A stretch of DNA of 64,000 nucleotides from contig JAIWZP010000006.1 of the NCBI GenBank assembly GCA_025201375.1, positions 744,001 through 808,000 on the forward strand. The letters run 5' to 3'. The stretch comes from Gongronella butleri (taxonomy: Eukaryota; Mucoromycota; Mucoromycetes; Mucorales; Cunninghamellaceae). Under the pieces are notes generated by a model. That model was not told the DNA's origin, did no database searches, and saw only the letters and a list, made by a program, of their open reading frames with translations. Shown one piece after another: positions 1 through 64,000 of the stretch. A program made the translations under genes and the position numbers. Within the stretch, counting starts at the first letter, position 1. Each line of letters opens with the position of its first letter.

Positions 1-560
1 CGGACATCAATGTTCAATGACAAAAGTGAATTTTTGGCATTTTTGACACGGTTTGAAAATCATTATAGTTTTTTGACGCGTGATAAAACGCGCCACGTCC
101 GTGGTACACGCTCCTTGTCCGCTTGTAATTCATGCATCTGGTGCATATCTAACCAATGAATGTGCTAGTGGAGCTCTGTAGCACATTCTAGCGATGGGAT
201 GCACCCGGAAAGAAAAATTTAAAATTGGCGATTGCTCGTCAACTGGCAGATGGATCGCCTTCGTTTTTGGCGTTTTCCGTCGTTTCTCCATGCCCTTGCT
301 CTTATGGGAGAGTTTGGTGGAATTCTGGAGACTCATTTTTGGGATTTTGGCTTGGGGCGCCCGCAACGCTTGGATCTTGATTTGCGCGTGGCGCGCCCTA
401 TTGGCGTTTGACAGCTGCAAAATAAAGCCACTGGTGGTTTCTAACTTGCATATCATGGCCGGGACGCGTTTCAGGGTGTATAGTGCGTGATTGCCAAGTG
501 AAAACCTTGATTCGCCATTAAAATCACTGTATCGTCGAGGCTAGCGGATTAAAATAGTCC
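1..560 (+). repeat. dispersed repeat family A, copy A1 (cut by window edge)
   Basis: This gene-free stretch is collinear, with much divergence, with sequence at about 15.7-16.2, 34.5-34.8, 49.4-49.8 (inverted) and 58.0-58.5 kb. Shared landmarks in the same order are a TTTTTGACGCGTGAT block near 70-85, a TGCTCGTCAACT-type block near 230, a GTTTCTCCATGC block near 285 and a GTTTCTAACTTGC block near 440. Open frames across it are short and not conserved between copies, and no transposase or polymerase motif is visible. I infer an old non-autonomous or decayed mobile element. Confidence 0.6.
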
Positions 561-679
561 AAATGTTCTCAAAATTGATACCGTGCGTTGCTGGACATCG
601 ATATCTGACGCTTGTGTCCTCAACACAACTTCATTTGCTATATGTTCTATGATCATGCCAGGCTATTTTTTATTATTAT

Positions 680-1565
680 TTACAGCTCGCGCTTCATATA
701 GCGCATGTTTTCAATGTCCACATGGATGCGATCGCCCTCGTGGACAAACTCGGGAACTTGCAGCTTGGCGCCGTTGGTCAGCGACGCGGTTTTGTACACG
801 GTGCCCTTGGCTGCCTGGCCGGCGCGCTCGACGACAGACGCGACCGTGAACACGTGGTGCTGCGGCAGCTTGAACGTGACGGGCTGGTTGGTCACCTCGG
901 CCGTGGTCAGCAGGCTGACCGTCAATGGCATCCCGTCTACCAAAACACAAGGAAAAAGAAAAGGGCGCGTCAGTCGCAGGAATTTTCCATTTTTTCGCAT
1001 TTTTTTACCCTCAAGCATAGCCAGAGCGCGTTCGCCGCCCTCACACATCTCATTTGTCAGGACAATCTGGTCAAACGTCTCATTGTTCAAGACATGGATT
1101 TGCTCGCCGTCGGCATAGAGGAATTGATACGATTCTTCTTGCATGTTCAGCACTAAAAGCGGTGGCGTCAGCGTGTGCTCCAATGCGCGCGCCCCGCAGT
1201 GCGTGTGGACTTTTTTTTTTTTTTTTTACCTTCCAGGGAGTCGTTGGACCGGAAGCGCTCGCTCAGCTTGTTCAGGGTCTTGATATCTTGCAAATCGACC
1301 TACAAATGCCGCAGAAATGAAGATTTTGAGCGATTGAGTGCGCTCCGCGTGTGTTTTGCCCTCCTACCTTGATAACGGCGCCTCCGCGGCCGGACGACGA
1401 CTGGTCACGGTTCAGGACTCGCCACACCTTGTCCTTGTATTCGACAATTTGGCCCTTTTTGACGGCACCGGCGGCAAGTTTATATTGTCTGCGGCACGCG
1501 GCGTTGAGCAAGGGGCGCGACAGAGCGGCGTGACGCGTGAACAAGCTAGTCGTATGTCTGTACAT
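680..1565 (-). CDS. mitochondrial translation elongation factor P (EF-P)
   Basis: EF-P binds stalled ribosomes between the P and E sites and helps peptide-bond formation at proline stretches; an N-terminal presequence makes this the organellar form. Four exons on the minus strand (1565-1368, 1299-1230, 1152-1009, 936-680) join in phase to about 222 residues, close to bacterial EF-P plus a presequence. The first 30 residues are rich in R, S, T and A with no acidic residues, as in a mitochondrial targeting peptide. The KOW-like domain follows (KKGQIVEYKDKVWRVL), then an OB domain, and the C-terminal signature HEGDRIHVDIENMRYMKRE ends the protein. The tip of the domain I loop reads SGRGGA, so Arg takes the place of the usual Lys. 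Introns carry poly-A after the donor (minus sense). The gene lies tail-first in front of the mitochondrial ribosomal protein gene on the same strand, with a 230-nt gap. Confidence 0.9.
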
Positions 1566-1795
1566 GAAGAAAGAAAAACGAATGGAGAATGAAAAAGAAC
1601 CAGGGGGGACGAAAAATATGAAAAATCGCGCATTTCGTGCCCCATTTTGCTTCACTGCTTCCAATTGCCTCAAATTTGCTATGAATGTCATCGTTTTTAT
1701 TTTTGATGGACGGAATCTAGGAGGACGAAAACAAGGATTCTAACTGTACAAGAGGGGTTGGGATGAAGATTTTTGAAAAACAAGAGGGGGTAGAT

Positions 1796-2470
1796 CTACA
1801 GACGACGGGCCTTTTTTGGTCGGCAGCCACCAAAGGGCGTAGGGGTGGCATCGGTGATGCGGCGGACGCTCCAGGTTTGTCCGGTGGTGAGGGCCTTGAA
1901 GGCCGCGTCGCGGCCAGGGCCAAAGCCTTTGAGGATGATGTGGATGTTTTGGATCTGGAGGTTCTTTGCGTTCATCTTGTCGAGCAATTGGACGGCGGCC
2001 TGATGGGCGGCTTCGTAGCCGCTGCGTTGGGCCTTTTTAAAGCCTGCGGACCCGCCGGAGGTGGCGACGAGAGGCGAGCCATTGGGGCGTGTCAAGGTAA
2101 TGATGGTATTGTTGAACGAGGCATTGATGTGCAGCTGATACGGGGACTGGGACAGCTCGGTCAATGAGCTCGTGATGTGGTTGATATCGTACGTGCCATC
2201 GCTCAGCACATCCATCATGGGCACAGAGGAAGACGCCGACGCTTGATGCTGCTTTTCCGTCGAGCTCTGCAAGATGCTGGAAATGCTCTCCATGGCATTC
2301 TTGCTCTCGGGCTCGTCCTTGCCGCGCCCAAGGTCGCTGAACAGGCTCTCAAGAGGCAAGTCGGACGGCGACTTTGTATTGTCCGAGGAAACAAAGCGAC
2401 GTGCAGGCTGGAAAGCCATGCGTGCCAATGGCAAACGGGTCGCAAGGCGCTGGCGGCAGACAGGCAACAT
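1796..2470 (-). CDS. mitochondrial small-subunit ribosomal protein uS11m
   Basis: A single exon of 224 codons encodes the mitochondrial form of uS11, which sits on the platform of the small subunit near the decoding site. The C-terminal 120 residues are a clear uS11 domain: LHINASFNNTIITLT near its start, then ATSGGSAGFKKAQRSGYEAA, and the end motif DATPTPFGGCRPKKARRL. The first 20 residues (MLPVCRQRLATRLPLARMAF) are basic and hydroxylated, typical of a presequence. A low-complexity linker separates this from the conserved part. I chose the ATG at 2470 because a longer in-frame extension upstream is a polypyrimidine-derived hydrophobic stretch that cannot be a presequence. The start faces that of the CBS-PB1 gene 295 nt away, so they probably share a promoter region. 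Confidence 0.9.
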   Translation of the reverse strand: MLPVCRQRLATRLPLARMAFQPARRFVSSDNTKSPSDLPLESLFSDLGRGKDEPESKNAMESISSILQSSTEKQHQASASSSVPMMDVLSDGTYDINHITSSLTELSQSPYQLHINASFNNTIITLTRPNGSPLVATSGGSAGFKKAQRSGYEAAHQAAVQLLDKMNAKNLQIQNIHIILKGFGPGRDAAFKALTTGQTWSVRRITDATPTPFGGCRPKKARRL

Positions 2471-2765
2471 GGTAAAGGAAAGGAAAAAAAAAAGAGAGAG
2501 AGAAAGAAAAAGAGAGGGCAAGGGCGGTCGATACAAGGGCGGAAATTCATGCTGCTTGCCTTGTTTATTCGCCCCTCCCCAAGCCACTGCGTGTGCGGAG
2601 GGGTGGTGTGCGTGGTGAGCTCGCCCAATTCTTCACGGAAATCACTCTTGCCTTTTTCGGACTCCGCTCAGAATCGCCAAAAAAGGGGGAGTCGCACACG
2701 CTTTTTTTCGTTTTTTCTTTTTTGGGTCTCTTTCTTTGTCCTTTTTTTTTTTTCTTCCTTGTTCC

Positions 2766-5554
2766 ATGGCCACCACTCGACAACATCGATCCCGGCTGCC
2801 GTCTGTTGCGTCGTCGCGTGCCGACACGCTCGAGACAGCGAGTGTCGGAAGCCGTCAGCGTCAGTCCAAGAAGGATGAGGTAAGAATAAAAGGTGTTTGG
2901 GGACTGACACGCTGTACGGAAAGCTCAGCGTGGCGTTTTCCCGCTCTTTTTCTCTAGGCAATTCGTCGCAAACTGGAGCAAGAGCTGGCAAAGAAGCGAC
3001 AGGGCTCGAGCAAAATCAGACACAACAACAATCGCAAAATGCCCGGGACGGTGTCGTCGCTGCGGCCATCGCAGGCGCTGACCGTGAAAGAGAATCTGCT
3101 TGTGATCGAGGCGTCGCAGCTCATGGCCGCCAAACGAGGCGACAGCGTGCTTGTTGTCGACGAAAATGATCACCTTAGCGGCATTTTCACGGTAAACAAA
3201 CAAATCCACGTGATAAAAAGGACAGAAAAGAACAGAGACAGGTTCAGTGGCAACGTGTTGCCAAGAGGAACGACCATGGCAAGAGGGAGACGAGCAGTTG
3301 CATCTGATTTTTTTTTATCGTTTTAGGCCAAAGATCTCGCTTATCGTGTTGTCGCTGGGGATTTGGATCCTAGGTAACGAACTGACGCAAGAGAGGGAGA
3401 GGGGAGTGCAAAGCGTGATCACACTTTATTGTTTCAAGGGAGAGATCGGAAAGAAATGGCGAGGGGGCCATTTGCCAAAGATGAAAACGTGACTAAAACA
3501 CTATTTTTTATCTCCTAAAAAAGGACCACCACAGTGGCGGACATTATGACGAAACAGCCCATGTGTGTCACTGCCGACACGAGTGCGACGGATGCATTGA
3601 ATTTGATGGTGTCGCGTGGCTTTCGGCATTTGGTACGACCAATTGGATCGGAGGAAGGGGCCAGACGCGTCTTTTATGCTCATTTCATTTTTTTTCTTTC
3701 TCTTTCTTTCTTGTTTTTTTTTTGTGTGCTCTTTTAGCCGGTTTGCAACGACGAGGGTGACATTTTTGGGTTGTTGGACATTACAAAGTGCTTTTATGAG
3801 GCGCTCGGCAAGATGGAGCGTGCGTTTGGGTCGTCCAAGAAGCTGTACGACGCGTTGCAAGGCGTGGAACGTGAATGGTCCAATGGCCCGATCCAACTCG
3901 TGCAATACATGGAAGTGCTGCGCGACCGCATGTCGTGCCCTGATCTGATGTCTGTCATGGATGGCGCCGAGCCCGCTCAAGTCAATGTCAAGACGAATGT
4001 GCGCGATGTTGCGCGCCTTATGAAGGAACGCCACACCACCGCCGTCCTCGTCACCGATCGCGAGGGCCTCGCAGGCATCTTTACCACGTAAATGGGGGGG
4101 GGGAATGGACACAAAAAAGTGGACTCCCCTCATCTCACCATGCTTCTTTTTTTTCCATTTTCAGCAAGGACATTGTGCTTCGCGTCATTGCCGCGGGCCT
4201 CATTCCCGACAATTGCTCGGTGGTGCGCGTCATGACCCCCAATCCCGACACAGCCACGCCCCAGACCACCATCATGGAAGCCCTGCGCCGCATGCATGGT
4301 AAAAAAAAAAAAAAAAAAAAGGTGAAAACGAGCATGAACGCGCTCATTCATTTCTTTTTTTCCTTCTTTTGTAGATGGTCATTTTTTGAACCTGCCTGTC
4401 GTGGAGGATGGCTACTTGGTTGGCATTGTGGATGTGCTCAAGCTGACCTATGCTGCTCTTGAACAGGTAAAAATGAGAAAAAAAATGAAAAGAAGAGAAA
4501 AAAAGGACATGTCTTGGTCGCTTACCAGGTGAATTTTAATCCCAATTGCAATTAGATCAATAGCATCCAGGGACAGGATGGCGAGGGTCCAATGTGGTCG
4601 CGCTTTTGGGACAGTTTTGGGCATGAGCAGACGGAGACCGAGTCGCAGACGTCTGACCAATTGTCTAATCATCTTCAATCGACGACTTTGTCGGGTGTGA
4701 CGGGCTCGCGCGTCGCGAAAGCCGCGATTTCGCCGGAACCTGCCAACAGTGCGATGCCTGATTTGCCTGAGGTGACGCCCAACGAATCGGCCAGCATGGT
4801 GCTGTCCTCGCAGCAGCAGCAGCAGCAGATGTACGACGACCACCAATCGGTCAATTCTATTCCGCGATCAGCGACACCTGCGGCGGCGGCGGCCATGGCG
4901 GCACATGAAAAGGACCATGAGGACGCGCATGATGACGGAAACGAGCGCATTGTGTTCAAATACAAGCTGCCCAATGGCCAGAGCCACCGATTTGCCATCA
5001 ATGAGCCGTCGTTCCAGCAGATCATTGACATGGTGCGACCAAAGCTTGTGCAGGACCATCTGGCGCTGACCGGCGACGAAGAAGACGATGGCACCAGCGA
5101 CTGGTTGACCATCTCGTATGTTGACGACGAGGAGGACCAGGTCCTTATGACTTCCGACGCCGACGTGACCGACGCCTTGCAACTTGCACGCAAAATGCAT
5201 CGCGATCGTATCAAGCTCTTTGTCGTCGACCGCGCCGCGTCCACGCCTGCTGCGCCGCCCACCAATCACACCTATACCACCGCCGCCACGCCCCAAGACA
5301 TCGTGGCGCAGCAAATCACGCCCACACCTGGCACACCAACCGCACACGACATGGACGCGTCCTTGATCGACGAAGAAATCGACGGAAAATCCACTCCACC
5401 TCCTCGCACCCGCTCGCGCGCCAAAAACAGCCACAATGACATTGAAATCGCAGGCATTCCCCAGGAATTGCTCCTGCCCGCCGCCATCACCTTCCTCGGC
5501 GTCGCCATCCTTGGCGTCTTTGCCTTTTCTCGGATGAAGCCTCAATATCGCTAG
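2766..5554 (+). CDS. CBS-domain and PB1-domain protein with C-terminal membrane anchor (Mug70-like)
   Basis: Eight exons (2766-2879, 2958-3191, 3327-3373, 3524-3632, 3738-4087, 4165-4298, 4375-4466, 4556-5554) join in phase to 692 residues. There are two CBS pairs in the first half; diagnostic strings are LLVIEASQLMAAKRGDSVLV, VADIMTKQPMCVT, TNVRDVARLMKERHTTAVLV and HFLNLPVVEDGYLVGIVDVL. After a Q-run (SSQQQQQQM) comes a PB1 domain near residues 480-575, with an OPCA-like acidic loop YVDDEEDQVLMTSDADV. The last 25 residues hold one hydrophobic helix (LLLPAAITFLGVAILGVFAF) and a short basic tail, as in a tail-anchored protein. CBS pairs usually sense adenine nucleotides and PB1 mediates assembly; the substrate is unknown. 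This layout matches the fungal family that includes S. pombe Mug70. Intron 3 ends at an unusual AAAAAAG acceptor. A polyadenylation-like AATAAA lies near 5657. Confidence 0.9.
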
Positions 5555-5743
5555 ACTTCGAGACACCACAAAAAAACGAAAAAAAATATTGCATAGATCC
5601 CTATTTTCTTTATATTTTCTGTAACCCTCCTCTCCATTGACATGATTACGTACCTGAATAAACGCTGTGAACAAACAAAAAAAAGGGGGGGTGGGCGTGT
5701 GTTTTATTATTAATTCGGGATATCGTGCAAAAAGGTGGGGTCA

Positions 5744-6767
5744 TCAGTCATGCGTCACGCCATTGGGCTGTTGGTTGGTGTCGTCGGCGTCACTCTTTGA
5801 GTCGGCGTCGTCCATCTCGTCTTTGTCGTCGTCCTTGTCCTTGTCGTCATTCGCATCATGGCCATTGGCATCGGCCATCTCCGTGTCCTCATCGTCCTCG
5901 CCCTCAATCGGCGTAAACTTGGTTTCCGGAAGATCGTGGCTAAATAGGTACGTGTTCATCTGCTGCGCGCTGTTGTTCGAGGGCGGCTGCTCCGTGAAAT
6001 CGTCCCAATTCGACGTCACCGACAGGACCTGGACGAGAAAAAAAATAAAAAGGGGGCAAAAATGAGCTTCAAGTAGTTCTTTTTTTCTGGTTTCAATCGA
6101 TTTACCTTTTCAATGGCATGCAAATACTTGATAAACGACTGATAGTGCTGGTCAGGCTGCATAATGAGCTCACAGAGGCGCTGGATCGTGAATGGCATCC
6201 TAAATTGACGCGCCATGAGTGAAACATTCGTTCTTCGTCCGATTTTTGCCTAATTTACCCTGTGTGTTGATCAATGGAGGCGACAATGTTGCTTTTGGAC
6301 GCGATGATGGGCGCGGCGATCGTGGGATCATTGATGTGCTTCTCCATGAGATCGCATTGCTATAACAAAGTGTCAATGCCTGTATTTTTCCTTTTTATCG
6401 TTCGTTTTTTTTTTTTTTTTTCGGTCATTACCGCAAGGAACGACGTCTTGATCAACGGCTTGAGGGTTTCCCAGTCTGCGCGAGGCTCATTGGTATGGGC
6501 AATATAGACAATACGCAGGTCACACTCGAGATTTGTGAGAAGATCGCCAAACTTGTAAGGATCGGGACGCGCCGGCGACGCCAGGATCGTCATGGTCGGC
6601 TCTTCTGAAAGATGGGGTCCCACGGGTGTGCCTGGCGCGCCAGCAGCCGTCGTGAGACCTATGTCCTCGATATCCACCTTGTTCTCGTCCACTTGAGGAA
6701 ATACAACGTCGGAAACAGACGCCGTGTCGACAGGAGCCGCGGCAGCGCTGTCTTGGTTGTCTGTCAT
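5744..6767 (-). CDS. protein phosphatase 4 regulatory subunit R2 (PPP4R2/Psy4-like)
   Basis: Four exons on the minus strand (6767-6432, 6359-6259, 6199-6106, 6028-5744) join in phase to 271 residues. PPP4R2 proteins target the PP4 catalytic subunit, with roles in the DNA-damage checkpoint and H2AX dephosphorylation. The conserved core runs over the exon 2-4 joins and includes MPFTIQRLCELIMQPDQHY followed by FIKYLHAIEK and VLSVTSNW, the family signature. The C-terminal 60 residues are a highly acidic D/E/K/N run, also usual in the family. The N-terminal 60 residues are low complexity. The gene is convergent with the CBS-PB1 gene (gap 189 nt). The assignment rests on the core motif; the flanks are poorly conserved in all relatives. 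Confidence 0.8.
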
Positions 6768-8259
6768 GGCGAGAAAAAAAAAAAAAAAAGAGGAAAGTAA
6801 AAAAAAAAAAAAAGAAAAGAAAAAAGGCGACAAAAGGTCCCGCTCGGTGCCTTGGTCACCCGTTTTGTCCTTTCCGTCAGCTGCTGCGCGCACCTTTTTG
6901 GGGCATCTGGGGCTTAATGGGTGCCACGCTGCGTTTTTTTTTCTTAGAGAGACGGGCGCGACGCGTCTAATTGCCATCCATGCGTGACTTTTTGCCATTT
7001 TAATGCATTGTGGAATAGGCTGGTGGCAGCGTCCACAGCCTGAATGTCGGGAATAGACCGTTGTCTGGGATCTGCTGCAACGTTCCATCAAAAGGAGCGA
7101 AAACCAATAGCTACGGGCCTGAAGATCTGCTCATTGCGCGAAGGTAAATACAGGTTGACGCATCTTATTCCACAAGGACTCGCGTCTGAGGCTCCAAATT
7201 CAGGCTGCATACGAGTCATCACCAAAGACGCGAAAAGTATCGTGAAACACGAGGACGACGCGTTCTCGTTCAACTTTTTGCCAAATTTATGCATTTTGCA
7301 TGAATCGCGTCATTTCACAACGAGATCACGCGCCAGAAACTTCAAATTAATACCGTAGGCGAGTCGTCACCTGAGACGCGAAGTGTGCCGAAGAAACGTG
7401 AGGACGGCGCGCTCGTGCTGAGAAAATGCCAAAATGGATGCCGTTGCGGAGGCAAAAGCGCTTTACACGGCGACGACACTCGCTAGAGACCCCATATTAA
7501 AACCACATACGAATGACCGCCACAGACACGCTTCGCGCCCTTGTGTGCTAAAGAGTGCAACATGGCCCCCCAAAAAAAAACGCAAATGACGCGCTGATGC
7601 TATTCCAAATGCCAAAAGATTAAAAGTAAGGCCAAAACACGATCAAAAATAGGTTCTGGTCGCTATATCTCGGCATATGAGTGTGCAGGCTTATCAAAAG
7701 CAATGTCGGGGAGTGTCGTTGTGGCCGGCATAATTGGGAATCAGGGTCATTTTGTGGGTGGTCTGGGCTTTTTCATGGATTTGGAAGGCGCGGGGCAATT
7801 TATTGCGTCTCCGCGAGCATCAGCCGTTGACCAATGGCGATGCGTGACTGATCGACGGCCGCGAAACCGTGCATCCTGAGCAAAAGGTGCCCATTAGGTC
7901 GTTTTTTCAGATTTTCCCTCGTTTCGTCGTTTGTGGTGGTCAAGAGAATATTTGTAGCGCGAGCGTGTGAGCGCGCGCTCTGTATGCACGGCGTGGGCTG
8001 AAATTGCCAAGTGGATGGAATCCCCTAGGCTTGTTCTAATTTTGGGCAAATGATTGTGCGTGTGCCAAAAAAATCTCAACAATCAAGGTGACACAAGCGC
8101 TCTTGGACAGTCGCTAGTAGATTTTTCTTTGATTGAGATGTCCCTCCTGCCCGTCCCACCCCTTTTTCTTTTTTTTTTCTTTCTTTTTTGCTTTGTTCTC
8201 ATTCTCTTTGTTGTTGCTGTTGTTGTCGCTTTTTCTTGTTGTTTTTAAAAAAAAGAGTA
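6768..8259. repeat. gene-free stretch with a diverged tandem repeat (about 7150-7560)
   Basis: No gene is recognisable between the two flanking start codons. Inside 7150-7560, three imperfect units about 150-170 nt apart each carry a C-rich AAATT(C/A) segment, then a CGAGTCRTCACC-like segment and an AGACGCGAA segment. A related unit (GAGACGCGAAATGTTC followed by AACGCGAGGATGG) occurs near 50,625-50,660. The rest, 7560-8150, holds nothing I can name. A pyrimidine tract from 8160 to 8250 leads into the next gene. Confidence 0.5.
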
Positions 8260-10029
8260 ATGATAATGTCTTCGCAGAAAAGGCATTTCATTCTTCTGGG
8301 CACTTTTTTTATATTCCTGCTGACGATATCGTATCACCAATACACGACGACCCGTGCTGAATCTCTGCACGACCGCCTGTATGAGCGCCCTGTCGAGCCT
8401 GCGGCACCAACACTGCCTGTAAACACGCCCACCGACAATGACACCGAGCTTGAGAAGCCATGCGACAAGGCAAACATTATGTGGCTGTACATGTCGCTCT
8501 GCAAAAAAACGAAGAAAAAAGCTAGCTTTACCCCTAATTGATCAATTTTACTGCTTTTTTTTATAGTGCGTCGGATCGAACGAATTGGAATGGCTGGGAT
8601 ACCAAGACCTTTTTCTTGCATCCTGATGGCAATTACTCAGCCTCGGATCTGTATGTGCCGCAGCACACAAGTCTGTGTGTTGTTGTCCTTGTAAGGCGAT
8701 CAAACATGCCATTGACACAAACCATTGATCCTGTTTTATTCATTTTTTGTGTGTGTGTGTGTGCCTTAATTAGCTCGGTCCTGTGCCTGCCGTCTCCAAG
8801 ATCAAAGTGGAGAATCATTATGCGCCTTCGGACATCATCACGATGACGGCAGTGGGCACGGATTATAGCATTGCTGTGACGCTTGAGCAGCACGCGAAAC
8901 AGAACAATGCTTACTTTGCCAATGTGTATCTGCGCCATCCGGACACGTACGAGCTGCGCGCCGTGACGGAATATCGATCCTTCTTCTGGGAAACGCCCAT
9001 TCACCACAATTACCAGCCGTACGGGTTCGTCTCCGACAACAAGGTGGTTGTCCAGCCGGCCACGCCCGCCAATGCTGCCGACACTGCGCTGCACACCGCC
9101 GCGTGCACCGGAAACACTCTCAGAGGCAGCTGGTTCAACAATTCCGACGTGTATGAATTCTCGGCCGATCGCTGCGACCTTCGCTTTACGCGCCAAGACG
9201 CCCTGCGCTGCCTGCACCGCAAAACCGTCCACGTGTGGGGCGACGGCAACATGCGAAGGTAAAAAAAAAAAAAAAAACAAGAAAGAAAGAAAGAAAGCGA
9301 AAATCGCAGAGGCCGATAAAAAAATGAAAAAAAAAAAGACGACGCGACGAATTGAACTCTTTTTTTTTAACGACCAGGTCGCTCAAGGTGATGGCGGACC
9401 CGCAATGGTGCACGGAGCACCCTACGATTTTGGGGCTGGAGGAGGATGATCCGTCGATTTGCATCTGCAATGACGACATGGATGATCCTGAACATACGCT
9501 GTTCCCGTGGGCGGCGGACCACCGCGTGCCATTGACGCTGGGCGACAACACAGTCCATTACAACTCGATTGGCGCGATCACGACGCAGGACTGGCGCGGC
9601 GAGATTGCACAGCGCGCGTCGGGCCAATTGCCTCGTGCAGATTTGGTGATTCTGTCGGTAGGCAACGAGGACGTTGCGTCGTCGCGCCTGAAACCCGTGC
9701 AATTCGCGCGTGCCTTTGCGGATTTGCTGAAGCACCTCGTGGAAAATGTGTATCCGACGCAGACAATCCTTGTGCGCACACCGCAATTCTTTGGCAGTGG
9801 CACTCACTATTGGACGGCGTGGAACGCGGGGCGCAGTCGCGCGTTTGCTAATGTGGTGCGCGACACGCTCGCCCAATGGCAGCACCCGCGCTTGCATCTG
9901 TGGGACACTCACCAATTCGGCCTTGAATACAACACCTGCCGTTATCAGGGCACTCTTTATACCAGGCGAAACGTCATTGATATGGAAAACCAGCACTTGT
10001 ACCAATTGATGTGCGCGCCCAACTCATAG
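8260..10029 (+). CDS. type II membrane protein with PC-esterase/NXPE-like (SGNH-fold) luminal domain
   Basis: Four probable exons (8260-8486, 8567-8690, 8774-9258, 9378-10029) give about 495 residues. A short basic N-terminus is followed by one hydrophobic segment (FILLGTFFIFLLTI), a signal anchor, so the rest should be luminal or extracellular. The layout after it resembles the PC-esterase/NXPE/TBL families of polysaccharide O-acyl transfer enzymes: a CTGNTLRGSW motif, a Cys-rich stretch with DALRCLHRKTVHVWGDGN, then the second half (LPRADLVILSVGN). Where those families have GDS, this protein has GDGN, so the usual serine nucleophile is missing, and a clean DxxH pair is not obvious. Exon 1 uses a weak GTACAT donor chosen because it keeps phase. 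Function is therefore uncertain; a non-catalytic or divergent enzyme is possible. Confidence 0.6.
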
Positions 10030-10285
10030 TCCCCCTCTCTCTTTTTTTGCTTCATGACACGCGTCCATTTTTAGATTCTTTTTTTTTTTCTTTTTTTTTA
10101 CGCATTTCACTTGTTTTTCCAAAAACACACACGCACACACGCACCATCCCCCTCCATCCGAATAAAAATCGCTTTTGGCTTTGACATGATAAAAAAAATT
10201 GATTAAAAAAGGGTATCGCGAGGGGAAAGCGCGGGCATGGGTGAGTGAGGGGGGGGGCATTTTTGTGGGGAAATTTTTCGGGATT

Positions 10286-11988
10286 TTAGGAGCAGGCGAC
10301 TTGGCATTCGTCCTTGTTGTTGGCCGAGGTGGATGAAGACGCGGATGGAGCGACGACAGGCGTGGGCAATGGGTTTCTTGCCGTGGGCGTGGAAGCGGAA
10401 GACGCAATTGGGGGCGATGGCGTGCCATTGACGACGATGGCGGCGTGGTCGCGGCCATTGCTGCTGTGAATCACGGCATTTTGCACCTGGGCGCCCAAAA
10501 CAGGCGCGACGTGCCGCTGACTGACCTTTTCCCACCACTCGTCCAGAATGCGTACAGCCAAGGTGCGCACATTTGGATCGACCTTGCGATTCATGTAGGG
10601 CGTGATCAGCGAGCAAAGCACTTGATGAATCTCGGCCTTTTTATACGGCCGGTCGCGCAATTGAGTGTTGAGCAGGCATGGCCGCAGCACACGCAGGTAC
10701 GCGTCGCGGAGCTAAAAAAAAAAAGTTGGAAAAAATTAAAAAAAATTGAGTGTCATTGCCAGCAATCACGCCATGTTTTGACTATTTATTACCGTCTCGG
10801 CCTCTTGGTCGTCGCCCAAATCACAGACCTCGCGCAGGATAATGTCGACAAGCACATACAGATCATTGGTGTAGAAATACTCAAAGAGCTTGGGCTCATT
10901 GAGAATGCTAAAAAGCAACTTTAGGATCAAAAGCTGGATGCACGCATCATCTGGCCAAATAAAAAAAAAAAAAGTAGAAATGAGACCACTAGTCATTGCA
11001 CGGCAAAAGAATAGCGTACCTGAGCGATTGAGCAAAAAGATCAGATTTTCGCCAAACGTGGTGGAATTTTGCAAACGGAAGCTGAGCGCGGCAATGACAA
11101 GATTGGAACGATCGCCCGCCATGATGAATTGCTCGTTAAGGACAAGCAGTAGCAGGATGATGTATGTGTGGAATTGCTCGTCCGTGTCGGTGCGCGACGA
11201 TTCAACGAGATCGAGCAAAAACGTGATGATTTCCTGCGTGACGGCATCTAAAAAAAAAAGAGAGAGAGAGAGATAAAGGGAACAAATGAGCAATTGGGCA
11301 TTTACATCGCAATTGACTTTTTTTACCCCAGTCTGCACGCTTGAACTTTGCGACCTTGCCCATCTCAAAGGCCAGAGACAAAGCCACGCACATGACTTGG
11401 CGGTCATTTTGCAATTGAACGAGTTCGCCCATGATCTTGGCCATCAACCGATTGCGCTTGCGCATATATGCCTCCTCGACGACGTATTGCATCCAGCGGG
11501 GGTCCTCTTTACCAGCGTACAATAGGAGACCATAGGCAATCAGGAGATGCGAGTGATCCTGCAACAACAGAGCGTGCCCCTGAAGCAAATGACTAAGGAT
11601 CGTCGTGCTGTGCTCCAGGTAAAATGTCGAATCAATCAGCTTGTACGCCACCTGCGCCAATTGCGCCTCCGTCGTGATGAATTCCTCTAGTAAAATAAGC
11701 GTGGGATCAAAAAAAAAGAAGGCGCATAATCGGGCCGATGTCTTTTGTGTTTACGCTGGAATCGAACCAAAAAATGGACGTATTGCGACGTGCGCTGGCG
11801 TGCGAGGTCGTCCGACGCGCAAGGTTGCTCGAGCAAGTCGCCGAGCTCTGAAAAATCGTGCAAAAAGACATGCTCGAGTGCATATTCTTCTGCTTTCTAT
11901 GCTTTTTTTTTTATCTTTTTTCTTCTTCTTTTTTACCTGCAAGGAAGCTGTCAATATCGTCAAAGATGTAGTCAATACCCAAGTCCAT
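10286..11988 (-). CDS. SPIN90/Dip1/Ldb17-like activator of Arp2/3 complex (DUF2013)
   Basis: Six exons on the minus strand (11988-11937, 11847-11755, 11686-11327, 11247-11020, 10950-10793, 10711-10286) join in phase to 438 residues. The protein is an all-helical repeat; the signature of the NCKIPSD/Dip1 family lies in the joined exons 4-6, with FGENLIFLLNRS, CIQLLILKLLFSILNEP, YFYTNDLYVLVDIILRE and LRDAYLRVLRPCLL. Dip1 and SPIN90 activate Arp2/3 without a pre-existing filament, seeding the first actin filament of endocytic patches. The last 60 residues are S/T/P/A-rich and probably disordered. The 52-nt first exon encodes a short acidic leader (MDLGIDYIFDDID). The start is 325 nt from the start of the divergent SUR2 gene. 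Confidence 0.85.
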
Positions 11989-12312
11989 GGAGTGAAAGAA
12001 AAAAAGGCAAAAAGGAAAGGAGAACGGGGAAAAGGGAGGGAAACAAGGGCAACTAGGCGTCCGTCAGTCGCGTCGAGTTCAAAAGGGGTTTGGGGGAAGC
12101 GTGTGAGGGTATCTAGAAAATGTGTGCAAAAGCAAAAAGAAAGGAAGAATGATCCGGGACGAGACGAGACCAATCCCCGCTCCATAAAAAAAAGTGGGCT
12201 GACAAGGAAAAAACAGTGGAAAAAAGCGTATTTTTTTTTTTCTGCGGGTGCTTTCTTGCCTTTTTCGCTCGTTTTCTTTTTTTTTTTTTTCTCAACAAAA
12301 AGAACGCACAAG

Positions 12313-13544
12313 ATGGTGTTGTCGCGCCTACCAGATATGTGGACCGATGAAATGCTTGCATTATGGGTGCCTGTAGCGGTGTATTGGGTGCTTTGCCTTT
12401 GCTATGAAGGCCTTATGCGGTGGCAACTGCCATATTTCGAGCAATTCCGCCTACACACGGCAAAAGCCAAGGACACTCGCAACAAGGTCACGCTGACGCG
12501 CGTCATTATCATGGTTGCTCTGCAACATGTCGTCCAGCTGTTCTTTGGCTACTTTCTCATGCACGTCCAGCCGGCCGACGTGCGCCGTGCGAATCATGTC
12601 ATTGCTCTGACGCGCACCGCGCGCGCCATCGCCCTTTATGGCTTGGATCCCGCGCTTTCGCATCACATTGCAAGCATTTATCTCAATCTTCTTGTGCCAC
12701 TGTTCCAATTCATTGTTGCCATGTAAGAAACGATACGGAGAATGACAAAGAGAGAATGAAAGAAAAAAAAAAACTGGTGGAGAGAGGAGATCATGTGCGA
12801 AAAAAAAGGCACAAAACCGATCTTATCTGATCCTTTTTTTTTTCGTTTTGTTTTGGTTGCAGGATGATCATCGACACGCACCAATACTTTTTGCATCGCC
12901 TTGCACACACATCGACGTTCCTGTACAAGCATTTCCATTCGCACCATCACCGACTGTACGTCCCCTACGCGTTTGGCGCGCTTTACAATCACCCCGTGGA
13001 GGGCTTTGCCCTGGACACGCTCGGCGCAGCACTGGCGTACGAATTGACGCGCATGACGCCGCGCATGGGCATGCTCCTCTTTTGCTTTTCCAACATAAAG
13101 ACAAGTATGGCACAGGGAAAACGTGAAATTGAGCAAAACTTGTCTCATTCCTTGTTTTTTTTTTTTTTTGTATCAAATAGTCAATGACCACTGTGGATAC
13201 AGCTTCCCGTGGGATCCTCTGAACGTGCTTTTCAAAAACAATGGCGTATAGTAAGTGGTGCTAGAGCTCGCCAGGAAAGAGAAAAAGAGAGAAAAGTTAA
13301 AGAAGAGACAATTGAGTGCTCCATGATGGGTTTTTGTCGAGCGTATGCTGGCTGTTCGGTGACAACAAGGATTAAAGCAAGAATCTGACGCTCAATTTCT
13401 CCTTTTATATCTAGTCACGACATTCACCATCAAGCGTGGGGTATCAAAAAGAATTTTGCTCAGCCGTTTTTCACCTTCTGGGACCGCGTGCTGGATACAC
13501 AGATGGACGAGGCCGAGGTCAAGCGGCGCACCAAGGTCGCATAG
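12313..13544 (+). CDS. SUR2: sphinganine C4-hydroxylase (SUR2 family)
   Basis: Four exons (12313-12722, 12863-13104, 13181-13250, 13415-13544) join in phase to 283 residues, a normal length for the family. The enzyme hydroxylates C4 of dihydrosphingosine or dihydroceramide in the ER to give phytosphingosine, using a di-iron centre. All three histidine boxes are present: HQYFLHRLAH, HFHSHHH and HDIHHQ. The context VPYAFGALYNHPVEGF and KNFAQPFFTFWDRVLD is specific to SUR2 rather than to C4-methyl sterol oxidase. Three to four hydrophobic segments surround the boxes, as expected for an ER membrane enzyme. All three introns are in phase and the third histidine box starts exactly at the last exon. 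Confidence 0.95.
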
Positions 13545-16500
13545 CAACCTTTTTATTATATATTGCTCATTGCACTTACTTGTATATCATCATTACGTAT
13601 TTTATAAAAAAAAATCAGCAACCACACCCTTTTTGCATAGTTTTTGTGAGTCATTTGTGTTTCAATGTCTTTTGCACCGCAATGCAGGTACACAAAAGAA
13701 AGAAAAAAGACGCGTGCTGAATGTGACGGCGTCAGCAAACAAACAAATGATGGAATTTGGGCACTTTGAGAAAACCTTGCCCAGTATTGATAGAACGGAC
13801 ATGATCAAGCTTTTGCTGCAGATGAGGGTCACCTTTTTTTATTCTCGTGCCAAGCAGTTAAAATGGGGAATCTGATCGGGAAGCGGCTGAGAACGTGCAA
13901 TGAAATAAATGATTCAATGTTTTTATTGTCGGTGAATGTAAATCATACATGAGCATCTTCTCTTTGAACAGATGCGCTCAAGGGTTCACGTTCGAACGAG
14001 CCATCGTCACTCGGGGCACCGCAGCCGCTAGGTGGCGCACAATGGCAATTTTTGGGTAATCTTTTCTTTTGACTCTCGTCATCAAAAAGCGTCTTAGTTA
14101 GTAAGACGAGTGAGTGGGGCTAGAGTGAAAAAAATTCTGGGGAAGTCAACTAAACCATCTTTTTAAACTGCTCGAGGCTCGAGATTGACGACCCATTCAT
14201 GTTAAAACGTATTTACAAATGAAAAAATAGATGATTTTACTTTTGTTGCGCGTTTAATCGCTTTTGACAATGGCACCATGTTGCAACAGATTGTTTTCCA
14301 TTCGAGGGCTAATTTGCTCAATCGGATCCGGCTGAGTCTGATGATGAGGTCCAAAAAGTCCAAGTATTCTGACCCTAAATTTTGCGATTTTAGATTTTTT
14401 GCAGGCCGCCACGCACTCTAATTTGCAATACGGCAAAATTTAATTGGACTTTTCGGACCTGACTCCGGGGATCGGATCGGGAGGAATTGAAGAAAAAAAA
14501 AGGAATTGGTTCCGCAAGACCATCTTATTCTCACATTTTCGTTAATACAAGAAAAAAAAAGTGTGAAGACTGGATGACCGGAAGCCAAAGCCCTACATGA
14601 ATTTGCACACAGAGAAAGGTTCACTCATCGTGCTTCATGGTCATTCCAGGACGTAGTGGGGTTGGTCAACTATGCAAAATGAACGCTTTTGTTCTTTTTT
14701 CCACAAACCCTTTTCCCATATCCATGAATCGACATTGATCTCCAGGGTTAAAAAAATGCAGCAATCGGATGGTGCCTTGTTGGCTGCAGGGTAGCCTATG
14801 TTTCGCGTGAAAGTTGACCTTGACGTGGCCATTTACAAGAAAATGCAAGTTTTCTTGGGCATATATGACACGCATGCTAACACGTCGCATTCAAGAGCGC
14901 AATAGGAAGTGCCGGCGCCATTCCTAGTAGCGTATGCACAAACAAAGAAAAGGTGCTCGTTTTGAATGACAAAATAATCATGGATTGGCTGCCGCCGCGC
15001 GATTCCCGGCTCTTTTTCAATCAAAATCTATTCCAAGAACTGGTGTTTCAAGCCTTGCGTAGTGCTTTCAATGTTTAAAATGACGTAACATTATTTTGAA
15101 CGCGATCGGGTGGCTGCAATTTCAGCAATCTTCATATTGAAGCTTTTTGGTGTTTTCATAGACAATTATTCAATATTACTGGACTGATGCGCATCAAGCG
15201 CGCGTTCTCAATCCTACGTCGATCGCGTGCATTGCAAAAAAAAATTGTTTTGGGAAATCTATCGGGTGGATTTCGAGAATACGTTGATTAAGTCTTTTTC
15301 AGTGGTTTTTGATCGTTTGTCGGTGCATGCGTAACCTACAATGTCATTTATCTATTGACCTGTCGCTTCCAACATTTCTCGCTCGAATGAGCCCACTCTT
15401 GCAGCATTGCGGTAGCTAGATGGCTCGCAATCACTATTTTCAAAAACCTTGATTTTTTCAAGGGGTACAGTCGTGGATTTGAAAATGGCAAAACTAAAGT
15501 CCTCAGATCGCCACGCCATTCAACCACATGGTAAGCGCACCTCTTTCACCGACGAAAATCAACTAAAAACCAGGAATCCATTGACTGATTCCGGCATAAA
15601 ATGCGTTTGACGTTAAATTTTCGATTCAAGGTCATCTCGACAAAAAAATGCTTGTGTCTCCGAGAAACACGCATCGTCAGAAACAGAATGGCTCGCTGCA
15701 TACGTGGACTGTGGTGATCAATGAAAAAAAGTGACTTTTGGCATTTTTGACACGGTTTCAAAACCATATATAATTTTCGACGCGTGATAAAGCGCGTCAA
15801 GCGTCCAGTTACACGTGTCTGTTTCTAATCCACCCCACACACCTGGCGTGTTTCTTGCTAGTGGACGCGCCGGCGCGGCTCTATGGACGCATTCTTCATG
15901 TGCAATTCGCCGTTGAAATTAAAATCAAAATTCAGGATTGCTCGCCACCGAGCAAATGGGTCCCACTCTTTTCTTGTCTTATTCGCGGTTTCTCCATGCA
16001 CTTCAACTTGTGTGTAAGTTTGGAGGATTTCTGGGGACCCATTTTTTCAATTTTGGATTTGAAGGCTGGCGACGACTAAATTTTGATTTGTGGGTGGCGC
16101 GCCCCAGCGACTTTTGACATTTGCGAATTTGAGTCCCATTCGGTGTTTCTAGCTTGCCTTTTCATGCGTGGATGTGATTCATGCCACTCCAGTGGCTGGG
16201 TCGCGAATTTGCATTGATGACGGCCAAAATGATGTTTTTTATGAGTTGTTTTTGATTTAACTTGTTTGAGGTGGCCCCAGATTTGTTACAGATCATGGCT
16301 TGAGATGGGATGCTCAACGATAGCAAGTTGGATAGAGATCGGGCCATTGGGTTGCGAACAATGCCTAGTTTTCTTCAGGCAAACAACCAGCTGTCGTAGC
16401 TCGGATAAGATCAAGATCCCAGAACGTCATCATACTTGGACGGACCGCGAACGCCACTGGGCAATGACACAACGACGCACGTTTTGTGGCGATCCACGCG

Positions 16501-16988
16501 TTTCAATTTTTAAATGGTTGCCACGAGTCGTAGAAATTTATTTTTAACCTTTTGCATGCGATGCACGCGGTCTAGAGACACGTGTGTGGGCTCATTTGAA
16601 TATGATACCTGCCGCGCGCTTCAATGACGTAACGCGCGGAGCGGGGGCCAATGGGTGCGTGTGTTGCGATTTTCTCGATTTATGCAAAATGTTTCCTTTT
16701 AACCTGTCGTCTCGCGTCATTGAATGACGATGGCCCATTTGTTTTCAAGACTTTCCAAGATGCAAGTTCTTTTACGCCCTTTTGATGTATTAGGCAGGCC
16801 GGATCAGTGGGCTCTGTCTCTCTCCTGGCCAAAAAATCCAACGCAATCAAGAAATAAAGGGGGCGTGCCCCTTAAAAGGCAGGTGGATTTCCCAGCTTTT
16901 TTTTTTTTTTTTTTTTTTTTGCTCTCTCTTTTATTTTTTTACCCTTTTGTTCTTGGACTTGTTCCGTTGTTTCGTTTCTGAGCTTGTC
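13545..16988. other. gene-free stretch of decayed repeats before the F-box gene
   Basis: No intact gene is seen. A partial piece of repeat family A lies near 13,970-14,070 (landmarks GAACGAGCCATCG and CGCTAGGTGGC). Between 14,640 and 15,024 the minus strand shows two adjacent short frames with protein-like composition (for instance RLLHFFNPGDQCRF and IHDYFVIQNEHLFFVCAY) that overlap in different frames; this looks like decayed coding sequence that I cannot identify. 15,300-16,200 is repeat A2, listed separately. 16,220-16,890 holds nothing recognisable. A run of about 22 T near 16,900 and further pyrimidines lead into the next start codon. Confidence 0.5.
15300..16200 (+). repeat. dispersed repeat family A, copy A2
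   Basis: Collinear with copies A1, A3, A4 and A5. Landmarks: CTCGAATGAGCCCACTCTTG (15,380), CTAGATGGCTCGCAATCAC (15,417), AAGGGGTACAGTCGTGGATT (15,460), GACGCGTGATAAAGCGCGTC (15,779), GTTTCTCCATGCACTTC (15,988) and GTTTCTAGCTTGCC (16,145). The 5' landmarks also occur, inverted, at 50,085-50,180 and the 3' ones, inverted, at 49,440-49,780, which shows that both halves belong to one element. Frames inside are short and not shared. Confidence 0.7.
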
Positions 16989-19900
16989 ATGGCGAGTGGT
17001 CCGAGCCCCATGTCCCTTGCTTCTATTCAGCTGTCATCGCCGTCACCGTCGCCGTCGCCTCATCAGGGTGGCGGGACGTTCCAAGCGCCCATGCAGCCGT
17101 CTTCTCAGCATGCGGCTGGTTTGCAAGGGCAAGCAAGCAGCAACCATAGCAACCATAGCAGCCATAGTGCCAGCAGCAGCACCACGAGCAGCCATTCATT
17201 GAGCAAGCAGCCATTGGCGCATGATGCGATTCTGAGGAGGATGGAAGTACGTCCACTTGTATTTCGGGGTGCAAGGTCATCATTTGGTCAGAGCCATATC
17301 CCGCCTGTATACCCGTTGATGGAGATGCCGACGCCTCCGGAGCTGAAACGCATCTCATTCACGATGGACGGCCGCAGCATGGTGCTCGAAGAAGAAGAAG
17401 ACGACGAAGATGATGGGCGCGAGCGATGTCGCATCAAGCACGTGCCTTTGACGTCGTCGGCGCGACCAATGTCGCTGTGCATCGATCAAAATGACGAATT
17501 CGACGAGTATGCCATGCAAACGGATCCATTGGACAGCCCCAATTCCGCCCTGCCGTCGCCGGTGTCCGATGTGGACGATTGGAATCAACAGGACGACGCT
17601 TCATTAACGCCAATGCATCCAAATCCAGCCATTGTGGCGCATCCGCCTTCTACCGCAGGCACCGCCTCGTCTTCGAATTCCTCTTCGAATTCCTCCTCCT
17701 CTTCTTCCTCCAATGACATGGTCGTCGACACGCCCATCACGACGCATGCCGCCACGTCCTCCTTTTCCCAGATTCCACCCGCGCCCATCACGCCTGTGCG
17801 CGCCCTCATCGATACCTATGATGCCCTGCCAAACGATATCCAAGATTACCTCATGTTGCACCTTTTGCGCCGCACACCTATGCAATCCTTGCGCTTTGCG
17901 AGCGACGTCATCATGCAAGTGCTCCGCACCGACTTTGTCGCCAAGCTGCCGCGTCATCTGTCGCAAAAGATCCTCTTGTACCTGGACGTGCGCACCTTGT
18001 GCCGTGCATCCGCTGTGTCGCGCCTCTGGCACCAATTCATCGACGCCGACGCATGGCTGTGGCGCGTGAAAATCATGGAGGCTGCCTTTGTCGTGTCGCC
18101 GCACGAATTGATCGACTATCCGCACTATCTGCCGCCCCAATTCCAGCAAAATAGCCAAAATATGCAAACCCAGCCTCCCAATCCACCGAACCAGCCGTCC
18201 AATGCCAATGAAATCCCTTCGTCGTCGTCGTCTTCAGTGTGTTCAGAAATCCTGTCACCGGCATTGTCGCCCATGGAGGAGATGTTGCAGGATGGCGTGC
18301 TGCCGGATCCCATGGCATGGCTTTTGCAAGACAATAACCACCACCACCACCACCAAGCATCCACGCCGCTCCCAATGGCCCCTTTGCCTCGATCGTCGTC
18401 GTCGTCGCTGTCGCTGCCGCCATTGGCCGCCGCCACTTCCGCCGCCGTGCCACAGGTGACAACAAGCGAGCCCATCGTTGTTCTCGACGCGCAGCAGCCA
18501 TTCAAGGCCGTCTACAGGCGCCACCACCAGATGCGCGTGAATTGGAAGCACAACCGTGCGCAGCGCACGCAGGTCAAGGGCCATGGCGAGGTCGTCACGT
18601 GCCTGCAATTCGACAATGACAAGATTATCACCGGATTTGAAAAGACGAGCTCGGGTTACTATGACAATAGCATCAACATTTACGATATCAAGACTGGCCA
18701 GCTGCGGCGCAAGTTGCACGGCCACGAGGGCGGCGTGTGGGCCCTGCAGTATGTCGGCAACACTCTTGTCACGGGCTCCACAGACCGCACGTTGCGAATT
18801 TGGGACATTGAACGCGGCATTTGTCGCTACGTCTTTTGTGGACACACAAGCACCGTCCGCTGCCTGTACATCGTCATGCCCACGCCCGTTCAAACCCCGC
18901 ACGGCGTCGTCATGCAGCCTGATCAGCCCAAAATCATCAGTGGGTCGCGCGATTGCACCATTCGCGTCTGGAATCTGCCGTATTTGCCTGCAAAGGGCTT
19001 TCCACCGTCCTCGTCTTCGGCCTCATCGTCCGCTGCAGCCACACCCAATGCGTCGGCATCCTCTTCCTCGTCGCATCATCCTCCACACACACATCATCAT
19101 CATCATCCGCCTCATCACCACCATCGCACGCCATCTTTCAGCAAACAAGACCCTGGTGACGAGTACGCGCGCAACAACACAACCACCACAACAACCACGT
19201 CATCGTCGTCGAATCCAACACAAGCGTACCACACCACATTCTCGCAAGAACATGAATTCAATCCCTTTTTTGTTCATCTCTTACGCGGCCACACAGACTC
19301 GGTGCGCACGCTCGCCGCACACGGCAACATGCTCGTCAGTGGAAGCTACGACAACACGGTCCGCGTCTGGGACCTCGAAAAGGGCGAGCGCCTCCACCAA
19401 CTTGAGGGCCACACGCAAAAGGTTTATTCCGTTGTCATTGACCCAAAGAACAATCGATGCATCTCTGGTTCCATGGACTCCACCATTCGCATCTGGTGCC
19501 TCGAGTCGGGCCGCTGTTTGCATGTCTTGCGAGGTGAGACACGCACAAAAAAAAAAAAAAAAAAAAAAAAGAAGAGAATTTGCCGAGGCGAATTCGCGTC
19601 CCACTCAACTTTTTTTTCTTTTCTTTTCTTTTTTGACAGGTCACACAAGCCTTGTTGGACTCCTTGGCCTGACAGACGCGTATTTGGTGAGCGCCGCGGC
19701 GGACGCGTCGTTACGCGTGTGGTCGACGCAGTCGGGCGACTGCCACCACGTTCTCTCGGGCCATCATGGCCACAAGACCGCCATCACCTCCTTCCAGCAT
19801 GATAACATCAAAGTCGTCTCCGGCTCAGAGGGCGGCCTCAAGATGTGGGACGTCAAAACAGGCGAACTCATGCATGACCTCATTACCGACGTCCATGGCG

Positions 19901-20115
19901 TCTGGCGCGTCGCCTTTGACGAGCGTCGTTGCGTCGCCGCCGTAAAAAGGTATTTTTTGAGAAAAAGCGAAAAAAAAAGAGTGCGAAGAAACGAGAAAAA
20001 AAAAGATGAAAAAAAAGCGCATTTGGCTCGGCATCTCTTCTCATCTTTCTTTATTTTCTTTAGCGAAACCGGCACGCGTCTGGATATTCTTGATTATGGT
20101 GCCGATTTGAACTAG
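16989..20115 (+). CDS. CDC4: F-box/WD40 ubiquitin-ligase substrate receptor (Cdc4/Fbw7/Pop1 family)
   Basis: Three exons (16989-19533, 19640-19949, 20064-20115) join in phase to 968 residues. The protein is the substrate receptor of an SCF ubiquitin ligase that binds phosphodegrons. A low-complexity N-terminus is followed by a dimerisation helix region (DIQDYLMLHLLRRTPMQSLR), then an F-box near residues 315-365 (LPRHLSQKILLYLDVRTLC, VSRLWHQFIDADAWLW). From about residue 520 come WD40 repeats, for example LVTGSTDRTLRIWD, IISGSRDCTIRVW, LVSGSYDNTVRVWD and CISGSMDSTIRIW. An S/H/T-rich insert of about 90 residues with several His runs splits the propeller between two blades. An in-frame ATG 14 codons upstream exists; I prefer 16989 because the upstream part is a hydrophobic translation of the T-rich leader. 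Intron 1 begins with GTGAGA and carries about 20 A. Confidence 0.9.
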
Positions 20116-20724
20116 ATGGCAGGCGTCTTGACATTTTCAAAAAGTCCCTCAGGGCATGATATCAATGTTTTTCTCTTTTTCCTTGTTTTGTGTGCGCCTC
20201 GGTGCACTTATTCCCCCACCCCTCCACACACACACTGCTGATGTATTGATAAAAAAAAAGGACAATTGACCTATCCAATGATTGTATCCATCGTCCAAGG
20301 CACAAGAATCGGGTTAAAAAGCGCAATTTGCGTGAACGCGCGCATCTTTGTTTTCTCATTTCATCCATGCTGATGTGCTCTCGAAAATGAACAATTTGGC
20401 GGAGCCCGCACGCGTCAAATGGGCGTGGCGCGCGCCAGAAATGAGACAAAACGGCGCACACATGTGTGGACGCGCGTCTTTTTTTTATTTTTGCGCCTTG
20501 ACCTCTCCCGTCCTTGCTGATGTACAGATGAGACATCGATGATTTGCCTCTCAATTTGGCTGCGACACATGTCCAATGCAGAAAAACGGACATTTTGGGC
20601 GCTGCTTTCCAAATCAGGGCCGCCCGTGCGGACGTTCCCGCCTTTTTTTCTTTTGTTTCGCCTGACAACAGATCCCCTCGTTTTTGTTTCTTTGCTGTTG
20701 TCGCGTTGTGAACCCGAGTTTACG
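20116..20724. other. intergenic region between the F-box and adaptin genes
   Basis: I see no gene here. Short frames on both strands have no family signature. The last 100 nt before the adaptin start are pyrimidine-rich, as in front of other genes in this window, and probably hold its promoter. Confidence 0.4.
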
Positions 20725-21983
20725 ATGATTAGCTTCTTGCTCATGGTGAACAAGCAGTGCAAGACGCGCTTTTCACGGTACTATTCCCAGGATATCGACG
20801 ACCCTGTGGCCTTTGAGGCTCGACTCGCGCGCGACTGTGTGCAGCGGCCCGCCTCGCACGTAAGCCCACTTTATATCCCACGAGGAGGCCCTCGGCACGC
20901 CACGACCCGCGTCCCAATAGGCATTTGCACGCTCACAGCTCTTTTTTTTTTTTTTTTTTTTGTCGTTTTGCTCGCCAGTGCTTGTTTTATACCTTTGAAG
21001 AATATCATATCGGTAATAAAACAAAAAAGAGTGTCGGAAAAGGGGCAATTGCGTAGCAATTGGGCGCCAAGGACACCAATTGACTCCCAGCAAGCTTGGC
21101 TGCCTTCCCCACGATCTGATCCATCCCTTTTTTTTCCATTTTCTTGGTCCCTGCAAGTCTATCGTGTGTATGGCAATCTGATCTTGATCATTGGTTCCGA
21201 CTCACCAGAGGTAAGTCGTCCACGCCTCCTAGGATTATGAGGCACCGTGGGCAATCCAAGCCAACGTCTTATTCTTTGTCTTTTGCTTGGTTCCTCCAAT
21301 TTATTTAGAACGAATTCGCGCTCCTAGAATGGCTCCAACTGCTTATGGGTAAAATTGATAATCAGCGGAACCCGGGCAGCGAGTGAGGAGGCGTGGAAAA
21401 AGCTAAAACAATGAAAAAACGTCGTTTTTCGTGCCTTTTTTTTTTTTCTCGTAGAGACCATGAATCGCTATTTTGATACCGTGGTAAGTGTCGGTGGGAA
21501 GACTTTGGCAGTGGGCCGTGTGGACAATTTGGGCAATTTGGATCGTTGAGCATGAATCTTATTTTTTTTCCTTCATTCTGTACGATGGCCACGAAAAAAA
21601 GACGGAAATGGACATCATTTTTCAACTGGAAAAAGTTCACGATCTCGTGAATGAGATGCTGCCTAAAGGGCTGCTGGCGGAAGCCAATCCAGAACGTGTT
21701 TTGAGCGCCCTAATCAATAAAAAACGAGTATAAGGTTCAACCTTCACTGAATACAGTATGACATCATAAGCAAACATCATACCCCTTTTTGCAGGCTCAA
21801 CGTAAGGAGAGATGCAGTAAAGCGCTCGTAGCCACCTTGTGCTTGGCCGGCACGCGTTCCTTTTTATTACGCGCTCAGGTCGAAACACGCGTCGCGATGC
21901 GTTGCGACGCGTCCGACATCGCGACGCGTCCAACGCGTGAATTGGGTCAGCTCTTCATCTTCACGCGCCATCCGCATCCATGA
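20725..21983 (+). CDS. AP-4 adaptor complex small subunit (sigma), many small exons
   Basis: Seven exons (20725-20859, 20979-21012, 21158-21210, 21309-21348, 21455-21483, 21602-21727, 21795-21983) keep phase throughout. The product is a sigma adaptin of a heterotetrameric coat complex for cargo sorting at the trans-Golgi. The start MISFLLMVNKQCKTRFSRYY has the MVNKQ-TR-S-YY pattern of AP-4 sigma rather than the isoform patterns of AP-1, AP-2 or AP-3. The rest follows the family: FYTFEEYHIVYRVYGNLILI, ENEFALLEWLQLL and MDIIFQLEKVHDLVNEML. The shared fold ends around residue 145. The last exon then reads on for 62 codons with unconserved R/A/T-rich sequence. In the degenerate copy at 25.3-26.1 kb the matching frame stops right after AQRKER, so the tail may be the result of a 4-nt difference. 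Exons of 34, 40 and 29 nt are notable. Exon 6 uses an A-rich acceptor. Confidence 0.85.
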
Positions 21984-22399
21984 TTTGCTTGGTCACCAGC
22001 TTGTCCATTAAGTCCAGTCATCACCGTCTCGTCTTTGGCCGCGCTGCACGCGCTGCACGCGCATCCCAATCCAAGCATATATCTCTGCTGCGCTGTAAGC
22101 GCACAAGTCTCAAGCCAATTCAGCCTCTCGACGTGTTGCGCGCACACTCGATCCTCAGCACCAGACTCTTGCCACGCTTTTCACGCACCAACTCGACAAG
22201 GCGTCATTTTGTACAAAAACCCCATCATTTCCGCTCGCTCTTCTTTTTTTTTTTTTCCAACGATTACATGCCTGACGCGACGAGTGGTCTCCGCAGACTC
22301 CGACCACGCGCTACCTCTCATCATGCACATCAATTTATGACATGATATGACTAGTTTATTTCCTAGACCCGCTCATGGCGGTGTCATCATCCATTCAGG
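21984..22399. other. 3' flank of the Fanzor-like gene with a perfect-stem hairpin
   Basis: This lies between the adaptin stop and the stop of the minus-strand nuclease gene. No gene is seen. At 22,284-22,307 GTGGTC and GACCAC form a 6-bp perfect stem around a 12-nt loop that can itself pair further (GTCT with AGAC on the minus strand). In Fanzor and TnpB systems the guide RNA (omega RNA) is usually made from the region at and beyond the 3' end of the nuclease gene, so this is the place to look for one. That it encodes such an RNA is inference. Confidence 0.3.
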
Positions 22400-23602
22400 C
22401 TATCCAGCTGACGGATTGACTAAAAACTTTACAATTTTTTCGTCCAAATCGTTGTCTTGAAAGAGGAGTGGGTGTTTGCCGCACGCATTGAGGTAAAGAC
22501 CGACAATGGCCATGAGAGTGGCCGAGTTTAAATCGCGGGACATGGCGGCTTGGCGGTGGCGTCGCCCGACGCAAGCGGGATTGATACACACCACGACGCC
22601 CAATGGCCGCCGCGGTGGATGCACGACATGGCCCAGGCAGCGGCAGCAGGTGACACTGGTGTGGAACTCATTGGTTTTTACCACTCGTGCCTTGATGAAT
22701 TGAGCATGCGATGACCGCGTATGGCCCTTGATTCGCGAGTTGACAGCTCGACCCGCGTCGCCGAAGTACACGGTCGCCTGAGATGGGCTCTTGGCAAGTG
22801 CATTTACCGCGTTGGCCGCACAGGCGTACGCACGCTCCTTGAGCGATAGCTTGCTGCGCGCATCAGTTGTGGCTTTCTTGGATTTGACATAGAAATCAAT
22901 CAGCGCAGGGCGGCATTCGAGTTGAGTCGCGCGTGCGTCGTAAGGCGTGGTCGACGGCGTCGCCGCAACAGCGAGCTTTTTCTCCATTTCCATGACGAGC
23001 TTGGGTTTCCGGGCTTGGAGCTGGTTTTGACGTGAAGTTGTGCCTGCTATGTGCCGAATATGCTTCGATGTGATTGTGAGCGCCTTGGCGGGTGCGGGCG
23101 TGTCGTTGGCTACAGCGTCGTTGATATGCGTGGCAAATCGGGGAATGGTGCGTACGTGATGCACAAAGTCTTTCCAATTGAGAGCTGCCGCTGTCGCGAA
23201 TGTCTTGAGGCCCGGGTCCACGCCTACGATGACATTAAAGCTGCCGGATGGAGGGTTCTTGGTGGTCGCCGCCTTGCCAAAGGACTCGTCTTTCAGGACT
23301 GCCTTGTTGGTACGCTCGATACGTACTTTTGCATCCATCTGCACGATCTTGCCCAAGACAACACGCAACTCCTGCTTGGCTGCGTCGCGGTCCATGACTT
23401 TGACCTGGCAGAGTCGGGACTCATCCTTGCCAAACACATGTTCTTTCTTGTGCATATCCACGTTGTTTGGACCAACAAATCGTCGGATGCTTCCTTCAAA
23501 GCGGCATTTGTAAACAGCGCCCTTGTGCTGCGTGTCGTGATGATTGAGAAGATGTTCGATGGAGCGCTTTTGATGTCCTTCGTGCAATTCGCGTCGGGGC
23601 AT
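22400..23602 (-). CDS. Fanzor-type (eukaryotic TnpB/OrfB) RNA-guided nuclease core
   Basis: The open frame of about 400 codons carries the split RuvC nuclease of the IS605 OrfB/TnpB-Fanzor superfamily, whose members cut DNA guided by an RNA made at their own transposon end. Numbering from the TTG-opened frame at 23608: RuvC-I is VGVDPGLKTFATAAA with Asp131. The RuvC-II region is ATVYFGDAG with Asp284, followed by KGHTRSS. KTNEFHTSVTCCRC supplies Glu314, in the position of the relocated catalytic glutamate described for Fanzors, and the first zinc pair (C321, C324). CINPAC supplies the second pair (C341, C346). RuvC-III is MSRDLNSATL with Asp359. The relocated glutamate and the FGD motif favour Fanzor over bacterial TnpB. 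The frame holds no intron. The first ATG is at 23602, but homology continues upstream through a broken zinc-finger region, so the true N-terminus is uncertain. A C2H2-like finger (YKCRFEGS, HKKEH) lies at residues 33-57. Confidence 0.85.
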   Translation of the reverse strand: MPRRELHEGHQKRSIEHLLNHHDTQHKGAVYKCRFEGSIRRFVGPNNVDMHKKEHVFGKDESRLCQVKVMDRDAAKQELRVVLGKIVQMDAKVRIERTNKAVLKDESFGKAATTKNPPSGSFNVIVGVDPGLKTFATAAALNWKDFVHHVRTIPRFATHINDAVANDTPAPAKALTITSKHIRHIAGTTSRQNQLQARKPKLVMEMEKKLAVAATPSTTPYDARATQLECRPALIDFYVKSKKATTDARSKLSLKERAYACAANAVNALAKSPSQATVYFGDAGRAVNSRIKGHTRSSHAQFIKARVVKTNEFHTSVTCCRCLGHVVHPPRRPLGVVVCINPACVGRRHRQAAMSRDLNSATLMAIVGLYLNACGKHPLLFQDNDLDEKIVKFLVNPSAG

Positions 23603-23936
23603 GTCCAATTGGCTTTCACCTTCTTGCTCATGTACTGTGCTTGGCTTTCATGTGCTGAGATCGGGCGCGAGAATCGGCAAACACCTCGGTGCAATACGGG
23701 CATCGTTTGGGCGTGTCGTATTTGTGGGTCGCTGCATGATTGGCTAAATCGGTCTTCGACGCGAACACATTTTCGCAGCTTGGCTCGGGGCAAGATTGGC
23801 CTAGTTATTCAACATCGTGATGCTCCAGCGCGTGCTCTTGATAATGTGGCGGGTGGTAAAAGTGGTGCCGCCATCCAAATCAGCCAAAATATCGTGAAGT
23901 GCGATTTCCTCGAAATTTTATCAAGTTAACAGACAT
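23603..23936 (-). pseudogene. decayed N-terminal C2H2 zinc-finger array of the Fanzor-like gene
   Basis: Upstream of the nuclease frame the minus strand still encodes zinc fingers but in broken frames. One frame from an ATG at 23936 reads HPPHYQEHALEHHD, then a stop, then CPEPSCENVFASKTDLANHA and KRCPYCTEVFADSRARSQHM before a TGA near 23,630. The next finger (NWTCPDANCTKD) is in a second frame, and its helix half (SIEHLLNHHDTQHKG) is in the nuclease frame. There are thus two in-frame stops (near 23,880 and 23,805) and two frame changes. The same order of motifs is intact in the protein at 36,655-37,287 (YQEHALQSHD, LASEKDLKRHSRIHK, KWRCPDADC). I infer that the nuclease once carried this array and has lost it, unless the breaks are assembly errors; they do not sit in homopolymers. 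Confidence 0.7.
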
Positions 23937-24220
23937 CGTGTGAGAACTTTATTCGATTCTAAATTAAATTTTGCAGCGGGCAAGAGCGATTCAAGTTATT
24001 TTGAGGCACTTTTATTAGAGCTAATCGCAAAATTCGAGCCTAAACCTTATGTATTATATGTACTCAACAAAATCCAGCAATTGGAGATGCAATTTAGAAC
24101 ATCACCACGAATTTCTACATCCTCGATACGTAACATCTAAAATATTAGTTAGAGCTTCAACATGATTGGCCAAAACTTGAGTAGATTATGATGAATACAT
24201 ATAATACATTGTTTCGCAAA
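23937..24220 (+). other. AT-rich insert with a 66-codon open frame
   Basis: Base composition changes sharply here to roughly 35-40% G+C against about 50% on both sides. On the plus strand an open frame at about 23,940-24,140 reads with good protein-like composition (for example FEALLLELIAKFEPKPYVLY and VLNKIQQLEMQFR) and stops at TAA. I do not recognise it. It begins a few bases from the first possible start of the Fanzor-like gene, on the opposite strand. It could be a fragment of a viral, mitochondrial or transposon gene; nothing in the sequence decides between these. Confidence 0.35.
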
Positions 24221-24375
24221 ATAACGCCGCGGCAGGGGACGGCGACATGGGCAATGGGGAGGTGGTGGAAGGCTTGGAGGCTTGGAGGATTGGGATTTGG
24301 GTGATTGCACGCGGCTTCGTTGGTGGCAGAGGACCGCTCCTTAGGCGAATTGATGGGTTCAATCTTTTTGGGCAT
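24221..24375 (-). pseudogene. possible 5' fragment of a truncated gene
   Basis: An ATG at 24375 (minus strand) follows a pyrimidine-rich leader like those of real genes nearby. The frame starts MPKKIEPINSPKERSSATNE and continues with P/H/A-rich sequence until it runs into the AT-rich insert near 24,220, where protein-like character ends. I infer a first exon cut off by the insert. No family can be assigned, and a chance frame is possible. Confidence 0.25.
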
Positions 24376-25259
24376 TTTTATAACAGCAGAAAAAAAGAAA
24401 AAGAAAGACGATGGTGTCCTCCCGCGTGACTGGCCGGCGCTCGCTGTGTGGTATCGTTCAATAGTGGCAAGAGTATCGTCGTCATAACAACTGTAAAGAA
24501 AAGAAAAATAAAAGAGACAACGCGCTTTTTCGTTTGAAAATCCGCTCTTTGTTGCCACAATTCATATTCCGTCGACTTCTGAATCTCGAGCGCATATGAC
24601 AAAATTACCCCTTTTTGATGTGCATGGACCACATCATCGGTTCAAAAACAAAAACAAAAAAAATATGATAAAAAAAGCGAAATACAACACCTTTCATGCT
24701 AGTCCATGCATTGACTTTAAACGCGCGCATCCTATTTGATGGAGGTGTACGTAAAACGAAGCAATTTCGAAGCAAGGGGCGCCGTCGCGCCTAAATATCA
24801 TCGACTAGCTGGGCAGTACGCGCATTTTTTTTTTTTTTTGTGATTGACAACAGTTTGTATGTTTTGGCGACATTAGTCTCCATTCTTTCGCTCGCCGCGC
24901 TCATCACCCGTGTTTTGAAGTGTCGAAGAGATACTTTGCAAACAATATCAAATGTTTTGCTGACACAGATCCATGTTTTCACTTTCCAGGTCCTCTCAAT
25001 GGCAAACGATGAAATTGATGTTGCTGTCGTCCTCAAATGCTTCGTTGTTGGGCGCGGAAACCTCCTTTTTTTTTTTTTTTTGCCCTTTCGTTTAAATTCG
25101 CGTTTCTCCAATGTGCTCAGCGTCTTTTGTAATATTTTACACGTGTGTTGAATTAGAATGAATTGGGATGCTCCGACGTGTCTGAAATCATGGCCAAACG
25201 CATCAGAGCAAGAAACGCGCAGCAAAAAAAAAAAGCACCGTCGCATTGATTTCTACATT
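24376..25259. other. intergenic, no gene recognised
   Basis: Short frames occur on both strands around 24,800-25,180, with a run of about 16 T near 24,825 and one of about 18 near 25,065, the spacing seen for introns in this window. Some parts look coding-like, but no start, splice set or family motif can be defended. Confidence 0.3.
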
Positions 25260-26110
25260 TTTACGTGCTTTGATATAAAAAACTTGCCCGTCTTAAGATC
25301 AAAGTCAATGCTTTTGAGCAGCATCATGTCGATAAAAATGGAAAGAATCGGAAATGAAGGAAATGCGTAGTAATTGGGCGCCAAGGACACCAATTGGCCA
25401 CTGAAAAGCTTGAATGCCCCGGATCTGATTCATGGCCAGCCCTTTTCTCTGCGGCCCTGCAGGTTTATCTCATGCATGGCAGTCTGACTTTTTGATCATT
25501 GGTTCCGATTCTCCAAAGGCAAGTCGTCCACGGGCTCCCAGGATTCTGGGGCGCCGTGGGCAATCCAGGCCAACGGACCGTCTTTTTTTTTTTTTTTTTT
25601 TTTTTGGCTTGGCTCCTCTTCAATTTGGAACAAATTCGCGCTGCTTGAATGGCTCCAACTGCTTTTGGGTAAAACCGATGATCAGCGCAATCGGGGCGGA
25701 GAGTAAAGAGGGGCGCGAAAGCCACAACAAAAAGACGTCCTGTTCATGGTGTCTACGTGAAAAAAAAACATGGACCACTATGCTGATACCGTGGAAAGGG
25801 TCGGTGGGAAGACTTTTGGATAGCTGGGCCGTGTGTACATTTTGGGCAATTTGCGATCGATATAGCAGGAATCTTATTTTTTCTCTTCATTCTGTGTGAT
25901 GGCCACAAAAATGACGGAAATGGGCATCATTTTCAGTTGGAAAAAGTTCATGATCTCGTGAACGAGATTTTGCCAAAAAAGCAGCTGGCAGAAGCCAATC
26001 CAGAGCGTGCTTTGAGCGCCATGATCAATAAAAAAGCGAGAATAAGGTTCAACCTCCACCGAATGAGCAACGTCATGTCCCTTCTCCAAGCCCAGCGCAA
26101 AGAAAGATAA
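25260..26110 (+). pseudogene. degenerate second copy of the AP-4 sigma gene (exons 2 to 7)
   Basis: This stretch repeats 20,980-21,830 at the DNA level, introns included, so it arose by segmental duplication and not through an mRNA. Exact shared pieces include TTGGGCGCCAAGGACACCAA, TTGATCATTGGTTCCGA, GGCAAGTCGTCCACG-like intron sequence and GTGGGAAGACTTT. Exon 1 is absent. A +2 frameshift lies in the exon-3 equivalent (GTCTGACTTTTTGATC), a 1-nt loss in the exon-6 equivalent (CATCATTTTCAG), and the exon-3 donor is GC instead of GT. Its frame for the last exon ends AQRKER-stop, which may show the ancestral C-terminus. About 4.3 kb separate it from the parent, with the Fanzor-like gene in between. 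Confidence 0.85.
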
Positions 26111-26388
26111 AGCACTCACGTTTTGCCAAATGTGTATGGTCCGTTCCACAAGCGATGCGCTGCGCCATTGGTCGAATTCGGCCGCGGAGCTCCTGCGCTT
26201 CTCAAAAAGGGAATGATAATGAAGGCAAGACAATTTTTTTCCAGCTGGTTGGGTGACACACATCAATGGGGGATAGGCAGCGAGGGGTCTGATTATTTGG
26301 AGGCGCACAAAGGGGAAAAAAAAAACCTGGTCATACATTCTTCTTTTTCTTTCTGTCTCTATTTTTTTTTTCCACGCCACCCACTCGT

Positions 26389-27992
26389 ATGGACGACGAC
26401 CAAGTGAAATATCAGGAAAAAGTCGAGGTCACCGAGGAGGTGCACCAATTCGACAAACGTGAGGAACACGACTCCGTGGACGTTGAAAAAGCAGGACACC
26501 ACCAAGACATGCCCCACGACTTGCAGGAAGGCACAAGAAGAAACCTGCGAACTCGCCATGGTAGACACTGAAAACACATTTTTTCATCACACATCTTATG
26601 CATCGAGACTCACTCTTCATCTTTTTGACCTTCTATAGTGACTATGATTGCCCTTGGAGGCTGTAATCCCCGAAATATCACTTCTGAAAGATAAAATTCT
26701 GACTTGGTTTTTTCTTTTCTTAGGCATTGGGTAAAGATCGCGCATGGACAAGGGGGGATTGGCGTCCGTGCCCCCCCCTGCACCCCCTGAACAGTAAGAT
26801 TGATCCGCTTTTTTCATGTAGAACCGGTCTTTTCTTGAACATGGGCACCAACCTTGCCACAGTAAGGCGGAATCACGAAAAAGACGCTCGACCGTGGGGA
26901 GATCAATTCTCTGTTTGGTCGTCTGTTGTGTCAGTGTGACACCATGTAGTGACATTGGCCCATTCTTTTGTTTAGGCTGGACCTGCAGGCGCGTTCATTG
27001 CCTACATTGTTAGTAAGTCACCTTTTTTTCATGAAAATGGCCGGGCAAAATAGGGCCATCCGTGGCCTATAGCGTTGTCTGTGCCTGACACTTTTTTTTT
27101 TCTGCAGTTGGCATCATGGTTTATTGCATCATGACTTGTTTGTCCGAAATGGCTGCATTCATCCCTGTAAAGCATTTTGTTTTCTTTTTATTTGCCACTT
27201 GTATGACTGACATGCTTGCTTTCAGGTCTCTGGTTCTTTCAATCACTACGCGTATCGCTTTGTCGAGCCTGCGTTGGGCTTTGCGTGCGGCTGGAATTAT
27301 TGGTAAGGCACATTCGTCTTTCCTGATTCCGCGCAGTCCATCGCTAACTTTATTTTTCTCCATTTTAGGTTGTCTGTAAGATAGGATTGCTCATGACGAA
27401 GCGATTTGACCCTACCCTAATATTCCCATTTTGCTAACCTTTTTTTTTCGATCTCCCCTTGGATTTTTTTTTTTTTTTTTGCTATTGCCAGTGGGTATGT
27501 CGCCAGTGCCATGGGGTGGAAAAAGGTAGACAACGCGTCTGACCATTGCTTATTTTTAATAGTCCGTCACTGTTGCCACCGAGCTGGCTGCCGCCGCCAC
27601 CATCATTGATTTTTGGCAACCCGTGATGCCTGATCCCGCATGGTCCACCATGTATGTTACGCCTCGATTTGACCACCCAATGGCATCGCAAACTCACTCC
27701 TCTTTGCTTTTTAGTTTCATGGTGCTGTTCGTGTCGGCCAATTGTCTTTCTGTCAGGTACATTTCAAGCTGAAAATTGGTAAATCGTGGCTAAATTTCAA
27801 GCTATTGCTTCTCTTTAGACTCTATGGCGAATCTGAATATTACTTTGCGCTCATCAAGGTGCTGATGGTCCTTGTTTTCATCATCATTGGTAAGTTTGGG
27901 CGCCGCGCGGCAGCGAAAACACCTTATTTTCTGCTTTTTACGACGCAGCGTGCATTAACCTCTCATCTCTTTTCCTTTTCTAACTGGCCCTT

Positions 27993-28033
<41 letters not shown>

Positions 28034-29477
28034 CCATGTAGCCATTATCTTTACGGCAGGTGGCATTGGTACCCAAGGTCCCATTGGCTTCAAGTAAGCA
28101 GCATTTTTGTTTTTAAGAAAAAGAGCTTGAGTTGATCATTGTTCTTTAGATATTGGACTTCCCCTGGTGCCTTTGCCGAGAGCGGAGGTGTCGGTGTCGT
28201 CAGCGTGCTCTTGTCTGCTGGTTTCTCTTTCCAAGGAACCGAAATTGGTAAGAAAAAAGTGGCACAATCCTTCCAAAATTCAATTTTCTCACGCTTGGAT
28301 CCTTTTTTTCCCATCACTGCGCAGTTGGTATCACTGCTGGCGAGGCTGCCAACCCAGTCAAGGCTGTCCCGCGCGCCGTGAACAACACAGGTACGTGTCT
28401 TGTTTAGAGTAAAAGTAGAAAATGAACATCACACGCTAACATTTTTCTCGTTTGTAGTGAGTTTTTTTTTTTTCTCATGGCAACGCAAATCAAGGGCAAC
28501 AACTCACCCTTTATACCTGGACGCCCCCCCTTTTTTTTTGCAATTCTTAGTTCTGGCGCATTTTGGTGTTTTACATATTGACGATCTTGCTGATTGGCAT
28601 GTGCATTCCGTCGGACAATGAGCTGATGGCCAACTCGGACGGCACGCCCAATTCGTCGCCATTCACTGTCATCTTTGAATTGGCCGGCATCCAGGCTGGC
28701 GCTGATGTCGTGAACGCGATTGTGCTCATTTCTGTCCTGTCGGCGTGCAATTCGTCCATCTACGTGACGTCGCGCATCCTGCTTGGTCTGGCCCACGACG
28801 GCAACGCGCCTCGTTTCTTCAAAAACACCAATCGCTTCGGTGCGCCCTATTTGGCCGTCCTCGCCTCCAGCATTTGCGGCTTTGCCGCCTGCTTTGCAAG
28901 CATCTACAGCGCGTCCGTCGCCTTTGTCTGGTTCCTCAACATCACGGCCATCTCAGGGTAATCCTACCCAACTCTGACTAACTCTAGCGAATCCATACTA
29001 ACCGGATCTAACCCTAAATAGCTTCATTTCGTGGATGTTCATTGGCGCCGTCCACATCCGCTTCCGCTATGCCTACAAGAAACAGGGTCGTGACGTCGAT
29101 GATCTCCCCTACAAGAGCCCCTGGTACCCCATCCCTGGCATCTTTTCGAGCGTGCTCTGTTTGCTCATTATCCTGGGACAAGGTAAGCACACAAAAAGGG
29201 CAAAAAAGTAGAAATGAGCTGACTTTTTTGGTCATGCGCAGGTTACACGGCGTTTACGCCCCAGTTTGTGCCGGTCAAGTTTGTTGGCAACTATATTGGC
29301 ATTGTGCCTTTCATTCTGTGCTACATTGGTCACAAGATCGTGCGCCGCGAACCCTGGGTGCCCATTGACGAGGTCGACTTTGAGACTGGCCGTGTCACAC
29401 GTCACCAGATCGACGAGGCTCGCGAAGAAATTGCTAGCCAGCCCTGGTACAAGCGCTACCTGTTCATCTTCACTTAA
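26389..29477 (+). CDS. amino-acid permease (YAT/AAP family), copy 1, with microexons
   Basis: A plasma-membrane proton/amino-acid symporter of about 12 helices, split into about 18 exons. The N-terminus is a charged cytosolic tail ([20 protein letters not shown]). Family motifs run in order: [122 protein letters not shown] and the end tail [11 protein letters not shown]. Exons of 7 nt (26724-26730), 7 nt (27369-27375) and 3 nt (27492-27494) are needed to keep frame and the conserved residues. Between 28,390 and 28,551 a simple GT-AG intron leaves the frame one base out, so that join is unresolved. A (TC)n run lies in the intron near 28,000. An AATAAA-like signal lies near 29,588. The gene is tail to tail with its paralogue at 30.3-32.9 kb. 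Confidence 0.92.
27369..27375 (+). other. 7-nt microexon of permease copy 1
   Basis: GTTGTCT lies between CATTTTAG and GTAAGAT. With the TG left by the previous exon it encodes W-L-S of the conserved W-x-x-W segment. The equivalent exon in the paralogue is also 7 nt long (32000-32006). Confidence 0.8.
27492..27494 (+). other. 3-nt microexon (TGG) of permease copy 1
   Basis: CTATTGCCAG, then TGG, then GTATGT. The single Trp codon restores the conserved W in W-L-S-W-S-V-T. The paralogue has the same TGG between TTTTTTTAG and GTATGT at 31901-31903. Confidence 0.75.
27994..28030 (+). repeat. (TC)n microsatellite inside an intron
   Basis: An uninterrupted CT-dinucleotide tract of about 35 nt forms the pyrimidine tract of a permease intron, ending near the acceptor CATGTAG. 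Confidence 0.9.
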
Positions 29478-29584
29478 ACAGCAAAGAAGCGCACGTCGTG
29501 TGCTGTAATTGTATTTTATTTATGCATTCCCCCTTATCTTTTGTATGCAATTTCTATAATCCCACGTCTCTCCATGCTTGTCAA

Positions 29585-29720
29585 TTAAAATAAACACTGC
29601 GTTTGAGTCACTCTTTTTTTACACACAAAATAATGCACTTGATCCGTCCATGTTTCAATCTCAGTGGGACAGAAACTGATGCGTGCTATTATTTCAATGC
29701 ATGAAGCGCTAATTTCTCGC
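29585..29720. repeat. dispersed repeat family B, copy 1
   Basis: Shares CACACAAA(A/T)AA, CCATGTT and GATGCGTGCTAT(T/C)ATT(T/C)CAATGC, in the same order and spacing, with 55,085-55,215. No coding capacity is conserved. The rest of the gap from 29,720 to 30,316 is AT-rich and shows nothing I can name. Confidence 0.6.
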
Positions 29721-30316
29721 AGTCCGCCGTAAATATCGCGCTTTTTGGCATGGGATGCATGCCCTTTGTTGTCGTGGATCTTGGAAGCAACTGGTTTATC
29801 CAAAACGAATGTGTCTGTGACGCGTAATTGCTCTTTTTCTCTAAATTTTTGAAAAAATCGCTGATTTCTCGACGACCATTGGTTGGTTTTGACCAAAAGA
29901 TGCGCATTCGCATCACCATTGGGATTCATTGCAATTTTGAAACATTTTATGTAACACAGATTGGAGACGAAAATCGTAAAAAAAAAAAAAAAAAAAAGTC
30001 AAAATTTTCAATATTAAAGAGTGGTGATTAATTAAATCGCCTGATACTTTGCATAGTGAATGTCTTGGTGGAAAATTTAAAATGCTACCTTACCAGTTTC
30101 GAGAATTTGCAAAAAAGGCGTATTTTGACATATCGCTGGCAACTCTTGAAATATGGACTACATGGCCATGAAAATGTCTCATTTCTCTCTAATGCACAAA
30201 CAAGTTCTGATTGACCAGCGCTCAATTTATAATTTTCATTGGATTGCTTTCATTTTCAATCAATAAGCGGCGGGAAATATGCAAATATGCGTACAAAACA
30301 AAAGAAGAGAGGAGGA

Positions 30317-32871
30317 TTAAGCTAAAATGTAGAGATAGCGCCTGTACCAGGGCTGCGCTGCGACCTCTGCACGGACCCTTTCAAGCTCTTGCTTGGTGAC
30401 ACGGCCGGTTTCAAAGTCAATTTCCTCCATTGGCACCCAGCGCTGTTTGACCAGCAGCTTGTGTACAATGTAAATGACAATGAATGGCAAGACACCAATA
30501 TACTTGCTCACAAATTTAGTGGCACTGAATGACGGCGTGAACGCCGTGTAGCCTAAAATAACAAAAAACAAAAAAAAGCCTGAGCTCACGGATCCTTTGC
30601 TTTTTTTGGTCTTATTTTTACCCTGTCCGATTATTATGACAAAACTAAATAGGGAAGCAAAGATGGCGGGGATGGGAAACCAGGGGCTCTTGTACGGGAG
30701 CTCGTTGAGATCGCGGCCCTGTTTAACGTAGGCGAGACGGAAGCGAATTTGGATGAGGCATGTCCACATCCAATTGTTAAATCCACTTATGCTTGTTATC
30801 CTCATGAACCAAGTGAATGCAACCTCGGCACTGTAGATGCTGACGAAGCAGCAGATGAATCCAAAGATGCTGGAAGCCAGCACGGCCATATAAGGCGCGC
30901 CAAAGCGATTCGTCTTGTTAAAGATGGCCGGTGCATTGCCGTCACGCGCCAAGCCCAGCAATGCGCGCGAAGACACATAGATTGATGAATTGCACGCCGA
31001 CAACACCGACACCAGGATGATTGCATTTACCACGTCGACACCCGCGCCAATGCCCGCATATTTTAACACGAGCGTGAATGGCGATGCGCTCGGATTGCCA
31101 TCATCGGTCATCTCCGTGTTGTCGTAAGGAAGGCACATGCCCACAAGCAAAATGGTCAACACGTAAAAGACCAAAATACGGTAAAACGTCAAATTAATCG
31201 CGCGTGGGATCGCCTTGGCTGGCTCAGCCGCTTCACCCGCCGCATTGCCAACTAGAACAAGCAAAAATGTGAGCAAACGCGTTGTTTTCTCCAAAAGTCC
31301 CCCCTTACCAATCTCAGTGCCCTGGTAGGAGAAGCCAGCAGACAAAAGACAGCCAACAAAGCCAACGCCAGACGTAAAAGCACCAGGCTCATACCAATAC
31401 CTAGAAAAATCTTGAGCATCCGACAACACGCCGCGCCCTCGGCCTTGCTCCCTTTTTTTTTTTTTTCTTACTTGAAGCCAATTGGGCCTTGGGGGCCAAT
31501 GCCACCGCTAGTATAGATGATGCAGATGACGCAAAACACGATCACCTAGATTAAGGCATAAAAATGAGCCGATTGACACGAAGGATATGTTGTAACGTAC
31601 CATGAGCACCTTGACCAAAGACAAGTAATACTCGGATTCACCATAAATGCGCACACTGAACAAATTGAGGGCCAGAATAATGACCATGAAGCTAAAAAAA
31701 GACTCAATTGGTGAATTTCTTGCATTACGGTGCGCGCTCCGTTCTTACATTGTGCTCCATGCGGCATCAGGCATCACAGGTTTCCAAAAGTCGATGATGG
31801 TGGCCGCGGCCGCCAATTCTGTCGCAGCTGTAACACCCTAAAGCAAAAAAAAATCGTGAGATCTTTTTTTTTCTCTTTGGCCTTAATGCTTTCCACATAC
31901 CCACTAAAAAAAGAAAAACATGCGCCGAGAGTGCGGTTGCCAAAAAGAGTGAGATTGCATCGAATCGTGTCACCTCCGCTTTTTCACGCGTAAACTTACG
32001 CCCACCCTATAAAAAAAAGAATAAGATTAGCGTTTTGTGTCGAGTGAGAACGATGCGCTTCTTACCAGTAGTTCCAACCAAGCGCAAAGCCAAGCGCCGG
32101 CTCAAAAAAGCGCGAAGCATAGTGATTGAAGGCACCAGACACCTGGCAACGCAAAAAAAAGGGACCGTGAGTGTGAGAGAAAAAAATAATCGCGCTCAGT
32201 CAGCTGGCTGACCCCCCCCTTTTTTTTGCTTGATCTGATTTCCTTACGGGGATATATGCGCTCATTTCCGACAAGCAAGTCATCAAGCAGTATACGAGCA
32301 AGCCAACTTTGATTCAGAAAAAGGATCAGAACAGTGTTTCTTTTTCATCCATGCCTTGCTTACCTGCGCAATACGCAATGAGAGCGCCACCAGGACCAGC
32401 CTAATGCAAAAAAATAACAATGCAAAGCACAGATGAGAAGGTTGGATCACATGGCAAAGGGGCGGCGACCCGATAAATTGTCTCGTTTTGGCAAATCTTT
32501 GCCTACCTCTGCAATATTTGCTCCCATGTTCAAATAGAGACCCGTACTTGAGACGCATCGAGAAAGAAAAACGTCGTTAGCGAGGCAAAAGTGACATTGG
32601 CGACGAGACAATGCAAAAAGTCAAAGAAAATGCGTTTCGACGCGTCATTTGTCTTGGTTGCTCACCCAATGCTTCCACCTAAAGCGACCATCACAATGAC
32701 TCTCGTGCTGAGATGGCGTTTTGTGCCCTCCTGGAGATCAATGACCGTGTGCTCGGGCTTGTCGTCATCAAAGGACTCATGGGCAAAAGATGCGTGGGCA
32801 GAGGACGCGCGTTTCTCCTGCGTGTCGATCACCTCGATCTTCTCGTCTATTTGCTTGATTTCGTCGCTCAT
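30317..32871 (-). CDS. amino-acid permease (YAT/AAP family), copy 2, with the same microexons
   Basis: Paralogue of the permease at 26.4-29.5 kb, on the opposite strand. The start [19 protein letters not shown] is a charged cytosolic tail with a K/E pattern like that of copy 1. Motifs in order: [116 protein letters not shown] and the end [11 protein letters not shown]. Intron positions largely match copy 1, including a 7-nt exon (32006-32000) and a 3-nt exon (31903-31901). The first intron of copy 1, inside the GG-IGTG motif, is missing here. The family imports amino acids with protons; substrate range cannot be read from sequence. Confidence 0.92.
31901..31903 (-). other. 3-nt microexon (TGG) of permease copy 2
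   Basis: On the minus strand TTTTTTTAG, then TGG, then GTATGT. Together with the 7-nt exon at 32006-32000 (GGTGGGC, after TATAG and before GTAAGT) it gives W-V-G-W-G-V-T, matching the other copy. Confidence 0.75.
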
Positions 32872-33784
32872 TTAGGATCCCAGGGGCAAAATGATAAGAC
32901 AGAAGGATGAGAAGAAAGAAGAAAATCGCATCCGAAAACACGGATGTCACTTTATAATTGTGCGGGGCAAAAGTTATTACACATCTGGAAGGATAGGGTT
33001 TGAACAAGGTTGTGCCAATTACGGACGCGTGATCTGTTGCACCAGTCAAAATTCCATTCTCAATGCAGAACTCAATGACAGAAACGTAAAAAATGCAATT
33101 TGACGTGCGAAATGTGCCCTTTGTCGAATTTGATGCGTCTTTTCCTTGCCCACCCTCTTGGTTCTTTTTATTTTCTTGTCCACGGAAGATATCCATGAGC
33201 TGTATGTGTAAACAAGGCCATTCAAGGTGCGCCGATGAACCTGTTCCTGGCATTTGCAGATCAGAAAATACCATTTCATCCCGACAAATCCAGGGTCATC
33301 ATCTACAGATTTTTTCCAAAATAGGTGCATTGCTGAGGTTCAAGTCACGACAATTTCTCAGTCAGCCGGAGCGCCGATTCGACCTCTCCAGCATTATCCA
33401 CAACAAAAAATAAAATAGATTTTGAAGGCTGAGTACAAAGGATCCTTCTGCTTTTGGCACTTCGGACGTGTTGAAAGGAGCGGCAGCCGCAGGCGGAACC
33501 GAATTGGGATGTAAGGTGCTCGGACAGGTCGATGCAGACAGGGCAGCCTGGGAATTGGCGTGCTGGAACAGCTTTTTTTGACGCAGCCAGGGAAACCGGC
33601 GTGCGTGCGGGGACCATGGAAGAATTGTGTGATTCGAGCTACGCGTCGCCGTAGGAAATGAGCGAAAGGGCGCGGTCCACACCCTGCTGATAAAAAAGGG
33701 GCCATTTGGTCTTGCTAAATGTGTTGCAAGGCAGAGAGTCAACGCGCCTCAAGCCCACCACCTTTCCAGACTGTTGAAATGCCT
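32872..33784. other. intergenic, possible decayed coding sequence on minus strand
   Basis: No gene is recognised. On the minus strand around 33,400-33,820 several frames have protein-like stretches (for example GKVVGLRRVDSLP followed by KTKWPLFYQQGVDRALSLIS) that shift frame and do not match a family I know. They may be the remnant of a gene. Confidence 0.3.
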
Positions 33785-34830
33785 GTTGCAAAATTTTCAA
33801 ACGCAAGCTAGCGCGCTGCAAGTCATACCATTAGATGCTTTGCCCCACTGTCTGTTAGTAAGTCTAGAATAAAAATCACAGATCGACTAGATCGTTATCG
33901 CGCAATTCGCCATTAAAGATTTTGTTGAAAAAGTGGATTATCTCCGTCAGTTTTGATCGGATCACGGTGCAACTGATTTCATTCGACAGAGGTTCAAGAG
34001 CTGATTTCGACGCAACAAAAATGCCGTGGATCGTTCAGCAAGTTGTAGAAAAAATCGAATTTAAAAGTCGATATCATGTTTTAGAGGATCTTGCAAGGGT
34101 ACAAATATCGTTCTTTGCGCGAACAAACCATTAAATAATAATCCCCGAGCGTGCCTCTTTCGAACAGCGCCAGTTCTACCGCGATCCATAAAATATTTCG
34201 AGAGCCAGTGCTAAATTTGTGAAAAATAGTGAAAATTACGTATGATTCTTCTATGATATCATACTCAAATTGCCGCATGATTGAACCACATGGTATAACG
34301 CTCCACCTCATCGATAAAAAATCAATAAAAACCAAAGGTACATTGACTGATTTGGCGAAAGATGCAATCTGCTTCTTTAGAGGCCTTTGTTTTTTTTTCG
34401 GCACAAGGCTTTCTTAACGAAAATTGGCTATCTTGCCCTAAACGTGGTATCATCAGAAAGAGCACAACCTGGTGTGTACTTGGATACCCGTGATCGATTA
34501 AAAAAACCCGTTTATCATAGTAGAATAAGCAAGTATCGGAAAAAGGGGCCATTCCACGCGTCATTTTCGACGCGTGATCAATCGCTCCACGACAGTGGTA
34601 CGTGTTCCTCGAGCGCGTGGAATTCATATGCTTGGCTCATCTCTATCTGGACACGTGAGCACAGCTCTGCGGAGCGTTCTCGCAATGGCATTCGCACGGA
34701 AAGAAAAATCTAAAATCGCCAATTGCTCGTCAACTAGCAGATGGATCACCCTTTTTTTTGGCGTTTTCCGTGATTTCACCGTGCGCGTTTTCTTGTGAGA
34801 GAGTTTGGCGTAATTCTGGACCTTCTTTTA
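33785..34830 (+). repeat. dispersed repeat family A, copy A3
   Basis: The first part matches copy A5 from 55,960 onward: CAAGCTAGCGC, then CATTAGATGCTTTGCCCC, then TTTTGTTGAAAAAGTG, AGTTTTGATC and CCGCGATCCA. The second part matches A1 and A5 (GTGGTATCATCAGAAAG, CGACGCGTGATC, TGCTCGTCAACTAGCAGATG). The middle is shorter than in A5, so this copy is deleted internally. It ends near an (AT)n run at 34,834-34,850. Confidence 0.7.
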
Positions 34831-35391
34831 TTTATATATATATATATATTTACAAAAAAATTGGTTTGGGAGCCGTGGCCAATTTTTTTTTTTACGCGTG
34901 CAATGTCTCACAGGTTTTGGACAGCTGCAGTGCCGCTCATGAAACGCGTCAGTCAGCTGGCGGAATTTGAATCTTCCCTCAAAAAGGCACAGGTTTCAAA
35001 ACAAGCGCTCTTTGTTCCTTTTTTTTTTCTTCCCAGTAATCATTGCAAATGACGATGACCCGACCCTTGCGCACTATTGGACACGTGGACGTGATAAAGT
35101 GGCTGGCGCGCGTGAGGCTGTGATAAAATTAAAATGAGCGCGGGAGGACGTTGTCCTCTTTTTTTTTCTCTCTTTTTTACGTTCTTTTATGTATGTACCA
35201 AAATGGTCCTGATCAGCCGACGTATGCTTAAGCAACAGGGGATCCTCTGCTCTGACTCTCAATTTTCTTTTGGTTTTCATAGCCTCCAAGACCAAGCACC
35301 ACTCAATTCAATCTTTTTTTCACGCCAAACGTAAAAATTGGCATGTTTGTGATGTGTTTTATCGTTAATGACGCGATTTTTTTCTGTGTAG

Positions 35392-35703
35392 CGTTTTTCG
35401 GTTTTGGCGGAAGGCGACCTTTGTGCAGCCGCAAGCGCGTCGGACAATGAACAGCCGAATGACAAGGATTCCAATGGACTTTGGTCTCCAAGGTAATCGA
35501 AAAAAAAAAAAACGCAGTCCTTTCACTCTTTCTAAACTCTGTTTCTTTTTCAAAGCGCCGTCACTCGGCTGCTTCGACAGCTGAAGAAATGTCAGCGCGC
35601 GGGCCCATCCCGCGCTGGTCGCCGCCAGGTGCCCGATATCTCAAGGCGCCCGGCGATTCCATCCTCTATTCTCGACACCGCGCACTTTCCATAGCTTCCT
35701 AAG
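35392..35703 (+). pseudogene. upstream diverged duplicate of exons of the next gene
   Basis: Two exon-like pieces parallel those of the gene at 35.9-36.6 kb. RFSVLAEGDLCAAA matches RFAVLADD there. After a similar A-rich intron ending TTTTCAAAG, RRHSAASTAEEMSARG and ARYLKAPGDSILYSRH match RRQSQAS and RYRDSSSPILAS there. The first piece ends out of phase with the second, so this copy looks broken, though an unusual splice could rescue it. The stretch from 34,900 to 35,390 may hold a first exon (MSHRFWTAAVPLMKRVSQLA) but I cannot connect it. Confidence 0.35.
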
Positions 35704-35870
35704 CACCGATGCTAGCCAATCCCTGGCCGGCCATCAACTTCCGTGGTTCAATCAATGGTAAATGACAAAAAAATTGAGGCCCTAAGTGTCAAAATAAGCA
35801 AAATCTCATCTTTTTTTTTTCTTTTTATTTTGGCTGATCAGTCGGAAAACGGTCCAATTGCAGCTTTTTA

Positions 35871-36640
35871 GCGTTTTGCGGTCCTGGCCGACGATAGGCA
35901 TCGAGTAAGCCTTTGGTTAATTGGAATTGACGCGTGTTTCAAGCTTGTTTTGGGTGGATGGATGTGTTTACGATGGTTCTTTGTCTCTCTTAGGCCACTC
36001 ACGGCGACCAAATGACGGAAGACCAGCGTACGAGCTCGACGGCCCACGGTAACGAGGCCAAGGACCAAGAGTTGGGCTGGACTGTCGTCAAAAACAAGGT
36101 AAAAAAACAACGCGTGCCAGCACTTTTTGCGCTTTCTAATCTCTGTTTTCTGTCAAAGCGTCGCCAATCGCAGGCATCAATGACGCGTCCACGCGCGGCC
36201 TACGCGCGGTCCGCGTCAGCACGGCCGCGTTCGCTCGCCGCAGCCGGTATCGTCCGATACCGCGACTCATCATCCCCCATTTTGGCTTCCTCTGCCATGG
36301 CATCCTTTGTCATTGAAGACATGGTAATTGCAAAAGACGATGGAGGATATGGTGTCAAAAAAAAGGCCAAAGTTTGATTCTTTGTTCTTGTTTTCTTTTG
36401 ACTGGTCAGACGGAGGACGAGCAGCTGGCCCTGGCCCTCTTTGAGAGCGCGCGCGATGGCGCCGAAAAGGTAAAAAGCATTCAATTTTGAGTCGATTTCA
36501 TTGGAAAAAACGCTGAAAGTGTCGAAAATGAAGATTAAAAACTCAATTTTTTTTCATTTGCAAGATGGCATTCACCAATACGATGAATGGCCTCCTTTGC
36601 CGACGTCCCCCGACCGTCGCGCCACTGCCACCCCAAAGCT
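35871..36640 (+). CDS. small protein with a ubiquitin-interacting-motif-like helix (partial model)
   Basis: Five exon-like pieces keep phase: RFAVLADDRHR (35,871-35,903), then from a CTCTTAG acceptor a piece with MTEDQRTSSTAHG and LGWTVVKNK, then RRQSQAS through ASFVIEDM, then TEDEQLALALFESARDGAEK, then a last exon ending PLPPQS at a TAG. The fourth piece fits the UIM pattern (acidic cap, L-A-L-A-L-F-x-S), so ubiquitin binding is a fair guess. The rest is R/S/A-rich and probably disordered. The 5' end is not found. Only that TAG and four further codons separate the last exon from the zinc-finger start codon, in the same frame. Confidence 0.4.
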
Positions 36641-36654
36641 AGGGCAAGGGCAGA

Positions 36655-37287
36655 ATGTTTGACCGCGACGTCCTCCCCGCCAAATCAGAGTCGTTCACGG
36701 TGTACGACCTGTCGCCGCGTGGCACTGATCCACACCCCGAGAATCACCCTGCGGAATACCAAGAACACGCCCTTCAATCACACGACACCGAATTGGCCTA
36801 TCCTTGCGAACATCCGGGGTGCGACCTGGTCCTGGCGTCAGAGAAAGATCTTAAACGTCACAGTCGCATTCACAAGTCCAAGAAGCCCTTTGAATGCTTG
36901 TATTGTGATGCACTGTTCGCCTCAAAATATGACCGAGCCCAACATATACGAGACAAGCAGAGCAACAAGATGAAACATAGCAAATGGCGTTGTCCTGATG
37001 CCGACTGCAATGATGATTACTCCAGCAGCACTCTGGCCTCAGTTTTTCGCCACAACAACACTACACATCGCGGCATTTTGCACCGATGCCTGCATGCCGG
37101 ATGCATCAAGCGTTATACCAGCCCTGAGAATCTCGCCAATCATGCCGTGATTCACCAGACAGGCATACTTGAATGCCCGATGATGTGCGGCAAAAAAGTT
37201 ATCGATATCAAGAACCACTTGCGCAAGTTCCACAACTTGTCTGGCGACGCATTGAAAGAAATGATGAAACTTTTGAAAAAGAAATAA
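36655..37287 (+). CDS. C2H2 zinc-finger protein related to the Fanzor N-terminal array
   Basis: An uninterrupted frame of 210 codons. After a short leader it carries about four C2H2 fingers: YPCEHPGCDLV with KRHSRIH, FECLYCDALF with AQHIRDK (last His lost), WRCPDADC with FRHNNTTH, and HRCLHAGC with ANHAVIH. A final CPMMCGKK with HLRKFH resembles a fifth finger. The tail is basic (MMKLLKKK). Order and spacing of YQEHAL, the fingers and CPDADC match the decayed region in front of the Fanzor-like nuclease at 23.6-23.9 kb. It may be a free-standing transcription-factor-like gene from which the Fanzor array was drawn, or the N-terminal remnant of another Fanzor copy. It ends 158 nt before the converging end of the RNA polymerase III gene. 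Confidence 0.7.
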   Translation: MFDRDVLPAKSESFTVYDLSPRGTDPHPENHPAEYQEHALQSHDTELAYPCEHPGCDLVLASEKDLKRHSRIHKSKKPFECLYCDALFASKYDRAQHIRDKQSNKMKHSKWRCPDADCNDDYSSSTLASVFRHNNTTHRGILHRCLHAGCIKRYTSPENLANHAVIHQTGILECPMMCGKKVIDIKNHLRKFHNLSGDALKEMMKLLKKK

Positions 37288-37445
37288 AAAAAAATGGGCA
37301 TTTTGCGCGATGGCGCCAGTAAATTTCCAATTTTATGTTCCTCGGCAATGCTTTTTTTTGGGGGGGTGAAAAATTGATTTGGGCACACACGTTCATTTTA
37401 TTCTCTTCAAACGAGGATGCTAAAACAAGAAAGGTGGAATAGGCA

Positions 37446-40400
37446 CTATTTGAGTAGCAATGGGCGGGGCACAGGCATCTTGGGATGCGCCGAGTGCTGC
37501 AGAAGCTTGAAAAGGCCAGTGCCAATGCTCATGGGGATGCCCATGATGATTTGCTCGGAGACACCGACAATGGCATCCTTTTTGGAGCGAAGGGCGGCCT
37601 CGAACAAGTGATCGGTCGTCTTTTCGAAGGAGGCAATGGACATGACCGAGTCTTTCATTTTTGAAATGCCGAAACGCGTGATGCCGAGGACTTCGCCTTT
37701 GTTTGTCATCAAGTCACCTAACAACATGATGTGGCGGTGGTCGATCTAGAGAATTCGCCAAAAAAAAAAAAAAAAAAAAAAAAAAGTCGGACGAAATTAG
37801 AGAATTGCTTCACGGGATGTAGTTTTTGTTGGACTTGCGGTCATCCCGTGGCTAGACATTGTCTCGGATATCTCGTTGATGATGGTGTTGCGCGCGGCCT
37901 CGATGCCGAGGACGTCGGCGACTTCCATGATGCTGTTGGATGTGGTCTTTTCGCCAATGATGCCATCGGTCGTCATGACGTGCAGCAAACCCTGGCCTTC
38001 GACAAAGAGCTGCTTGACACCGTCGCTGCCGGCCTTTTCGCTGATGACGGCGCGCACGACGGATGGCAGACCCGTGATGATGACGGATGGCAGCGCGCGT
38101 TTGAGCATTTTGAGATTATAATAGACAGACTCGTCTTGCTTGGCGTGCACGTACACGCGGATAAAGTCTGGCTTGTTGGTTTGCACATCCAATTGGCCCA
38201 ACTTGGGCGCGGCTTGAATGGCCTGGGCGATTTTGTTCAGGTTGGTCTCGAGCTGCACAAAAAAAAAAAAAAAAAAAAAAAAGGCAAAATTAGGTGAGCA
38301 ACAACAATTTTCGCCCTTCCCCCTCCCCATTTTTCATTTTTTCACGTTACCTGCAGCCTGTTGATGGCCTCAAAGTCAATCCGGACGAGGATGTATGCCT
38401 CACCGGGCTCGTAGACCTCGTCCATGTACATGGCGACGTCACCAAGCGAGGTCTTTTCGAGTCTGCCCTTGACGACGCGTGCGGAACGGATGTCCTTGCT
38501 GGCATGGAGCTCGCAGGTAATGATGGGCGTGGAGATGGCCTTGGCGGCGTTGATGATTTCCTTGATACGGGGCACACCGAGCGTGATGTTCATCGAGGCG
38601 ACACCAGCAAAATGGAAAGTTTTGAGCGTCATTTGCGTGCCGGGCTCACCAATGGACTGCGCACCAATGGCACCGACGGCCGTGCCGGGCTCGATCTTGG
38701 CCTTGAGGTACTTTGAAATGCAAATATGCAAGTATGCACGCAGCTGGCGCTCCGTCACAAGGAAGCAATTGCGCACCACCCTCTTGGTTTCGTCTAAAGA
38801 AGTAAAAAAAAAAAAAAAAAAAGTGAGAATCCATTGCTTCGATCTATATTTTTTTCGGGCAAGCGCGTCATGCCACCTTTTTTTCTTTTTTTTTCTTTTT
38901 CTTTTTTTCTTTTTTTTTTCTTTGAGCTTACCCTCAATGTCCTCGTCAATGTCCATGTCCATATAGTCCTCATCAGGAATGGTGAGGCCGGGGAGCATGC
39001 CAAAGGAGCGTCTGAGCTTGGCGAGGACGCCGGCAATCTTGTCCGAGATGAATTTGCGTGTCGTTTCGATGAATGAGGGCATGCAGCTTTCCTTCCAGAG
39101 CTTGGATTCGAACTCGAGGTGGGCAAGATGATTGATTTGCCAGGGGAGGAGGCCGGGCTCGTCGGGTGTGGCGGGGTGCATCTGTCTGACGTGTTTAAAG
39201 TTGCGTTCGTATTCGACGGGGATACCATCGCCCTCAATGGTCATGGGATCGAGGCCATCGGCGCCGTATTTGAATTGTAGCATGGCGCCCTCGGAGTTGC
39301 GAACGGACAAATCGTAATGGGCGGTCAGATCTTCAAAGCCCTTCATAAGACGACGGGCCATGTAGCCTGTTTCTGCGGTTTTGACGGCGGTATCGACGAG
39401 ACCTTCGCGACCGGACACGGCGTGGAACAAGAATTCCGTCGGGCTGAGGCCCGTGTAGAAGCTGTTGCGCACGAAACCCTTGGCGGGTGGGCTCTTTGAG
39501 TGTTTGAGGAAGTGCGGCAGCGATCTGTCCTGGAAACCGTTGGGGATACGCGTGCCGCTGATAATCTGCTGGCCGACACAGGCCACCATCTGCGACACGT
39601 TGATTTGTGAGCCCTTTGAGCCGCACCGGGCCATGATACTGGGCGAATTGTACATGTTTAGCTCGGTCATGCACACCTTGCCAAGATCGCCACGCACAGC
39701 GGACAAGATGCCGGACACTGTGGACTCCATGGTTTGCTCCTCGTCGCAGCCGGCCATGGTCTCGAGTTTGCCGGCACGATATTTGTTAATGATTTCGTCA
39801 CACTGCGCATACGCGTCCTTGACGGCTTGATCCTTGATTTCGCGCAAACGCGCGCCGGGCGTGACGTCGCTGATGCCAATGGAGAAGCCCTGGTTCGCGA
39901 GCCAGCGCGCGCACAGCTTGGCGAGGCGATTCATGCACGTGGCGGTCTCAATGGTGCCATAATCGCGCAAAATGACATAAAACGCGGAATTCTTGTTACC
40001 GTCGCCGACAATGGCCTTGTCCACGAGACCACACATGATTTCGCTGTTTTGGATCACGAGCCAGCCATCGTTGGGACACAGGTCAGGGATGCGGCCCTCT
40101 TCCTTCACAAAGGACTTTGTCTTGGCTTCCAGGTTGATGAGGACGGGGCTCTTCTTGTTGGGGCGGAAGAGCACATTGAACACCTGCTTGCCCGTCCACA
40201 GGCGCTGCGGCTTCCACACGGCGGGAGGCGGGATGTCGATTTGAAGGTCGGCATCGCACATCATGGACACGACCTGGCAGAATTGGCCGCGGGTATAAAA
40301 CGTGTCCTTGTATGAGAGCAAGTAGGCAGCCGTGATGAAATCCTGGGTCGCTGCAATGAGCGGCTCGCCGTTGCGTGGCGTGACCAGGTTGTTCTTCACG

Positions 40401-42396
40401 CCCATGAGCTCAATTGCCTCTGCCTTGGCTTCTTGTGTCTGTGGCAAGTGCATGTTCATCTCGTCGCCGTCAAAATCGGCATTGTACGGTGAGCACACAC
40501 ACTCGTTGAATCGGAACGTGCGCCACGGCATGACTTTTGCAAAGTGCGCCATGATGGACAGACGATGCAGCGACGGTTGACGATTGAAAAGCACGACATC
40601 ATTGTCTGACAAGTGTCGCTCCACCAGATCGCCAATGCGGAGTTCCTGCGCAATGTGTGCGCGATCGCCGAATTTCAAGAATTTCTTGAACCCATTGCTG
40701 TATTGCACGTAATTAGCGCCAGGATGCACATCGGGGCCATTGATGATGTTTTGGCGCAATCGGTCAATGTTGTGGCGATTGACGCGCTCAGGGAAGGTCA
40801 GCACCTTGGCGACACGCTCGGGGACAGCGACCTGGTCGATCCTCATGTTGGGATCTGGCGAAATGACGGTGCGGCCCGAGAAATCGACACGTTTGCCCGA
40901 CAGATTGCCACGGAAGCGGCCCTGCTTGCCCTTTAGACGCTGGCACAGACCACGGCCCGGCTTGGCAGACGCCTGCTGCATCGGCACACCAGGAAGCTCG
41001 CTGTTGATGTAAAGCGCAGCCGCAAGCTGCAAAAATTCCCATTGTTCCATCAGATTCGTCACCGTCACGCCGCGCTCCAACCCCGCGCGGATGATCGCGT
41101 TTGTAAAGATGATTTCCGTCAATTTGGCCGTCAAATCGTCTTCATTGCTGCTATTGTCATCTTGCATGACCGATGGACGAATACAACACGGCGGCACAGG
41201 CACATATTGCCAGATATACCATTCCGGTCGACCGTGCTCCTCATCGAGACCGAGCAGCTCGCAATCCTGAAATATGACAAAAAGAGGGGGAGGGAAAAAA
41301 AAAAGTGGGTTAAAAAAGAAAAAAAAAGAAAAGCGAATCAGTGGTCCGGTTCAATTCCACTTTTTTTTTCCTTTTTTTTTTGTTACCTCTGCAGTGATAC
41401 GCTGGAAGAGGCGCAGAACGCGCAGTGGATTGAGATCGTCCTGAGCCTTGTTAATATGGTGTCGCAGCTCGGGCAGGGCTTTTGAGGCATTGTCAAAGGT
41501 TTTGCGGAACTCATCGGCCTCGGCAGCGACGCGCTTTTGTCGGAACTTGTCGTGCGTGATTTTGAGCGGCCCCACCTTTTTCACTGTGCCATTGACAGCC
41601 TTGCAGTGCGGGCAATACGTGACTTTTTTGCATTTTTCGCTGATGCTCTTGATGACACGGCTGCGCTGGTAATTGTCGATGCCCTGCGACCGTAGGCGAC
41701 GAAGGAAGGACCGACGATCTGCCTCTTCCAACATCACATGCGAGCAGCTCTATTAAAAAAAAAAAAGAAAAAAGCGAAAAACGGCAAAATGAGCCATTGC
41801 TGCGGCAACAAACGCAGTGAGTCATTTTCCCCTCTTACCTTGCAGATGGTCTGGAGGATGTTGATGGTGGCGCGGAAGTAGCCGGCGTGGAAGATGGGCA
41901 GCACAAGTTTTAGATAGCCCCAATGGCCAGCACACTCTTGCATGCTCATCCCACAGGTCTCACAGCCCATGGCCTTGATCGATGTGCCCTGGAAAGTGAC
42001 AAGATGCGTGGGTGAGCGACGAGAAATTTTTTTAAATAAAAAAAAATGGATCAGGGCTTACAAGGCGAGGGTCAAGCACACCGCCTTTGACAGGCACGCG
42101 GCTCTCGGGCATATACAAATCGCGTTGCGTGATTTCAAACTCGGAAATCTTCACCATGCTCTGCGGAGACAGCACGCCAAACTGGATATACCGACTATTC
42201 AAGGGAGGAGAAAACAAGAAAAACGTCAATGAGCAAGGTCATGAGCCCGTTTGATCTAAAGCGCGTGTTTGTCGCTCCCAATGCCCTGCTGCCGAACCGA
42301 ATCTCATTCCTTTTTGCGCCACAGCCGCTCTCGTCCTGCTCGCACACCCACCACTTACATTTTTTTCGGCGTGTTATCCAGAACCTGTTCCTTCAT
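37446..42396 (-). CDS. RPC1: RNA polymerase III largest subunit (RPC1/RPC160)
   Basis: Eight exons on the minus strand (42396-42359, 42194-42062, 41988-41839, 41749-41387, 41266-38932, 38793-38351, 38252-37839, 37745-37446) join in phase to 1391 residues, the normal RPC1 length. It forms the catalytic half of the polymerase that makes tRNA and 5S RNA. The N-terminus [13 protein letters not shown] plus [20 protein letters not shown] is Pol III-specific. The metal-binding loop [13 protein letters not shown] is intact near residue 490. The bridge helix and trigger loop region ([20 protein letters not shown]) is present. There is no heptad C-terminal domain, and the end [14 protein letters not shown] is typical of RPC1. 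The last intron starts with GCAAGT, a GC-AG intron, and contains about 28 T. Confidence 0.98.
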
Positions 42397-43997
42397 GGCG
42401 TGATCGTGCGGAAAAAGGGAGTAAAGAAGCAAAAAAAAAAAAAAAAAAGAAAAGGTTGCAGAGAAAACAAAAAAATCATATCCAGCCCGCGCACTGGCGG
42501 AGTTTATTCCTCGGCCAATGGCACGCTACCATTCAGCAGCCACCGCTTTGACAGCTCTTTTGTCAAAGAAGTGTGAATGATCCACGCCTCCACCCTTTGA
42601 AATCAAGCAGCATTTGCATCATGTAAAATAGGAATGGCCATTCTACATCGTCTCGCAACTCTGACTTTTGTGGATTTAATCGCCAATGCAATAATATTGC
42701 AGCAACAGAATCAAAATAAGATTTTTCATTGGAAAAACGAAAATTGCTCGCGAACCAGCAAGAGACCTGGTGTTGCTCCGGGCAGATAAACCATCATGCA
42801 GGCTCCTGATTCTCGAATGGTTTCCGTGTTTTTCTGGAGCACTTGAATGGACAACGAGAAAAACGCAAAATGTAATAAAACATCCAATTTGGCTTTTTCA
42901 TTCAAGACTTCAAAGCTTAGTGGGCTGATTCTCGCGTCACGCTGTAAAGGACGCGCCAGGCTATCTTTTGAGCCCACCTACGAATCTCAAAATCCCGTAG
43001 ATAGCCAGCAACAGCTAGAATGAAAATGGTCAAAATCCATGGATGACCCCCTGGCCAAATTTTGGAAAATCAAAAATGGCGATGGATCGCCACGAAACTT
43101 TGAGGGTAACAAGATCCAGGTCTCCTCATCATTTTACATTATGGCGTGGTCGAGTATCGTTATGCTAGTTGCCGAGAAAGTCGGCAAAAATGCATGAAAT
43201 TCACCGTATTTTCAAATCAATGCCATTTATTGACGACGAGCTTTTAGCAGCCTGAAACGAGCGTATCTCGCGCATATGCAACGCGCGCACACGTGGATGT
43301 CGGTGATCACAAAAAAGCGCGTCTTGCTTGTGAACGGCGACGCGTCGAAACCGCGTTTTTTATACGTGATTTTCAACGCGTCGATACTCTAGACCGTGTA
43401 CATTATTGTGCCGCACAATGCGCACACGTGAAACTTTGGATCAGACTCTCCGAGAAAATGTCAACCGATCGACTCTAGCATGCTTCGTCGTCGAAGGATA
43501 AGCATTTGAAACAATGGCCTCCAGCTCACTAAATTACGATTTTCTTCAAAATCTACAAAGTAGAATCTTGCGAAACGTGACCTGTTGTTACTACTCATTA
43601 ACGCCCTCCATCCCTTCAAGTTTGAGGAGGATCTGAGAAATTAATTATTTTTTTGCAAAAATCGTCGCCCCCATCACGTAAATTTTCTGACCATGCGCCT
43701 TTCCTCCAATTGTGCACCAGAGCCGTAAGGAAGCAATCAAATGAATGCCTGCTTCCTCTTGTTTCATTTACTAAAGGTGGCCCGTTGAATTCCATGCCAC
43801 TCGACGATTGCGCGACGTTTTCTCGTAAAACCTTGAAAATCTGATTGTTTTGGCCCCTTCTTTCCATCTCCTTTTGCATGCCTACCGCTTTTGATGAAAC
43901 TGGGTGCTCAGAATCGCGTGGTGGTTCCAGGACGGCATTTTTGAGTCAAAACGAGCGGGTGTGGGTAATGATTCCCCTCTTTTTTATTCTCTATTCG
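42397..43997. other. gene-free stretch between RPC1 and MLH3-like genes
   Basis: 42,430-42,450 is an A run close to the RPC1 start. 42,700-43,560 contains ACGCGT-rich sequence of the kind seen in the other repeat-bearing gaps but no clear match to family A. On the minus strand 43,616-43,879 is an open frame of 87 codons (start MQKEMERRGQNNQIF) with plausible composition but no known motif. I report it only as a possible hypothetical gene. Confidence 0.35.
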
Positions 43998-46915
43998 TCA
44001 CAAATGCTGTACATTGTCCCAGTGGATGGGACGCCGCCGGCGCGGGGTAGTGCTCAACTTGACAAGCGGCACAGCCGAGGGTCTATAGATCCCAGAAAAC
44101 GAAAAAGGGGTGAGTCACGGCCAAAATGTGAGCGGCCATTTCTATCCAAGCATTTACCTTCCGTGGGCACATTGAAATGGGAAGCGACAGGAGGAGAGCG
44201 CGTCAACCAATACACAGCATTGATTGAGAGAGAGCGCGTCGTTGAAGCGAATGGCGGCTACAAAAAAAGGGAAGATACGCATTTAGGTTCACCTTTTTTT
44301 TTTTTTTGCCATGTTTTTTTTTTTTGTTACTTTTGCATGCGATGGACTTTAGCAGCTCCAGCAGACTTGGTGGCAGGTGGTGTGATGGGTGTTGCGCCGT
44401 TTCAAAGTCGTTCACCATGCCAAGAAGCAGCTGGTGCAGCAAGGAGGGCATTTGCAGGCACCGCGCCATGATCAGACTCGGTAGGCGTGTCACTTGCAAT
44501 GCTCGTCGCGTCGTGGCCGACTCAAAATGAGACGACGTTGTGGTAAAGTGCGGCGATTTCGTGTTTGCGGGTATAAAAGCGGCGCCCGGGGCCGTTTGGA
44601 CGTGGATGCCCCAATTTTGCAGTTCGCTGCGCCACCGCAGGATGCGGTCCACATCGTTGGGCGTCATTTCGAGCGTGAGTGACGGCTCGAGCGGCACGAC
44701 AGCGTCGCCGCTCCATGGCTGGTGGAGCATGTCCTCCAATTGCACACGCTCGTGCACCGCATGTTGATCGAGCACAAGAAGTGTCTGCTGTAACCGACAC
44801 ACGATCCATTTGTAATCCCACTGCGCAATCACCTTCAATTGCGCCAAATCAGCCCGTCCGATCTTCAATGGCGCTTCATAAGATCGCGCCACGAGCCACG
44901 ACAGCAACATTTCGTCGTTTGTTCTGCTTGGCGGCTCCTCCATGGGCTGATCCTCCTCATTCGCGGGCATGGGGGCCACATTGATTTCGGTGGGGAGGAC
45001 GTTTGGAGTGGCCAATGGCTCGAAATGCAGTGTTTCGTCAATCAGGGGCGGCACAGACCGAGGATATGGCAAAAAGTGGCCCCGTATATGCTTATCGAGG
45101 AGCGACACGAGTGCGTCGTACATCTATCATTTATGGAGAGCGTGTGAGAAAAAGAAATAAACAAGAGTTGGGCGCTTACAGGCTGGGACTCAAGCGCGGG
45201 AATCTCCACACTGGACAACATCAGCCAATCGATGTTGATCAGGAACATGGGCGTCTTGCAATGCGGCTCCCATTCGTGTAACAGGCTATGAACACGCTTA
45301 TAAAGATCGTGTTGCCCAGGTATAAGGTGATGGTTCACATCTGCAACAGTAAAATAAAAAAAATAAAAAGGAAATGAGTTAAGATCATGTGGTTTGCCAC
45401 GGAGATGGCGGAGCGAGCGGACTTGCAGATGAATTGCAGCGCCTAGTAAGCACAAAAAAAAAAGAGCGGCGGGTCAATCAATGTACGGAGTTGAAGGAAA
45501 TGATGGGGGAGCTATACCCTTGGCGCTTTGCCAAATATCGCATCCACCTCAAACACACGCTCGTGAACAGTCAATGTCCAAATTGCCTGGAATAGAATAC
45601 TAGCGATAAGATCGACCATTGTCCGCCATTGGCGGGGGGGGGGAGGTCGTGCATTGCCCCCCCCCCTTTTTTTGCAATTTTATATCTTACCTGCACTGGA
45701 CCGATGAGCTGGCGCATTTGATCATAGCGCGAGAGTCCCTGTGTTCATTTTAAAAAAAAAACATAGTTTAGCAGGGTCCAGTCGCACAGAAAAGCATATC
45801 GCTTCATCATCAAACGTTAAAAAAACCCTCTTTTTCTGGGCCAATTTTCTGTTTTTACTTTTTTGGTTGCCAAAACAAGGTTGTTATCCGTGTCAAAGAG
45901 CGAGAAGCTGACGTGAGGAAGCGTCAATGCGAATTGCACAACGATTTGCTTGATGCTGTCCATGGTCGGTCGATGGTATAGTCGCCGCACGGGGAGCTGC
46001 GCCCCAAGTTTTTTTTTTTTTGAGAGAGAGAGAAAAAAAGGATTGTCTGAGCAAAAAGCGGGGCTGTGCCAAGGCCTTTCATTGCGTCAATTACCTTGTA
46101 AAAGAGCGCAGGGACCCACACCACCGTGCCAGATGGAAAGGGTGCGTCGTCCACGGGTGAGCATTGCACCAAAGCACCATCCTAGACCGTAATGGGATCA
46201 ATTGATGCCATTTTTTTCACTTTTTTTTTTACCTTCCAGATGGCCATCCAGGCACCCGATGCACCTTGCTGCCTTGACGTCACCTGCAGGATGGACACAC
46301 TGGCCAAGGCGGCAAGGACTAAAAAAGACGGGATTAGTGCCACAATCAATTAAAAAGAGCAGCTTTTTCGAATGGCGCTTACCTTGACCACGGTAACCAA
46401 AAGTGGCAATCGTGTCTAGGTCGGTCAAGCGACGGCATTTTGAGGTCACTGTTTAAAAAAAAGGGGTAAACACTGCTGTATGGGCATTTTCCCTTGGATC
46501 TGCTTTACCATGGGGCTGCGCCAGTAAAGGCAGCGCGTCGCCGGGAATGCCAAGCCCATTGTCCGTGACTTTGAGTCTCAATTGTTTCACGTCGACGTGG
46601 ATTTGAATGTGCGTTGCCGCGGCATCAAGAGCTGGGACCGTAAATGGGAATTAGACATTGCCTATGACGTCGTTTGCTTGGTTCCAAGGTTTGCTGAGAT
46701 TTGCATGCAGGTTTTACCGTTTTTTATCAACTCCTCCACACACTGTTCGATCGAAAGAATAGCGAGAGATCTTCGGAAAAAAAGTGAAGAAAAGCGCTGC
46801 GAGTGAGAACAACAGGCGAAAAAAAAAAAAAGAGAAAAAGAACAAAAAATGGGCGTTTTTTTTACCCTTGCAGCTGTTTAACGGTGTCTGCAGGCAATTG
46901 GCTCACTCTCGCCAT
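43998..46915 (-). CDS. MLH3: MutL-family mismatch-repair/meiotic protein, MLH3-like
   Basis: About 13 exons on the minus strand. The protein pairs with MLH1 to form an endonuclease acting in meiotic crossover resolution and mismatch repair. The start [16 protein letters not shown] leads into the GHKL ATPase: [19 protein letters not shown] (N box), VTDNGLGIP, then [14 protein letters not shown] transducer domain follows with [10 protein letters not shown]. The C-terminal half has [12 protein letters not shown], which matches the DQHA(x)2E(x)4E metal-binding endonuclease motif, then [14 protein letters not shown] and [11 protein letters not shown]. The final exon adds a short basic tail. The C-terminal motif set fits MLH3 better than PMS1/PMS2. 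Joins around 45,300-45,480 are tentative. It is divergent from the transporter at 47.5 kb. Confidence 0.85.
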
Positions 46916-47353
46916 CAACTAGTGCCGCAATGGTAGAAAAAATGGAAAGCAAAACAAAAATGGGTGCCAGAGAGGCGGAACTTGGATTTGAGGCGGCGAG
47001 GGGGGTGCGGGCGGGAAAACAGCGTGATGCCTGGAGCGTCTAGCCTTTTTGTTATTTAGCCTCTCTCCATGTACTTTACCCCACAAGCAAAAGGGACGCA
47101 ACAAGTGAGCAGAAAAATGCGCATCGTTATTTTCTGTTTTTCTACAAATTAGTGATAGTAATTCAAAAAAAAAGGTTCTTTTTTCTTTTTTCCATTCCAG
47201 GGCAATTTTATGGTTGGGCAGCAAACCATTTCAAGCCGTCCCTGTCCAAATTTGACAGGTCTTTTCTCACGGTCTTTTTGGTGGAAACTCAAAAAAAAAT
47301 CTTCTGTGCTCGATTTGGAACATCCCTGTGTTCCAAGGAACGAAGGCGCGCTT

Positions 47354-47360
47354 TATAAAA
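47354..47360 (+). promoter_or_regulatory. TATA-box-like element of the AVT-like gene
   Basis: TATAAAA lies about 92 nt before the ATG at 47452, in otherwise mixed sequence, and is followed by a pyrimidine-rich leader. The position fits a fungal TATA element. Confidence 0.45.
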
Positions 47361-47451
47361 AGGGCCATGCCCTGTCGTCCATCCCCCTTTTTCGTTTTTT
47401 TTTGTTTTGCATTCTCTCTTGTCTTTTTTTTACTTTTTTTTTTTATAAAAA

Positions 47452-48856
47452 ATGTCCATGATGCAAGAAAAGACCGAGACTTATGGCGGTGAAAGCTTTG
47501 TCAAGGAAAGCAGCCAGATCCATCATTGCGAGGATGGGTCGACGGCGGATGAGGTCAGCGTGGAGCACGTCCCCGAGGGCACATCGTCGCCCGGCAAGGC
47601 GCTTTTCATGCTGCTCAAGGCGTTTATTGGCACCGGTGTGATCTTTTTGCCCGGTTCGTTTGCCAGTGGTGGGTTGATCCTGTCCATTGTGCTCATGGTC
47701 ACCATTGGCGTCATTTGTATGTTCTCTTTCCAGCGTCTGGTCCAGGCTCAGCGCCTCGTTGGCGGCTCTTATGGCAATGTCGCCGAGGTGCTGGTCAACA
47801 AGTGGGCTCGCTACTTGATCAACTTCTTTTTGTGTGTCTCGCAAATGGGCTTTGTCGCGTCGTACATGATCTTCATCTCTGAAAATGTCGGCATTGTCGT
47901 CGACACCCTATCCAATTGCAATGCGCCATTTGCCGCTCACTTTTACATTTGGATCTTTTTGATCATCATCATCCCCCTGTGCTGGGTGCGCAAGATTGGC
48001 CGCATTGGCTGGTGCGCCATCATTGCCGACGTGTTCATTCTCTTTGGTCTGGTGTGCGTCATCTACTTTTCGTCGGCGCAAATTAGCCACCAAGGTGGCA
48101 TGGGTCCCAACATTACCATGGTCAATGCTCAAACTTTTGCTCTTATGCTCGGCACGGCCGTCTTTAGCTTTGAGGTAAAAACACAAAAAAAAAGACAGGA
48201 AATCTGGATTTCTCACTGTTTTTAAAATTTTATAGGGCATTGGCATGGTTGTGCCCATCATCACGGGTATGCGTGAGCCTGAAAAGTTCAAGCATGTTCT
48301 CAACATTGGTATGGTGATCTGCATTGTTGTGTTCACTGGCGTCGGTGCGCTCGGTTATGTGGCGTATGGCAACACGATCCAAGCAAGCATTGTGTCTAAT
48401 TTGCCCCGCCAGCCCTTGTCCATTGTGGTCCAATTGCTCTACTCTGTGGCCATGATTTTGACGTCGCCCTTCATGTTGTATCCCCCTCTCACCATCATTG
48501 AAAGCGCCATCTTCAAGCCGCATCACCGCGGCAAGATTTCGCTAAAGTGGAAGTGGCTCAAGAACTTGGTGCGCACCATAATCCCCGTCGTGTGCGCTGC
48601 CATCAGCTTTGGCGTCGGTCCCGACGGCCTTAACAAGTTCGTGGCTCTCGTCGGTTCCGTCGGCAGCATGCCCCTCTGCTTCGTATTCCCCGGCTGGTTC
48701 CATTACAAGATCTCCAAATCCAAGACCCAAAAGGCCATGGACATCGTCCTCATCCTCTTTGGCATTGCCATTGCCATCTACACCATGTATGTCAACATTG
48801 ACAGCTGGGTCCACCCCACGCCTTCCACCCCGGCTCCTTCCACATGCCCCGCCTAA
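47452..48856 (+). CDS. vacuolar-type amino-acid transporter (AAAP/AVT family)
   Basis: Two exons (47452-48174 and 48236-48856) join in phase to 447 residues. The AAAP family moves amino acids across the vacuolar or plasma membrane. A charged N-terminus of about 45 residues precedes 10-11 hydrophobic segments. The family signature GKALFMLLKAFIGTGVIFLP is the first helix, and later come GGSYGNVAEVLV, MLGTAVFSFEGIGMVVPI and GALGYVAYGNTIQASIVSNL. The pattern is closest to the Avt3/Avt4 group, which exports amino acids from the vacuole. The tail is short and P/S/T-rich. This family differs from the two permeases at 26-33 kb. The 61-nt intron lies in the helix with FSFEG. Confidence 0.9.
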
Positions 48857-49394
48857 AAAATCTCCTCTTTTATCCCCCTCCTTCCCGAGGATTTGCTCGT
48901 TGATCGGCATTTTTCTCCTCCCCTCCTCTCCACCTCGCTGCTGTAAATATTGTAGAGTCCCATGTAATTTTTAGAACCTGAAAATAAATCAACAATTGCA
49001 AAACAAACCGCATAAATGGACTTGATCTAGAACAAGAAGCCCAATGCTTCCCTGAAGGCATGTATCCAGGGCTAGCATACATCCATGCCGACCCAGCATA
49101 GTTGTGGCCACCGGATGCGATCACACGTGACGGCACGCAATGGAGAAAAACAGAAGGAAAAAAAAAGACAAAAAAGTTATTGATCGGCAAAACGATATTC
49201 CCAGCCTTGCGAGTGGATTGCTTGTTGAAAAGCGCGGAGTCGTCTTTTGCATTCTACCCCGCGGCAACCCAAAACAAGGGTCGCATTCACTTTGAAAAAA
49301 GTAAAAACTCGAGTTTAGCAGCAAATCAGCAACAATTAGCATGCCAATCAATCACGGTCCCCCCAAAATGCGGCTTGATGTGAAAAGGAGAGCC
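48857..49394. other. intergenic 3' region, no gene seen
   Basis: The first 150 nt are C/T-rich and hold an AATAAA-like signal near 48,982. The remainder shows no motif or frame I can support. Confidence 0.4.
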
Positions 49395-50240
49395 AGAAAC
49401 CCGAGTGGGGCGCAGTTTGCAGTCGATGCAAATAATGGGGGGCGTGCAGCACGCAAATCAAAATTTCATCGTCGTGAGCCTTCAATTCCAAAATAGAAAA
49501 TATGGATGCCCAGAAATCCGCCAAACTTGAACACAAGATGAAGCGCGTGAAGAAACCACGGAAAATGCCAAAAAAGAAGGACCGTTGAGCTGCTGCTTCA
49601 CGAGCACTGAGCGATTTTTGATTTATTTTCAACCGCGAATTCCCACCAAGAAAACTTGCTCGTAGAGTCGCGCCGGCTCGTCCACTAGTAAGAGACACGC
49701 CAGGCGCATGGAATTGAAAAGAACAGGCGCGTGTCACGCGACGTCTGACGCGCTTTATCACGCGTCAAAATTGCCCCGCAAACAGTCAGTACGCGTCAAA
49801 ATCTCCCAGAACTCGTTGTTTTCTGCGATCATCCTTGTCCACATACGCAGCGGACCATGCTCGTTCTGATGGTCTCTGTTATGCGGCTCTGTGGCCCTTT
49901 TTCGTCGACTTTCCTTGAGGCGAAAAAAAGTGACAAATTCCGTTTTTCGCAAATGTCAGTCGATGAACACCCGTTTTATATTGCCTTGTTGTTGGTCATT
50001 GGAGTGCGTTTACTATGTGGTTGAATGAACGTGGCAATCCAATGACCTAAATTTCAGTCTTTTCAACTCCAGGACTGTACCCCTTGGAAAAATCGAGGTT
50101 TTGATAATCGTGATTGCGAGCCATCTAGCGATCGCAATGGTGCAAGAGTGGGCTCATTCGAACGAGAAGCCGTGTTATTACTAGATGAACGAACAAATGT
50201 CTCTGCGAGTAGTGCGGTCATAGATAAACGACCAAAAAAA
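49395..50240 (-). repeat. dispersed repeat family A, copy A4 (inverted)
   Basis: The reverse complement is collinear with copy A2: CTCATTCGAACGAGAAGCC with GAGTGGGCTCATTCG at 50,145-50,165, GATTGCGAGCCATCTAGCG near 50,111, GACTGTACCCCTTGG near 50,075, ACGCGCTTTATCACGCGTC near 49,750, and GAAACCACGGAAAATGCC near 49,550. Both the 5' and 3' halves are present in the right order, which makes this the best partner for defining the element with A2. Confidence 0.75.
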
Positions 50241-50946
50241 GAATTAAACGCCATCTTTCGATTATAATGGCATATTCCTTGCGTTTAATCGAGCTCAAAG
50301 CGTAATGCCTCGTTAGTGGGGCCAATTTTGTAGTGAATTCAGGGCACGTTGTATTTTACGCATGCAATCAAATCACGCTTTGAATGAAAATGGCACTTTA
50401 GTGGGACACGTTGAAACCAGTGGGTTACTGGCGAGCCTGTGCACGTCAATACGACGGTCGACGCGCCTAGCTCTTTGTCTCATTGTCAAAAGAGCGGGGA
50501 TTGAAATTTGTCATGCGAGCAGGCGCGTCATTCTGGTAAAATAGGGAGGAACGTGTCCTTTTTTCATGCAAAGATGGTCTTTTACTGTTGCACGAGGCTT
50601 CACATTCTTTGACCATTACAAGAGACGCGAAATGTTCTCAAGGAAACGCGAGGATGGCTCACTCTTGCCGAGCTTCAGGTCATATTTATGATATTGGCGA
50701 AATGCGTCATTTCTCATCGACAATGCGTTCTACAGAATCATAGGACCCTAAATGAATGATCATGCCCTAGGATGAATGACGAGCTGCTGCTAGGTGCCGC
50801 CAATGGCACAGGGCAGGGCGACACATGACATTTAGATGAAATTGTTTATTGAGCCCTTGAAAAGGCGAAAATGTACAGGGGGAAGATGGGGAGTGAAATC
50901 TATGCAAAATTGTTATGGCCAATTTTTTTTTTTTTGTCTCTGTTGT
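50241..50946. other. intergenic with one unit of the 7.2-kb tandem repeat
   Basis: 50,575-50,720 resembles the repeat units at 7,190-7,420 (GAGACGCGAAATGTTC, AACGCGAGGATGG, then AAATGCGTCATTTC). 50,780-50,946 leads into the 3' end of the phosphofructokinase gene and has a T run near 50,925. Nothing else is recognisable. Confidence 0.4.
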
Positions 50947-53900
50947 CTACAGGGTGCCGTAAAAGGAGCGGCCCGAGAGGATATCGATGAGCTTGCGGTC
51001 GTCGGACCAGGAGCTGGTGATGGGCTTTCTGTTTTTGAAATCGGTGGTGCTGATCAGGTCCTGGATGGGCGTGTAATTGACGCCTGTGCCGGCGATGCCG
51101 ATGACGGCGGCGGAGGCGGCGACCTTTGTCAATTCGACGGGCGTGGGCAATCCGGCGTCGTTTGCCTTGTCGAGGGCGTCCTTTGTGAACAATTCGGAGA
51201 ATTCGATGGCGTGGACGGCGAGACGTGTGCCTCGGATGCGATCGAGGGGCGAGGGCGCGCCACCCTGCTGGATGTGGCCGAGGACGGCGGTACGCGAATC
51301 GAAGCGTGCGCCGCCTTCGTCCTCGAGGATCTTGGAGATGACTTCGGTGGTGTAAGTGTTGCTGACGCCTTCGGTACGCAGAATGATACGGCCTTCGCTC
51401 TTCTCGGGGTCGTCTGTCTCGTACAAACCCTTTAGGAAATGCACGTCGCCCTGGAGACGAGGCAAGTGAATGCCTTCTTCGGGGATGTACACGGCGCACG
51501 CACCAACGGCAATGCCGCCGTGCACGGCCAGATAACCGGAGCGGCCGCCTTGGCATTCAACGACAAAGACACGGCGGCGCGACGATTGCGCCGACTGCAT
51601 GATGGCGTCGCACGAGTCCACAATGGCATTGAGCGATGTGTCGCAGCCGAGGGAGAATTCAGTGCCTGGGACATTGTTGGACACCGTGGCAGGAATGAGC
51701 GAAACGGGGATGCACAGCGACGGGTATTCGTTGCGCGCCTTTTCGAGAGCAAGCACCGCGGAAAACGCTTCAAAGCCGCCAACGAGGATCAGCGCTTGGA
51801 TGCGCTTTTGCTGCAATTGGTACGCAATCATGCCCATGTCCACATCCTTGCCGGGCACCGCGCGATTCGTGCCCAATTGGCTGCCGCCATTGGCAATCCA
51901 TCCATCCACATCCATCCAGCTGAGCTCAAGGAACGACCCGCGCGCAAGACCACGGAAACCATTCGTCACAGCGAAAATCTCGTGTCCGCGGTTGATGGCA
52001 AATCGCACCGCCGCGCGCGTCGCTGCATTCATACCACCCGCAGGCGCGCCAACGTGCAAAAGCGCAATGCGCAGCTGCTGGTGCTTGGGCAAAGAAATGC
52101 TCTTGTCGTCCAAGATGGTCGTCGCGTCAAACACGCGCAATTCGTCTAAAAAAAAACAAAAATGAAAAATGAGTCGATCTTTTTGTTTTTAAAAAATAAA
52201 ATTACCAAGGAATTGGTTGTCGCGGAGCGAGATGGCCTTTTCAAAGTTGCGGGACTCGATGGCCTTAGCGACCTCCTGGGTCTGTTCGACGGACGCGACG
52301 AGGGGCTGGATGGTGATTTTGTTGTCGTTGATGCCAATGAGGGGCGATGGGGTCTCTGGCGTCGAGGCGAGCACGGCGTCGACGGCAGCGACGGCTTGGG
52401 TCGTGGCGAGGATGCGGTCGTATGCGCAGGGCGAGCCGCCACGTTGGGTGTGGCCGAGAATGGTGACGCGCGTGTCGAGACCGAGGCGGTCCGTCAGAAT
52501 ATCCTTGATGTGGTCCACCTTGATGGCATTCAGGTTCTTGTCCAGGGCACCCTCAGCAACCACAATGATCGTCTTGCGCTTGCCAAGCTCGCGATGGCGC
52601 TTCACCACCGTGCACATGGCCGATTCCCAGTCGTCCTCGGGAGGTGGGCGCTCGGGAATGAACACAAAGTCCGCACCCGTCGCCATACCCGCAGCAAGCG
52701 TCAACCAGCCACAATGGCGACCCATGGCTGCCAAAGAAGAAATGATATCATGGATGAGCGTTTTTTTTCCTCTTTTATCTCTCTTTTTTCTCAAATTTAC
52801 CTTCAATGACAAAGGCGCGCGAGTGAGAGAGAGCGGTGGTGTTGACGGCGTCAATGGCCTCGCAGATGCGGTGCACAGAAGTGACGGCGCCAATGGTGAT
52901 GTCAGTGCCGGACATGTCATTGTCGATGGAGCCGACAAGGCCGACGATGGACATGTACTTGTGAGCATCCTCCTGCTCTTTCGTGATCTTGCCTTCCTTG
53001 CGCAGCTCCTCCAACAGACTGGGCCATTCGCTGCGGAACAGATTCGCACCGCTCAATGAGCCGTCGCCGCCGCACACAATCAACGAATCCACACCGGCCT
53101 GCACGAGGTGCAGCGCGCCAAGCAAACGGCCTGCGCGTTCACGGAAAGCCTTGCATCGCGCCGTGCCGATCGACGTGCCACCCACGCTCAAAAATCCGCG
53201 CACGCTGCGCGAGTCCATCTTGCGGATCAAATCGCCACCATCAACGAGACCTGATCAAAAAAAAAAAAAAAATAAACGTCATAAGAAATCCAAGTCCGCC
53301 AACTTGCCTTTTTGCACCCCCAACAAACCCTTTTTTTTCAATCAGCACCCATCATCACATAATGCATCACGCCCCCCCTCCTCTCAACCTATCCATCCTC
53401 TCCAACGCGTCCACGCCGTTTCTCTGACTCATTTTTTTTTTTTTACCTTGATAGCCTTCATACACGGCATAAACGTCCAAGCCGCGCGCAATGCCGTAGA
53501 GCACGACCGAGCGCACCACAGCATTCATGCCTTGGCGCGCCAAAAAGAATAAAAATAAAAAAAAAGACACGTCAGTGCTATTTCTCTGTTGCCTCTCCCC
53601 TTTTTTGCTTCATTCTCTTGTTTCAAGAAATTGTATTTACCGCTGCTGTCGCCACCCGAGGTCATGACACACACCTTGCGACGGCGCTGAGACGAGCTTT
53701 GGCCGGCCTGCTGAAGCAAGGGGCTTTGTTGCGTGGTGAGGACGACCGTGTTGTTGTTGGGGTCGACCGTCATAAGCGAGCTTGTGGTCTCTTGAAAGGC
53801 AATATCGTTCTCGGTCAAGACGTCCTTTAGGTCAGTCAGGTCCTTGACGTTGAGGATCACCATCGTGTCCTGGTGCTGCTGTTTGGCGTCCGACGCGCCC

Positions 53901-54136
53901 TTTTCGCCGCGCGCCGCCGCCTGCACGTCCAACACCACCTTGATAAGCATGGGCGACGCGCCTTGGCAAGAGGCGTCCAGACGCAGCCACGTTTGCTGCG
54001 TCGTGCTGTCGTCCTCGTGGTTGCCCTTCACAAGACGGTACCCAAGCAGCTGATAAAACTTGAGACTCACGTCGTACTTGAGCTGCGACGTGCACGCAAT
54101 GGTCACGTGGGATAAGCCAACAATGTTGCTTGCCAT
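50947..54136 (-). CDS. ATP-dependent 6-phosphofructokinase, fungal two-domain form
   Basis: Five exons on the minus strand (54136-53641, 53530-53447, 53250-52801, 52727-52206, 52145-50947) join in phase to 916 residues. The enzyme phosphorylates fructose 6-phosphate in glycolysis. Residues 1-145 are the glyoxalase-like N-terminal domain found only in fungal PFKs ([20 protein letters not shown]). The catalytic half follows with [32 protein letters not shown], the active-site [31 protein letters not shown] and [14 protein letters not shown]. The regulatory half has [40 protein letters not shown] and [20 protein letters not shown]. The N-half retains the catalytic Asp of the S-I-D-N-D motif, and the second half has the expected S-N-N-V, as in an allosteric domain. 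Fungi often have alpha and beta chains; which one this is cannot be told here. Confidence 0.97.
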
Positions 54137-55949
54137 GCTATCAAAACAGAATGCAAAGAAAAGAAAGAAAAGCGAAAAAAAAAAGTTGCAAGGGTGACGT
54201 GAAAAAAAAAAAAGAAAAAAGAAGAAGAAAAAAAATATAAAAGGACCCAAAAAATCTTATCTCAAAGGTATCAGATACAGCGCTTTCCCGCAGCTGAGTT
54301 TCAAGCGATGAGGTCACCGCATGATTTCGGACCCACAATGCAGGGGGGTTTGGCCCACTCTTGGGCCGATCAGCCTTTGAACACGCGCTTGCCCGTGCCA
54401 AATCGCAGCTGGTCGACCTGATCGACACGCCAACTTCAAGAGAGGAGCCACAAATGACTAAACTGAATCGCTAGTCGGCGCGCAACATGGTATAAAAAGA
54501 TGGATGGGCTTTCCGGGCCAATCTATTGGTTTTTTGCGCGTCAACTACTGTATCCCTTCTAGCCTCTTTTTCTCTTTTTCTCTCTTTTTTTTTCGCAACA
54601 AAGGGCATCTTTGCGTGCCGCAGAGCTGTGCTAATAACCAGAAGATGATTCATATTATACCACAGTGAGGCGCTACATTAAAACAGCATGCTACTGTATT
54701 CACGTATTCAGGAATTCAGCTAATGCCGCCCACCAGCATATCGTCGCGCAAGTCGCCTCAGGTGAATCAGCGGCCAAAAGCGGCAAAAGCGGCAAAAGTG
54801 CTTGTGTTTTCGAGAATTCGCGAGATTTCGGCGACTTGGTATGGTATGCAATGATTTTCAGAACTCGTATCTCGTATCATAACATAATAATACCGGTATT
54901 TTCGATTTTGATTTACTGTAATAAACATGCTGGCTCGACTCTGCCTGCCAGTCCATATTACATGAAGTCTCACAATACCGTATGATATTGCGCTTCTGCA
55001 AGCGTCAAAAAAAAAATCAGTCAGCATCTCAGCAACCAGCAAATGCCCGAGAAAATACAAAAAGCACGACTTTCAACCGTGCGTCTTGGCCTCTTGCACA
55101 CAAATAAAGCATTTGATTATTCCTCCATGTTACAGTATACGTAATCTCATTCAGTGGACACTGGACACGTGGACAGAAATTGATGCGTGCTATCATTCCA
55201 ATGCCTGAAGGCTGAAGCATCGCACTATGATACAGTATCATACAGTAGATTGCACAAAAACATACAAATTTACCTTTTACAGTACAGTAAACCCCAACAA
55301 AGAGCGTGCGTGTTTTTTCAGATTTTGCCGGCCTGCTGCTGTGCCTCCAGAAATTTTTTTACAGCGCACTTGCCCGCCAATGAAAAATGCGCCACAGCTT
55401 AAACTACAGTACGGTCCGATGCTCAAGACGTCGGACCCGCCCGATTTTTTTGACCCGGAAAATGACAAAAACCTCACGTTTGTACTATTTTGCATTCATC
55501 TCACCATCTGCATGGTCGACCCCGCTCAAAAATAGCCGCATCGAATTCAGCGCAAAATTTGCAACAAAAAAGCTTAAACCCGCAAAGCGTTACAACCACT
55601 TTTGAAAAATTCAGGGGTCACTCAGGGGTCACACATTTCAATCTCAGAAAATGCTAAATTTGGAAAATTTCGAACTCCGAGTGATCAATGCATCCCAAAC
55701 AGGTAACCGCGACAATTTGCTATTGGCAGACAAAATGCCAGGTTGCCCTAACGTACCGGTAGGAAGAAAAATGTCCAAAGGGTGACGCATGAGCGGCGAT
55801 CGACTGAGAAAAGTGCCTTACTTTGGCCAAGATTTTTTTTGCAAAAATTTATGCTTTGACACTTCCAAATTTAGGTGCGTAAATCGCATGGAATTTTTTT
55901 TCTGCAGGTTTTTGTGCGCTGTAGAGTGGGCTGCAAGTTGACGAAATGA
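54137..55949. other. gene-free stretch with many TACTGTA/TACAGTA motifs and repeat B copy 2
   Basis: No gene is seen. Between 54,690 and 55,430 the heptamers TACTGTA, TACAGTA and near variants occur repeatedly (for example 54,691, 54,915, 55,132, 55,230-55,245, 55,275-55,290 and 55,407), far more than elsewhere in the window. Similar words appear near 56,540-56,645 and 58,652. 55,085-55,215 is the second copy of repeat family B. 55,600-55,940 shows nothing I can name. Confidence 0.5.
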
Positions 55950-58560
55950 CCGATGCAAAAAGTTAAAACCCAAGCTAGCGCCCTGCAAGTCATCCCATTA
56001 GATGCTTTGCCCCCCTATTTTTTATTAAATCTGAAATAAAAATTGAGGATTGACTAGACAGTTGTCGAGCAAATCGTCATTGAATTTTTTGTTGAAAAAG
56101 TGTATTTCTTCCGCCAGTTTTGATCAGATCGCCGTGAAACTTGTTTCATTCGGTGGAGATTCAGCAGCAGCATTTGACACGTTAAAAACATCGTTGGTTA
56201 TTTTTCCAGCTGTCGAGAAAAGCAAGTTTGAAAATTGATCCAATGTTTGATCGACTTTTACAAGCAGGCAACGTTCATCCATCGGCCAACCAAACAATCA
56301 GGAAATGACACCCGAGTGCGTCTCTTTCGATTGGTGCCATTTCACCGCGATCCACAACAATATATTTTGAGAGACTCGTGCCGGATTTGTGGAAACGTTA
56401 GAATTTTGAATTCATCTGCACAATAATGACTCGGTCGACTCCTGGTTTGAACGGTTTTTCTTCAAGGAATCGCGTCGGTGGTAAAACATTATGTGTAGAT
56501 AGATTTTGGGCCACGCAACCATGATGTTTTGTGACATTTACTGTAATTCTGCATTTGTACTGTAAAAATAATGTCAAGATTTCGAATTCATCTGCAAAAC
56601 GATCCAGTCAATCTTGGGGTTTCATATTGTATTGAATACAGTAGTAAGGCGCGGCGAAATAATAGTCAAAGGGCAAAGATTGGGAGGCAATCGATTCATG
56701 ATTTGTGTTGATCATCCATGGATTTGTGCCAATTCTTGAAAACGGCGCATGCCACGAAAACGGCCCGATCAACATCTGGTTTTTTAATTTTTCTTTCAAA
56801 GAGAGACGCTGAAAAAGCCAAGTGGCAAAGTTTGGCGATGATCGAATCACGATTTTACCGCGAAATGAATTTACAAAAACGCGCTACAGCCAATTTTTCA
56901 GCAATGCCGTGCTTCCCGACAAACCACATGATTGACCTTTGGATTTTTATTTTTTTCTAAGAAGAGAGGAGCAACGTCCACTACATGTAAAAGTTTCGTG
57001 GAGCTGCGATGAGTCCTTGGTGACGAAATCTTTTTTTTTTCAAGTTTAGAAAAAAAAAGGTGGGTCAGGTCAAAATGCATCTGGAGGGTCCCCAGATTTG
57101 AGAGGCTCAGGTCTCTCAAATCCGTTTGGCAACCTACACGTTGGACATCTGAGAGTCACATCATTTGGTGCATTGACCCCTTCTTTCTAAGCAAATGTGC
57201 AATAAAAATCGGGGGTCGATCAAGCTGTATGTTTTCGAGGAACGGGCAATCAAAGCCAAATAATTTTAAAAATAAAATTTCTGCATCACTTTTGGTCGTA
57301 CGCTGGTGAAACTGGGTTCATCCTACAAAGAATCGAATTCTGCATTTATTGTCACAGCAGCACACCATCCTTTGTCTTGTCCACTGCCGAGAAAATCGAA
57401 GCTGAAATGTTTGATTGGGCGTTGCAAGCGTACAAATGTTGCGCATCGGCGTTGCCGGGCACGGATAAAATGACCCCCTTATGCGTGTACGTATCAGAGT
57501 GCATTATACTTCAAGCCCCTTTCCACCTGCAAGTTTTCAGCTTGATTGAATTGCAACTTGACGCGCTGGGACCAAAATTGTGAATTTACGTGAAAATTGT
57601 CGATTTCTTGTCAACGGTCAGATTGACCTCCGGTTTTTATTTTTGTTCTGAAAAGAGAAAGGTCGAGATACCTAAATGACCTAGTTTCATGGAGCTGAGA
57701 GTGTTCGATGGCGCGTCCTGTCGGTTGACAAAAATGACAATTTTTCACCGATTTCCCAAGGGGTAGAGTCATGGATTTGAAAATGATGCTGTGCAACTCC
57801 TCAGATCGCGGCGCCGTTTAATCACATGGTAGAGTGCATCTTTTCTATAATAAAAATGCAATAAAACCCACGGGTTCATTGGTCAATTCTGGCGCAAAAT
57901 GCAATCTGCGTCGTTTCTGGGCTCATTTTCACCGCAAGGCTATCTCGGCGAATATAGGCCATAGTGCCCTGAAAGTGGTATCATCAGAAAGGGCATGACC
58001 TGTTGTTTATGTACACTTCCGTGATCGATGGAAAAAACTAGTTTCGGCAGCATGGGCACGAAGCAAAAAAATGGGTCTTTTGGGATCCATTTTTGACGCG
58101 TGATCATTCGCATCGCATCCGTGGTACGCGCTCCTTGCCCGCACGAAATAATGTGCCTGACGCGACTATAGCTGATGAATGCGTCAGTACGACGCTGTGG
58201 CGCGTTCTCGCGATGGTATTCCCCCGCAAAGTAAAATCTTAAATCGCTCATTGCTCGTCACCCCTGACATGAATCACTCTCACTTTTGACCTTTTTCGTG
58301 GTTTCTCCATGCCTTCTTTCTTGTGGGGACGTTTGGCGCAATTCTGATGACCCCTTTTTCAATTTTGGTTCCCGAGCCATGCTGCGGGCTGTTTTTACAT
58401 TTGGATATGGCACTCTTTTGACGGCTGCAACTTGACGCATCTTGACTCCCACCGGGGGGTTTGAGCTTGCCTTTTCACATTAAGAGGCGTTTCGAGTCGT
58501 GTAATTGTGTGTTTGGCAATCTAATCTTTGAGTCGTCGTTAAAAATCACTGTCTAGCCAA
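55950..58560 (+). repeat. dispersed repeat family A, copy A5 (longest)
   Basis: The longest copy in the window. Its 5' part matches A3 (CAAGCTAGCGC, CATTAGATGCTTTGCCCC, TTTTTTGTTGAAAAAGTG, CCGCGATCCACAACAATAT). Its middle and 3' part match A2 and A1 (AAGGGGTAGAGTCATGGATT, GTGGTATCATCAGAAAG, TTTTTGACGCGTGATCATTC, ATTGCTCGTCA, GTTTCTCCATGCC, TTTGAGCTTGCC). Several open frames of 60-100 codons lie inside but none is shared with other copies or recognisable. The body between about 56,450 and 57,550 is present only here and may be internal sequence lost in the other copies or a nested insertion. Confidence 0.65.
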
Positions 58561-60082
58561 TTCCTCCTGACCAGCTTATCCAGAAGTTTCAAAAATTGAA
58601 CCGGATAACGCTGGACATGGAAATCCACGGTCAGTCAGTATCAAAATTATACTGTAACATAGCTCTGCACATGTGATCGAAAATCAGCGCGAAAAAGGGT
58701 TTGATCAGCAAATTCACCTGAATTTCAACAGAATCGCATCATAAAAAGCAACCGCTGTTGGCTGTATGCCACGCTGATTCGTTGGAATCTGTTGCATGCC
58801 TTGCCAGGTCGCGTCGTTGCCGAATAAACAAACCAAAACAGCAGAATCACCACTTTTGGCTTGGCACGCGCCAGGATCATGCAACAGCTGGATTTTTTTT
58901 TTCAAAAAAGGGCAGCACCACACGCTCCTCATGCTTTGCTTGTTTTTGTTTCTTTTTCGTCTTGTGTCACTTTGATCACCTGTGATCCTTGGCGCGTTTT
59001 GACTTTTGATCTGGAAGCCTCCAGCACATCACCTCCACGTCGTAGCCTTCTTGGGTTCTGATTGCTCTTGCCAACAGGGGCCAAGCCATGCGCACCGTGT
59101 TCTCTCATGATGGCGCGCATGTTTGTTCATAATAAAAACGCGACGCGCAGCCATTGAATCATAACGCGCGCGCATCTTGCTGCGAGGATACCCACACGGT
59201 CCAGTGGCGCATCCCTTTTATTCTGTGGTGATAAAAAAAAGTGGAAACACACAACAATCTCGGGTGATGCAGATGTGGGCGACTGCGGAGGTGGTGTGTG
59301 GCGGGCCTTTTTGTTTTTTTTTCTTGATGCGCAGCAAAGCCAAAGTGGAGATTGGGTGGAGAGGGGATAAGAGCGCGTGTGTGCGCGCTGAAAATGACGA
59401 GCAGGGTCACTTCACACGCGAACCCCACGGCTGTGGGGCACCAAGATTGGCTAGGTGCGCCAAGATGGCGGTGTTTGGCGTCGGTGAGATCATGAAAAAT
59501 TGGGCGCTTTGTGTTCCCAAATAGAAACTTGCCTGTTCCCGCATCGGGTTGCCCCCCTGTGTCACACGAGGCAAAGAGGCGCAGACGACGCGCTACTTTT
59601 TATTTTCCAAAACCAATGTTTTGTCTTTGTTTGTAGTGCCTGGGTGGCGCAGAGAGCGTGTCCATAGCTCTGGAATAGAGTTTGTACTTGCCGGAATAGC
59701 AGCACACGCGTGCATCAAGCGCAAAAGAAGGGGCCGTGCAAGTGTTGATAGCGTGGGTGGCGCAATTCTTTTTTTTTTTTTCCAGGCCAAGCCTCCCTTT
59801 GCCACCATGCATGTCCAAAAAAGGAGACGCGAGTGTGGTACAAAGCAAATCTTGGTCACCATGACAACCATGTCCAAGTAATTGGGCACTGCGGCATGAA
59901 CCAAGACACGGCGGAAGGTCAAAAATTTGGATTCTTTTCTCCCTGCATGTCGCAGTCGCGTCGTGGATTATAAAATCGTGGGTGATTTGTCGCGTCGTCT
60001 TTTTCTTTTTCTTCTTTACTTAGATCTTTATACCCAATTCCCCCGCCCCCTTTTTCTTATATCAAAACATCCAGCTCTTGTC
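58561..60082. other. intergenic, no gene recognised
   Basis: Frames of 60-115 codons occur on both strands, none with a family signature and several formed by translated T or A runs. The last 120 nt before 60,083 are pyrimidine-rich and serve as the leader of the AAA ATPase gene. Confidence 0.4.
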
Positions 60083-62032
60083 ATGCCACTTGCTTTGCAA
60101 AAGTATCGCCCTAAAGTCAATGTGGCTGCGTCCATCGACCGCATTGTCAACATGCTTGAGAAACTGATGGACGAGAAGTTTTGGCACTCGTTGCTTGGTG
60201 ATCGCATCACCAACCTGATGAAGCGCTATTTTGGCAATGATTTTGTCATGATCACGCTCCTAATCTACATTGCGCCCATTCTGCGCACCAATTGGCGCCG
60301 GCTGCTTGACTACATGCTGAATCGCTCGGAACCTGTGCAAAACACGCTGACCGTGGAGATCCACAAGGAGGAAGAGATGTACGACGTGATTGACGAGTAC
60401 ATCAAGGACCACATCGACAATGATGAAGAAAAACTCACCGGCATGGCCAAGTATACCCGCACACACCGCGCCGGCGGTCCCGAGATTGGCATCATTCCAC
60501 GTAAGAAAAAGGACAAAAATAAGTGAAAAAAAAAGAACAATTGGGCTCATTTCTTTTTTTTCCACTCAAAAGATGGCAATGATACCAACGTTCTGTACCA
60601 CAATGGCCGCAAGCTGTTTGTCACATGGCGCCAGACTGGCGACGATAGGCTACCCGAGATTCTAAAGGACACACACATTGAAATTTCCCTGGACGGCGAG
60701 CCTGGTGAGACGGTGGAGGTTGTTCAAGAAATTCTGCAAGAGTGGTCCGACTCGTGCAATGCGCGCGAAGTGGAAGTCGAAGATGAGGTACAAATGGCAC
60801 TTCAGAAAAAGTCTGAGCCACACGCGACATATTTTTTTTCGCATTTTCTAATTTTTTTTCTTTTTTTTAAAAGGTTGTCACCATTAACCACAATGAGTGG
60901 AATGGCACCAATTGGATTTACAAGGGCACCATTGAGCCACGCAGCGTAGACTCGGTGAACTTGGCGCCTGGCGTCAAGGAGGGCCTGATGACCGACATTT
61001 CGCGCTTTTTGTCGCAGAAATCGTGGTTTTTGAAGCGTGGCATTCCATTCCGCCGCGGCATTCTGTTCTATGGTCCGCCCGGCACGGGCAAGTCGTCGAT
61101 CATCCAGGCATTGGCGGGCCATTTGCAGCTGAATCTGGCGACCATGAAGCTGACCGAGGTCGCGAGCGACAGCGAGTTTGGCCGTGGTATTTCCAAGATG
61201 GCTTACAGGTCGATGCTCGTCATTGAGGATATTGACCACTGTCAATTGAAAAAGGTGACCATGTCGTCGGTGCTCAATGCGCTGGACGGTCTAAACAGCA
61301 AGGACGGCGCCAGTATGTGACAAAAAAAAAAAAAAAAAAAAGACGCAGCCGCAATTCTGACAACCCCCCTTTTTTTCTCGATTTTCCGCAGTTGTTGTGA
61401 TGACGTGTAATGATTTGAACAAACTTGAGCCTGCGCTGCTGCGGCCGGGTCGCATTGACATCAAGGTGAAGCTGGATTACGCGGTGCACAGCCAGATGAT
61501 CAGCATGTTCTGGCGCTTCTTCGACCTTGGCAACCAAGAGCTGCACAAGATGAAGCTGGCCGAGGCCGAGGCCAACCAGGAGGCCAAGAAGGTGATGTTT
61601 GCCGATGAATGCGAGGTGATTCCTTCCAACAAGCCCATTTCGCCGCCCATGACGGATGATGACGACGATGATGCGTACATGGAGCGCCGCGCGCATCTGG
61701 AACAGACCCTGAACAAGCTGATGGAGCTGATCCCCGAAAATACAGTGACCACGGCCGAATTGCAAGGCCTGTTCACGGGCATCATCCTGGAAATGGGCCC
61801 CGATTGCGACCATCAGACCCTGATGCAGGCGCTGCTGGACCGCGTCGATGAATTCCTCAAGCAGGCCGAATTTGACCGCCAGCAGGCCGTTGAGCACAAG
61901 AAGCACCTCGAAAAGGAAAAGGAGCGTGAAAAAGAGGAGGCCGATGAGAAAAAGGCCACCCGAAAGAAGAAGAAGGCGCAGCGCGAGGAGTCCGAGAGCG
62001 ACGACGACTTTGGCTTTGGCCTCTTTGATTAA
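60083..62032 (+). CDS. BCS1-like AAA ATPase
   Basis: Four exons (60083-60500, 60573-60787, 60874-61312, 61392-62032) join in phase to 570 residues. A short N-terminus with one hydrophobic segment (FVMITLLIYIAPILR) is followed by a BCS1-N-like region (ISLDGEPGETVEVVQEIL, WNGTNWIYKGTIEPRSVDSV), then one AAA domain. Walker A is YGPPGTGKSSIIQALA, Walker B is MLVIEDIDHC, and the sensor and arginine-finger region is MTCNDLNKLEPALLRPGRID. True mitochondrial Bcs1 translocates the Rieske protein, but fungi also have expanded BCS1-like families of unknown function. The C-terminus here is a long charged coiled tail (EKEREKEEADEKKATRKKKK) ending in DDDFGFGLFD, which favours the expanded group. Confidence 0.85.
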
Positions 62033-62266
62033 ATCATGATTTTTTTTTTTTTATTTTTTGCTCTTTTTTTCCCCTTCATTTGCATCCATCATACCAACAA
62101 AATAATAAAAAGCCCATCCTTTTCTCCATGCAATGCTTCTCCAATTGGCTTGAAACCAATGCAAGTCCTATATAAAGTTTCCCAATGTACCCCGTACTTG
62201 GATGATCAGACGAAATTAAGGTTCCAAAAGACCTGACGGACGGGGCGCGGCGGGGCGACGGGGCCT

Positions 62267-62272
62267 TATAAA
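62267..62272 (+). promoter_or_regulatory. TATA-box-like element of the cytidine deaminase gene
   Basis: TATAAA lies 72 nt before the start codon at 62344, right after a G/C-rich stretch (GGGGCGCGGCGGGGCGACGG) and before a pyrimidine-rich leader. Confidence 0.55.
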
Positions 62273-62343
62273 TGGTCGTGGGATTTTTGCTCCGTCCTGC
62301 ACTTTTTTCCCTCCCCCTTTCTCTCTTTTTTTCTTTTTTTCCT

Positions 62344-63073
62344 ATGACAGAGATCACCGAACAGCAAAAGAAGCAGCTCTTTGAAGACGCCTTGGAGGGT
62401 AAAATAGTCATTTTATATAGAAAAGAGTGCGTTTCTTACGCGTCTTTTTGCTTTTTTATGATAGCGCGCAACCGAGCATATTGTCCCTATTCCAAGTTTC
62501 GCGTGGGTGCTGCCCTGTTGACGGAGGACGGTATCTATTACAAAGGTAAGGGCGTGCAATTGACCATTGGGCGGCGAAAACAGGGGAAATAACAGTGTTT
62601 TTGCCATTTTGCTAGGCTGCAACATTGAGAATGCCTCCTATGGTAAGGATTAGAAGCAGCAACACGAGTGCAGGCAGTGATAAAAGCAGCTGACCCCATT
62701 TGCTTTCGCTTGCTGACTCGCAGGTGGTGCCATTTGCGCCGAGCGCACTGCGTATTGCAAGGCCATTGTAAGTCGACAGCGAAGCCAGCGCCATTGGACG
62801 CCACTCATCGTGACTTTTTTCTTTTTTCTTTTTTCTTTTTGTTTCTGGAAGAGTGAGGGCCACTACAAGTACATTGGGCTTGCGGTGTCGTCGGATCAGG
62901 AGGATTTTGTGTCCCCCTGCGGCATTTGCCGCCAATTCATCTCGGAGTTTGGCCCTGCATCGTTGCCCGTCTATTTGGTCAACAAGGATGGCAAGGTTAA
63001 GGAGACCACGCTGGGCGAGCTGCTGCCCATGTCCTTTGCGCTAGAACAAGGGCAAAAATTTCTGATGAAATAA
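62344..63073 (+). CDS. CDD1: cytidine deaminase (homotetrameric type)
   Basis: Five small exons (62344-62398, 62465-62545, 62616-62642, 62724-62767, 62852-63073) join in phase to 142 residues, the usual size. The enzyme deaminates cytidine and deoxycytidine to uridine in pyrimidine salvage. Substrate-binding YCPYSKFRVGAALL, the NIENASYGGAICAERTA segment with the first zinc Cys and the catalytic Glu (C-A-E), and PCGICRQ with the other two zinc cysteines are all present. Exon 3 is only 27 nt long. Every intron except the last starts with a standard GTAA donor and falls inside or beside an active-site motif; the last acceptor is GGAAG. Confidence 0.95.
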
Positions 63074-63220
63074 TAAAAAACAGGGAATAGCCATTTAATA
63101 ATCGGGATATCATGATAGTCACTACAAAGGGCGGAGGGCGTGTGCGACGGAGTGGAGATAAGCGACGCGCCAAAAAAGAAGAGGGGCCATGGATTTCACC
63201 AAAAGGCGGCAAAAAGAGGC

Positions 63221-63966
63221 TCATTTCATCACACCTGCCGATCCGGCCATCATGAATCGCGTCAGCAAGGCCGTGAGGATGTCACGACGCTGATCAGCCG
63301 CAAGACGATTGAATGCTGTGTACACAGAGACACCTGTGAAGCGTAAAAAAATAAAAAGGAGGGATGATGCATGAGTTTGGGTTATTTTCGCTGTCATGCA
63401 CGCCATGATGTCATGCGCCTCCCATGGCACAAATCTTGCCTTTGTTGTCTCGGATGCGGCCCAGCGTGCTGCCCATGACGGCGCCCTGGAGGGAGAAAAG
63501 CAATCAAAAAATGAATAAAAAGTCCATTGGACGCGTCTTTTTTGCCGAAACTTACGACTGCCGCGCCTCCAAGATTGCCGACAATGAACCCAAGCACGGC
63601 GCCGCTGCCACCGCCCAAGATGCGCCACAGGTGACCAGGGCGCTCCACTAAAAAAAAAAAAAAAGCCATTGAGCCCGATTTTGCTTCTTTTTGATCGTAT
63701 TCTTTTACCTTCTGGCTGGAGCAATTCCTCAAACACGTTGCCAAAGACGTTGTGGGCCTCTGTCTCTGTTGCCTGGGGGCGTGCCTTGGCTGGGTCGCCG
63801 TGGCGGTCGCGCACATGGTCGTATTCCTTGCGGCGGTTCTCGTCGCTCAACACATAATAGGCGTCGGCTATGAGCTGGAACCGTTTCGTTGCCTCGGCAC
63901 GCTCCGCAGCTGAAGCGCCGGAGTCCAGGCGGTCGGGATGGTGAACAAGCGCTTGGCGCTTGTATG
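63221..63966 (-). CDS. DnaJ (Hsp40) domain protein, 5' end beyond the window
   Basis: The part inside the window has four exons on the minus strand (63966-63709, 63647-63556, 63485-63440, 63333-63221); the start lies past the right edge, and 63,967-64,000 is the end of an intron. The J-domain is recognised by ALVHHPDRLD (the HPD loop) and IADAYYVLSDENRRKEYDHV. A glycine-rich hydrophobic segment follows (GGGSGAVLGFIVGNLGGAAV). The end, IRDNKGVSVYTAFNRLAADQ through LLTRFMMAGSAGVMK, is typical of fungal proteins with a J-domain plus a short conserved C-terminal helix. The third intron begins with GCAAGA, so it is of the GC-AG type; without it the frame would hit a stop eight codons later and lose the conserved end. 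DnaJ proteins stimulate Hsp70 ATPase; the glycine-rich helix may contact membrane. Confidence 0.85.
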
Positions 63967-64000
63967 CTAATAAAACGCAAGACGAGCCGTGAGAAGCGGC

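Follow-up and report, generated by a model that had tools for sequence, protein, structure and literature searches.

A truncated, mosaic Fanzor1 copy joined to a decayed zinc-finger fragment in the genome of Gongronella butleri

Introduction

The closest described relatives of the locus considered here are the Fanzor1 nucleases. In their published structures, as presented in the available text of PMC11423790, the WED and REC domains serve to bind the guide and recognise the TAM, and the catalytic residues of SpuFz1 are D383, E541 and D606. For Fanzor-related TnpBs, the accessible part of PMC10711439 gives a strict zinc pattern of the form CxxC...CxxC-x(4,8)-D. Two further sets of loci invite comparison at the level of whole copies, namely the Fanzor1 elements CRe-1/2/3 of Chlamydomonas and the “ghost” loci of S. 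punctatus. A search of the open-licence PMC literature found no paper pairing Gongronella butleri with Fanzor.

We analyzed a stretch of 64,000 nucleotides of the G. butleri genome (hereafter the window), in which an initial annotation had singled out a Fanzor-type RNA-guided nuclease. We hold with good confidence that this locus is a 5′-truncated recombinant copy of a very divergent G. butleri Fanzor1 family, which lies among repeat fragments and is fused, in the same reading frame, with the remains of a zinc-finger gene; the comparisons below establish its family, the truncation, the mosaic structure and the decay of the fingers. A promising nuclease call is thereby corrected to a beheaded copy, and attention moves to a full-length gene of the same family at a second locus, C4.

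Results and Discussion

An open frame with the nuclease half of Fanzor1

The frame is real: it lies on the minus strand (22400..23602), running from an ATG at 23602 to a TAG at 22402-22400 over 400 codons, and all the motifs listed for this intron-free frame were found in it (VGVDPGLKTF, ATVYFGDAG, NEFHTSVTCCRC, CINPAC and MSRDLNSATL). An alternative TTG start at 23608 extends it to 402 aa, and it is this longer frame that the residue numbers first given (Asp131, Asp284, Glu314 and Asp359) fit. The corresponding minus-strand codons, numbered from the TTG and then from the ATG, are those of the RuvC-I aspartate within DPG (23216..23218; D131/D129), the GDAG aspartate (22757..22759; D284/D282), the relocated catalytic glutamate six residues before CxxC (22667..22669; E314/E312) and the RuvC-III aspartate within SRDLN (22532..22534; D359/D357). 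The frame is chimeric: its first ~66-68 residues are C2H2 zinc-finger sequence, not Fanzor, and the remainder is the Fanzor1 RuvC/TNB half (22403..23405, minus strand; DNA match from 23399), which is homologous to the fifth exon of the 1161-aa gene on contig C4. Since residues 68-402 share 82% protein identity with C4, the frame is more than a chance opening.

A motif check agrees with the earlier reading of a relocated glutamate and of nuclease and zinc residues that are all present, with DPG at 129 and E312-x6-CxxC in place. The strict zinc pattern of the TnpBs is unmatched, the second pair being C-x4-C and the aspartate lying farther off; a relaxed pattern devised in this analysis does match. 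The same set of features (DPG, GD, a Glu six before CxxC, C-x4-C and RD) is shared with the Fanzor1 structures of SpuFz1 (8gkh), PpFz1 (9cf0) and GtFz1 (9cer).

Profile comparisons place the window nuclease half with Fanzor1. An alignment of the window core with C4 and a further copy, C30 (A2), was compared by hhalign with a Fanzor1-like alignment of four ENA/JGI contig proteins (A7; P0006, P0008, P0009 and P0010), giving a probability of 97.3 and an E of 2.3e-11 over 185 columns. Against the PDB, A7 retrieved three distinct sequences at E ≤0.001, all of them Fanzor1 (SpuFz1 9e-58, PpFz1 3e-53, GtFz1 4e-39), and it is on this chain of matches that the membership, and with it the originally proposed Fanzor-type identity, stands. 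In a joint profile dominated by the A7 relatives, the window Asp, Glu and Asp align to the same motifs of SpuFz1. A2 alone retrieved no Fanzor from the PDB, and its match to five other G. butleri Fanzors is modest (probability 35, E 4e-4). The Pfam PF07282 score of 18 bits is below the cut-off of 26.3, as is that of the window core against NCBIfam guided_TnpB (E 1.5e-5, 24.5 bits, cut-off 100), a model that 3/3 family members match at E 1 or better; no Pfam match was obtained with the 1161-aa C4 protein. Unlike the Fanzor1 proteins of known structure, this family falls under the PF07282 cut-off and has a parent of 1161 aa with an unmatched N-terminus. PADLOC gave weak matches only, the best to Cas12f (E 0.0078), and the two AlphaFold models have mean pLDDT values of 35.7 and 33.9, which are too low to place the D/E/D residues in one site. 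Taken at the level of sequence profiles, the family is a strongly divergent Fanzor1 lineage, and the window copy a new member of Fanzor1.

Its relatives are few. A protein search at E 0.01 among 3984 candidates recovered one protein, its own, and at least one, the C4 protein itself, was recovered among the best 7986 candidates. A mixed profile at E 0.001 found at least nine proteins among the best 7998 candidates, comprising its own, two further G. butleri proteins, one Hesseltinella vesiculosa protein and five encoded on ENA/JGI contigs. A search of viral contigs with P0006 yielded no confirmed match. Within the genome, PF07282 has 20 matches at E 0.001 (19 of them above cut-off), none of which is at the window copy, C4, C30 or C13, these last three being the other coding copies of the family: C4 is full-length and C13 decayed.

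The absent N-terminal half and its replacement

The C4 parent gene, spliced in this analysis from five exons with GT..AG introns, encodes a product of 1161 aa that is identical, letter for letter, to the deposited Gongronella butleri protein BC940DRAFT_314393. No empty site was recognised from the flanks of this gene. Homology of the window copy to it becomes recognisable at residue 823 of the parent, a point nine residues inside exon 5, and the DNA match sets in at 23399, near the border of that exon, so ~820 N-terminal parent residues are absent. From the start of homology to the RuvC-I Asp the window has 60 codons, against the 882 residues that precede this Asp in the parent. The suggestion that the core could still be active is unsupported on this ground, the missing stretch being where the WED/REC of Fanzor1 should lie, which handle guide and TAM in the structures covered in the available text of PMC11423790. 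A sequence comparison of the C4 N-terminus with Fanzor WED/REC gave no clear match; from length and position, we infer that these domains, present in SpuFz1, PpFz1 and GtFz1, have been lost from the window copy. With the whole guide- and target-binding half absent, the copy very probably encodes no working RNA-guided nuclease. The initial annotation had described the N-terminus as broken, which is right as far as it goes and understates the case: it is missing, and a degenerate zinc-finger fragment stands in its place.

That fragment (23396..23867, minus strand) is spread over three frames and is collinear with residues 408-562 of a host protein frame, L014. In tblastn searches with L014 and L015, it matches at 23867-23637, 23628-23563 (with L015) and 23641-23396 in frames -3, -2 and -1, respectively. 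It is interrupted by one stop and two frameshifts, and in its last finger a Cys has become Ser, which removes a zinc ligand. One could imagine a domesticated chimera in which the zinc fingers replace the guide RNA, yielding a natural zinc-finger RuvC nuclease, as the last finger and the RuvC share one open frame in which the nuclease residues are all there; given the stop, the frameshifts and the lost Cys of the array, and given that both sister copies checked, C4 and C30, have other sequence upstream, we grant this next to no probability, and a functional fusion of this kind is rejected on the decay of the fingers. L015 is itself a C2H2 zinc-finger frame (36643-37284) and a relative of this fragment.

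The truncated copy is bordered by repeats. The zinc-finger fragment is adjoined by dispersed repeat A, of ~310 bp (23873..24183, minus strand), and just past the right end of the copy lies a fragment of dispersed repeat B (21832..22337, minus strand), which in L020 belongs to a 915-bp LTR-like element (TG...CA) with GCAAA on both sides. The wider stretch of the window has at least 45 matches in the genome (the best 40 of 163 candidates having been scored). Another repeat is 96% identical between L038:4213-4587 and L037:756-1129, and at C30 it stops exactly at the start of the Fanzor homology.

A recombinant copy with hints of constraint

Over the stretch that both sisters cover, the nuclease half of the window copy is, judging from its site patterns, a recombinant, with a breakpoint at 22667..22677 (minus strand), at the catalytic glutamate codon. 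The 5′ side is C30-like: between 23049 and 22677 its identity is 97.6% with C30 and 78.5% with C4. The 3′ side, from 22667 to 22350, is C4-like, with 96.6% identity to C4 and 74.5% to C30. To the left of 22677, 76 C4-only and 4 C30-only sites were counted, and to the right of 22667, 1 and 72 (Fisher 1.6e-37, with sites treated as independent). This comparison spans 23049-22350; the segment 23399-23049 is comparable with C4 alone, as C30 does not cover it. It is very unlikely in our estimation that faulty assembly produced the mosaic or the frameshifts and that an intact Fanzor gene lies at the locus: related copies do exist, and a collapse of repeats could join them, but the breakpoint is single and sharp, the matches on its two sides reach 96-98%, and upstream lies unrelated sequence of zinc fingers and repeats.

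The pairwise dN/dS of the window copy against C4 is 0.22, from which selection on this copy might have been read; that reading was dropped, because in a mosaic the divergence is mainly that of the parents. At coding sites of the overlap where C4 and C30 agree, the window copy has 11 changes of its own, which divide 1, 3 and 7 by codon position and are too few to tell much about selection. The Fanzor part is open over 332 codons without a stop, and both deletions that set it apart from C4 and C30, of 9 and 12 nt, are in frame; these features, together with the 1/3/7 split, are hints of constraint that run against the view of a dead copy. On the reading that we favor, that of a truncated recombinant copy, the frame would still be open mainly through youth, as each part that can be compared matches one of the sister copies at 96-98%.

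A conserved, folded right end

The right end of the copy (22350..22420, minus strand) is structured, with three stems from the stop codon to ...GGAAATAAACTAGT, and is a possible omega-RNA scaffold. The three ORF-bearing copies (window, C4 and C30) all end at GCGGGTCTAGGAAATAAACTAGT, with their last 23/23 nt identical in 3/3, and the last ~70 nt of each fold into three stems. Whole-genome pattern searches brought the right ends to five, adding C35, a solo right end of 38 nt that, folded alone, retains just the last stem, and C56, a decayed remnant. With the first pattern, which lacked C56, the control gave 0 hits; the second had 5 hits against 4 in the reversed control, and the third, built with C56 in view, had 5 against 1, and more diverged ends may have escaped these searches. 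Because those controls gave 4 and 1 hits, the case for C56 is its longer match to the window (~150 nt, 64%, E 1e-5), in which the stems are, by eye, partly broken. The last loop holds AATAAA in four of the right ends and AACAAA in C56. Rfam returned two matches on 21700-24300, both far under their gathering scores.

The evidence for a conserved structure comes from paired changes. Between C4 and C30, the region of the first stem has ten differences; three pairs changed in a compensatory way, and none is broken. On the given structure, this compensation has a P of 0.0005, an optimistic value, the structure having been chosen on the same sequences; in a refolding control on the same two copies, energy gave a P of 0.006 and compensatory pairs one of 0.003, with 0.0007 for the two jointly. 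Across four sequences, 97.2% of 72 cells are paired and five pairs changed on both sides, a result reached by 0/500 shuffles and likewise optimistic from the use of the same sequences to pick the structure; slid controls pair 25-43%. One of the five changed pairs is a U-G of C35 in a stem that C35 otherwise lacks; a compensatory change is also seen in the last stem of C35. Folded singly, the right ends give z-scores of -2.4 (window), -1.7 (C4), -1.4 (C30) and -1.0 (C35), with -0.8 for 150 nt of the window.

The right end may act as an omega-RNA, as a DNA hairpin of transposition or as an mRNA 3′ end, or in several of these ways. Together with the solo copy at C35 and the remnant at C56, it resembles an omega-RNA scaffold and the Fanzor “ghost” loci. 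The available text of PMC10432273 describes S. punctatus loci with a right-end RNA-like segment and no intact nuclease gene, to which the G. butleri right ends are alike in this respect; those loci differ in having two terminal inverted repeats and, for comparison, a Fanzor omega-RNA supported by small RNAs. On this analogy, the window locus might itself be a ghost, in which the protein is dead but transcription of the right end yields an omega-RNA that takes its guide from the flanking sequence and serves the C4 Fanzor in trans. The compensated three-stem structure, the solo right end at C35 and the decayed one at C56 speak for this, as does the precedent of omega-RNA loci without a Fanzor ORF (PMC10432273, in the same text); we nonetheless deem it unlikely, as the right ends number just five, most of them do not stand out when folded singly (z -2.4 to -0.8), and the same hairpins could act as DNA in transposition or in the 3′ processing of an mRNA, as the AATAAA that four of them carry in the last loop would allow. 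The fuller proposition, of a new, deeply divergent Fanzor1 lineage with a right-end omega-RNA and 3′-anchored copies, of which the window copy is a recombinant ghost programming the C4 nuclease in trans, is one that we regard as improbable. As part of the preferred reading of a truncated recombinant copy, the conserved folded right end would be either the omega-RNA scaffold of the family or its transposon end. It can be tested as a candidate guide-RNA scaffold, and should it prove to be an omega-RNA, it would provide a fungal case of guide RNAs outliving their nuclease gene.

Spread of the family and other Fanzor elements of the genome

Neither a left end nor a convincing target duplication was found for the four of the five right ends examined: the exact repeats at the window copy and C4 are of only 7 and 8 bases, and C30 and C35 have none. 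Three of the five termini read CTAGT, and the other two CTTGT and CGTGT, so the CTRRT end of Helitrons fits 3/5. According to the available text of PMC3627910, canonical Helitrons may have no target duplication, and the Chlamydomonas elements CRe-1/2/3 have kept 3′ ends, truncated 5′ ends and a hairpin near the 3′ end, as do the G. butleri copies, whose 3′-anchored, 5′-truncated pattern thus recalls them. In the same source, the CRe ends are common with those of Helitrons and many have target duplications, whereas G. butleri has CTAGT at 3/5 ends, no convincing duplication and a single degenerate Helitron Rep match in the genome (L046, C23:689603-690181, with two internal stops). The copies may have been made by a 3′-anchored process that truncates 5′ ends, for which a Helitron is one candidate carrier.

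Considered genome-wide, the full-length C4 gene and certain 5.1-kb Fanzor elements are better candidates for a mobile system than the window copy. The latter are represented by a Fanzor-bearing stretch of 5.1 kb that is 94.8% identical at L060:1869-6950 (C1:137368-142449) and L061:1771-6897 (C75:42770-47896), with sharp borders and ends of the GCAAAAAAAA/TTTTTTTTGC type. A second pair of Fanzor stretches, at C55 and C39, is 90.5% identical across at least 4.7 kb. Both pairs look recently mobile and outrank the window copy as Fanzor candidates.
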